Source of the DNA: Armatimonadota bacterium
Lineage (GTDB): Bacteria; Armatimonadota; Hebobacteria; GCA-020354555; CP070648
Length of the DNA: 44,457 bases
Direction: 5' to 3'
NCBI GenBank assembly: GCA_035527535.1
Contig: DATLAK010000090.1
Span: 1-44,457, forward strand
Shown: one piece after another, positions 1-44,457 of the stretch
Numbering within the stretch: the first letter of the stretch is position 1
How the letters are laid out: every line of letters begins with the position of its first letter
Notes under the pieces: model-generated
Told to the model about the DNA's origin: nothing
Seen by the model: only the letters and a program-made list of their open reading frames with translations
The model's database searches: none
Made by a program: the position numbers and the translations under genes

Positions 1-125
1 CGGGCCGCCTTCAACCTGCGCTTCTCCAAACCGGCAAAGTTTCGTCGGCCGCCAATGTGCGCTTTCATGCCTACAGCATATCATAGCTGCACCAAGAAAT
101 CAAACCTATTACGCGAGATTCAATA

Positions 126-1223
126 ATGACCGACCACTTCAAACAGGACGACGGAATCGAGCGGATACTCAGCGAACAGGAAGACCGCGACAGCACCCCG
201 GTTACCTATGACATTGCAACCTACCCCGCCGACTACACCCTCCAGGGCATCGTCGACTTGTACCGAAATAACAGCATCTTGATCCCCCCCTACCAGCGCA
301 AGTTCGTCTGGTCCATCAAACAGTCAAGTCGTCTAATCGAATCGTTCCTGCTAGGCTTACCGGTCCCAGCCATCTTCCTATACATGGAGCCCGAGAGCAA
401 CAACCGTCTTCTCGTTGTCGACGGCCAACAGAGGCTCCTCAGCATTGTCTACTTCTTCGAAGGCTACTTTGGCCCCCCAGTCGCGCGCAGGCGCAGCATC
501 TTCAGACTCACCGGGTTGAACCCATCTAGCCCTTACTCCGAGAAGACATACTCCGACCTTAGCCAAACTGATGAAGCAACCTACAACAGGTTTAACGCGT
601 CCGTGCTTAGAGCGTTCGTCATCCGCCAGTTGCGCCCGCGCGACAACACCAGCATGTTCCACCTCTTCGAAAGGCTCAACACCGGCGGAACGCAGCTCGT
701 AGGCCAGGAAATCCGCAACTGCATCTATCACGGCCCATTTAACGACATGCTCGTTAAGCTCAACGAGCTGGCCGAATGGCGCCTGATATTCGGCAAAACC
801 CTCCCCGACAAGAGACAGCGCGATATAGAGCTCATATTGCGCTTCCTCGCCCTCCACCATGACGCACACCGCTACGACAGACCAATGAAGGACTTCCTCT
901 CCAATTACATGCGCACCCATCAGTCCGACCAAGACGCATCCCGTGCCTACACCAAACTCTTCGCTAACACAACCACAGCAGTACTGGACAGCCTGGGAGA
1001 ACGTCCCTTCCACATACGGGCCGGCTTGAACGCGGCCGTCTTCGACTCTGTGTACGCTGCTTTCGCTCGCCATGCGACTGCCATTCCACCCGACATCAAG
1101 GGGAGGTACCACCGCCTCGTAAGCGATAAGGAATATCAGGCGGCTGTCAGCAGCGCCACTACCGACCGCGAGGTCGTCACCAAGCGCCTGGCACTCGCCG
1201 ACAAGACTCTCTTCGGAAGGTAG
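126..1223 (+). CDS. DUF262-family protein (GmrSD/ParB-like N-terminal domain)
   Basis: This 365-residue protein carries the DUF262 signature. PPYQRKFVW is at residues 54-62, the conserved DGQQR at 99-103 follows a hydrophobic strand (LLVV), and FERLNTGGTQL is at 181-191. DUF262 is the N-terminal nucleotide-dependent domain of the GmrSD type IV restriction enzymes and of many stand-alone defence-linked proteins, where DGQQR is thought to be catalytic. No C-terminal HNH (DUF1524) motif is visible, so this is a DUF262-only form. The ATG is three bases after an AT-rich stretch and has no strong ribosome site. The next gene (HEPN) starts four bases after its stop, so the two are probably co-transcribed. 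Codon use is visibly less GC-rich than in the core genes downstream, suggesting transfer. The family call is firm; the cellular role is inferred. Confidence 0.85.
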   Translation: MTDHFKQDDGIERILSEQEDRDSTPVTYDIATYPADYTLQGIVDLYRNNSILIPPYQRKFVWSIKQSSRLIESFLLGLPVPAIFLYMEPESNNRLLVVDGQQRLLSIVYFFEGYFGPPVARRRSIFRLTGLNPSSPYSEKTYSDLSQTDEATYNRFNASVLRAFVIRQLRPRDNTSMFHLFERLNTGGTQLVGQEIRNCIYHGPFNDMLVKLNELAEWRLIFGKTLPDKRQRDIELILRFLALHHDAHRYDRPMKDFLSNYMRTHQSDQDASRAYTKLFANTTTAVLDSLGERPFHIRAGLNAAVFDSVYAAFARHATAIPPDIKGRYHRLVSDKEYQAAVSSATTDREVVTKRLALADKTLFGR

Positions 1224-1226
1224 CGT

Positions 1227-1706
1227 GTGATCTTCACGGCAATTCAGGATTCCCTCGAAACCTGCCGAGTCCACCTCGACACCGTCCCCATCTCTGACCT
1301 CACTAGACCAGAGCTCGAGAGCAGACTTGTAGCTAGTCTCGTTCTTCTCATTGTGTCCGAGTACGAGGTGCTGATCGAAAACCTATTCAACCAGCGCGTC
1401 GCCGCCTGTGGCGATGCTCACGTCTGCAATTACTTTCGGAAGTCAATCGGCCGCAAGTTCCGTAGTCCCGATCTCAGCAAGATCACCGAAGTCCTCAGAA
1501 TGTTCGGCTCTGACTACGAGGGCTACTTCTCCTCGATTGTCTTCAACACCCCAGAGCAGGCAGCCTGGGACAACATCATCAAAGAGCGCCACGCCGTGGT
1601 CCACAAGAGTGGTAACCGTCAGCTGACCCTCCGTGAGCTCCTCGCTACCTATCCACAAACCTGCAGGGTCATCCACGCCCTCAAGCAGACTCTGCGCCTA
1701 CCCTGA
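1227..1706 (+). CDS. HEPN-domain protein (RiboL-PSP/MAE_28990-like), partner of DUF262 gene
   Basis: This 159-residue, mostly helical protein starts with GTG four bases after the DUF262 stop. Near its C-terminus it has RHAVVH (residues 121-126), which fits the R-x4-H motif of HEPN ribonucleases. It is preceded by a long helix with the SEYEVLIENLF pattern (44-54), typical of the RiboL-PSP-HEPN and MAE_28990 groups. HEPN proteins of this type are RNA-cleaving or RNA-binding toxins in toxin-antitoxin and abortive-infection systems, often paired with a second gene. Here the obvious partner is the DUF262 gene just upstream. Base composition matches that gene and not the core genes further on. The motif is visible; the HEPN assignment is strong inference and the nuclease activity is untested. 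Confidence 0.72.
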   Translation: MIFTAIQDSLETCRVHLDTVPISDLTRPELESRLVASLVLLIVSEYEVLIENLFNQRVAACGDAHVCNYFRKSIGRKFRSPDLSKITEVLRMFGSDYEGYFSSIVFNTPEQAAWDNIIKERHAVVHKSGNRQLTLRELLATYPQTCRVIHALKQTLRLP

Positions 1707-1710
1707 ACAC

Positions 1711-1810
1711 GGCAATTCCGGGGAATTCCGGGGAATTCCGGGGACAGTCGACTTAATTACCCCGGAATCGGCCCCCAATGGTAAGTCGCAGTAATTAAGT
1801 CGACTGTCCC
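1711..1810. repeat. Tandem 10-bp units followed by a perfect 20-bp inverted repeat
   Basis: Three near-identical 10-bp units (GGGAATTCCG-like) occupy 1711-1740. They are followed directly by a perfect 20-bp inverted repeat, 1741-1760 paired with 1791-1810, with a 30-base loop. Its outer ends are GGGACAG...CTGTCCC, the same ends seen on palindromic elements inside coding genes at 5053-5117 and 8422-8486. It sits just after the HEPN stop, so it could also stop transcription, but there is no T-tract. A REP/MITE-type mobile palindrome is the preferred reading; no transposase gene is present in the window. Confidence 0.8.
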
Positions 1811-1856
1811 GGAAATGGGGCCGCTTTGCCCGCCGTTCCCCCGTCTTTGGCCTTTC

Positions 1857-1865
1857 TGCTATAAT
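1857..1865 (+). promoter_or_regulatory. Extended -10 promoter for alaS operon
   Basis: TGC immediately before a perfect TATAAT (1860-1865) forms an extended -10 element. No good -35 lies 16-18 bases upstream (the best is TTCCCC at 1836), which is usual for extended -10 promoters. Transcription would start near 1872, inside a small CCCGCG/CGCGGG hairpin (1867-1880), leaving a leader of about 130 bases before alaS. No T-box features were seen in that leader. Confidence 0.65.
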
Positions 1866-1884
1866 ACCCGCGTGCGCGGGGCTG

Positions 1885-1992
1885 TGAAGAGCCTGTCCCC
1901 AGCCGGTCGAGGGGGAAATAGGGACCGGCACCGATTTCCCTTCGACGGCGCTCAGGGCAGGCCGGAGAAATCTGGAGCCAGTCCCCATTTCC
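1885..1992. repeat. Composite repeat block in the alaS leader
   Basis: This stretch strings together pieces of repeats found elsewhere in the window. It contains GCCTGTCCCC (1891-1900), an end resembling the GGGGACAG family; a 25-bp copy of the CTTCGAC...CTCAGGGCAGGC repeat (1938-1962); and a final AGTCCCCATTTCCC (1979-1992). It lies between the alaS promoter and its ribosome site GAGGTGA (1994-2000), so it is transcribed as leader. The repeat content is read directly; any regulatory effect is unknown. Confidence 0.6.
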
Positions 1993-2004
1993 CGAGGTGA
2001 TTCC

Positions 2005-4665
2005 GTGACTTCCGATGAGCTGAGAAAGAAGTTCCTCGACTTCTTCGCCGCGCGCGATCATCGCGTGATCGCGCCCGCGCCGCTGATCCCCGGCGACCGG
2101 ACCACGCTTTTCACCATCGCCGGCATGCAGCAGTTCGTGCCCGCCTTCCGCGGCGAGGCGCGTATCCCCGCCCAGCGCGCCGTGACCTGCCAGCGCTGCC
2201 TGCGCATTGACGACCTGGAACAGGTCGGCCGCTCCTCTCGCCACGAGACTCTGTTCGAGATGCTGGGCAACTTCTCGTTCGGCGATTACTTCAAGCGCGA
2301 GGCGATCGTCTGGGCCTGGGAACTGATAACCAGGGACTTCGGCATCCCCGCTGACCGGCTGTGGATCACCGTCTATCCCACCGATGACGAGGCGCGCGGC
2401 CACTGGCGCAAAGACATCGGCCTCCCCGACGAGCGCATCGTTCCCGTGGAGGACAACTGGTGGCCGACCGGCGGCGGCCTGGGTCCCTGCGGGCCGGATT
2501 CGGAGATCATCTACGACATGGGCGAGCAGCATGGCTGCGGCCAGCCCGGCTGCGGCCCGGCGTGTGACTGCGACCGCTGGAACGAGTTCTGGAACCTGGT
2601 CTTCCAGCAGTACAACCGCGACGCCGACGGCAACCTCACGGACCTGCCGACGCAGAACATTGACACCGGCCTGGGCCTGGAGCGCCTGGCCCTGATCATG
2701 CAGGGCAAGAGGACCATCTTCGACACCGACTTGTTTGCTCCGATCATCGCCTACATCTTCGAGATGGCCAACAGTGGGGGCGATCTCTCGCGTGCGGGGA
2801 CACCCACCGGAGAGGGTGTCCCCAGCAGCGCAGCCGAGGCCGCGCGCATCATCGCCGACCACGCGCGCGCGGTCACCTTCATGGTCGCCGACGGGGTGAC
2901 GCCCAGCAATGAAGGGCGCGGATATGTCCTGCGGCGGCTGATCCGTCGGTCGGCGCGCCTGGGGCGGCGGTTGAGCCTGCCGATGCCGTTCTTGAGCCGC
3001 ATCGTGCCGGTGGTGGCACGCCACATGGGCGCGGCCTATCCCGAGCTGGCGGATAAGCAGGATGTGATCGTCAAATTCGTTGACTCCGAGGAGCAGCGCT
3101 TCGACGAGACGCTGGAGCAAGGAAGCCAACTGCTGGAGCGCGCGATCGCACGCGTCAAGGCTGCCGGCGATAGGAGCATCCCGGGCGAGGCCGCGTTCGA
3201 GCTCTACGACACCTACGGCTTCCCCTACGAGCTGACCGAGGAGGTCGCCGCCGAGCAGGGGCTGACGGTGGATGATGAGGGGTTCCGCGCAGCGATGGAG
3301 CGCCAGCGCGAGCGCGCTCGCGCCGCCGCCGGCGGCGCCTTCGCCTACCGCGGCGCCGGGGGCTATGCCGAGCTCGCGGGCAAGACCACCTTCCGCGGCT
3401 ACGAGGAGCTGGAGACGACGGCGCTGGTTCTGCATATCCTCAAGGAGGGCAAGGAGGCCGAGAACGCGCGCGCCGGGGAGCACCTCGAGGTCATTCTCGA
3501 CCACAGCCCGTTCTACGCCGAGTCCGGCGGCCAGGTCGGCGATGCCGGCAGCCTGGGGGCCGAGGGCGTCCGCGCGCGGGTGGAGGATGCGCATCATCCC
3601 GCCGAGGGAGTGCTGGCCCTGCGGGTGGTGGTCGAGGAGGGCGAGCTGGTGCGCGGCGAGCAGGTGCATGCCGTGGTTGACGCGGCGCGCCGGCACGCCA
3701 TCACCCGCGCTCACAGCGCCACCCACCTGCTGCATCACGCCCTGCGGACGGTGCTCGGGCCCCACGCGCTGCAATCCGGATCGCTGGTGGAGCCGGACCG
3801 GCTGCGCTTCGATCTCGCGCATTTCGGCCCCCTGACGCCGGAGGAAATGAGCGGCATCGAGGACCTGGTCAACCGCCAGGTGCTGGAGACGCATCCGGTG
3901 GCGGCCTGCGTGGTACCGATAGCCGAGGCGCGGGAGTCGGGGGCGATGGCGCTGTTCGGGGAGAAGTATGGCGACGAGGTGCGCGTGGTCAGCATCGGCG
4001 ATTTCAGCCGCGAGCTGTGCGGGGGCACGCACGTCACCAACACCGGCGCCATCGGCCTGTTCAAGCTCACTGCCCAGTCCAGCATCGGCGCGGGACTGCG
4101 CCGGGTGGAGGCGGTGACCGGGCTGGCGGCGCTGGACTATTTGCGCGGTCAGGAGGCGCTGCTGGCGCGGGGAGCCGAGCTTCTGCGCTGCGCGCGCGAG
4201 GACCTGCCCGCCCGCATCGAGGGTTTGCAGCGCGACCTGCGCGAGGCGCAGCGGCGCCTGGAGTCCTTGCAGGCGCGCGGGGCCGCCGCCGTCGCCGAGG
4301 AGTTGGTGGGGCGGGCCGAAACCGTGGCGAATGCACAGGTGGTGGCGGAGCGGGTCGCCAACCTGTCGCCGGAGGCGCTGCGCAGCCTGGCCGACGCGGT
4401 GCTGGAGCGACTGGGGCGCGGGGTGGTGGTCCTCGGCGCCGAGGCGAACGGCAAGGTGCTGTTCGTGGGCGAGGTGTCCAAGGAGCTCACCCAGGCCGGG
4501 GTGCACGCCGGCAAGCTCGTGGGCGAGGTGGCGAAGACGGCGGGCGGCGGCGGCGGCGGGCGCCCCGACTTCGCCCAGGCCGGAGGTCGCGACCCGGGGA
4601 AGCTCGACGAGGCCCTGGGGAAGGTCCTAGCCCTGGTACGCCAACAGCTTGCAGGTGGGAAGTAG
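2005..4665 (+). CDS. alaS: Alanyl-tRNA synthetase
   Basis: This is an 886-residue AlaRS that charges tRNA-Ala in the cytoplasm, close to the usual 870-880 residues. The class II aminoacylation core is at the N-terminus (motif RHETLFEMLGNFSFGDYFK, about 79-97). The editing domain has HSATHLLHH and CGGTHV, and the C-terminus has a coiled coil and the conserved glycine-rich GGGGGGRPDFAQAGG segment. The start is GTG, set by GAGGTGA five bases upstream. Residues 264-273, between the catalytic and tRNA-recognition parts, are encoded by a perfect palindrome (2796-2823) and lie in a variable loop just before the conserved IADHARA; they look like a repeat insertion. Genes downstream follow closely, so this is probably the first gene of an operon reaching the PASTA gene. 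Confidence 0.98.
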   Translation: MTSDELRKKFLDFFAARDHRVIAPAPLIPGDRTTLFTIAGMQQFVPAFRGEARIPAQRAVTCQRCLRIDDLEQVGRSSRHETLFEMLGNFSFGDYFKREAIVWAWELITRDFGIPADRLWITVYPTDDEARGHWRKDIGLPDERIVPVEDNWWPTGGGLGPCGPDSEIIYDMGEQHGCGQPGCGPACDCDRWNEFWNLVFQQYNRDADGNLTDLPTQNIDTGLGLERLALIMQGKRTIFDTDLFAPIIAYIFEMANSGGDLSRAGTPTGEGVPSSAAEAARIIADHARAVTFMVADGVTPSNEGRGYVLRRLIRRSARLGRRLSLPMPFLSRIVPVVARHMGAAYPELADKQDVIVKFVDSEEQRFDETLEQGSQLLERAIARVKAAGDRSIPGEAAFELYDTYGFPYELTEEVAAEQGLTVDDEGFRAAMERQRERARAAAGGAFAYRGAGGYAELAGKTTFRGYEELETTALVLHILKEGKEAENARAGEHLEVILDHSPFYAESGGQVGDAGSLGAEGVRARVEDAHHPAEGVLALRVVVEEGELVRGEQVHAVVDAARRHAITRAHSATHLLHHALRTVLGPHALQSGSLVEPDRLRFDLAHFGPLTPEEMSGIEDLVNRQVLETHPVAACVVPIAEARESGAMALFGEKYGDEVRVVSIGDFSRELCGGTHVTNTGAIGLFKLTAQSSIGAGLRRVEAVTGLAALDYLRGQEALLARGAELLRCAREDLPARIEGLQRDLREAQRRLESLQARGAAAVAEELVGRAETVANAQVVAERVANLSPEALRSLADAVLERLGRGVVVLGAEANGKVLFVGEVSKELTQAGVHAGKLVGEVAKTAGGGGGGRPDFAQAGGRDPGKLDEALGKVLALVRQQLAGGK
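2796..2823. repeat. Palindrome inside alaS
   Basis: GGGGACACCC (2796-2805) and GGGTGTCCCC (2814-2823) are a perfect 10-bp inverted repeat with an 8-base loop inside alaS. It is translated in frame as part of a Gly/Pro/Ser/Thr-rich loop (AGTPTGEGVPSS). The GGGGACA ends resemble those of the 65-bp element at 5053-5117. Confidence 0.75.
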
Positions 4666-4674
4666 GGGTAAGGC

Positions 4675-6927
4675 ATGTCTTGCCCCCATTTGACTTCAGC
4701 GGGGACTGCACCCTCCGTTAACGCGCGATTGGCCGCGTCCCTGCACAGCCGAGGGCGGCTGTGCCCCATTTCGCTTCGCACAGCTGGCGCACCCCGATCT
4801 GCCCGACTCGCTTTCGCCCTGCTTATCACCCTGGCCCTCATGGCTTGCCCCTCCGGGGCAATGCGGGGGCGTGGCAGGGCGGTGGTGGTCGTCCTGCACG
4901 GCGTGAGCTGGGAGGAGCTGGCCGCAGCCGACGTGGCACCCCTGCAGGTGCTGCTGCGCCGGGCCGCAGTCGGGGTCATGAACAGCCGCCCCCTGGAGGC
5001 GCCGGATTCCTTCGCCGCCTACGTCAGCATCGGCGCCGGACGCGCGGCGGTCGTGAGGGGACAGTTCCCCGTCGCCCACGGCACCGCCCACGCTCCGGGC
5101 GGGAAGGAACTGTCCCCTTCAGCCTTGCAGCGTGGGATGGCCGACCTGCATGAGGCGAACCGGCGCGCCCACAGCCAGGCCGAGCCCGGCCTGCTAGGCG
5201 GGGTGTTGCGCGACCACCGTCTGCGCACGGGACTGCTTCTGGTTTCCGATGGGCGATACTTCCCCGGGCCGGCGGCGGCCATTGCCGCTGATCGAGGCGG
5301 CGAGGTGGACTGGATCGGCAGCGCCTCGCCTGGCGGTGGTGACCGCGGCCTCCTAGCCCAAGCCTGGCACGACGCGGATTTGCTGGTCATTGACCTGGCC
5401 GCCCTGCACCCGGGCGCGCCCGACGAAGTCATCCGGGGGCGACAGCGCCACGCCTCGCCGGCCACCCCCGACCCCGAGGCGCTGCGGATTCTGTCTGACC
5501 TGGAGCCGACCTTCACAGGCATCGCCCACCTGGTGGACCCCGAGCGCGACCTGCTGATGATCGTCAGCCCGACGTGCCCACCCTACGGCTCCCCCAAGCA
5601 GATGTCCTTCGCCCCCGTCGCCATCATCGGTCCGGGCTTCGCGCCGGGCCTGCTGACCAGTCAAGGCACGCGCCGCCCCGGGATGGTGGCGAGCGTGGAC
5701 CTGGCGCCGACGATGCTGCGGTTCTTCGGCATCAGCCCCGCCGCCGAGGCCGCGCGCCTGGGGGTCGCCCCCATGAGCGGCCATGCGATCAGCGTTCGTC
5801 CCGGCGGACGTGCCCTCGACCAAGTGCTTGGCATCAGTCGCCGCGGGGCGCGCCTGCTCGACCTGCGCTGGCGGTTCGGGGGGCTCTACGTGGTGGCCGA
5901 GTTCATCATCCTGGCGCTCGTCGGCGGGTGGTTGGTGCTGGCGCCGGAGGCGGCGCGGCGGGCGCGGTGGCGGCTGCGCCTGGTGCTGCTGCTGGGGATG
6001 AGCCTGCCGCTGGCCCTGCTGTTCTTACCGGCGCTGGAGGCGGGCGGGGTGGTGCAGCCGTACGTCATGGTCGCCGCGCTGGCGGCGGCGTTCACCTGGC
6101 TGGCATGGTATGGGAGTCCGCCCCTGGTGGGGCTCGGCGCCCTGCTGACGGCGACCGCAGCCGTGATCGCCCTCGACGCCATGACCGGCGCGCGGTTGGC
6201 GGGCAATTCGGTCATCAGCTACAACCCCATGTTCGGCGGGCGCTTCTACGGCGTCGGCAATGACCTGATGGGTGTCGCCACCGCCTGCGCCGCAGTTGGA
6301 TCGGCGGCGCTGGTGCAGGCGGCGGGAGGACACCGCGGACGGTGGGCGCTCGGGCCGTGGCTGATGGTGGTGATGCTGGCGGTCGGCGCGCCTATGTGGG
6401 GCGCGAACTGGGGGGGCGGGATCACCGCCGCGTTCGCGTTCACCGCCGCCTATGCCGCCATCCGGGCGGGTCATCCCCGGCTCCGTCACTGGCTGGCGGG
6501 GGCGGTGGCGGCGGCGGCGATGGGGGCGCTGCTCGCGGGCCTCGACCTCGCGCGTGACGCGCGCACGTGGACCCACATCGGCGACTCCGCGCGGGTCGCG
6601 AGCAGCGGGGGAGTCGGGGCGGCGCTGGAGATGGCGGCGCGCACGATCGCGGCCAACCTCGGCATTATCGCCCAGGCGCCCTACAGCGCCGCCACGCTGC
6701 TGGCGATGGCGGGAACGCTGTGGCTGGTGATGAAACCACCCGCCGGGCTGCGTACCGCGCTCGAAGCGAACCGCGTCCTCTGGGGTGGCCTCGCCGGGGC
6801 GGCCGCCGGCGCCGTGGCCGCGGTGGCACTCAACGATTCGGGAATCGTCGCCGCCGCCACCGCCACCGGCATCACCGCCGCGGCCGTCGTCTATATCGCT
6901 TTGGAAGGGAATCGCGCACCGCAATGA
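4675..6927 (+). CDS. Polytopic membrane protein with N-terminal alkaline-phosphatase-like domain
   Basis: This is a 750-residue reading frame. A hydrophobic segment (about 43-58) precedes a soluble domain with the alkaline-phosphatase-superfamily layout: a first strand VVVVLHGVSWEEL (70-82), and near 300-350 the run PTCPPYGSPKQMSFAPVAI followed by SVDLAPTMLRFFG. The second half (about 400-750) holds roughly eight or nine membrane segments. Families of this shape are mostly uncharacterised. In active members the first strand normally ends in a metal-binding Asp (often DG); here it is His75, so catalysis may be altered or lost. Residues 127-149 come from a 65-bp palindromic repeat. The first ~45 residues also contain repeat-derived sequence, so the true start may be a later ATG such as 4843 or 4861. 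It ends in an ATGA overlap with ruvX. Confidence 0.65.
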   Translation: MSCPHLTSAGTAPSVNARLAASLHSRGRLCPISLRTAGAPRSARLAFALLITLALMACPSGAMRGRGRAVVVVLHGVSWEELAAADVAPLQVLLRRAAVGVMNSRPLEAPDSFAAYVSIGAGRAAVVRGQFPVAHGTAHAPGGKELSPSALQRGMADLHEANRRAHSQAEPGLLGGVLRDHRLRTGLLLVSDGRYFPGPAAAIAADRGGEVDWIGSASPGGGDRGLLAQAWHDADLLVIDLAALHPGAPDEVIRGRQRHASPATPDPEALRILSDLEPTFTGIAHLVDPERDLLMIVSPTCPPYGSPKQMSFAPVAIIGPGFAPGLLTSQGTRRPGMVASVDLAPTMLRFFGISPAAEAARLGVAPMSGHAISVRPGGRALDQVLGISRRGARLLDLRWRFGGLYVVAEFIILALVGGWLVLAPEAARRARWRLRLVLLLGMSLPLALLFLPALEAGGVVQPYVMVAALAAAFTWLAWYGSPPLVGLGALLTATAAVIALDAMTGARLAGNSVISYNPMFGGRFYGVGNDLMGVATACAAVGSAALVQAAGGHRGRWALGPWLMVVMLAVGAPMWGANWGGGITAAFAFTAAYAAIRAGHPRLRHWLAGAVAAAAMGALLAGLDLARDARTWTHIGDSARVASSGGVGAALEMAARTIAANLGIIAQAPYSAATLLAMAGTLWLVMKPPAGLRTALEANRVLWGGLAGAAAGAVAAVALNDSGIVAAATATGITAAAVVYIALEGNRAPQ
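4743..4764. repeat. Palindrome GCACAGCC/GGCTGTGC near gene start
   Basis: An 8-bp inverted repeat (4743-4750 with 4757-4764, loop GAGGGC) lies in the putative 5' part of the membrane-protein gene. A related palindrome, CGCAGCC-GAGAC-GGCTGCG, is inside the activase gene at 26131-26149. The shared GCC-GAG-GGC core suggests one dispersed repeat family. It also casts doubt on the annotated N-terminus of the gene it lies in. Confidence 0.55.
5053..5117. repeat. 65-bp palindromic element, copy 1 (in phosphatase-like gene)
   Basis: The element has perfect 12-bp terminal inverted repeats, GGGGACAGTTCC at 5057-5068 and GGAACTGTCCCC at 5106-5117, and a GC-rich centre. Counting from GTGAGGGG, it matches the copy at 8422-8486 at 59 of 65 positions with no gap; all differences are in the centre. 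Here it is translated as VRGQFPVAH...GGKELSPS, a different frame from that used in copy 2. It resembles a REP/MITE-type non-autonomous element. Confidence 0.9.
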
Positions 6928-7361
6928 CCGGCCGCGTGCTGGCGCTGGATGTAGGCGACCGCCGCATCGGCGTCGCCGTCAGCGACCCTCTGGGCATCAC
7001 CGCCCAGCCGCTGACCACCATCGAGCGCACGAGCAACCGGGCGGCAGTGGGGCGCATCCTCGAGCTCGCGCGGTCGTACGCGGCGAGCGAGGTGGTGGTC
7101 GGCATTCCCTATAACGCGCGCGGGGGGTTGACGGCGCAGGGGGAGAAGATCGCGCGCTTCGCCGACCTGTTGGCGCGAACGGCAGGAATGACGGTGGTGC
7201 GCTGGGACGAGCGGCACACGACGACGACGGCGGAACGGGTGCTGCTGGAGGCGGACGTGAGCCGGGTGCGGCGCAAAGGGGTACGCGACAAGCTGGCGGC
7301 GGCGGTGCTGCTGCAAGACTACCTGGAGGGGCGCAAGCGAGCCGATGACAAAGCGGACTAG
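6924..7361 (+). CDS. ruvX: Putative pre-16S rRNA nuclease / Holliday-junction resolvase-like protein
   Basis: This is a 145-residue RuvX/YqgF protein with an RNase H fold, which in this family processes the 5' end of 16S rRNA and has been proposed to resolve Holliday junctions. Visible marks are the N-terminal LALDVGDRRIGVAVSD with catalytic Asp9, the VVGIPYNARGG loop, DERHTTTTAE, and the C-terminal RDKLAAAVLLQDYLE, whose Asp completes the acidic site. The ATG overlaps the preceding stop as ATGA. The gene overlaps mltG by 17 bases, so translation is coupled on both sides. The order alaS-ruvX-mltG is the one found in Bacillus and its relatives. Confidence 0.95.
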   Translation: MTGRVLALDVGDRRIGVAVSDPLGITAQPLTTIERTSNRAAVGRILELARSYAASEVVVGIPYNARGGLTAQGEKIARFADLLARTAGMTVVRWDERHTTTTAERVLLEADVSRVRRKGVRDKLAAAVLLQDYLEGRKRADDKAD

Positions 7362-8403
7362 GGGCGTCGTCATCGCCGTGCTTGCGATCATCGCCTCCCT
7401 TGGAGCCTGGCTGTACGCATGTCTATGGGTGCCGGTCGGTGCGCCGGCTGCGGTCGGTGCGCCGGCTGCAGTCGGTCGCGGGCGGACGGTCGTGCGCTTC
7501 ACCGTTGGCAGCGGGGAGCCGGCGCGCGAGGCGGGACGGCGGCTGCGGGCGGCGGGGATGATCCGCAGCGCGTTTGCGTTTCGCGTGGCCGCAGCCTGGG
7601 GTGACGGCTGGCGGCAGGTGCGCGCCGGGGACTATGCGCTGCGGCGCAGCATGAGCGCGCTGGAGATCCTGCGCACGTTCGAGCGCGGGCGCGTGATCGA
7701 GGAGTGGATCACCGTGCCCGAGGGCTTTGCGCTGTGGCAGGTGGCGGGCCTGCTGGAGGCCAAAGGATTGGGGTGGGGGGAGGACTTCCTGGGCGCGGCG
7801 CGGTCGCCCGGCGAATTCGCCACCGACTCGCCGCTGCCGACCGACAGCCTGGAGGGCTACCTGTTTCCGGACACCTACAAAGTGGGGCGTGATGCGAAGG
7901 CGCCGCGCACACTGGTGCGGATGATGCTGGCGCGCTTCGACGAGGTAGTGTGGCGGGGGCTATTGGGCGGGCAGGCGCCGGGCTCGTCGCTGCACGACGT
8001 GATCACCCTCGCCTCGCTGGTCGAGGGCGAGGCCAGGCTCGACGCGGAACGCGCCCTCATCGCGGGCGTGCTCAGCAACCGCCTCAAGCGCGGGATGATG
8101 CTGCAATGCGACGCCACGGTGCAGTACGCTCTCGGCCCCGGCAACCACAAGGAGCGCTTGACCTACGCCGATCTGACGATCGCCTCCCCCTATAACACCT
8201 ACCTCCACCCCGGCCTGCCGCCGGGGCCGATCAACAGCCCCGGTCGCACCAGCATCGAGGCGGTGCTGCACCCGGCCGACGTGCCTTATCTGTTCTACGT
8301 CGCGCGCCCGGACGGCTCCCATGTCTTCAGCCGCACGGCCGCCGAGCACGAGCGCGCGGTGGCGCGCGTGCGCGCCCAGCGGCGGGCGCAGGAGACGCCA
8401 TGA
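7345..8403 (+). CDS. mltG: Endolytic murein transglycosylase
   Basis: This 352-residue MltG/YceG protein is a membrane-anchored lytic transglycosylase that cuts nascent glycan strands and so ends their growth. An N-terminal anchor (about 8-28) is followed by a LysM-like region and the YceG domain. The catalytic Glu is E227 in ASLVEGEA, equivalent to E218 of the E. coli enzyme. LEGYLFPDTY, SNRLKRGMMLQCDATVQYA and PYNTYLHPGLPPGPI are all present. Just after the anchor lies an 18-bp exact tandem repeat (7435-7452 and 7453-7470, one mismatch) encoding GAPAAV twice. The start lies inside ruvX, and the stop overlaps the PASTA gene as ATGA. Confidence 0.95.
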   Translation: MTKRTRGVVIAVLAIIASLGAWLYACLWVPVGAPAAVGAPAAVGRGRTVVRFTVGSGEPAREAGRRLRAAGMIRSAFAFRVAAAWGDGWRQVRAGDYALRRSMSALEILRTFERGRVIEEWITVPEGFALWQVAGLLEAKGLGWGEDFLGAARSPGEFATDSPLPTDSLEGYLFPDTYKVGRDAKAPRTLVRMMLARFDEVVWRGLLGGQAPGSSLHDVITLASLVEGEARLDAERALIAGVLSNRLKRGMMLQCDATVQYALGPGNHKERLTYADLTIASPYNTYLHPGLPPGPINSPGRTSIEAVLHPADVPYLFYVARPDGSHVFSRTAAEHERAVARVRAQRRAQETP

Positions 8404-9239
8404 CCGCGTCGCGGCAGGGGCGTGAGGGGACAGTTCCCCGTCGCCCAGGGCAGCGCCCGGGCCCGGGGCGGGAAGGAACTGTCCCCCCCAGCCCGTGGTG
8501 GGGGCTGCTGGTGCTGGCGGCGCTGGCGGCGGGCCTGGCGGGGATAGTCGCGGGGGCGATCTACCTGTGGATCTCCAGCGCGCCGCCGGAGGTGCGCGTC
8601 CCCGACGTGACCGGTATCGAGGTTCGGGCGGCGGAGGAGATGCTGGCGCGGCGCGGGCTCATCGGCCAGATCACCGGGCACCGCTACCACGAGCAGGCAC
8701 GCGAGGGCACGATCATCGCGGCCATGCCCCTTGCAGGACGGACGGTGCGCGAGGGTCGGGCCATCGAGCTGGTAGTGAGTGATGGCCCTCCGTGGACGCT
8801 CGTGCCCGACGTGCGGGAGATGGAGCTGACCCGCGCGCGCGAGACGTTGTCGGGGGCCGACCTGCGGCTGGCGCGCATAACGCGGCGCTATGACGACTCC
8901 GTGCCCGCGGGGTGGGTGCTGGGACAGGAGCCGGCGCCCGGCGGCCGCGTGGCGCGCCGCGAGCGGGTGCAGTTGATCGTGAGCGCCGGCCCCAAGCAGC
9001 CGGCGCAGAGCACCGAGCCGCTCGACCGCGTCAGGCAGGCGGTGGTGCAGGTCATCCTGCCCCCGGGGGAAAGCGAGTCGCTGGTGCGCATCGAGGTCCA
9101 GGACCGGCGAGGCACGCGGACGGCCTACAGCGCCCGCCACCAGCCGGGTTCGACCGTCGAACAGGTGGTGTCCGGATACGGCCAATCCATCGCGCGCGTC
9201 TATGTTGACGACAAACTCATCGAGGAGAAGAGATTCTGA
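8400..9239 (+). CDS. Membrane-anchored protein with two PASTA domains
   Basis: This 279-residue single-pass protein has a membrane segment at about 35-57, PASTA domain 1 at about 65-128 (VPDVTG...VVSDGP) and PASTA domain 2 at about 131-196 (LVPDVRE...VSAGP). A C-terminal segment (210-275) has alternating beta-type pattern and is not a clear PASTA. PASTA domains bind peptidoglycan or lipid II and are usually attached to Stk1-type kinases or PBPs; no kinase domain is present here. The start ATG overlaps the mltG stop. The cytoplasmic N-terminus (residues 8-29) is encoded almost wholly by copy 2 of the 65-bp palindrome, so either the element supplied the present N-terminus or it inserted early in the gene. 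The position after mltG suggests a cell-wall role. Confidence 0.85.
   Translation: MTASRQGREGTVPRRPGQRPGPGREGTVPPSPWWGLLVLAALAAGLAGIVAGAIYLWISSAPPEVRVPDVTGIEVRAAEEMLARRGLIGQITGHRYHEQAREGTIIAAMPLAGRTVREGRAIELVVSDGPPWTLVPDVREMELTRARETLSGADLRLARITRRYDDSVPAGWVLGQEPAPGGRVARRERVQLIVSAGPKQPAQSTEPLDRVRQAVVQVILPPGESESLVRIEVQDRRGTRTAYSARHQPGSTVEQVVSGYGQSIARVYVDDKLIEEKRF
8422..8486. repeat. 65-bp palindromic element, copy 2 (in PASTA gene)
   Basis: The terminal repeats GGGGACAGTTCC (8426-8437) and GGAACTGTCCCC (8475-8486) are identical to those of copy 1. The six differences from copy 1 all lie in the central 22 bases. It is read here as REGTVPRRP...GREGTVPP, in another frame from copy 1. Two copies 3.3 kb apart in one operon also offer a site for recombination. 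Confidence 0.9.
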
Positions 9240-9279
9240 CCATTCGAAGGGCGCCCGCGGCGGCGCAGGCAATCCGGCT

Positions 9280-12003
9280 CTACCGTCCTCGGCGGCCTTT
9301 GCCGCGAGGTTGGGGTTTGGATGACCTCGCGGGTTTGGAGGCTTTCGCCGGCCGCTTGGCTGCCTTCGCGGATGCCGCGGGCTTGGAAGCCTTGGCAGGC
9401 TTGGCGGCAGGCTTGACGGCAGAGCGCTTTGAGGTTTCGGGCTTGACCGCCTTGTCTCCCGTGACCGGAGGCGCAGCGCCGGGGCCGCCGCGTGAAGGCA
9501 CGGAATGCCGTGCCTTCACGTCCGCGGCCGGCTCCGCCTCGTCGCTGCCGTGGGTGGCGCCGTCGGTCTCCAGCTCCTCGCGCTTGACCACCCGCGTCAT
9601 GCCGGCCACGCGGTCGCCGCTGTCGAGCCGGATCAGCCGCACCCCTTGCGCGGAGCGCCCGGTGCGACGAATCGTCGCCACCGGCTCGCGGATCATCTGC
9701 CCCTCGGAGGTGATGAGCAGCAGCTCGTCATCCGGCTCCACCACCTTCATGTCCAGCAGCGGGCCGTTCTTGGCGGTGACGTTGAGGGTCTTGACCCCCA
9801 GCCCGCCGCGCCCGATAGTGCGGTACTCCTCCAGAGCGGTGCGCTTGCCGTAGCCGAGCTCGGACGCCACCAGCAGGTCGAAACCGGGGCGACAGATTTC
9901 CATGCCCACCACTTCGTCCTTGGGCCGCAGGCGAACCCCCCGCACCCCCGCCGCGACGCGCCCCATCGGCCGCACCTGCTTCTCGCTGAAGCGGATGGAC
10001 ATGCCCTGCTTGGTGGCCATGATCATATCCCGCTGGCCGTCGGTGACCTTGACCCACTCCAGGGAGTCGCCGGCGCGCAGGTTGATGGCGATGATGCCGC
10101 CCTTGAGGCGGGTGTCGTATTCCTGGAGGCTGGTCTTCTTGACCACGCCCAGGCGGGTGCCCATGAAGAGGTAGCGGTCGGCGGCGAAGTCCTTGACCGC
10201 GCGGGTGGCGGTGATGCGGTCGCCGGGCTCGATCTGGATGAGGTTGATGATAGCGGTGCCGCGGGCCTGGCGGCTGGCGGCGGGGATGGCGTGGGCGCGC
10301 AGGCGGTAGACGCGGCCGCGGTCGCTGAAGAACAGCACGTAGTGATGGGTGGAGGCGATGAACACGTGCTCGACCGTGTCCTCCTCCTTGGCGGTAAGGC
10401 CGATGACGCCCTTGCCGCCGCGGCCTTGGGTGCGGTAGGTGTCCACCGGCAGGCGCTTGATGTAGCCGTCGCGGGTGACGGTGATGACGACGTCCTCGTC
10501 GGCGATGAGGTCCTCGATGGAGATGTCCTCGGCCTCGTCGGGATGGATGCGGGTGCGGCGCTCATCGCCGAGCTTGCGCTTGAGCTCGAGCAGCTCGTCC
10601 TTGACCACCTGCATGATCTTGCGCGGGCTCTCCAGCAGGTCGCGCAGGTAGTTGATGCGCTTGAGGAGGTCGCGGTACTCCTCCTGGATCTTGTCGCGCT
10701 CGAGGCCGGTCAGGCGCTGGAGGGTAAGCTGGAGGATGGCCTGCGCCTGGATCTCGGTGAGCTTGAAGCGCTCCATCAGCCGTTGGCGGGCGGTGGGCGG
10801 ATCGGGCGATTGCTTGATCAGCGCGACCACCTCGTCAATGAACTTGAGGGCGATGAGGTAGCCCTCGAGGATATGCGCCCTTTCCTCGGCGCGCTCGAGC
10901 TGGTACTGCGAGCGGCGGATGACGACCTCGCGGCGGTGGCCGAGGAACTGCTTGAGCAGGTCCACCAGGCCCAGGGTGCGCGGCACCTGCCCCACCAGGG
11001 CGACGGTGTTGACGGCGAAGACGCTGCGCATGCGGGTGTGCTTGTAGAGGTGATTGAGCACGACGTTGGGGTTGGCATCCTGGCGCAGTTCGACCACCAC
11101 CCGCATCCCCTTGCGATCGCTCTCGTCGCGCAGCGCCGCCACCCCCTCCAGGCGCTTGGCGCGCACCTGGTCCGCGATTTGCTCCACCAGCTGCGCCTTG
11201 TTGACGCCGTAGGGCAGCTCGGTGACGATGATGGCGTTGCGATTGCGCTCCATCGGCTCGATGGTGGCGCGCGCCTGCATGACGATGGAGCCGCGCCCGG
11301 TCTCGTAGGCGTCGCGGATGCCGCGCAGGCCGAAGATGAGCCCGGCGGTCGGAAAGTCCGGCCCGGGCAGGATGCGCATCACCTCGTCCAGAGTGGCCGC
11401 GTCGTTGTCAATGAGAACGACGCAGGCGTCCACCACCTCGCCCAGGTTGTGGGAGGGCATGTTGGTCGCCATGCCCACGGCGATGCCGGTGGTGCCGTTG
11501 CACAGCAGGTTGGGGAAGCGGCCGGGCAGGACCAGCGGCTCCTGGCGGGTCTGGTCGAAGTTGGGCATGAAGTCAACGGTGCGCTGGTCAATGTCCTCCA
11601 GCATCGCCGCGCCGTGGCGCGACAGGCGGCACTCGGTGTAGCGCATGGCCCCCGGCGGGTCGCCGTCGACCGAACCGAAGTTGCCGTGGCCCTCGACCAG
11701 GGGATAGCGCAGGTTCCAGTCCTGGGCCATGCGCGCGAGGGTCGGGTAGATGGCAAGGTCGCCATGGGGGTGGTAGTTCTTCATGGTGTCGCCGACGACG
11801 CCGGCGCACTTCATGAAGCGTCCCGCGGGGCCGAGGTTCATCTCGTGCATGTCGAAGAGGATGCGCCGCTGCGCGGGTTTGAGGCCGTCGCGCACGTCGG
11901 GCAGCGCGCGGGCGGTGATGACGCTCACCGCCCAGGTCATGAACGAGTCGCGCATCTCATCTTCGACGGGGATCAGTTCCGGCTTCAGCGCCGCGTCAGA
12001 CAT
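9280..12003 (-). CDS. gyrA: DNA gyrase subunit A
   Basis: This is a 907-residue GyrA, the breakage-reunion subunit of gyrase that introduces negative supercoils together with GyrB. The winged-helix part holds the active-site Tyr122 in AMRYTE, with the same numbering as E. coli. The C-terminal beta-propeller contains the GyrA box QGRGGKG (consensus QRRGGKG), which separates it from ParC. The quinolone region reads HGDLAIYP, with Leu at position 83 and Pro at 87, where E. coli has Ser and Asp. The protein ends in a Lys/Ala/Pro-rich basic tail of about 50 residues, and a palindrome (9491-9520) encodes part of the preceding linker. It lies downstream of gyrB, separated by a 262-base gap containing a repeat, and is convergent with the PASTA gene. 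Confidence 0.97.
9491..9520. repeat. Perfect palindrome inside gyrA 3' region
   Basis: A 13-bp perfect inverted repeat (9491-9503 with 9508-9520, loop of four) lies within gyrA codons for residues of about 828-838. It falls just past the beta-propeller, where the protein turns into its low-complexity tail. The core GGCACGG-AATG-CCGTGCC is probably another dispersed palindrome tolerated in a disordered segment. Confidence 0.75.
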
Positions 12004-12056
12004 GATGGGTGCTCCGCATCACGGGCATGAATTGAACCGCCGACGGACGGCGACAC

Positions 12057-12191
12057 TGTCATTCCGAGGGAGTGGAACGACCGAGGCTTGTCCGCCTGCG
12101 GAGGGCTTATCCGCCGAAGGCGGGAATCCCCTACCTCCCTGCCACCCCGATAGGGGATTCCTCACTTCGCTGCGCTTCGTTCGGAATGACA
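12057..12191. repeat. 135-bp MITE-like element between gyrB and gyrA
   Basis: The ends TGTCATTCCG (12057-12066) and CGGAATGACA (12182-12191) are perfect 10-bp inverted repeats. An inner inverted repeat of 11 bp (12123-12133 with 12151-12161, GGAATCCCCTA) makes a strong secondary structure. The same TGTCATTC...GAATGACA ends recur at 31597-31671, and more loosely at 22754-22904. It fills most of the gyrB-gyrA gap, so read-through from gyrB must cross it. Confidence 0.8.
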
Positions 12192-12265
12192 GGAAGGCCG
12201 CACAAACCCGCCGCAACCGGCGTTTTCTTCACCTGGCGTGCGCTCGGTGAAGAATGACAGCTCCC

Positions 12266-14464
<2,199 letters not shown>

Positions 14465-14518
14465 GGCCGGAGGCTCCCTGCCGGGGCGCGGGAGGGGCCC
14501 CCAGGAGGGGCGATTTCG

Positions 14519-15943
14519 TCACCGCGGTCGCGCGTTTTCCGCCACCACCGCGCTCCACCGCTGGTCGCGTTGGAGCAGGCGCTCGCCGTCGGAGAAGCCG
14601 TCGCCGCGCTCCGCCAGCAGGCGCACCAATCGCTGGCGCCACATCGCCACCTGCCGGCGGTGCGACGAAGCGCCCGCCAGGTTGCGCAGCTCGCGCCGGT
14701 CCGCGCGCAGATCGAAGAAGTGCTCCTCGCCGGTGGCGGGAAACCACACGTACTTCTCCTTGCCGTCGGTCAGGTAGTGCATGGCCTGCTCCAACGAGTA
14801 GCACGGCGAGTGCTCCCCGTGCAGGAACTCGCGCCACGACCCGCCGCGAATCGCGCGCAGGACGCTTTGCCCCGTGACCGAACCCGGTATCGGCACGCCG
14901 GCCGCCTCGAGGACGGTCGGCATCACGTCCTGCAGGCCCACCACCTGCTCGAAGACGCCGGTGGGCAGGTCCATCCCCGCCGGGTAGCGCAGGACGAAGG
15001 GGATGCGCGCCGACCCCTCGTAAGCGTAGGTCTTGCGGTGCAGGTGGTGATCGCCCAGCATGTCGCCGTGGTCGGAGGTGAAGATGATGAGGGTGCGGTC
15101 CACCACCGCCGATCCCAGCTCGCGCGCCATCTGCTCCAGCAGGCGCCCCAACTGGTAGTCAAGGTGCGTGCACAGGCCGGCGTACGCCGCGCGCATGCGC
15201 TGGTTCTGCTCGGGGGTCAGCTGGCCGCGCCAGGCGGCACGCTCGTGCGGCTTCGCGCCCGCGTGCTTTGCCGCCCAGTCGCCGACGGGGAGGGGCGGGA
15301 AGTCGCGGTCGGCGTACATATCCCAGAAGAACTGCGGCGGGTCGTAGGGCGAGTGCGGGCGCATTTGTGAGCACCACGCAAAGAACGGGCGCGTGGGGTC
15401 GCGCTTCTTGATCTGCTCCAGCGTGACCTCGGTCGTCCACACGATCGGGTGATAGCGTTCCTCCAGGTGCCACGGGCGCGCCAGCCAGCCGTTGGCGTCA
15501 ACTCCATGAGCGCGCTCATCCGCTTGCGGCCCCAGCTCCTGCCGCAGCCAGTCGGCGTAATCGTCCACGCCGTCGCTGAGGTCGTGGGGGATGACGGTGT
15601 GGAAGCCGTAGAGCTTGCGCCGCGGATGCAGGTTGCGGAAGCCGACGTTGATGCAGTGGTAGCCCGCGTCAGCGAGCACCTGCGCCAGCGTGTTGGGTTC
15701 GTGCCACTCCTCGCCCGCATAGCCGATGAGACCGCAGGCGTAGCTGCCCTGGCCGCCGAGCAGGCAGCGGCGCGCGCCGGTGGTGGAGGGGATCTCGGTG
15801 TAGGCGTTGGGGAAGTACGCGCCGCGGTTGACGAAGGCGTCCAGGTTGGGGGTTTCGACCACGGGGTGGCCGGCGAGGCCGATGTGGTCGCCGCGCTGCT
15901 GGTCGGTGGTGAACAGAAGGATATTGGGGCGGGTGTCGGTCAT
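14519..15943 (-). CDS. Sulfatase-superfamily hydrolase with Thr at the formylglycine position
   Basis: This is a 474-residue protein of the sulfatase/alkaline phosphatase fold. The N-terminal metal ligands lie in LLFTTDQQRGDH (9-20). The C-terminal ligands are in FTSDHGDMLGDH, followed by the HRK motif. Active sulfatases carry C/S-x-P-x-R, whose first residue becomes formylglycine; here the aligned residues are T54-T-G-A-R58. Thr at that place is the nucleophile in nucleotide pyrophosphatase/phosphodiesterases, so a phosphoester or phosphonate substrate is as likely as a sulfate ester. No signal peptide is seen, so it acts in the cytoplasm. The start ATG at 15943 has GAGGAGG six bases upstream; an upstream extension is not supported. 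No sulfatase-maturing enzyme gene is nearby. Confidence 0.85.
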   Translation of the reverse strand: MTDTRPNILLFTTDQQRGDHIGLAGHPVVETPNLDAFVNRGAYFPNAYTEIPSTTGARRCLLGGQGSYACGLIGYAGEEWHEPNTLAQVLADAGYHCINVGFRNLHPRRKLYGFHTVIPHDLSDGVDDYADWLRQELGPQADERAHGVDANGWLARPWHLEERYHPIVWTTEVTLEQIKKRDPTRPFFAWCSQMRPHSPYDPPQFFWDMYADRDFPPLPVGDWAAKHAGAKPHERAAWRGQLTPEQNQRMRAAYAGLCTHLDYQLGRLLEQMARELGSAVVDRTLIIFTSDHGDMLGDHHLHRKTYAYEGSARIPFVLRYPAGMDLPTGVFEQVVGLQDVMPTVLEAAGVPIPGSVTGQSVLRAIRGGSWREFLHGEHSPCYSLEQAMHYLTDGKEKYVWFPATGEEHFFDLRADRRELRNLAGASSHRRQVAMWRQRLVRLLAERGDGFSDGERLLQRDQRWSAVVAENARPR

Positions 15944-16068
15944 GACGAACCTCCTCACAGTGGAGCGTAGTGGCGGCGGCGCGAAGCCGCGTCGTCTCGG
16001 CAGCACCAGCGCGCGGGGGCTCCCTGGCGACTCCGCTCGCTAACGGCGCTCATCGCAGCGGGACCAAG

Positions 16069-16815
16069 CTATCGGCCTTCGACATGGAAAACCCCGGTTT
16101 TCCTCTTCAGCACCGCCAGCACGACATAGGCCGCCAGGCCGAGACCCAGCACCAGCCTCGTACTCGTGTCAAGCGCCCACCGGTTATGCGCAAGGCCGTC
16201 GCCCAGCACCGTCACCAACTCGAACGACGCCACGAGCAGGAAGAAACCGCTGAACTCCCGGCGCAGCGCGGTCTCCCACGAGAACGGAAGTGACGGCCGT
16301 CGCCACTGCGACAGCCGCGGCAGCCAACACGGCGTCGCGCTTGCCCAGCGCTCGAATGCCTCCCCGAAGCGCTGAGCCAGGAATCGCTCTTCCGCGAGGA
16401 CGATGCGTTCGTAGTAGAGACAGAACGCAAGGCAGCACACGACCACGAACCACCACACCTGGATTATCAGCGCGACGCCCAACGTGCAGAGGAAGTTGCC
16501 GAGATACAGCGGGTGCCGCACGAGCGAATACATGCCGGTGGTGTTCAAGCTCGCCGCCACCTGCTGTTCGGTATTCCGTCCGGAGGTATTGGCGGGAGCA
16601 TGACCGCCAACCACGCACCGGATTGCCAGCCCAAGCAGCGCAACCGCCACGGACATCAGCCTCCAGTAGGGTACGATCCGGCCACCCACCACGTGCTCCA
16701 GCGCCCGCCCCTCCCGGAGCGCCGCCAGCGCCACGGGCACGATCAGCAGCGGCACATAGGTGCGCCAGCGGAAGAGGAAGTCGCCTTGTTTGACCAGCTC
16801 ATCACGTAGTGCCAT
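16069..16815 (-). CDS. Isoprenylcysteine methyltransferase/phospholipid methyltransferase-like membrane protein
   Basis: This 248-residue polytopic protein carries the ICMT/PEMT family signature: TTGMYSLVRHPLYLGNFL in the middle and ERIVLAEERFLAQRFGEAFERW after it. In this fold those segments bind S-adenosylmethionine and the membrane substrate. Two membrane segments precede the signature; two more hydrophobic stretches lie at the C-terminus (EFSGFFLLVASF and LVLGLGLAAYVVLAVL), beyond the usual ICMT core. Bacterial relatives methylate unknown lipids or isoprenoid-linked groups. The ATG at 16815 is chosen over a TTG nine codons upstream. It precedes the sulfatase gene on the same strand with a 125-base gap; a functional link is not evident. 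Confidence 0.75.
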   Translation of the reverse strand: MALRDELVKQGDFLFRWRTYVPLLIVPVALAALREGRALEHVVGGRIVPYWRLMSVAVALLGLAIRCVVGGHAPANTSGRNTEQQVAASLNTTGMYSLVRHPLYLGNFLCTLGVALIIQVWWFVVVCCLAFCLYYERIVLAEERFLAQRFGEAFERWASATPCWLPRLSQWRRPSLPFSWETALRREFSGFFLLVASFELVTVLGDGLAHNRWALDTSTRLVLGLGLAAYVVLAVLKRKTGVFHVEGR

Positions 16816-17100
16816 TGTCGTCTCGGGGGGCGGGACTACCAAGTACGCCGCAGCGCCACTTGCGGGCCATAATTTGTCTCTCCATTCGCCGCCGCTCCGG
16901 CGTACACCTCCGTGTCATGTGGTCGGCGTCCAGGTTTGGATCCGAACAGGTGACGGAGTGGGGCCAAGACTCAGCGCGACGCCGGGCGCGGGTGGGCGCT
17001 TCGTGTCTCAGGCCGGACCTCCTGGTACCCACGAGGCGGCAGAGCCAAGACGCCGGCAGCAACAAGCGGGTGGAGGGGCAGCGCTCGAGGGGCGGCGCTC

Positions 17101-17129
17101 TTGCGTGGGGGCGGCTTTTGTGATAGAAT
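17101..17129 (+). promoter_or_regulatory. Promoter of the rpsB operon
   Basis: TTGCGT (17101-17106) and TAGAAT (17124-17129) are separated by an ideal 17 bases, and TG one base before the -10 adds an extended element (TGATAGAAT). The start of transcription is expected near 17136, giving a leader of about 108 bases that contains a terminator-like hairpin. Confidence 0.75.
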
Positions 17130-17152
17130 TCGCCGAGAATCACGCCTTGGCT

Positions 17153-17215
17153 GTGTAAGGCACGGGCCGGTCTGCGCGCCAGCGGCGCGCCGGCAGAGGT
17201 CTTACACGCTTTTTT
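17153..17215 (+). promoter_or_regulatory. Terminator-like hairpin in rpsB leader (candidate attenuator)
   Basis: GTGTAAG (17153-17159) pairs with CTTACAC (17201-17207). Inside lies a GC-rich stem, GCGCGCC-AGC-GGCGCGC, with flanking GCCG/CGGC. The outer stem is followed after GC by six T (17210-17215), the layout of an intrinsic terminator. It is downstream of the rpsB promoter and about 28 bases before the start codon, so it would act on the rpsB transcript. Ribosomal protein S2 represses rpsB-tsf through the leader in E. coli; a similar role here is inference. Confidence 0.6.
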
Positions 17216-17243
17216 CGGCGGATCACCCAAAGGAGACAGGCTC

Positions 17244-18104
17244 TTGGCGCTAGTTTCGATGAAAGAGCTCCTGGAGGCGGGAGTTCACTTCGGCCACCAG
17301 ACCCGGCGCTGGAACCCGAAGATGAAGCGGTATATCTACGGGGGACGCAACGGCATCTATATCATAGATCTCCACCAGACGGTGCGGCTGCTGGAGGGCG
17401 CGTGCAACTTCGTGCGGGAGCAGACCGCCGCCGGCGGCAGCGTGCTGTTCGTGGGCACCAAGAAGCAGGCCCAGGAGTCGGTGAGCGAGGCGGCGACCCA
17501 AGCCGGGATGTTCAGCGTCAGCCAGCGCTGGCTGGGCGGCATGCTGACCAACTTCAGCACCATTCGCCGGCGGGTGGAGCGCATGAAGGAGCTGCGGCGA
17601 ATGCGCGATGACGGCGAGCTGGAGTTGCGGCCCAAGGGCGAGCGCGCGCGCATGCTGGAGCAGCTCGCCAAGCTCGAGCGCATCCTCTCGGGGATCGAGG
17701 GCATGGAGCAACTGCCGGCAGTCGTTTGCATCGTGGACGTCAAGAAGGAACATATCGCCGTACTCGAGGCGCGGCGGTTGGAGATACCGATCGTCGCCCT
17801 GGTTGATACCAACTGCGATCCGGACGAAGTGGACTATCCGATCCCCGGCAATGACGACGCGATCCGGGCGATCCGCCTGGTATCATCGCGGATTGCGGAG
17901 GCGGCGCTGGAGGGAGCGCGCGAGCGCGAGGCGCTGGAGGCGAAGGCCGCCGCCGACGCGGAAGCCGCCGCCGCCGCCGAACCGGTCGAAGCGGTCGAGG
18001 AGACCGCCGCCGAGCCGGTTTCCACAGCCGATCTGCTGGCGGCGGAGACGGACTCCGCTCACCTCGCCCAGGAGACGGGGCAGCCGTTGGAGGCGTTCGG
18101 GTAG
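17244..18104 (+). CDS. rpsB: 30S ribosomal protein S2
   Basis: This 286-residue S2 is a protein of the small ribosomal subunit. Family marks are [22 protein letters not shown] (start to about 27), the [10 protein letters not shown] segment, [14 protein letters not shown], and [23 protein letters not shown] with [11 protein letters not shown]. The C-terminal 55 residues are an Ala/Glu-rich extension beyond the usual core and probably disordered. The start is TTG with AAAGGAGA seven bases upstream; the ATG five codons later would cut off conserved residues. It is the first gene of the rpsB-tsf-pyrH-frr-uppS block. Confidence 0.98.
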
Positions 18105-18132
18105 CACCCGCCGCCGCCCCGTTTTTCGCCCT

Positions 18133-18151
18133 GGTCCGCCCGCGGCGGACC
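18133..18151 (+). promoter_or_regulatory. Hairpin between rpsB and tsf
   Basis: GGTCCGCC (18133-18140) and GGCGGACC (18144-18151) form a perfect 8-bp stem with a three-base loop, seven bases before the tsf ribosome site AGGAGG (18158-18163). There is no T-tract after it. It may pause transcription, mark an RNA-processing site or tune tsf translation relative to rpsB. Confidence 0.5.
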
Positions 18152-18168
18152 CATCTCAGGAGGCACGC

Positions 18169-18770
<602 letters not shown>

Positions 18771-18771
<1 letters not shown>

Positions 18772-19499
18772 TGGGCGCACCCAAGTATAGGCGCATCCTG
18801 GTCAAGCTCAGCGGCGAGATCTTCGCCGGCGGAGATCGGTTCGGGATCGACGCCGCCAGCGTCCGTCGGCTGGCGCAGGAGCTCAAGGAGGTGCGCGAGA
18901 TCGGGGTCGAGATCGCAATCGTGGTCGGCGGGGGCAATATCTTCCGCGGGCGCAGCCGCGCGCCCTTTGACATCGAGCGTACCACCGCCGACTACATGGG
19001 CATGCTCGCCAGCGTCCTCAACGCCCTGGCGCTGCAGGATGCGCTGGAGAAGCTGGGGGTCTATACCCGCGTGCAGAGCGCGATCCAGATGCAGGAGGTG
19101 GCCGAGCCCTACATCCGGCGGCGCGCGGTGCGCCACCTGGAGAAGGGACGCATCGTCATTTTCGCCGCCGGCACCGGCAATCCGTACTTCACCACCGATA
19201 CCGCGGCGGCGCTGCGCGCGGCGGAGGTGGGCGCCGAGGCGCTGCTCAAGGGCTCGACCGTGGACGCGATCTACGACCGCGACCCCAAGCTCGATGCGGG
19301 CGCCCAGCGGCTGGCTCGTCTCGATTACATGGAGGCGCTGACGCGGCGCATCAAGGCGCTCGACGCCACCGCCGTCTCGCTGAGCCAGGACACGGGCCTG
19401 CCTATCATCCTCTTCGACATCCGGGAGCCGGGCAATCTCAAGCGCGTGGTGCTCGGCGAAGCCATCGGCAGCGTCATATCGGCACCCGGCGGTGGGTAG
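18771..19499 (+). CDS. pyrH: Uridylate kinase
   Basis: UMP kinase of the amino-acid-kinase fold, 242 residues, converting UMP to UDP. Marks: RILVKLSGE (8-16), VVGGGNIFRG, the UMP-binding TADYMGMLASVLNALALQ, FAAGTGNPYFTTDTAAALRAAE, and the DAIYDRDPKLD segment. The GTG start shares its first base with the tsf stop, so translation is coupled. About 128 bases separate it from frr, with no clear element in between. Confidence 0.97.
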
Positions 19500-19627
19500 C
19501 GCCATGCCGCTCGCCCCAGGACGCGACCGGGAGCACCGAAGCGTCGCCATGATGTCGGATCGGGCCGCGAGCCGACGAGCCGGGGCAGGCGCGTCATCCC
19601 GGGCCGGGTGCGCCAGGGAGGCTAACC

Positions 19628-20197
19628 ATGACGACAGATCCCGTGGCCGGGGTCTTGGACGAAACCGCGCACCACATGGATCAGGCGCTGGAAGCGACGC
19701 GGCGTGAGTTCGCTACCATTCGCAGCGGCCGCGCCAACCCCGCGTTGCTCGACCGCATCACGGTTGAGGCCTACGACACCCACATGCCCCTCAACCAGCT
19801 CGCTACCATTTCCGCGCCCGAGCCGCGGATGCTGATCATCGCGCCCTGGGACCAGACCCTGATCGGCGCCATCCGCAACGCGCTCACCCGGTCCGATCTC
19901 GGCCTCAACCCCTCGACCGACGGCCGCCTCCTGCGGGTGCCGGTGCCGGAACTGAGTGAGGAGCGCCGCCGGGATCTCGCCAAGCTGGTGGGCCGCAAGG
20001 CGGAGGAGAGCCGGGTCGCGATCCGCAATCTCCGCCGCGAAGCGGTCGAGAAGTTGCGCAAGCTGCAGAAGGCGGGCGACATCTCGGAGGACGACGCGCG
20101 GCGCGCCCAGGACCAGGTGCAGAAAGCCACCGACGCCCACACGCGGGAGGTGGACCGGCTCCAAGAAGCGAAGGCGGCGGAGATCATGGAGGTGTGA
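19628..20197 (+). CDS. frr: Ribosome recycling factor
   Basis: RRF, 189 residues, splits post-termination ribosomes together with EF-G. Typical stretches are the N-terminal helix with EFATIRSGRANPALLDRI, the domain II strands (MPLNQLATISAPEPRMLII), and RVPVPELSEERRRDLAKLV followed by the long C-terminal helices. A GGGAGG site lies a few bases before the ATG. The stop overlaps the next small gene (GTGA). Confidence 0.97.
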   Translation: MTTDPVAGVLDETAHHMDQALEATRREFATIRSGRANPALLDRITVEAYDTHMPLNQLATISAPEPRMLIIAPWDQTLIGAIRNALTRSDLGLNPSTDGRLLRVPVPELSEERRRDLAKLVGRKAEESRVAIRNLRREAVEKLRKLQKAGDISEDDARRAQDQVQKATDAHTREVDRLQEAKAAEIMEV

Positions 20198-20445
20198 GCG
20201 TGACCGGCAGCGCACCGCCCCCGCTCATCGGTCTCGACCCGCAGCAGGCGCGACGGCGGGCGACGGAGGCGGGGTGGGAGGTCGCGGAGCTGGCCGTCAC
20301 TACGCCGCCGTCAGCGGCCCCTAGCGGCCCCCAGCGGGTTGTCGGTCAGGCGGTGGTAGGGCCGCGCACCCTGTCCCTGGTGGTCGCGGCCTCGGTGGCC
20401 CCGGCGCGCCCGTGCCGGCGGGCGCGCGAGCAGACCCCGGCATGA
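20194..20445 (+). CDS. Small protein with a single PASTA-like repeat
   Basis: This 83-residue protein lies between frr and uppS and is tightly coupled to both: its GTG overlaps the frr stop, and its own TGA overlaps the uppS ATG. Residues of about 10-66 fit one PASTA repeat: PLIGLDPQQARRRATEAGW, then a variable loop, then GPQRVVGQAVV...LSLVVAAS. No membrane segment or signal peptide is seen, so it is probably cytoplasmic, unlike most PASTA proteins. The double overlap argues that it is a real gene. The function is unknown; the location next to undecaprenyl diphosphate synthase suggests a cell-wall connection. Confidence 0.6.
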   Translation: MSVTGSAPPPLIGLDPQQARRRATEAGWEVAELAVTTPPSAAPSGPQRVVGQAVVGPRTLSLVVAASVAPARPCRRAREQTPA

Positions 20446-21221
20446 AACGACATCCCTGCGAGCCCCCGCCCCCGCCCACGGCCGAGGAGCTGATGGCGAC
20501 GCTCGACCGCGAACGGTTGCCGCGCCACGTGGCCATTATCATGGACGGCAACGGCCGCTGGGCGCAGGAGCGGTCGCTGCCGCGCGTCATGGGCCACCAG
20601 GCGGGAGCGGAGAGCGTGCGCGCGGCGGTGGAGCTGTGCGACGAGGTGGGCATCGGTGTGCTCACGCTGTACACGTTCTCGTCGGAAAACTGGGCGCGCC
20701 CGCGGGAAGAGGTCGCGGGCCTGATGCACCTGATCGCGGAGAAGATGCGCGTCGAGCTGCCGGAGATGCACGAGCGCAACGTGCGGGTGCGCGCCATCGG
20801 CCGGCTGCACGAGTTGCCGCCGCGGGTGCGGACGATCCTGGAGCAGGCGGAGGAGGTCACCGCGAAAAACTCCGGTCTGCGCTTCCATCTGGCGATCAAT
20901 TACGGCGGTCGCGCCGAGATCGCGGATGCGGCGCGAGCGATGGCGGCGCAGGTCGCGTCCGGCGACCTGCGGCCGGAGGACGTATCGGAGGAGCGTCTCG
21001 CTCACCACCTTTATGCGCCGGAGGTGCCGGATCCGGACCTGCTGGTGCGCACCGGCGGGGAGATGCGCGTGAGCAACTACTTGCTGTGGGAGATCGCCTA
21101 CGCCGAGATCGTGGTGGTGCCGACGCTGTGGCCTGATTTCCGGCGCCAGGACTTGCTCGCCGCGCTGGCGGAATACCAGCGGCGCCGACGCCGATTCGGC
21201 AGGGTCGGGGACGACCTCTGA
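20442..21221 (+). CDS. uppS: Undecaprenyl diphosphate synthase (cis-prenyltransferase)
   Basis: This 259-residue enzyme makes the C55 lipid carrier for peptidoglycan and polysaccharide export by adding isopentenyl units to farnesyl diphosphate. Visible are HVAIIMDGNGRWA with the catalytic Asp, GHQAGAESVR, YTFSSENWARP, FHLAINYGGRAEI, and DLLVRTGGEMRVSNYLLW. The last places Glu-Met where most family members have the E-x-R-x-S arrangement, and it still fits. The ATG at 20442 overlaps the preceding stop; a GTG ten codons upstream is less likely. An Ala/Pro-rich N-terminal ~30 residues precede the conserved core. Confidence 0.97.
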   Translation: MKRHPCEPPPPPTAEELMATLDRERLPRHVAIIMDGNGRWAQERSLPRVMGHQAGAESVRAAVELCDEVGIGVLTLYTFSSENWARPREEVAGLMHLIAEKMRVELPEMHERNVRVRAIGRLHELPPRVRTILEQAEEVTAKNSGLRFHLAINYGGRAEIADAARAMAAQVASGDLRPEDVSEERLAHHLYAPEVPDPDLLVRTGGEMRVSNYLLWEIAYAEIVVVPTLWPDFRRQDLLAALAEYQRRRRRFGRVGDDL

Positions 21222-21223
21222 CT

Positions 21224-21246
21224 GCCAGCGGCGTCGCGGCGCTGGC
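21224..21246 (+). other. Hairpin just after uppS
   Basis: GCCAGCG (21224-21230) and CGCTGGC (21240-21246) form an inverted repeat right after the uppS stop. There is no T-tract, so a terminator call is weak; partial termination or 3' end stabilisation is possible. Confidence 0.4.
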
Positions 21247-21313
21247 GTCGTGCCGGCGGTCAGGGGGCGTCACCCCGAAGACAAGCGCCAGGGCCGGCGG
21301 GGGACGACTCGCT

Positions 21314-21811
21314 ATGCGGGTGATCATGGAGTGCCCGCGGTGCGGGCGGCAGAACGCTCGCACCTTGCAGCACTGCCAGGCGTGCAACGAGTGGCTGCAC
21401 GGAGCCAGCGCGGTCGTGGGCGTGTGCCCGCAGTGCCACCTGCCGGTGCGCGAGAGCGAATTGGCATGCTCCAACTGCGGCGCTTACCTGGATCCCCGGC
21501 TCGAGCAGGAAGGAGGGCCGCGCCTGCCGCAGGAGAAGCGCCTCGGCCTGCGCGCGCGCAAGGCGATGGCGGAGCCGGGGCGAGCCGCCGCCCGCCTCAT
21601 CTCGGCCGCGTTCCTGTGCCGGGCGGTGGGAGCGGCGGTGGTGGTGGCCTCCCTGGCGCGGGGGATCGTGGCGGTGCAGGAACTGCGCGTCGCCGCCACT
21701 CCCGACGAGGCGATGTTCATAGCTTACGCGGCGGTGTTGTGGGCGCTGGCGGGCATCGTGGGGGTGGGCTTGCTGGTGGCCGGGTTCGTGATCCTGCGCC
21801 CGCCGCGCTGA
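21314..21811 (+). CDS. Double zinc-ribbon membrane protein
   Basis: This 165-residue protein begins with four Cys-x2-Cys pairs: CPRC, CQAC, CPQC and CSNC (residues 7-57). They make two zinc ribbons of the DZR type. A basic stretch follows, then two hydrophobic segments (about 95-115 and 137-161), so the ribbons probably face the cytoplasm. Such proteins are common and mostly uncharacterised. A second in-frame ATG lies at 21326, closer to the first Cys. It follows uppS on the same strand and precedes the presenilin-like gene by about 50 bases, so it may be part of the same transcript. Confidence 0.7.
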   Translation: MRVIMECPRCGRQNARTLQHCQACNEWLHGASAVVGVCPQCHLPVRESELACSNCGAYLDPRLEQEGGPRLPQEKRLGLRARKAMAEPGRAAARLISAAFLCRAVGAAVVVASLARGIVAVQELRVAATPDEAMFIAYAAVLWALAGIVGVGLLVAGFVILRPPR

Positions 21812-21861
21812 CGCGCCTGCGCCGCTGCGCGCAGGCACGGCCGATGGGCCGCCGGAGCAAG

Positions 21862-22740
21862 ATGGAAGTCAACGACCGCACTAAGCCAGAGCCGACCGAC
21901 GCCGCGCGCGGGGAAGTGCGCCGCTGGCGAATGCTGGCGCTGGCGGCGGCCGCCTACCTGGGGCTCGGGCTGCTGGCGGGGCCACGGGCGCTCGCCGCGC
22001 TCAAGCCGGGGCCGCTGCTGGTGGGCCTGGCGGTGGTGGCGGGGATCGCGTACATCCTGATCGCGCTGGCGATGGTGGTGCTGGCGTGCCGACTGCCCCT
22101 GTCATGGAAAGGGCAACTGGGAGCAGGGCTGGCCTTCGCCGCCGCTTTCGGCGCTGCGCGGGCGGCCCATGTTTCGTTGCTGGGCGATCTGTCGCTGGTG
22201 CTGGCGGCGTTGTTCGCGGGCGCGCTGGCCTCGCGCGTGATCCGGGAGCGCAACATGCTGGTGCCGGTGGTGGTGGCGGCGGCTGCGGTGGACACCTGGG
22301 GCGTCTATTGGGGATTTGTGGCGGAGATCGGCAGACGGGCGCCGGAGGTGGTCAAGCAGTTCAGCGCCGCCGTGCCCGGGGCGGCGGCTGCGGAACTGCC
22401 GGTGCCGCTGCTCAGCTCGGTGGGCGCCGGCGACTTCCTGTTCATGGCGCTGTTCGTGGCCGCGGTGTGGCGGCTGGGAATGAATCTGCGCGGCACGCTG
22501 TGGGCGCTGTTCGGGGTTTACCTGGTGGTGCCGGCGGCTTTCGCCGCCGTCTCGGCGGTGACCGCGTCAGAGGCGCCGGCGCTGCCGGGGCTGGTGTTCG
22601 TGGGATTCGCGACGGCGGCGGCCAACTGGCGGCATTTCCACTTCTCGCGCGCGGAGAGGTTCGCGCTGCTGTACGCGGCGATGGCGTTGACGGCGCTCAT
22701 CCTGGCGGCGTGGGGGGTGAAGCGGGCGCTGGGAGGCTGA
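21862..22740 (+). CDS. Polytopic membrane protein with presenilin-type GxGD protease motifs
   Basis: This 292-residue protein has about nine hydrophobic segments. Three motifs of presenilin/signal-peptide-peptidase (A22, GxGD) proteases appear in the right order. Asp144 lies in a membrane segment (AVDTWGVYWG, recalling YD-x3-VY of archaeal homologues). G188-A-G-D191 is in the next segment, followed by FLFMALFV. P239-A-L-P242 comes two segments later. The sequence after Asp144 (VYWGFVAEIGRR) also resembles the post-Asp region of archaeal members. These proteases use two intramembrane aspartates to cut transmembrane helices. The ATG at 21862 has GGAG five bases upstream; an ATG six codons earlier is possible. 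The motifs are seen; the protease assignment is inference, since Ala-rich membrane sequence could mimic them. Confidence 0.55.
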   Translation: MEVNDRTKPEPTDAARGEVRRWRMLALAAAAYLGLGLLAGPRALAALKPGPLLVGLAVVAGIAYILIALAMVVLACRLPLSWKGQLGAGLAFAAAFGAARAAHVSLLGDLSLVLAALFAGALASRVIRERNMLVPVVVAAAAVDTWGVYWGFVAEIGRRAPEVVKQFSAAVPGAAAAELPVPLLSSVGAGDFLFMALFVAAVWRLGMNLRGTLWALFGVYLVVPAAFAAVSAVTASEAPALPGLVFVGFATAAANWRHFHFSRAERFALLYAAMALTALILAAWGVKRALGG

Positions 22741-22753
22741 GGGCGGAACGTAC

Positions 22754-22904
22754 GTCATTCTGGTGAACGAAGTGAAGGATCTTGCCCTCGATGTCTGCCC
22801 GGCCAAGATGCCTTCGGCTTCGCTCAGGGCAGGCCCTTCGCCTCCGGCGGCTAGGTCGCTGCGCGACCGCCGTGGCGGCCTTCGGCCTAGCCACTCAGGA
22901 TGAC
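22754..22904. repeat. MITE-like repeat upstream of leuS
   Basis: GTCATTCTG (22754-22762) and CAGGATGAC (22896-22904) are imperfect inverted ends of the TGTCATTC...GAATGACA type. The interior holds a copy of the CCTTCGGC...CTCAGGGCAGG repeat (22811-22834) and a GGC/GCC-rich palindrome. The element fills nearly the whole gap before leuS and leaves no obvious promoter for it. Confidence 0.6.
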
Positions 22905-22920
22905 ATAAGCGCAGGAGGAC

Positions 22921-25416
<2,496 letters not shown>

Positions 25417-25560
25417 GGCGACGGCCCCGGCCACAGATGCCGAGCCGCTACCGCGGTTCGGCTGTGCCCAGGGCAGGCTCCGGGCCGCACCTCACATTCT
25501 GGTGGCGATCGCCACGCTGAGCGGCCAGATCATGCCGCCTGCTCGCATCTGCGTGCACCG

Positions 25561-25589
25561 TTGACCTTTCTCCGGTCCTCCGGTAACAT
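25561..25589 (+). promoter_or_regulatory. Candidate promoter of the activase gene
   Basis: TTGACC (25561-25566) and TAACAT (25584-25589) are separated by 17 bases. Transcription would start near 25596, essentially at the ATG at 25595, which rules that ATG out and supports the GTG start at 25700 with a leader of about 100 bases. Confidence 0.55.
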
Positions 25590-25699
25590 GCTCCATGCAT
25601 TTGCGGTTAGATGTGGCACCGGCGCCCCGCCCGAGCTTTGCGCGCCACGGCCCGCAGGGCGACGGCGGGACGGACCTGCCACACAGGAGCCTTCCACCA

Positions 25700-28600
25700 G
25701 TGAGCGTTAGCCCTTCGCCGCAATCCGAGGGATTGGACCTCGGCGTTGATCTCGGCTCGGTGAGCGTCAAGGCAGCCCTGCTCGACGCCGCCGGCAACAT
25801 CGTCGAACACCACTATCGCCGCCACCACGGGCAACCCCTGCGCGCCGCCCGCGACCTGCTGGCGGACCTGCTGGAGCGCACGCCCGCCGACCGCATCGGC
25901 GTGGTCGCGGTCACCGGCGCCGGCGGCAAGCTGCTGGCGGAGGTGCTGGAGGCCCATCTCGTCAACGAGGTCGTGGCCCAGGCGGCGGCCGCCGCCGCGC
26001 TGCACCCAGACGCCCGCACCATCATCGAGATCGGCGGCGAGGACTCGAAGCTGCTGTTCCTCAAGCCCGACGAGGGTGGGGCAGAGCCTGTCCTGAGCTT
26101 GTCGAAGGGCGTCCCGCCTGCCAATGACTTCGCAGCCGAGACGGCTGCGCCACCTATCGCCGTGGCCGATTTCGCCATGAACACCATCTGCGCCGCCGGC
26201 ACGGGATCGTTCCTGGATCAGCAGGCCCACCGCCTGGGGCTGTCCATCGAGCAGTTCGGCGAGCTCGCCCTCAAGTCCGAGCATCCCCCGCGGCTGGCCG
26301 GCCGCTGCAGCGTCTTCGCCAAGTCCGACATGATCCACCTCCAGCAGAAGGCCACGCCGTCGCATGACATCGTCGCCGGGCTGTGCTTCGCCATGGCGCG
26401 CAACTTCAAGAGCACCGTCGGCTCCGCCCGCACCCTCGAACCGCCGGTCTATTTCCACGGGGGGGTGGCCGCCAACCCCGGCATCGTGCGCGCCTTCCAC
26501 GAGGTGCTGGCGCTGGGGGCGGATGACCTGCGCGTGCCCGAGCGCTTCGCGGTCATGGGCGCCATCGGCGCGGTCTTCGCCGCGCGCCGGCAGGGGGTCG
26601 CCGCGGGTGGCTGGGCGGGGCTGGAGCGCCTCAACGCCTTCCTCGACACCCGCGGGGAGCGCCCGGCGGCGGCGACCATGGAGGCCCTGGGGCCGGCGCT
26701 GGGGATGGTCACCTATCATCAGGCGGAGATGGCTGCGCCGCCCGCCCCCGGCGCGCGCGCTTGCCCTGAGGGAAATCGAAGGGTCCCCGCCTACCTGGGG
26801 GTGGACGTCGGCTCCATCAGCACCAACCTGGTGGTGCTCGACGCACAGCGGCGTGTGCTCGCCAAACGCTACCTGATGACGGCGGGCGCGCCCATCGAGG
26901 CGGTGCGCCGCGGCCTGCGCGAGATCGGGGAGGAGGTGGGCGATTGCGTTGACATTCGCGGCGCGTCCACCACCGGCTCCGGGCGCTACCTGATCGGCGA
27001 CTTCATCGGCGCCGATGTCGTCAAGAATGAGATCACCGCCCAGGCGCGCGGCGCGGTCGCGGCCGACCCGCGAGTGGATACCATCTTCGAGATCGGCGGC
27101 CAGGACTCGAAGTACATCTCCCTCGACGGCGGCGCGATCGTGGACTTCGAGATGAACAAGGTCTGCGCCGCCGGCACCGGCTCGTTTCTCGAGGAGCAAG
27201 CGGAGAAGCTGGGCATCAGCATCAAGCAGCAGTTCGAAGAGTTGGCGCTGGCCGCCGCCGCCCCCGCCAACCTGGGCGAGCGCTGCACGGTCTTCATGGA
27301 ATCGGAGCTGGTGCGCCACCAGCAGGCGGGCATCCCCACCGACGACCTGGTGGCGGGGCTGAGCTACTCCATCGTCCATAACTACCTCAACCGCGTGGTG
27401 GCGGGCAAGCGCGTGGGCGATCACATCTTCTTCCAGGGCGGGGTCGCCTACAACCAGGGAGTGGCCGCCGCCTTCGCCCGCGTCACCGGCAAGCACATCA
27501 CCGTCCCCGCCCACCACGAGGTCACCGGCGCCATCGGCTGCGCGCTGCTGGCGATGGAGGCCGATGCCGGCGTTGGCAGCAAGTTCAAGGGCTTCGACCT
27601 GTCCGAGCGCAGCTACGAGGTGCGTTCCTTCGAGTGCAAGGACTGCCCCAACCGCTGCGAGGTCAACGTGGTGACGGTCGCGGGCGAGCGCGCGCGCTTC
27701 TACGGCAGCCGCTGCGAGAAGTACGACGTCGAGCGCCGCTCGGGGCGCGGCGACGAGCTGCCCGACCTCTTCGCCGAGCGCACCGAGCTGCTGCTCAACG
27801 CCTACCAACCGAAGGCGGAGCTGCCGGCGAACGCCCCCCGCGTCGGCGTCCCCCGCAGCCTGCTCTTCCACGAGCTGTTCCCGCTGTGGCACGCGTTCTT
27901 CACCGAGCTCGGCTGCCGCGTCGTCACCTCCGAAGCGACCAACAAGCGCATCATCCACCGCGGCGCCGAGGGCTCGGTGGTCGAGACCTGTTTCCCCATG
28001 AAGGTCGCCCTCGGCCACGTCATGGACCTGCTCGACCAGGACCTGGACTACCTGTTCCTGCCCAGCGTCATCAACCTCCCGCGCCCCGAGGACGGCGTCA
28101 CCGACAGCTTTGTCTGCCCCTACATCCAGAGCTTCCCCTACACCGTCAAGTCGGCGGTCAACCCCGAGGCCGCCGGGGTGAAGCTGCTGGCGCCGGTGCT
28201 CTACATGTACCTCGGCGCCGACCACCTGCTGCGCGTGCTGGGGGGCATGGCCGCGCGGTACCTGGGCAAGGGCCGCGAGGCGATCATGGGCGCGCTCAAC
28301 GCCGGGCTGGTCGCGTGGGACAACTTCCAGGACGCCTGCCGCCGGCGCGGGGAGGAGATCCTCGCCGACCTTGCGCCCGACGACAAGGCAGTGGTCATCA
28401 TCAGCCGCTCCTACAACGGCTGCGATCCCGGCGCCAACCTCGAGCTGCCGCGCAAGCTGCGCGACCTCGGCATCCTGCCCGTGCCCATGGACTTCCTGCC
28501 GCTGGAGACGGTGCAGCTCGCCGCGGAGTGGCCCAACATGTACTGGCGCTACGGGCAGAAGATCCTCGCCGCCGCCGAGCTCGTCGCCAACGACCCGCGC

Positions 28601-30064
28601 TTGACCTCGGTCTATCTCACCAACTTCGGCTGCGGGCCGGACTCGTTCATCACGCGGTTTTTCCGCCAGCGCATGGGCGACAAGCCCTACCTGCAGATCG
28701 AGGTGGACGAGCACAGCGCCGACGCCGGCATGATCACCCGCTGCGAGGCCTTCCTCGACAGCATCGCCGCCGCCGACGGCCGCGAGCTGGCTACCGGCGC
28801 GCGCCTGCGCACCCTCACCATCACCCCCGGCTCCAAGCGCACCCTGCTCGTGCCCTACATGTCGGACCACGCCTTCGGGTTGGCGGCGGCGATGGAGGCC
28901 AGCGGCATGTCCGCCCGGGTCATGGCGGAGAGCGACGCCGAGACCCTGTTCTGGGGGCGCCAGCACACCTCGGGCAAGGAATGCTACCCCTGCATCGTCA
29001 CCACCGGCGACATGGTCAAGTACGCGATGCGTCCCGATTTCGACCGCGACCGGTACGCGTTCTTCATGGGCGGCTCGGGCGGGCCCTGCCGCTTCGGCCA
29101 GTACAGCGCCCTGCAGCGCATGGTGCTCGACGACATCGGCTACGCCGACGTTCCCATCTACGCCCCCAACCAGGCCGCCAGCTTCTACAACGACATGGGG
29201 ATGCTGGGGCGCAAGTTCCTGCGCGCGGCGTGGCAGGCCATCGTCGCCGTGGACCTGCTGTCCAAGGCACTGCATGAAACCCGCCCCTACGAAGTCGAGC
29301 CCGGCGCCACCCGTTCGGCAAGCTCAGGGCAGGCCGAGCGCGTTTATCGGCATTACCTGGAATGCGTCTGCGAGGCGGTGCGCGGCGACCGGCCGCTGCC
29401 GCCGGTGCTGGCGCAGGCGCGGCGCGCGTTCGAGACGGTGGCGGTGGACCGCTCCCAGCCGCGGCCGGTGATCGGGGTGGTGGGCGAGATCTTCGTGCGC
29501 GCCAACCGCTTCAGCAACAACCACCTGGTGGAGCAGGTCGAGGCGCTGGGGGGCGAGGTGTGGATGGCGCCGGTCTATGAGTGGTTCCTCTACCGCAACT
29601 TCCGCCGCGCGATGCGCAGTTGGCTCGACAACGACCTCAAGCTGTGGACCACCAACCTGGTCAAGGACTGGGTGATGCGCCACGACGAGCACGCGCTGGT
29701 GCGCTCCTTCCACGGGTATCTGCGCAACGCGGACGAGCCGCCGACGCGCGACGTGCTGGGGCTGAGCGGCCCTTACCTCCACCGCAGCTTCGAGGGGGAA
29801 GCGGTGCTGACCGTGGGCAAGGCGCTGGATTTCGTCCGCAAGGGCGCGGCCGGCATCATCAGCACCATGCCCTTCACCTGCATGCCGGGCACCATCGCCC
29901 ACGCCGTCATCAAGCGCGTCAAGGACGAGGAGGGCGGCTTCCCCTTCCTCAACCTGGTCTATGACGGCACCGAGCAGGCCAGCGAAGATACCCGCATCGA
30001 GGCCTTCATGTACCAGGCGCGGGAATACGCACGGCGCACCGGCGGGGTGAAGGCAGGGCGCTGA
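25700..30064 (+). CDS. Giant double-ATPase 2-hydroxyacyl-CoA dehydratase activase-type protein (BadF/HgdC + DUF2229)
   Basis: This is a 1454-residue fusion. ATPase copy 1 runs from GVDLGSVSVK (15-24) to about 330, and copy 2 from GVDVGSIST (about 367) to about 630. Each has the Cys that holds the [4Fe-4S] cluster in CAAGTGSF (Cys164, Cys489). A DUF2229-type region follows, starting with ECKDCPNRCEV (about 643), then Cys-rich TSGKECYPCIVTTGDM, GGSGGPCRFGQY and a dehydratase-like end with MPFTCMPGT. Activases of this family drive an electron into 2-hydroxyacyl-CoA dehydratases or benzoyl-CoA reductases using ATP. The fused form is widespread, but its substrate is unknown, and no dehydratase genes are nearby. 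The GTG start has AGGAG ten bases upstream and lies after a promoter. Three repeat-derived inserts are present. Confidence 0.9.
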   Translation: MSVSPSPQSEGLDLGVDLGSVSVKAALLDAAGNIVEHHYRRHHGQPLRAARDLLADLLERTPADRIGVVAVTGAGGKLLAEVLEAHLVNEVVAQAAAAAALHPDARTIIEIGGEDSKLLFLKPDEGGAEPVLSLSKGVPPANDFAAETAAPPIAVADFAMNTICAAGTGSFLDQQAHRLGLSIEQFGELALKSEHPPRLAGRCSVFAKSDMIHLQQKATPSHDIVAGLCFAMARNFKSTVGSARTLEPPVYFHGGVAANPGIVRAFHEVLALGADDLRVPERFAVMGAIGAVFAARRQGVAAGGWAGLERLNAFLDTRGERPAAATMEALGPALGMVTYHQAEMAAPPAPGARACPEGNRRVPAYLGVDVGSISTNLVVLDAQRRVLAKRYLMTAGAPIEAVRRGLREIGEEVGDCVDIRGASTTGSGRYLIGDFIGADVVKNEITAQARGAVAADPRVDTIFEIGGQDSKYISLDGGAIVDFEMNKVCAAGTGSFLEEQAEKLGISIKQQFEELALAAAAPANLGERCTVFMESELVRHQQAGIPTDDLVAGLSYSIVHNYLNRVVAGKRVGDHIFFQGGVAYNQGVAAAFARVTGKHITVPAHHEVTGAIGCALLAMEADAGVGSKFKGFDLSERSYEVRSFECKDCPNRCEVNVVTVAGERARFYGSRCEKYDVERRSGRGDELPDLFAERTELLLNAYQPKAELPANAPRVGVPRSLLFHELFPLWHAFFTELGCRVVTSEATNKRIIHRGAEGSVVETCFPMKVALGHVMDLLDQDLDYLFLPSVINLPRPEDGVTDSFVCPYIQSFPYTVKSAVNPEAAGVKLLAPVLYMYLGADHLLRVLGGMAARYLGKGREAIMGALNAGLVAWDNFQDACRRRGEEILADLAPDDKAVVIISRSYNGCDPGANLELPRKLRDLGILPVPMDFLPLETVQLAAEWPNMYWRYGQKILAAAELVANDPRLTSVYLTNFGCGPDSFITRFFRQRMGDKPYLQIEVDEHSADAGMITRCEAFLDSIAAADGRELATGARLRTLTITPGSKRTLLVPYMSDHAFGLAAAMEASGMSARVMAESDAETLFWGRQHTSGKECYPCIVTTGDMVKYAMRPDFDRDRYAFFMGGSGGPCRFGQYSALQRMVLDDIGYADVPIYAPNQAASFYNDMGMLGRKFLRAAWQAIVAVDLLSKALHETRPYEVEPGATRSASSGQAERVYRHYLECVCEAVRGDRPLPPVLAQARRAFETVAVDRSQPRPVIGVVGEIFVRANRFSNNHLVEQVEALGGEVWMAPVYEWFLYRNFRRAMRSWLDNDLKLWTTNLVKDWVMRHDEHALVRSFHGYLRNADEPPTRDVLGLSGPYLHRSFEGEAVLTVGKALDFVRKGAAGIISTMPFTCMPGTIAHAVIKRVKDEEGGFPFLNLVYDGTEQASEDTRIEAFMYQAREYARRTGGVKAGR
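26086..26149. repeat. Repeat-derived insert in ATPase copy 1 of the activase
   Basis: GCCTGTCCTGAGCTTGTCGA and the bases after it (26086-26110) are an inverted copy of the dispersed CTTCGAC...CTCAGGGCAGGC repeat. A palindrome, CGCAGCC-GAGAC-GGCTGCG (26131-26149), follows. Translated, they make most of a loop of about 30 residues that ATPase copy 2 lacks at the matching point, between GGEDSK and the NTICAAG motif. Confidence 0.8.
26761..26785. repeat. Diverged dispersed repeat in the linker of the activase
   Basis: TTGCCCTGAGGGAAATCGAAGGGTC-like sequence resembles the CTCAGGGCAGG/CTTCGA repeat in inverted orientation. It lies exactly between the two ATPase copies and is translated as part of a Pro/Ala/Arg-rich linker. 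Confidence 0.45.
29311..29335. repeat. Dispersed repeat in the C-terminal part of the activase
   Basis: CCGTTCGGCAAGCTCAGGGC (29311-29330) with AGGCC after it is a close copy of the repeats at 1938-1962 and 22811-22834. It is translated as the SASSGQAER segment between two conserved blocks, so it is tolerated as a loop insertion. Confidence 0.7.
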
Positions 30065-30159
30065 GGGGTTCACCGCGGAGCCTCCTTCGCGAAGGCTACG
30101 GAGTCCAAGGGACGCGGAGGCTTGCCCGCCTTCGGTGGGCCGCGAATGATCTCTTGGGC

Positions 30160-30178
30160 GCGACGTCTGTGACGTCGC
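30160..30178. repeat. Palindrome between activase and SIR2-like gene
   Basis: GCGACGTC (30160-30167) and GACGTCGC (30171-30178) form a perfect 8-bp stem with loop TGT. There is no T-tract. It could end activase transcription weakly or be a further dispersed palindrome marking the edge of the SIR2 gene insertion. Confidence 0.5.
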
Positions 30179-30244
30179 GAATCCCGCGCTCGTCAGCTTC
30201 GTCGGCAGGAGAGGGTGAGCTTGAGAGTGGGGGCAATCTGACCA

Positions 30245-31426
30245 ATGGCTAAGACGGTCTTCATTCTGGGCGCCGGGGCGTCCAAGCATGCCGGCGCCCC
30301 TTTGATAAACGAATTCCTGGAAAGGGCGTGGGGTCTGCTGGCGACCGGGGGTCTTGACGATGCGGCGAGGAGAGATTTCGAGTTGGTGCGAAAGGGCATC
30401 AACGAACTACAACTTGCCCACTCGAAGGGCGATCTCGACATCTGGAACCTCGAGGCGGTGTTTGACGCCTTCGAGATGGCCGCTCTCGTCAGGCGCCTCG
30501 GCGATCTTGGAGAAGAGGATGTCAAGCGCCTGCCTGAGGTGATGCGGACAGTGATCCTGGAGACGCTCCAGAGGGAGATAGCATTCCCGCTAACGCTCCC
30601 GACGAAGCCGCCGATAACGTTCCCAGGGGGAAGCGAAAAGGGCGATATCCTGCCCGGGCCCACTGAAGCGTACCGGCAATTCGTCGCCGAGATCGTGCGT
30701 CGCCACAAGGACACGGAACCATACCCGGCGGTCATCACGTTCAATTACGACCTCTGCCTTGAGTTGGCGCTGCATTTTGAGAGCTGCAAGTGGACGTACT
30801 GCCTGAGTGACAGCGAGTCGAACGAGCGGCTGAAGGTGCTCAAACTGCACGGCTCGCTTAACTGGGCCTTCTGCCCATCGTGCAACGCCGTGGGTGTATC
30901 GCGCGACATGCACGATATCTTGCGAACAGCCTCTGAAGACGCCACTCGCGCGAATAATGAGCACCAGCCGTATACCCGTATGATAGTCGCGACGGGGTCG
31001 CCGCGCGTGTCGGGGTGCAAGTGCGAGCAATCCAACCCGGAAGTAATGCTTGTGCCGCCGACTATAAACAAGGGGTCCTATCATGCGGTGTTGAGCGAGG
31101 TTTGGGCTGCGGCGGCGGCAGAACTGAGCTCGGCGGACGAGATCTTCGTCTGCGGTTACTCCCTGCCGGAGACCGATGCGTTCTTTCGATATCTGTATGC
31201 GGTCGGTACCATTGGAGAAGCGTCATTGCGCCGAGTTTGGGTGTTCAACCCGGACCCTGGTATCAAGCCGAGGTTCGAGAAGCTGCTGGGCAAGCAGGTG
31301 CTTGGCGCGCAGGACGGCTTCCTCTTGTTTCCGTTGACTTTCGAGGATGATAGGCGGCGAAAGCATAACATAAACTGGCCTGTCGTGCTTGACCACGACC
31401 TGAGCAATCTTCCCGAACCGCTCTGA
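30245..31426 (+). CDS. SIR2-like domain protein (putative defence NADase)
   Basis: This 393-residue protein has the layout of SIR2-like proteins: GAGAS in FILGAGASKHAG (6-17) for nucleotide binding, ITFNYD (164-169), LKLHGS (199-204), and C-terminal IFVCGYSLPETDAFF (300-314). Cys210-x2-Cys213 and Cys258-x-Cys260 may bind zinc. SIR2-like domains in bacterial defence systems (Thoeris ThsA, DSR, SIR2-APAZ) cut NAD+ after phage sensing. No partner gene is visible and no second domain is evident, so a single-gene system or an orphan effector is likely. Base composition is clearly AT-richer than in the neighbours, and repeats lie on both sides; both suggest transfer. Start ATG with only a weak ribosome site. 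Confidence 0.75.
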   Translation: MAKTVFILGAGASKHAGAPLINEFLERAWGLLATGGLDDAARRDFELVRKGINELQLAHSKGDLDIWNLEAVFDAFEMAALVRRLGDLGEEDVKRLPEVMRTVILETLQREIAFPLTLPTKPPITFPGGSEKGDILPGPTEAYRQFVAEIVRRHKDTEPYPAVITFNYDLCLELALHFESCKWTYCLSDSESNERLKVLKLHGSLNWAFCPSCNAVGVSRDMHDILRTASEDATRANNEHQPYTRMIVATGSPRVSGCKCEQSNPEVMLVPPTINKGSYHAVLSEVWAAAAAELSSADEIFVCGYSLPETDAFFRYLYAVGTIGEASLRRVWVFNPDPGIKPRFEKLLGKQVLGAQDGFLLFPLTFEDDRRRKHNINWPVVLDHDLSNLPEPL

Positions 31427-31903
31427 GCAGCCCCCAGGCGGGGTGATTGCAGCCGCGTTCAGGCCTGGCCGAGATCGCTGTGTCGCCTCAGCGACGTGGC
31501 GAACGTGAAGCGAGGGCCAACGCACAGGGAGGAATCTGCTGTTCGGAGGCGGGATTCCTCACTCCGTTCGGAATGACAGCGCGGGGGCCGGGCCCTGTCA
31601 TTCAGAGCGAGCGCAGGCGAGCGAAGAATCCCGCGTTGGTGAAGATTCCTCGCCTGCGGTTCGGAATGACATGAATAATGCGGGGACGGTGTTCCCGCTG
31701 GTGAGTTTCGTCTGCATCGGCACGGCGGCGGCGGTCCACGGCTGCGCGCGCGGTTGCGCCGCCGTTGCTCCAATCCCCGGCAGGTGAGCCTCGGCGATAC
31801 CGCGAATCCGCCAAGCGAGACGATCACCATCCTCTTCGCCCCGCAGCGCTGACGGCGGCGTCGAGTTGCCCGGCAGGCAAGCCGGGCGGGAGAGCCAACT
31901 CCG
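31427..31903. other. Repeat-rich gap between SIR2-like gene and tyrA
   Basis: The 477-base gap holds GAATGACA-ended repeats (31569-31578; 31597-31671) and a GCCCGGC/GCCGGGC hairpin (31868-31887) just before the tyrA ribosome site. The remainder (about 31680-31865) is GC-rich with no gene I can support. It may contain worn repeat remnants. Confidence 0.6.
31597..31671. repeat. 75-bp TGTCATTC...GAATGACA element
   Basis: TGTCATTC (31597-31604) and GAATGACA (31664-31671) are perfect 8-bp inverted ends enclosing GAAGAATCCCGC and GAAGATTCCTCGC motifs. A further GAATGACA end at 31571-31578, with upstream GGGATTCCTCACTCCG, is a partial second copy. It is the same family as 12057-12191. Confidence 0.7.
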
Positions 31904-32833
31904 ATGACTGACCAGGCAATAGACGGCCCGCACCCCGCGGACCCGGGAGACTCGGAAACGAGCAACGGTGAGGGTGAGTTCCTGTTCGACCGGGCGGCGG
32001 TGGTCGGCGTGGGGCTCATAGGCGGGTCGGTGGGCATGGCCCTGCGCGCGCGCGAGCTGGCGGGTGAAGTGGTAGCTGTCGCTCGCAGTGACGAGACCCT
32101 CGAGCTGGCGCTGGCGCGAGGGGCCGCCGACCGCGCCACGCGCGATATCAGCGAGGCGGTGGCGGGCGCGGACCTGGTGGTGCTGGCGGCGCCGGTGTCC
32201 CTCATCGCCGAGCACCTGGGGCTGGTGGCGGGAGTAGTGGACGCCGAGTGCATCATCACCGATGTCGGCAGTGTCAAGCAGCCCATCGTCGCGGCGGCGG
32301 AGCGGGTGCTGCGTCGTCCCGGTCGCTTCATCGGCGGGCATCCTCTGGCCGGCTCCGAGCGTAAGGGCATCGCCGCCGCCCGCCCCGACCTGCTGGAGAG
32401 CGCCGCCTGGGCCTTGACCCCCACCGGCGTCACCGACGAGGAGACCCTCGACCGCGTCGAGGACCTGGTCGCGCGCCTGGGCGCGCGCTCGCTGCTGCTG
32501 TCGCCGCTGGAGCACGATCAGCTGGTGGCGCGCACCAGCCACCTGCCCCACGTCGTCGCCGCCGCCCTGGTCAACGTCGTCGCTCAGCGCACCCGCGAGC
32601 GCGCCGATACCCTCGACGTCATCGGCAAGGGCTTTCGCGACACCACCCGCGTCGCCGGCGGCGACGCCTCCCTGTGGGCCGACATCGCCCTCGCCAACGC
32701 CGACGCCCTGCTCGACGCCCTGGGCGAGATGGAGCAGTCCCTTGGGCGCTTCGCCGCCGCCCTGAGAAGCGGCAACCGCGAGGAGTTGGAGCGGTTGCTG
32801 GCCGACGCCCAGCGCACCAAGGAGAGCATCTGA
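31904..32833 (+). CDS. tyrA: Prephenate dehydrogenase
   Basis: TyrA, 309 residues, oxidises prephenate to 4-hydroxyphenylpyruvate with NAD+ for tyrosine. The Rossmann motif GVGLIGGSVG follows a 28-residue acidic N-terminal extension. DVGSVK, the active-site GGHPLAGSERKG, SHLPH and GFRDTTR are all present. No ACT or chorismate mutase domain is seen, so feedback control through those domains is absent. A GGGAGAG site lies before the ATG. It sits four bases before aroA. Confidence 0.95.
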   Translation: MTDQAIDGPHPADPGDSETSNGEGEFLFDRAAVVGVGLIGGSVGMALRARELAGEVVAVARSDETLELALARGAADRATRDISEAVAGADLVVLAAPVSLIAEHLGLVAGVVDAECIITDVGSVKQPIVAAAERVLRRPGRFIGGHPLAGSERKGIAAARPDLLESAAWALTPTGVTDEETLDRVEDLVARLGARSLLLSPLEHDQLVARTSHLPHVVAAALVNVVAQRTRERADTLDVIGKGFRDTTRVAGGDASLWADIALANADALLDALGEMEQSLGRFAAALRSGNREELERLLADAQRTKESI

Positions 32834-32837
32834 CGCC

Positions 32838-34148
32838 GTGACCTCTTCCACGCTCATCGTCCGCGGCGCGAGCGACGCGCTCCACGGAGCCGTTTCGGTT
32901 CCGGGGGACAAGTCCATCTCCCATCGCGCGCTGCTGCTGGGGGCGATCGCGCGCGGCGAGACCACCATCGCCGGCCTCTTAGCGGCGGAGGACATCGCCG
33001 CCACCGCCGGCTGCCTGCGCGCGATGGGGGTTGACATCGGGCCGCTCGACGCGCCCGTGGTCACCGTGCGCGGGGTCGGTCTGCGCGGGCTTGCCGCTCC
33101 CGCGGGGGAGCTTCACTGCGGCAACTCCGGCACCACCATGCGCCTGCTGCTGGGTGTGCTCGCGGGCCAGGGCTTCGCTGCGCGGCTGAGCGGCGACGAG
33201 TCGCTGTCGCGGAGGCCGATGGACCGCATCGCCGCGCCGCTGGGGCGGATGGGAGCGCAGGTGTCCGGGCGCACCGACCGCTGCCTGCCCCCGGTCGAGG
33301 TGCGCGGGGGAAGACTGCGCGCGATTCGCTACGACAGCCCGGTGGCCAGCGCCCAGGTCAAGTCGGCGGTGCTGCTGGCGGGGCTGTACGTGGAGGGCGA
33401 GACCGCGGTGAGCGAGCCCTTCCAGTCGCGCGATCACACCGAGCGCATGTTGGAGGCCTTCGGCGCCCGCGTGGCGCGCGCCGGCCTGACCGCGGCCGTG
33501 CGCGGCGGGGAGCTTGCGGGGTGCGCGATTGCGGTGCCGGGCGACATCTCGTCGGCAGCCTTTCCGCTGGCGGCGGGGCTGGCGAGGGCGGGCTCGCAGG
33601 TGACAATCGCCGGCGTGGGCGTCAACCCCACGCGCGCGGGCATGCTCGAAGCCCTGCAGGCGATGGGCGCCGACGTGGTGGTGAGCGCAGCGGAGACGCG
33701 CGGCGGGGAACCGATTGCCGCGCTGACGGCGCGGGGGTCACGGCTGCGGGGGGCCGACATCGAGGCGGAGCTGGTGCCGCGGCTGATAGACGAGCTGCCG
33801 GTGCTGTGCGCGCTGGCGGCGACGGCGCGGGGAACCACGCGCATCAGCGGCGCCCAGGAGCTGCGGGTCAAGGAGTCGGACCGCCTGGAGGCGATGGCGA
33901 CCGAGCTGGGCAAGCTGGGCGCCGATATCGAGGAGCACGCCGACGGCCTGACCATTCGCGGCGTGGAATGCCTGCGCGCCGCCGAGGTCAACGGCCGCGG
34001 CGACCACCGGGTGGCGATGGCCTTGTGCGTGGCGGCGCTGGCGGCGCCGGGGGAGACCGTCATCAGTGGGGCCGCGGGCATCGCGACCTCCTTTCCCGGG
34101 TTCGTGACGGTGATGCGCGCGCTGGGCGCGGATGTGCGCGGGGGGTGA
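32838..34148 (+). CDS. aroA: 3-phosphoshikimate 1-carboxyvinyltransferase (EPSP synthase)
   Basis: EPSP synthase, 436 residues, joins shikimate-3-phosphate and PEP in the chorismate pathway. Markers: PGDKSISHRALLLGA (residues 22-36), HCGNSGTTMRLLLG, the RPMDRI loop, SAQVKSAVLLAGL, PGDISSAAFPLAAG, KESDRLEAMATELGKLG and DHRVAMAL. The PEP-site loop GNSGTTMR has the glycine of glyphosate-sensitive types at the usual position. GTG start four bases after tyrA; the two form an aromatic amino acid unit. Confidence 0.96.
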   Translation: MTSSTLIVRGASDALHGAVSVPGDKSISHRALLLGAIARGETTIAGLLAAEDIAATAGCLRAMGVDIGPLDAPVVTVRGVGLRGLAAPAGELHCGNSGTTMRLLLGVLAGQGFAARLSGDESLSRRPMDRIAAPLGRMGAQVSGRTDRCLPPVEVRGGRLRAIRYDSPVASAQVKSAVLLAGLYVEGETAVSEPFQSRDHTERMLEAFGARVARAGLTAAVRGGELAGCAIAVPGDISSAAFPLAAGLARAGSQVTIAGVGVNPTRAGMLEALQAMGADVVVSAAETRGGEPIAALTARGSRLRGADIEAELVPRLIDELPVLCALAATARGTTRISGAQELRVKESDRLEAMATELGKLGADIEEHADGLTIRGVECLRAAEVNGRGDHRVAMALCVAALAAPGETVISGAAGIATSFPGFVTVMRALGADVRGG

Positions 34149-34245
34149 CGGTCCCGCGGCGGCTCGGCAGGAGTGAGCCCGGGGCGAAGCGAAGGCAAGG
34201 TGCGGCGGCGGCGGCCAGGCCGCCCGGACGGGAGGCGGCGCGACC

Positions 34246-34428
34246 ATGGATGCGGAGTTGTTGGAGATACTGGCTTGCCCCGAGTGCAAGGCCTCGGTGG
34301 AGCAGGAACCCGAGCGGCTGGTGTGCACGGCGTGCGGCCGGCGCTATCCCATCCGCGACGGCATACCGATCATGCTGGTGGAGGAGGCGGAGCCGCCGGC
34401 GTCGGGGTGGAAGCCGAAGCAGAAGTGA
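34246..34428 (+). CDS. Trm112-family small zinc protein
   Basis: This 60-residue protein contains ELLEILACPECK (4-15) and LVCTACGRRYPIRDGIPIML (25-44), i.e. two Cys-x2-Cys pairs on a Trm112/YcaR-type fold. In eukaryotes and archaea Trm112 activates methyltransferases; the bacterial role is unclear. GGGAGG lies ten bases upstream of the ATG. Its stop overlaps the start of the glycosyltransferase gene (GTGA), so the two are translationally coupled. Confidence 0.9.
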   Translation: MDAELLEILACPECKASVEQEPERLVCTACGRRYPIRDGIPIMLVEEAEPPASGWKPKQK

Positions 34429-35351
34429 CCCCCGCGGCTGCCCTCGATCTCACCGTCTGCATCGTCAACTGGAACACCCGCGCCGATCTGCGCCGCGCGC
34501 TGGAGTCGGTGTTCGCGCGCGCGGGCGAGGCCGCGTTCGAGGTCATCGTCGTGGACAACGCCTCCCGCGACGGCTCGCCGGCGATGGTGCGCCGCGAGTT
34601 CCCGCAGGTGCGCCTGATCACCAATCGCGTTAACCGCGGCTTCGCGGCGGGCAACAACGAAGCGCTGCGACGCGCGCGCGGGCGTCACCGGCTGCTGCTC
34701 AATTCCGACACGGTGGTGCACGGGGGCGCGTTTGCCGCGGTGGTGCGGTTCATGGACGCCCACCCCGAGGCGGGGGCGGTGGGGCTGCGAGTGCACAACC
34801 CGGATGGCACTCTGCAGTACTCGTGCCGCCGCTTTCCACGGCTGGCGACGGGGCTGTTTCGCAAGGTGCCGCTGGGGCGGCTGATCCCCGACAACCACTG
34901 GAACCGCGAGTACCTGATGTCGGATTGGGCGCACGACACGGTGCGGGAGGTGGACTGGGTATCGGGGGCGGCGATGTGCATGGGCGCGGGGGCGCTGGCG
35001 CAGGTGGGGAGGCTGGACGAACGATACTTCATGTACTGCGAGGACCTGGACTGGTGCTACCGGGCGCGGGGCGCGGGGTGGAAGATCTACTACCTGCCGC
35101 AGGCAGTGGTGACGCACGTTATCGGTCGCAGCACCGACCTGCGCCCGCTGCGCATGGTGCGGGAGTTCCATCGCAGCATGAGCCGCTTCTACTGGAAGCA
35201 CTATGCCCGCGCCGTGCCGCTGCCGCTGCGGGCGCTGCCGCCGCTGGGCATCTGGCTGCGGGAAGCGGTGGTGCTGACCGAGAATCTATACAGCGCTTGG
35301 CGCAACCTTGGCTATCGCCTTAGCCGCGGCCGCGGCGGGCGCCGGCGATAG
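34425..35351 (+). CDS. Family 2 glycosyltransferase
   Basis: This 308-residue GT-A fold enzyme is of the rhamnosyltransferase-like GT2 group. The nucleotide-sugar site shows TVCIVNWNTRADLRRAL, VDNASRDGS, NRGFAAGNNEAL and the metal-binding LLLNSDTVV. The acceptor side shows SGAAMCMGAGAL, FFMYCEDLDWCYRARGAGW-like FMYCEDLDWCYR, and a C-terminal helical basic tail. The GTG at 34425 is picked because it starts just before the conserved first strand and overlaps the upstream stop; a GTG six codons earlier is possible. With the ligase gene after it, it suggests surface polysaccharide synthesis. Confidence 0.9.
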   Translation: MTPAAALDLTVCIVNWNTRADLRRALESVFARAGEAAFEVIVVDNASRDGSPAMVRREFPQVRLITNRVNRGFAAGNNEALRRARGRHRLLLNSDTVVHGGAFAAVVRFMDAHPEAGAVGLRVHNPDGTLQYSCRRFPRLATGLFRKVPLGRLIPDNHWNREYLMSDWAHDTVREVDWVSGAAMCMGAGALAQVGRLDERYFMYCEDLDWCYRARGAGWKIYYLPQAVVTHVIGRSTDLRPLRMVREFHRSMSRFYWKHYARAVPLPLRALPPLGIWLREAVVLTENLYSAWRNLGYRLSRGRGGRRR

Positions 35352-35374
35352 GCCGCGGGGGCGAGACCTGAGAC

Positions 35375-37651
35375 TTGAGATCTGACATTCCAGGGGTCAC
35401 CGGAACGGAACGCGCGTCTGTATGGCTGCGCGATGCCGTGATCGTGGTCGCGCTGCTGGCCGCGCCTCTGGTATGGGGTGGATTCCAGGCCTCCGGCCTC
35501 GCCCTCATGTTCTGCCTGATGGCGCTGGGGTGGATCGCCTACCTCGCCGCCGCGCTGCCGGCGCGGCGCGAGTTGGCGCTGGTGCGCACGCCCCTCGACC
35601 TGCCGCTGGCGCTGCTGCTGGTCACGGCGCTGGCCTCCGCGGCGTTCGTCTCCGTCAACCACTACCGCAGCACCCTCGAGTTCTATCGCCTGCTCACCGG
35701 CGCCATGCTGTTCTGGCTGATCGCCAACCAGCCGTCATCGGTCGGACGCCGCCGCCTGTACCTGGGGGCGCTCATCCTGGCCGCGGTTGCGGTCTCGTGG
35801 CTGGGGGCGCGGGAGTATGTCGTCCAGCGCGTGCTCGGCTCCAACCCGAGCTGGCGGGTATTCGCCACCTTCTTCAACCCCAATGAGCTGGCCGGCTTCG
35901 TCGGCCTCGTCGTCCCCCTGGGGGTGGCTGCTTTCCTGTGGTCGCGCTCGACGGCAATGCGCATTATCGCCGGCTTTGCGACGCTGCTCATCATCATGGG
36001 GCTGCTGCTCACCGGCTCGCGCGGCGGGTGGATCGCCTTCGCCGGCGGCATCTTCGTCTTCGGGCTGCTGGCGGGAGTGGCGTTTCGGCGCACCCGGTTG
36101 GCGCTCGCGGTCGCGGTGGTGACGCTGGTGCTGATGGCGCTGGTGGCGCTGGCGGTGACGCCCCTGCGGCTGCGGCTGCTGGGTTCGTTCTCGGGGCAGC
36201 AGCACTCCAACATGTTCCGCTACCTCACCTGGCGCGGCGCCGAGCTCATCGCCGCCGATCATCCCTGGCTGGGTATCGGCCCCGGCGCCTTCGAGTTCGC
36301 CTACCCGCGCTATGCCATCGGTGGCTTCACCCGCATGGCGCACCAGAACTACCTGCAGATCGCCGCCGAGATGGGCGCGCCCGGTGCCATCGCGTTCGGA
36401 TGGATGCTGGGCGCTTTCTTCTGGCTCGCGGGCCGGGGCTTTCGGCGGCTGCGCGACCGCGAGAGCCGGCTGCTGTGCGCGGCCTGCATCGCCGGCGTGC
36501 TGGTGTTCTGTCTTCACAGCTTGCTCGACTACGGCTGGTACATCGGCGCCATCCAGTTCACGGTCTTCGCGCTCTTCGGCCTCGCGGCCAACGCCGCCGC
36601 CCCCGCGGCTGCGGACACCGCCGCGCGGCCGGACAACCAGCGCGAGCCCGGCGCACGCAAGCAACGCGGCGCCCCGGCCCCGGCGATGCCCGCGCCGCTG
36701 AGGGTGTGGCGCCGGTCACTCAGGCTCACCAGCGCCGCCGCCTGGATGACGGTGGCGGTCGCCGCCGGCGTCGCCGCCCTGGCGGCGGTAGGGCCGGTGC
36801 GCGCCTACCTCGCCAACGCCCAGCGCCAGCAGGGACGCGCGGCCGAAGGACGCGGCAACCTGCTGACGGCGGAAAGCTACTATCGCGCGGCGGTGCGCCT
36901 GGCCCCCGGGAGCGGCGAGTACCACCGCGATCTGGGGCGCGTGCTGGGCGCCCCGCGGGGCATCGCGGAGCTCGAGCGCGCGATCGCGCGCGAGCCCACC
37001 AATGCCCTCAACTACGTCGTCCTCGCCAAGCTCTACGATATGGTGGGGCCGTGGAACGAAGCCGCCGCGCACTACCAGCGTGCGATCGAGCTCTACCCCA
37101 ACTACCTTATCGCCTACCGTGGTCTCGCCGAGCTCGAGGCCCGCCGCGGTCGCCCCGGGAACGCGCTCACCCTCTACCGGCGCATGATCGCCATCGAGCA
37201 CAGCCCCTACGAGCGCTACCGGGCGCTCGAGCAGCGGGTGGAGGCGGAATACGCCTATGCCCACTACGCCCTGGGGCGGGAGGCGCTGGAGCGCGGCGAT
37301 GCCCGGACCGCGCGCACCGAGCTCGAGCGCGCGCTGGAGATTCTGCGCCGGCGCAAGACGCAGGGGGCGCCGATGCTGAAGGTGCTGCAAGCGGCGGGGG
37401 AGTACACCCCGGCGATCGAGCGCGAGCTGGAGGCGCTGCGGGCGCGCATCTGGTGGCGCCTGGCGCAGTTGTGGGAGCGCGCGGGCGACCGGCAGAAAGC
37501 CGACTCGCTGCGCGTGCAAGCGCGGCAACTCGCGCCCGAGGTGGCACGCCTGGTGGAAGAGGAGCCACCTCTTTTCCTGAAGCCCACACCACAGACTTCG
37601 AACCATGGAGGTGCACCAACAGATGTTACGAGCAGGAGCAGCACAGGTTGA
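35375..37651 (+). CDS. O-antigen ligase/Wzy-like polymerase fused to TPR domain
   Basis: This 758-residue protein has an N-terminal half with about eleven hydrophobic segments and Wzy/WaaL marks: FFNPNELAGF, LLTGSRGGWIAF, HPWLGIGPGAFEF and MAHQNYLQIAAEMGAPG. After a Pro/Ala-rich loop and another membrane segment (about 452-470), the C-terminal part (480-735) holds TPR-like repeats, e.g. ESYYRAAVRLAPGSGEYH and AAAHYQRAIELYPNYLIAY. The family joins or polymerises lipid-linked glycans at the outer face of the membrane. The likely start is TTG at 35375, but it is uncertain. The 3' end overlaps the ceramidase-like gene. Confidence 0.82.
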   Translation: MRSDIPGVTGTERASVWLRDAVIVVALLAAPLVWGGFQASGLALMFCLMALGWIAYLAAALPARRELALVRTPLDLPLALLLVTALASAAFVSVNHYRSTLEFYRLLTGAMLFWLIANQPSSVGRRRLYLGALILAAVAVSWLGAREYVVQRVLGSNPSWRVFATFFNPNELAGFVGLVVPLGVAAFLWSRSTAMRIIAGFATLLIIMGLLLTGSRGGWIAFAGGIFVFGLLAGVAFRRTRLALAVAVVTLVLMALVALAVTPLRLRLLGSFSGQQHSNMFRYLTWRGAELIAADHPWLGIGPGAFEFAYPRYAIGGFTRMAHQNYLQIAAEMGAPGAIAFGWMLGAFFWLAGRGFRRLRDRESRLLCAACIAGVLVFCLHSLLDYGWYIGAIQFTVFALFGLAANAAAPAAADTAARPDNQREPGARKQRGAPAPAMPAPLRVWRRSLRLTSAAAWMTVAVAAGVAALAAVGPVRAYLANAQRQQGRAAEGRGNLLTAESYYRAAVRLAPGSGEYHRDLGRVLGAPRGIAELERAIAREPTNALNYVVLAKLYDMVGPWNEAAAHYQRAIELYPNYLIAYRGLAELEARRGRPGNALTLYRRMIAIEHSPYERYRALEQRVEAEYAYAHYALGREALERGDARTARTELERALEILRRRKTQGAPMLKVLQAAGEYTPAIERELEALRARIWWRLAQLWERAGDRQKADSLRVQARQLAPEVARLVEEEPPLFLKPTPQTSNHGGAPTDVTSRSSTG

Positions 37652-38924
37652 AATCACGCCCGAGCCGGGCGTGTGGCTGACGGGGTACGCCAACCGGGTG
37701 CGGCCGGCGACGGGAACCCACGATCCGCTGTGGGCGCGCGCGCTGTTCCTCGAGAGCGAGGGCAAACGCGCGGTGCTCGCGGCGGCCGACATCATCGGCT
37801 TCGATGACGAGTTGGTGACGAACGTCCGCCAACGCGTTGCGCGCATGGCGGGTATTCCCCCCTCTCACGTCATGCTGGCGGCGACGCATACGCACTCGGC
37901 GCCCAACGTCAGGTGTCTGGAGCGCATGGCGCCGGTGGACCCGGCGGCGGTCGAGCGCCTGGCCGAGGGGCTGACGGGGGCCATCGTCGGCGCCGCCCGC
38001 AGCGCCGAAGACGCCGCCATCGGCGCCGGCTTCGCCACCGGCACCATCGGCGCCAACCGTCGCCGGCGCACGCCGCAGGGAGCGATCGTAATGGAGCCCA
38101 ACCCCGAGGGCCCGGTGGACCGCCGGGTAGGGGTGCTGCGGGTCGAGGGCAAGCGGGGGACGATATGCGTGATGCTCAACCACGCTTGCCACGGGGTGGT
38201 GCTGGGGCCGGATAACTTGCTGTACTCGGCTGACTGGCCGGGCGCGGCCGCGCGCGCGGCGCAGGCGGCAACCGGCGGCGCCGTCGCGATTATGACCAAC
38301 GGCGCCTGCGGCGACATCAACCCCGCGGAGCGCGGCGACTTCGACGCCGTGGAACGCCAGGGCGCGACCGTCGCCCGCATCGGCCTGGGCATCCTCGACC
38401 AGCTCCAGCTTTCCTCGCAGGTGGAGATCGAGGCGGCTAGCCGGCGAGTCAGCCTGCCTACCCGCGCCCTCAGCCTGGAGGAGGCGACGCAGATCCTCGA
38501 GGGTTCCCGCGCCGACCTCGCAACCGCCCGCGAGTCCGGCGAGCCGGCGGCGATTCGCGTCTGTGAGATCATGCATCCCTGGGTGCAGGAGATGGCTGAT
38601 CTTGCGGTCGCCGGCGCGCCGCCCGAGCCGGTTATCGCCGAGGTCCAGGCCATCACCGTGGACGACATCGCCCTGCTCGGCCTGCCGGGCGAGGCCTTCG
38701 TCGAGATCGGCACGAATATCACCTCCGCCTCCCCCTTCCGCCACACCTTCATCATCGGCTATGCCAATCGCCTGGCGGGGTATCTACCGACGCGGCGGGC
38801 CTTCGAGGAAGGCGGCTACGAGGTCGAGGTCGCGCCCCGTCTCTACGGCCTCGCGCCCTTCACCCCGGAGGTGCAGGAGCTCATTGAGGGCGCGTCGCTG
38901 GCGCTGCTCAAGTCGCTGAGGTAA
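37623..38924 (+). CDS. Neutral/alkaline ceramidase-like hydrolase
   Basis: This 433-residue protein is of the neutral ceramidase N-terminal type. It opens with AAQVEITPEPGVWLTGYA (6-23), then ATHTHSAPN (87-95) with zinc-binding His, NHACHGVVLGPDN followed by YSADWPG, and NGACGDINP with the usual Ser-containing loop. Many bacterial members lack the ceramidase C-terminal domain and have unknown amide or glycan substrates. No signal peptide is seen. The ATG at 37623 has GGAGGTG nine bases upstream (37607-37613); an ATG at 37605 is possible. It overlaps the ligase gene by 29 bases in another frame. Confidence 0.8.
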   Translation: MLRAGAAQVEITPEPGVWLTGYANRVRPATGTHDPLWARALFLESEGKRAVLAAADIIGFDDELVTNVRQRVARMAGIPPSHVMLAATHTHSAPNVRCLERMAPVDPAAVERLAEGLTGAIVGAARSAEDAAIGAGFATGTIGANRRRRTPQGAIVMEPNPEGPVDRRVGVLRVEGKRGTICVMLNHACHGVVLGPDNLLYSADWPGAAARAAQAATGGAVAIMTNGACGDINPAERGDFDAVERQGATVARIGLGILDQLQLSSQVEIEAASRRVSLPTRALSLEEATQILEGSRADLATARESGEPAAIRVCEIMHPWVQEMADLAVAGAPPEPVIAEVQAITVDDIALLGLPGEAFVEIGTNITSASPFRHTFIIGYANRLAGYLPTRRAFEEGGYEVEVAPRLYGLAPFTPEVQELIEGASLALLKSLR

Positions 38925-38970
38925 CGAACATCGGGGGCGCGCGGTATCGCCCCCGCGGCTGGTCTCGCGC

Positions 38971-40008
38971 ATGACGACCACGGAGACATCTGATAGCGCG
39001 GCAGTGCCGCAGACCCACGTCGTGCGCCGCCTGCTCGCCACCTGCGCCGTGCTGGGCGTGATCTTGGTGGGGGCGGCGGCGACGGCGGCGAGCCTGGGGC
39101 AGTATCCAGTTCCCCTCGCCGACCTGTGGGCGGCGGCGCAGGGGCGCGCGCCGGAGAACATCCGCCACCTGCTGGTGACCGTGCGCCTGCCGCGCATCGC
39201 CCTGGGCGCGCTGGTGGGACTGGGGCTGTCGGTGGCGGGCGGCGCCTTCCAGGGCATGCTCATGAACCCCCTGGCCGACCCCTATCTCATCGGCGTCTCA
39301 TCGGGGGCGGCGCTGGGGGCGAGCGTGGCCATCGTCCTGCGGCTGTCGGGGGCGGCGGGGGAATTCGGGGTGCCGGCGGCGGCTTTCCTGGCGGCGCTGG
39401 CGACGATGGTGCTGGTTTATCGGTTGGCGCAGGTGCGCGGCAAGATCCGGGTGGAGAGCTTCATCCTGGCAGGGGTGGTGGTGGGCAGCTTCATGTGGGC
39501 GCTGGTGACGGTGATCATGGCGAGCGCGGGCCAGGAACTGTCGGAGGTCGTGTTCTGGCTCATGGGAAACCTCTTCGTCGAGGGCTGGCGACCGGTGCTG
39601 GTGGTGCTGGGGGCGACGACGGTGGGGGCGCTGGGGGTGTGCGCGTTTGCGCGCGACCTCAACCTGCTGACGCTGGGGGAGGAATCGGCCCAGCAGCTCG
39701 GGGTGGACGTCGAGCGCCTCAAGCGGCTGGTGATCGTGTTCGGGTCGCTGCTGACGGCGGCGGCGGTGTCGTTCAGCGGCATCATCGGCTTCGTGGGGCT
39801 GGTGGTGCCGCACATCGCGCGCAAGCTGGTGGGGCCGGATCACCGGGTGCTGCTGCCGGCCGCGGGGCTGATCGGCGCCGCCTTCCTCGTTCTCGCCGAC
39901 ACCGTCGCGCGCGTGGTCGGGCCGTGGGAGCTGCCGGTGGGGGTCATCACCTCCCTGCTCGGCGCCCCGTTCTTCCTCTACCTGCTCAGCACCCGCACGC
40001 GGGGGTGA
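38971..40008 (+). CDS. FecCD/BtuC-family ABC transporter permease
   Basis: This 345-residue integral membrane protein belongs to the iron-siderophore/cobalamin ABC permease family. Signature blocks are VRLPRIALGALVGLGLSVAG, QGMLMNPLADPYLIGVSSGAALGA, VVFWLMGNL, LGEESAQQLGVDVERLK (the ATPase-coupling region), and SGIIGFVGLVVPHIARKLVGPDHR. Neither the ATPase nor the binding protein is found next to it in the window, so it is an orphan permease here or served by parts elsewhere. ATG start without a clear ribosome site. It is convergent with the STN gene. Confidence 0.93.
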   Translation: MTTTETSDSAAVPQTHVVRRLLATCAVLGVILVGAAATAASLGQYPVPLADLWAAAQGRAPENIRHLLVTVRLPRIALGALVGLGLSVAGGAFQGMLMNPLADPYLIGVSSGAALGASVAIVLRLSGAAGEFGVPAAAFLAALATMVLVYRLAQVRGKIRVESFILAGVVVGSFMWALVTVIMASAGQELSEVVFWLMGNLFVEGWRPVLVVLGATTVGALGVCAFARDLNLLTLGEESAQQLGVDVERLKRLVIVFGSLLTAAAVSFSGIIGFVGLVVPHIARKLVGPDHRVLLPAAGLIGAAFLVLADTVARVVGPWELPVGVITSLLGAPFFLYLLSTRTRG

Positions 40009-40095
40009 GGCGTAACGATGCTTCGCTTCTGGCGGTGCCCCGTTGTACGGTCCTTGTGGAGCCGTGTGCTGGCTGTGCGGCTACGGTTGCCCTCC

Positions 40096-41256
40096 TCACG
40101 GCCCGCTACCGCTACCCGACACCTCGAGCTGCGGCTTGGGTACGATGTAGATTTCGGGGCGCCGCTTTCCCTCTTCGTCCTTCGTTTGGGTGATCACCTC
40201 GTGCAAGTTGGCCTGCTGAACGATGAGCGTCAGCACTTGGCCCAGCGGCGCGCGGTAGATGCGAGCCGTGATCCTTAGCTCGCGCGGCACCGCCGCGACG
40301 GTACGGATAGCTATCCCCGACGCCTGAGAGAGCCGATCCATGGCTTCGCCAATCGTCGCATCCTTGATGTCCAGGTCCACCAGCCTGTCATCTCCTTCGA
40401 ACGGCGAAGATGATGCCATGCGCACGGTCCCCAGTGTGGAACCACCCGTGAACATCGTGCCCCCTGCGAATTGCTCTGCGCTTACCGCCGTCGCGACAAC
40501 GCCAGGTCCAGTCACCTCCAATTGCGGCTTCGGCGTTACGTAGATCTCCGGCACGTTCCCTTCGCCTCCAGCACGAGAAACGCTGTAGGTGAGGTTGGCT
40601 TTGCCGACGATCTTCGAAAGCAGATCGCGCAGCGCCAGTCGGTAGATTCTGGCGGTGATCCTCAGGTCGCCAGGCACCCCTTCCACGACCTTGATTGGCA
40701 CCCCCGAGGCCCGGGAAATCTTCTCCATCGTCTCGCGGATTGAGGCGTCCTTGACCTCCAGGTCCACCAGCGCTTCGTCGCCCTTGAAGGACGCCGGCAT
40801 CGCCACGCCTGGGTAAGGTGACGGCGCAGCAGCTACCGCGAGCCGGCGCACCACGTCGCGGAGGGCGGCCTCGCCACTCGGGACCGTCACCGCCCCCACG
40901 ATCGGGACCTGCGAGCCGCCGACGGTGGCGGTGGGCGCAGGGCCCATGATATAAGCATTCAGCGGCCCAAACCGCTGGTACACCAGACCGGCGGCCTTGC
41001 AGACCATATCGAAGGCGGCCTCGGGGTCGGCAGCGGAGATATCCATCGTGACGTGCAAGTCCTTGGGGATCTTGTCGCCCAGAATTACCTCGCGGTCCAT
41101 CGCCTTGGCGATTGACCTGAGCGCGTCCCCAATGGGTGCGTCCGTCAGCTTCAGCTTGAATGGCTTGCCCTGCTGGCCCTGCTCGGCTGCACACAGGGTG
41201 CACAGCAGCGTCGCGAGCGCGGCGATCGTCCAGGCGAGCTGCAATCGTCTTTTCAC
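40096..41256 (-). CDS. Secreted protein with three STN-like (secretin/TonB short N-terminal) domains
   Basis: This 386-residue protein has an N-terminal signal peptide (residues 1-24, KRR then a hydrophobic run ending CAAEQ). Three similar domains follow: 33-105, 163-248 and 292-379. Each has the pattern D(L/I)-x-DA-x-I-x-(D/E)-x-(L/M) ... I ... LRITARIYR ... L. The last two are clearly duplicates, both ending in PEIYV-PKPQLEV. STN domains normally sit at the periplasmic end of secretins or TonB transducers, but no barrel or plug follows here. The start is GTG at 41256, with AGGAGG five bases upstream. It begins one base after the anti-sigma stop, so the three genes form one operon. Confidence 0.7.
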   Translation of the reverse strand: MKRRLQLAWTIAALATLLCTLCAAEQGQQGKPFKLKLTDAPIGDALRSIAKAMDREVILGDKIPKDLHVTMDISAADPEAAFDMVCKAAGLVYQRFGPLNAYIMGPAPTATVGGSQVPIVGAVTVPSGEAALRDVVRRLAVAAAPSPYPGVAMPASFKGDEALVDLEVKDASIRETMEKISRASGVPIKVVEGVPGDLRITARIYRLALRDLLSKIVGKANLTYSVSRAGGEGNVPEIYVTPKPQLEVTGPGVVATAVSAEQFAGGTMFTGGSTLGTVRMASSSPFEGDDRLVDLDIKDATIGEAMDRLSQASGIAIRTVAAVPRELRITARIYRAPLGQVLTLIVQQANLHEVITQTKDEEGKRRPEIYIVPKPQLEVSGSGSGP

Positions 41257-41257
41257 G

Positions 41258-42085
41258 TCAACCTCCTTGACTGCGCGACTGCGGTTCGGGTCCGGCATTA
41301 TCGCATGCGATGCGGATGGCGCGCGGGGAGCCGTCGGGGTTGCGTTCCACGACCTGTTCGACAACCGACTTCGCGCGGTCCGGGAACGACACCTCAACCT
41401 GGCAGCTGGACAGGGGCGCCCACTCTGGCGGCGGGCCGAGGAGCAGGATCAGGCCAATTGCGGGCGACGGCGCAGCGGCGACAAGCGACTCGGGTTCCGC
41501 TGCGTCGGCTGGCGGCGCGGGGGCGGGCGGTTCGACCACCTCGGGCAGCGCCGGCGGCACCTCTTGCGCGCCCAGCGCGGGCGGCGCGGACGGCGTCATC
41601 CGTGCTGAGGGCCGCGGGGCGTACGGGCGGTGGGCGACGCGGCGTGCCGGGCTGGGGCCCGGGGCGCGCTGCGGAGCGGCCTCGCGGATGACTCCGGTCG
41701 GCGACGGCTTGAGCGGGGCCGGGTGTGCTCGCGCCGCGATCCGCTGTGGAGACGGTCCGGACCGCGGTGGGCCGGCATCAGTACGTGTCCACAGCCACAC
41801 CGCCAAGACGACGGCGGCCACCGCCAGGCCCGCGCCCACCCATGTCCGCCGGAAGCCCCAGCCGGCGCGGGTTGGCGCACCTGCGGGCATCAACACCGCG
41901 CGCTCCGGCGCCGCCTCGATGGCGGAGAGCGCGCACAGCGCCGCCTGCGCCTGCTCCCACGCCGCGGCCTCAGCCCGACAGCGGCCGCAGGTGTGGAGGT
42001 GCGCGGCCACCTCGGCGCGCCGGTGCGCCGGCAGGTCGCCCTCCACGTACTCGCCCAACATCCGCGTGATCTTGCGGCACTTCAC
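41258..42085 (-). CDS. Zinc-finger anti-sigma factor (ZAS/zf-HC2)
   Basis: This is a 275-residue single-pass protein. The N-terminal cytoplasmic domain carries Cys3 and His29-x3-Cys33-x2-Cys36, the zinc motif of ZAS anti-sigma factors that hold an ECF sigma inactive. A membrane segment lies at about 81-100. The remaining ~175 residues are Pro/Ala-rich, with a short ordered C-terminus, facing the periplasm. It overlaps the sigma-factor gene by four bases, the classic sigma/anti-sigma pairing. The STN gene follows at once, which would place an STN domain protein on the sensing side. Confidence 0.85.
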   Translation of the reverse strand: MKCRKITRMLGEYVEGDLPAHRRAEVAAHLHTCGRCRAEAAAWEQAQAALCALSAIEAAPERAVLMPAGAPTRAGWGFRRTWVGAGLAVAAVVLAVWLWTRTDAGPPRSGPSPQRIAARAHPAPLKPSPTGVIREAAPQRAPGPSPARRVAHRPYAPRPSARMTPSAPPALGAQEVPPALPEVVEPPAPAPPADAAEPESLVAAAPSPAIGLILLLGPPPEWAPLSSCQVEVSFPDRAKSVVEQVVERNPDGSPRAIRIACDNAGPEPQSRSQGG

Positions 42086-42678
42086 GGCTGGGTCCTATCC
42101 TCCTGGGCCGCCCGCACGTACTCGTCCTTGAAGGCGCGCTTGGCGCGGTGGACGGTGACCTTGGCACGGCTGAGCGACCAGCGCAGGCAGTCGGCGATTT
42201 CCTGGTGCGACAGGCACATGGAGTAGCGCAGAACTAGCACCAGCCGGTGGGCCGGCTTCAAGCGCGCGAGCACGGCGCGCACCTGCTCGACTTCACCCGG
42301 CTCGGGCGCGGTTATCGGCTCGACTGCCGCCGCCACGGGCTCGGGGCGGCGGCGGCGCCGGGCCTCGCGGGTGACGTTGACGGTGATGCGGTATAGCCAG
42401 GTGCTGAAGCTCGACCGCCCGACGAACTTCGGCAAACCCCGCCAGGCGCGCACGAACGTCTCTTGGAGCAGGTCCTGAGCGTCGTCCGGATTGCCGCACA
42501 GATTCAGGCACAGTGTGTACACGTAGTCCCCGTGCCGCCGATAGAGCTCGTCCAGGGCGGCCGTATCGCCCTGCTGGACGCGTGCGATGAGGGCGGCCTC
42601 GTCTGCGGGTGCGCGAGTCGCCCGCTTCCCGTCGCTCAACCAGAGCTCTCCGCGGTTGCCATATCGGCTCGGGATCAT
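42082..42678 (-). CDS. ECF-type RNA polymerase sigma factor
   Basis: This 198-residue sigma-70 family protein consists of regions 2 and 4 only. Region 2: DELYRRHGDYVYTLCLNL...DAQDLLQETFVRAWRGLPKF and SFSTWLYRITVN. Region 4: LKPAHRLVLVLRYSMCLSHQEIADCL...SRAKVTVHRAKRAFKD. A 25-residue N-terminal extension precedes region 2. The ATG has AAAGG about ten bases upstream. It heads the sigma/anti-sigma/STN operon, which reads away from the DUF362 gene. Target promoters are unknown; a weak candidate autoregulated promoter lies at 42693-42720. Confidence 0.93.
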   Translation of the reverse strand: MIPSRYGNRGELWLSDGKRATRAPADEAALIARVQQGDTAALDELYRRHGDYVYTLCLNLCGNPDDAQDLLQETFVRAWRGLPKFVGRSSFSTWLYRITVNVTREARRRRRPEPVAAAVEPITAPEPGEVEQVRAVLARLKPAHRLVLVLRYSMCLSHQEIADCLRWSLSRAKVTVHRAKRAFKDEYVRAAQEDRTQP

Positions 42679-42692
42679 CTTCTACTACCTTT

Positions 42693-42720
42693 GACGCACC
42701 CTCGACCATGAAAGGTTACA
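42693..42720 (-). promoter_or_regulatory. Weak candidate ECF-type promoter before the sigma gene
   Basis: On the minus strand, TGTAACC begins at 42720 and CGTC lies at 42696-42693, resembling ECF -35 (AAC) and -10 (CGT) elements. The 18-base gap after TGTAAC is one or two longer than usual. Autoregulation is common for ECF operons; this site is only a suggestion. Confidence 0.25.
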
Positions 42721-42805
42721 GGCTCGCGGCTACGGCTTCATTTCGGCGGGAGTGCGGCCTCCCCTGGCCTCTCGGAAAACCTCGGGTCAAGGCGCATGTT
42801 CATTC

Positions 42806-42834
42806 TTGACCCTGGCGAACGCATCAAGTAGAAT
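42806..42834 (+). promoter_or_regulatory. Strong sigma-70 promoter of the DUF362 gene
   Basis: TTGACC (42806-42811) and TAGAAT (42829-42834) are separated by exactly 17 bases. This is the best housekeeping promoter in the window. The start would be near 42841, 52 bases before the ATG. Confidence 0.8.
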
Positions 42835-42892
42835 ACAGCGAGTCCGCTTGGTCGTCGCTCGGCGGGGCACAAGCACGTTCACGGGGGCATGA

Positions 42893-44014
42893 ATGCCAAA
42901 GACGGTTTATTTCGCCAACAGGCGCGCGGCGGGTCGCACTCCGGGGCTGCTGCGCAAGACGGCGCAGTTGTTCGACCGGGCCAGGTTCGCGCGCGCCATC
43001 AACCGCGGCGACCTGGTGGCGATCAAGACTCATTTTGGCGAGTCTGGCAACACCGCGTTCCTGCCGCCGATATATGTGCGCGTGATCGTGGACAAGGTGC
43101 GAGCGGCGGGGGGCAAGCCGTTTCTCACCGACACCAATACCCTCTATCGCGGCGAACGCTCCAACGCGGTGGATCACCTCGCGCTCTGCTGCGAGCACGG
43201 CTTTTCCTATGCGGCGATGGGGTGCCCGGTGATCATCGCGGACGGACTGCGGGGAGGTCATTTCGTCGAGGTGCCGGTCAACGGCAAGCACTTCCAGCAG
43301 GTGCGGATGGCGGGCGACATCTTCCACGCCGACGCCTGCATCGTGCTGTCGCATTTCAAGGGGCACTGCCAGATGGGATTCGGCGGCGCGCTCAAGAACG
43401 TGGCCATGGGCATGGCGAATCGCGGCGGCAAGCAGGCGCTGCACTCGCAGGTTTACCCCGAAGTTGACGCCGACCTGTGCACCGCGTGCGGGCTGTGCGC
43501 CAAGTGGTGCCCGGCGGACTGCATCACCATCGTCCGCCAGCAGCGGGCGCGGATCGGCAAGCGCCAGTGCATGGGCTGCGGGGAATGCTCGGCGGTGTGC
43601 CCGACCGGGGCGATCGCCGTGCGCTGGGGCGATTCGCAGCGCAAGGAGCAGGAGCGCATCGCCGAGTTCTGCCTGGCGGTGACGCAGCAGAAGCAGGACC
43701 GCATCGGGTTCATGAACTTCCTGCTCAACATCACGCCCGACTGCGACTGCTTGACGAAGAGCGACGCCCCGATCGTGCCCGATATCGGCGTCATGTCATC
43801 GTGGGACCCGGTGGCGATTGACCAGGCCTCGCTCGACCTGGTGAACGCGCAGCAAGGCTTTGCGGATTCCGAGTTGAAGAGCGGCCACGAGCCGGGCGGG
43901 GACAAGTTCCGCGGCGTCAACCCCCATATTGACCATACGATGCAGTTGGCCTACGCGGAGGAGATCGGCGTCGGCGAGCGCAAGTACAGCCTGGTGCGGC
44001 TCGACAAGGAGTGA
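42893..44014 (+). CDS. DUF362 protein with two [4Fe-4S] ferredoxin clusters
   Basis: This 373-residue protein has a DUF362 domain with VAIKTHFGESGNTAFLPP, FLTDTNTLYRGERSNAVDHL, HFKGHCQMGFGGALKNVAMG, and PDIGVMSSWDPVAIDQASLDL. In its middle (about 197-245) lie two four-Cys ferredoxin motifs, CTACGLCAKWC-PADC and CMGCGECSAVCPTG. Family members are anaerobe-linked and have unproven redox roles. The protein is soluble, with no signal peptide. A sigma-70 promoter precedes it and GGGGGCATGA flanks the ATG. The next small gene follows within 20 bases, so the two are likely co-transcribed. Confidence 0.9.
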   Translation: MPKTVYFANRRAAGRTPGLLRKTAQLFDRARFARAINRGDLVAIKTHFGESGNTAFLPPIYVRVIVDKVRAAGGKPFLTDTNTLYRGERSNAVDHLALCCEHGFSYAAMGCPVIIADGLRGGHFVEVPVNGKHFQQVRMAGDIFHADACIVLSHFKGHCQMGFGGALKNVAMGMANRGGKQALHSQVYPEVDADLCTACGLCAKWCPADCITIVRQQRARIGKRQCMGCGECSAVCPTGAIAVRWGDSQRKEQERIAEFCLAVTQQKQDRIGFMNFLLNITPDCDCLTKSDAPIVPDIGVMSSWDPVAIDQASLDLVNAQQGFADSELKSGHEPGGDKFRGVNPHIDHTMQLAYAEEIGVGERKYSLVRLDKE

Positions 44015-44031
44015 GGGGTCGGGAGGCAGAG

Positions 44032-44454
44032 ATGGCCGGCGGCGAGGATTTCGCTGAGGAGGTAGTGCGTCAGGTGCGCGAGGCGGGCGAGCGGCGCGAG
44101 CAGGACGACAGTGATCTGAAGCCCTCGGAGGAGCTGATCGCCGACGCGGACATGCGGCGGCGCGAGTTGGAATTGCTGGCCGAGCTGGAGCAGGCGCGGG
44201 CGGAGGACGCGCAATTCGAGGCTCGCTACGGCGTGACCTTTGGCGAATTCCAGGCTGCGTTCGACCCGCAGGCCGACGAGCAGACTGGGGAGGACTACCT
44301 GGCGTGGTCGCGCGCCGCGGAGCAGGTGCGCATGCTGCGCCACGAGCTGGCGCGGCTGCAGAAGCAGCGTCCCCGGCGCGGCGGCCGCCCGCCGGCGCCC
44401 GCGGACGAATCCGAAGATGACCCCGGCGCCAGGCCGCGGGGTCGAGTTTCGTAG
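44032..44454 (+). CDS. Small charged coiled-coil-like protein, unknown
   Basis: This 140-residue protein is rich in Glu, Arg and Ala. Residues of about 40-75 (MRRRELELLAELEQARAEDAQFEARYG) and 95-117 look like amphipathic helices around a short region VTFGEFQAAFDP. The C-terminus is Pro/Arg-rich and disordered. The start ATG has GGAGG five bases upstream (44022-44026). I do not recognise a family; VTFGEFQAAF-type segments occur in some antitoxin-like or regulatory small proteins, but nothing firm supports this here. It ends three bases before the window end. Confidence 0.55.
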   Translation: MAGGEDFAEEVVRQVREAGERREQDDSDLKPSEELIADADMRRRELELLAELEQARAEDAQFEARYGVTFGEFQAAFDPQADEQTGEDYLAWSRAAEQVRMLRHELARLQKQRPRRGGRPPAPADESEDDPGARPRGRVS

Positions 44455-44457
44455 CCC

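What the first reader, a model, noticed from the sequence alone, without database searches (positions are those of the whole stretch)
21862..22740. Candidate bacterial presenilin-like GxGD intramembrane protease
All three family motifs appear in the order and spacing expected: an intramembrane Asp (VDTWGVY), GAGD one segment later, and PALP two segments after that. The stretch after the first Asp also resembles archaeal presenilin homologues. Such proteases are little described in bacteria. The gene follows uppS and a zinc-ribbon membrane protein.
Basis: partly seen in the sequence, partly recalled or inferred. Interest (0 to 1): 0.75.

Follow-up and report, generated by a model that had tools for sequence, protein, structure and literature searches.

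The report
Bacterial presenilin-like intramembrane aspartyl protease
This gene encodes a bacterial relative of presenilin, the protein-cutting enzyme linked to Alzheimer's disease; it is found in nearly every member of the bacterial phylum Armatimonadota but is missed by current protein-family databases.

Summary
The ORF at 21862-22740 (+) encodes a 292-residue, roughly nine-helix membrane protein. It has no family match of its own, but relatives occur in 268 of 291 Armatimonadota genomes (186 of 194 good ones), mostly as single copies. In 79 diverse homologues both aspartates (D144, D191) and G188 are invariant, and P242-x-L244 holds in 76 of 79. A profile of the family searched against all PDB sequences finds only presenilins and SPPL2A, with GxGD aligned on GxGD and PAL on PAL. 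The predicted structure (pLDDT 91) matches presenilin, SPPL2a and archaeal PSH above everything else (Z 12.9 to 8.5; next unrelated 7.7). The chain numbering places D144 and P242 on PSEN2 D263 and P414. Charge bias in 78 of 79 homologues predicts an SPP-like orientation, opposite to presenilin, so likely substrates are N-in (type II) helices such as signal peptides. It differs from canonical A22 proteases: no YD tyrosine, no match over the Pfam cut-offs, fewer helices before the catalytic pair and an extra C-terminal helix. Activity and substrate are inferred, not shown. In many lineages the gene directly precedes leuS.

The parts
21862..22740 (+). presenilin/SPP-like protein, 292 aa (an in-frame ATG at 21844 is an alternative start)
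   Evidence: homologues in 268/291 phylum genomes
21898..21975 (+). helix A (residues 13-38), before the part that aligns with presenilin
   Evidence: AlphaFold/DSSP; in the top rows the presenilin alignment starts at residue 53 or later
22012..22239 (+). helices B, C, D (51-76, 82-101, 105-126) preceding the catalytic pair
22249..22308 (+). TM6-like helix E (130-149) carrying the first catalytic Asp
22291..22293 (+). D144, first predicted catalytic Asp, at the position of PSEN2 D263
   Evidence: 79/79 conserved; register; weak HMM alignment to PSEN1 around D257
22315..22425 (+). TM6-TM7 loop: two short helices (152-159, 161-166) and two beta strands (168-170, 186-188)
   Evidence: resembles presenilin TM6a and the beta pair before GxGD (own knowledge)
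22423..22434 (+). GxGD motif G188-A-G190-D191; D191 second predicted catalytic Asp (PSEN1 D385 / PSEN2 D366)
   Evidence: G188 79/79, D191 79/79; HMM alignment to PSEN GLGDF.F
22426..22563 (+). TM7- and TM8-like helices F (189-204) and G (209-234)
22585..22593 (+). PAL-like motif P242-G-L244
   Evidence: P and L each 76/79; register onto PSEN2 P414 and PAL alignment
22588..22623 (+). TM9-like helix H (243-254)
   Evidence: in the top rows the presenilin alignment ends at 261-263
22648..22734 (+). extra C-terminal helix I (263-291) with invariant E265
   Evidence: E265 79/79; outside the top presenilin alignments
22921..25416 (+). leuS, the most recurrent downstream neighbour of the family
   Evidence: same strand, median gap 28 bp in 38 measured loci

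Best explanation
The gene encodes an intramembrane aspartyl protease homologous to presenilin and signal peptide peptidase, in a divergent branch found throughout the bacterial phylum Armatimonadota. D144 (TM6-like helix) and D191 (GxGD, TM7-like helix) form the catalytic pair, with P242-x-L244 at the start of the TM9-like helix shaping the active site. Loop charges put the TM6-TM7 loop and the PAL loop outside the cell, the orientation of SPP and the opposite of presenilin. The enzyme should therefore cut N-in (type II) transmembrane segments: signal peptides left by signal peptidase, signal anchors, or tail-anchored proteins, probably without a partner complex. Shown by computation: conservation, homology, predicted fold, register, charge bias, distribution. 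Inferred: catalysis, orientation, substrates.
For: Both Asp and G188 invariant in 79 homologues, position 190 always G/A, P242 and L244 76/79. Core profile against 177,635 PDB sequences: all 8 matches at E<=10 are PSEN1, PSEN2 or SPPL2A (best E 1.9e-4), GxGD on GxGD and PAL on PAL; the 34-sequence profile gave PSEN1 as its only match, E 0.0056. Pfam on 79 members: Presenilin matched by 9 and A22B by 6, the two most frequent families, all weak. AlphaFold pLDDT 91.4, pTM 0.87; VIA-align top 18 all PSEN, SPPL2a or PSH, Z 12.9 to 8.5, next unrelated 7.7. Core model: 12 presenilin rows lead (Z 9.2-5.7, next 3.4); PSEN2 2..131 to 247..429 at 2.2 A implies D144=D263 and P242=P414. Positive-inside bias favours the TM6-7 loop outside in 78/79. 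Near-universal presence, 186/194 good genomes.
Against: Foldseek alone gives only E 0.37 and prob 0.91. Z near 13 can occur for helical bundles in general. No Pfam cut-off is passed, and PF01080/PF06550 find nothing above cut-off in 151 genomes of the phylum. The conserved Tyr before the first Asp in presenilin/SPP is V, I or A here. The distance between the two Asp was not measured. No activity data; the own genome also has SppA and S2P enzymes that could do the proposed job.
Confidence: 0.8

Rival explanations
1. Presenilin-fold protein that is not a signal-peptide scavenger but a dedicated regulatory protease (regulated intramembrane proteolysis), releasing a cytosolic or outer signal in response to envelope stress.
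For: A divergent ANTAR response regulator (16/60 loci) and a GAF histidine kinase (15/60) recur upstream, and a trypsin/PDZ protease follows in one locus.
Against: Near-universal presence, changing neighbourhoods and frequent operon-like linkage to leuS look more like housekeeping. No sigma or anti-sigma neighbour stood out among the few neighbours scanned.
Confidence: 0.3
2. Homologous fold that has lost protease activity and serves as a membrane channel, scaffold or chaperone.
For: Missing YD tyrosine; GxAD instead of GxGD in 18/79; P242A in 3/79.
Against: Both Asp invariant in 79/79 across the phylum, which is not expected if catalysis were lost.
Confidence: 0.1
3. A24-type GxGD enzyme (prepilin peptidase / FlaK) rather than presenilin-type.
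For: It too has two Asp and a GxGD motif and is common in bacteria (own knowledge).
Against: Sequence profile and fold hits are presenilin-type; a PAL motif two segments later is not an A24 feature; no A24 match in Pfam or PDB profile scans.
Confidence: 0.03
4. Unrelated membrane helix bundle with motifs by chance.
For: Very hydrophobic, Ala/Val/Leu-rich sequence; weak Foldseek E-values.
Against: Invariance of the motifs across a phylum, exclusive presenilin/SPP hits of the profile, and matching residue register.
Confidence: 0.03

Closest known systems
Presenilin-1/-2, catalytic subunit of gamma-secretase (MEROPS A22A)
   Same: Two Asp on adjacent helices, GxGDF.F, PAL-type motif two helices later, predicted TM6-TM9 core fold, beta strand just before GxGD
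   Different: Predicted opposite membrane orientation, no tyrosine before the first Asp, two fewer helices before TM6 by count, extra N- and C-terminal helices, no gamma-secretase partners expected
Signal peptide peptidase / SPPL proteases (MEROPS A22B)
   Same: Catalytic motifs, short TM6-TM7 loop, predicted orientation of the catalytic helices, likely single-subunit enzyme
   Different: Sequence similarity very low, no YD, helix count differs, bacterial
Archaeal PSH / MCMJR1 (PF06550; PDB 4hyg)
   Same: Prokaryotic, similar size, presenilin fold (Z 10.0), no known partner
   Different: PSH has YD and lacks a clear PAL motif (PMC2947513); no genome of the phylum sample matches PF06550 over its cut-off
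Type IV prepilin peptidases / FlaK (A24)
   Same: GxGD aspartyl membrane protease
   Different: No PAL motif, no match found by sequence here

Membership tests
Presenilin/SPP (A22) | Two Asp in adjacent transmembrane helices, both invariant | tested here: met
   D144 and D191 79/79; helices 130-149 and 189-204
Presenilin/SPP (A22) | GxGD motif around the second Asp | tested here: met
   G188 79/79, position 190 G 61 / A 18, D191 79/79
Presenilin/SPP (A22) | YD motif around the first Asp | tested here: not met
   Residue 143 is V/I/A, Tyr in 1 of 79
Presenilin/SPP (A22) | PAL motif at the start of the last core helix | tested here: met
   P242 76/79, L244 76/79, mostly PAL or PGL
Presenilin/SPP (A22) | Presenilin fold of the catalytic core | tested here: met
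   VIA-align Z 12.9, rmsd 3.4, 189 aligned; core Z 9.2, rmsd 2.2, 80 aligned; predicted model only
Presenilin/SPP (A22) | Nine-helix arrangement with the first Asp in the sixth helix | tested here: inconclusive
   Model has helices A-D before the D144 helix and one extra after the PAL helix; which presenilin helices are missing was not resolved
Presenilin/SPP (A22) | Match above the Pfam cut-off (PF01080, PF06550) | tested here: not met
   No family for the window protein; none over cut-off in 151 genomes
Presenilin/SPP (A22) | Intramembrane proteolysis blocked by Asp mutation or transition-state inhibitors | not testable with these tools
   Needs biochemistry
SPP-type orientation | TM6-TM7 loop and PAL loop on the outer side | tested here: met
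   K+R in predicted inner loops exceed outer loops in 78/79; a prediction, not an experiment
Prepilin peptidase (A24) | Match to the A24 family by sequence | tested here: not met
   No A24 match in Pfam or PDB profile scans

The most novel reading that the evidence does not exclude
Armatimonadota carry a near-universal third branch of the presenilin/SPP superfamily, beside the eukaryotic and archaeal ones: a minimal, partner-free, SPP-oriented protease inherited from the ancestor of the phylum. Such proteases would then be old in bacteria rather than confined to archaea and eukaryotes.
Probability: 0.6. Interest if true: 0.8.

Novelty: new variant of a known kind. Interest (0 to 1): 0.7.

Why it matters
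Presenilin/SPP-type proteases are described from eukaryotes and archaea; searches of the open literature here found no description of a bacterial one. A branch present across a whole bacterial phylum bears on where this protease fold came from. It also offers many small bacterial homologues for structural and mechanistic work on the presenilin active site, and suggests an unrecognised route for clearing signal peptides or regulating the envelope in bacteria.

Tried and rejected
Single-sequence Pfam, NCBIfam and PDB searches gave nothing useful. A viral-contig scan and a plasmid tblastn found no relatives. PF01080 and PF06550 against 151 phylum genomes gave only sub-threshold hits, mostly noise, though some PF01080 hits fall on the family at its GxGD region. 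The wide alignment A1 was too diverse for the genome contigs pattern search; A2 worked. Foldseek alone was weak; the case rests on VIA-align, profile searches and conservation. One divergent member (L030 core) searched alone found nothing relevant in the PDB. A comparison with a 29-residue PSEN1 fragment aligned D144 with D257 but with negligible probability, and the fragment was chosen by me, so it is not used as evidence. The A24 reading and the chance reading were considered and set aside. The zinc-ribbon neighbour as partner was set aside because, of the loci checked, only the sister genus has it.

Full report
Observation. The ORF 21862-22740 (+) encodes 292 residues with VD144TWGVY, GAGD191 and PALP239-242. 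The gene follows uppS and a double-zinc-ribbon membrane protein and precedes leuS.

Family and distribution. The protein itself matches no Pfam or NCBIfam family of use and no PDB sequence. The single sequence finds homologues in 246 of 291 genomes of its phylum. The profile A1 finds 268 of 291, 186 of 194 good genomes and 152 of 156 genera, mostly one copy each. The phylum is Armatimonadota: named relatives in a scan of 84,980 species are labelled Armatimonadetes/Armatimonadota, Abditibacteriales, WS1, Hebobacteria or Zipacnadum, with a few labelled Bacillota or uncultured. That scan used one short pattern, so absence from other phyla is not proven. Plasmid and viral collections gave no relatives.

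Conservation. In 79 homologues D144, G188, D191 and E265 are invariant; F194 is 78/79, G120 78/79, P242 76/79 and L244 76/79; position 190 is G (61) or A (18); P239 is not conserved. The residue before D144 is V, I or A, with Tyr only once, so the YD motif of known presenilins and SPPs is missing.

Sequence homology. The 34-sequence profile matches one PDB sequence at E<=10, human presenilin-1 (E 0.0056), with GxGD aligned on GxGD and PAL on PAL. The 79-sequence core profile matches eight, all PSEN1, PSEN2 or SPPL2A (best E 1.9e-4). A weaker segment of the same search lays D144 on PSEN1 D257 and the following Gly on Gly. Scanned one by one, members hit Pfam Presenilin (9 of 79) and A22B (6 of 79) more often than any other family, all weakly.

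Structure. AlphaFold gives pLDDT 91.4 and pTM 0.87, with the D144 helix, short helices and a beta pair, the GxGD helix, another helix and the PAL helix in presenilin order. Foldseek ranks gamma-secretase first but weakly (E 0.37, prob 0.91). VIA-align puts PSEN1, PSEN2, SPPL2a and PSH in the first 18 rows (Z 12.9 to 8.5), the best unrelated row being 7.7. The core alone (residues 127-262) matches 12 presenilin chains (Z 9.2 to 5.7) before a gap to Z 3.4. Its alignment to PSEN2 (2..131 to 247..429, 2.2 A) implies D144 on D263 and P242 on P414; the catalytic numbering of PSEN2 is from my own knowledge. Only the end points are reported, so the register inside is inferred, and the D144-D191 distance was not measured.

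Orientation and mechanism. Positive charges lie overwhelmingly in the loops that would be inside if the N-terminus is inside (78/79 homologues). This places the TM6-TM7 and PAL loops outside, as in SPP and opposite to presenilin; SPP-type enzymes accept type II, N-in segments (PMC7366577; PMC2947513). I therefore propose cleavage of signal peptides, signal anchors or tail-anchored proteins. This is inference. The own genome also carries SppA and S2P enzymes, so the role need not be unique.

Neighbourhood. leuS lies downstream on the same strand in 22 of 60 sampled loci, usually next to the gene, with a median gap of 28 bp over 38 measured loci including named ones (some named loci are the same genomes as sampled ones). 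A divergent ANTAR response regulator (16/60) and GAF histidine kinase (15/60) recur upstream, and a MerR regulator plus a glycosyltransferase recur in one family of genomes (7 loci). The zinc-ribbon gene was found only in the sister genus. No neighbour names a substrate.

Comparison and verdict. It works like a presenilin/SPP protease and is very probably homologous to that superfamily. By the strict membership test it fails YD and the Pfam cut-offs, so I call it a divergent bacterial branch, not a canonical A22 member. Literature searches found archaeal and eukaryotic members but no described bacterial one; one review calls PSH a 'bacterial presenilin homologue', which appears to mean the archaeal protein. 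Most subscription papers are not held, so this is not proof of novelty.

Noticed in passing
L036 1450-2400 and 2425-3330 (G075): Tandem duplication of the gene in one genome; the first copy has IAAL in place of the PAL proline.
   Followed up: partly
L014 and L030 (family f2 of the same class): Homologues with about 190 extra C-terminal residues after the last helix, predicted outside the cell; function unknown.
   Followed up: no
Genomes G026, G039, G052 (genus g24) and G173, G174 (1.5 Mb genomes): No homologue found in these nearly complete genomes, suggesting loss, in the last two perhaps with genome reduction.
   Followed up: no
L084 (G034): The gene is split into two reading frames, a possible frameshift or assembly error.
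   Followed up: no
window 21314-21811: Double-zinc-ribbon protein with predicted membrane segments directly upstream, found beside the gene only in the sister genus among the loci checked.
   Followed up: partly
window 25595-30064: Very long ORF (1489 aa) resembling 2-hydroxyglutaryl-CoA dehydratase activator/component proteins, judged by eye only.
   Followed up: no
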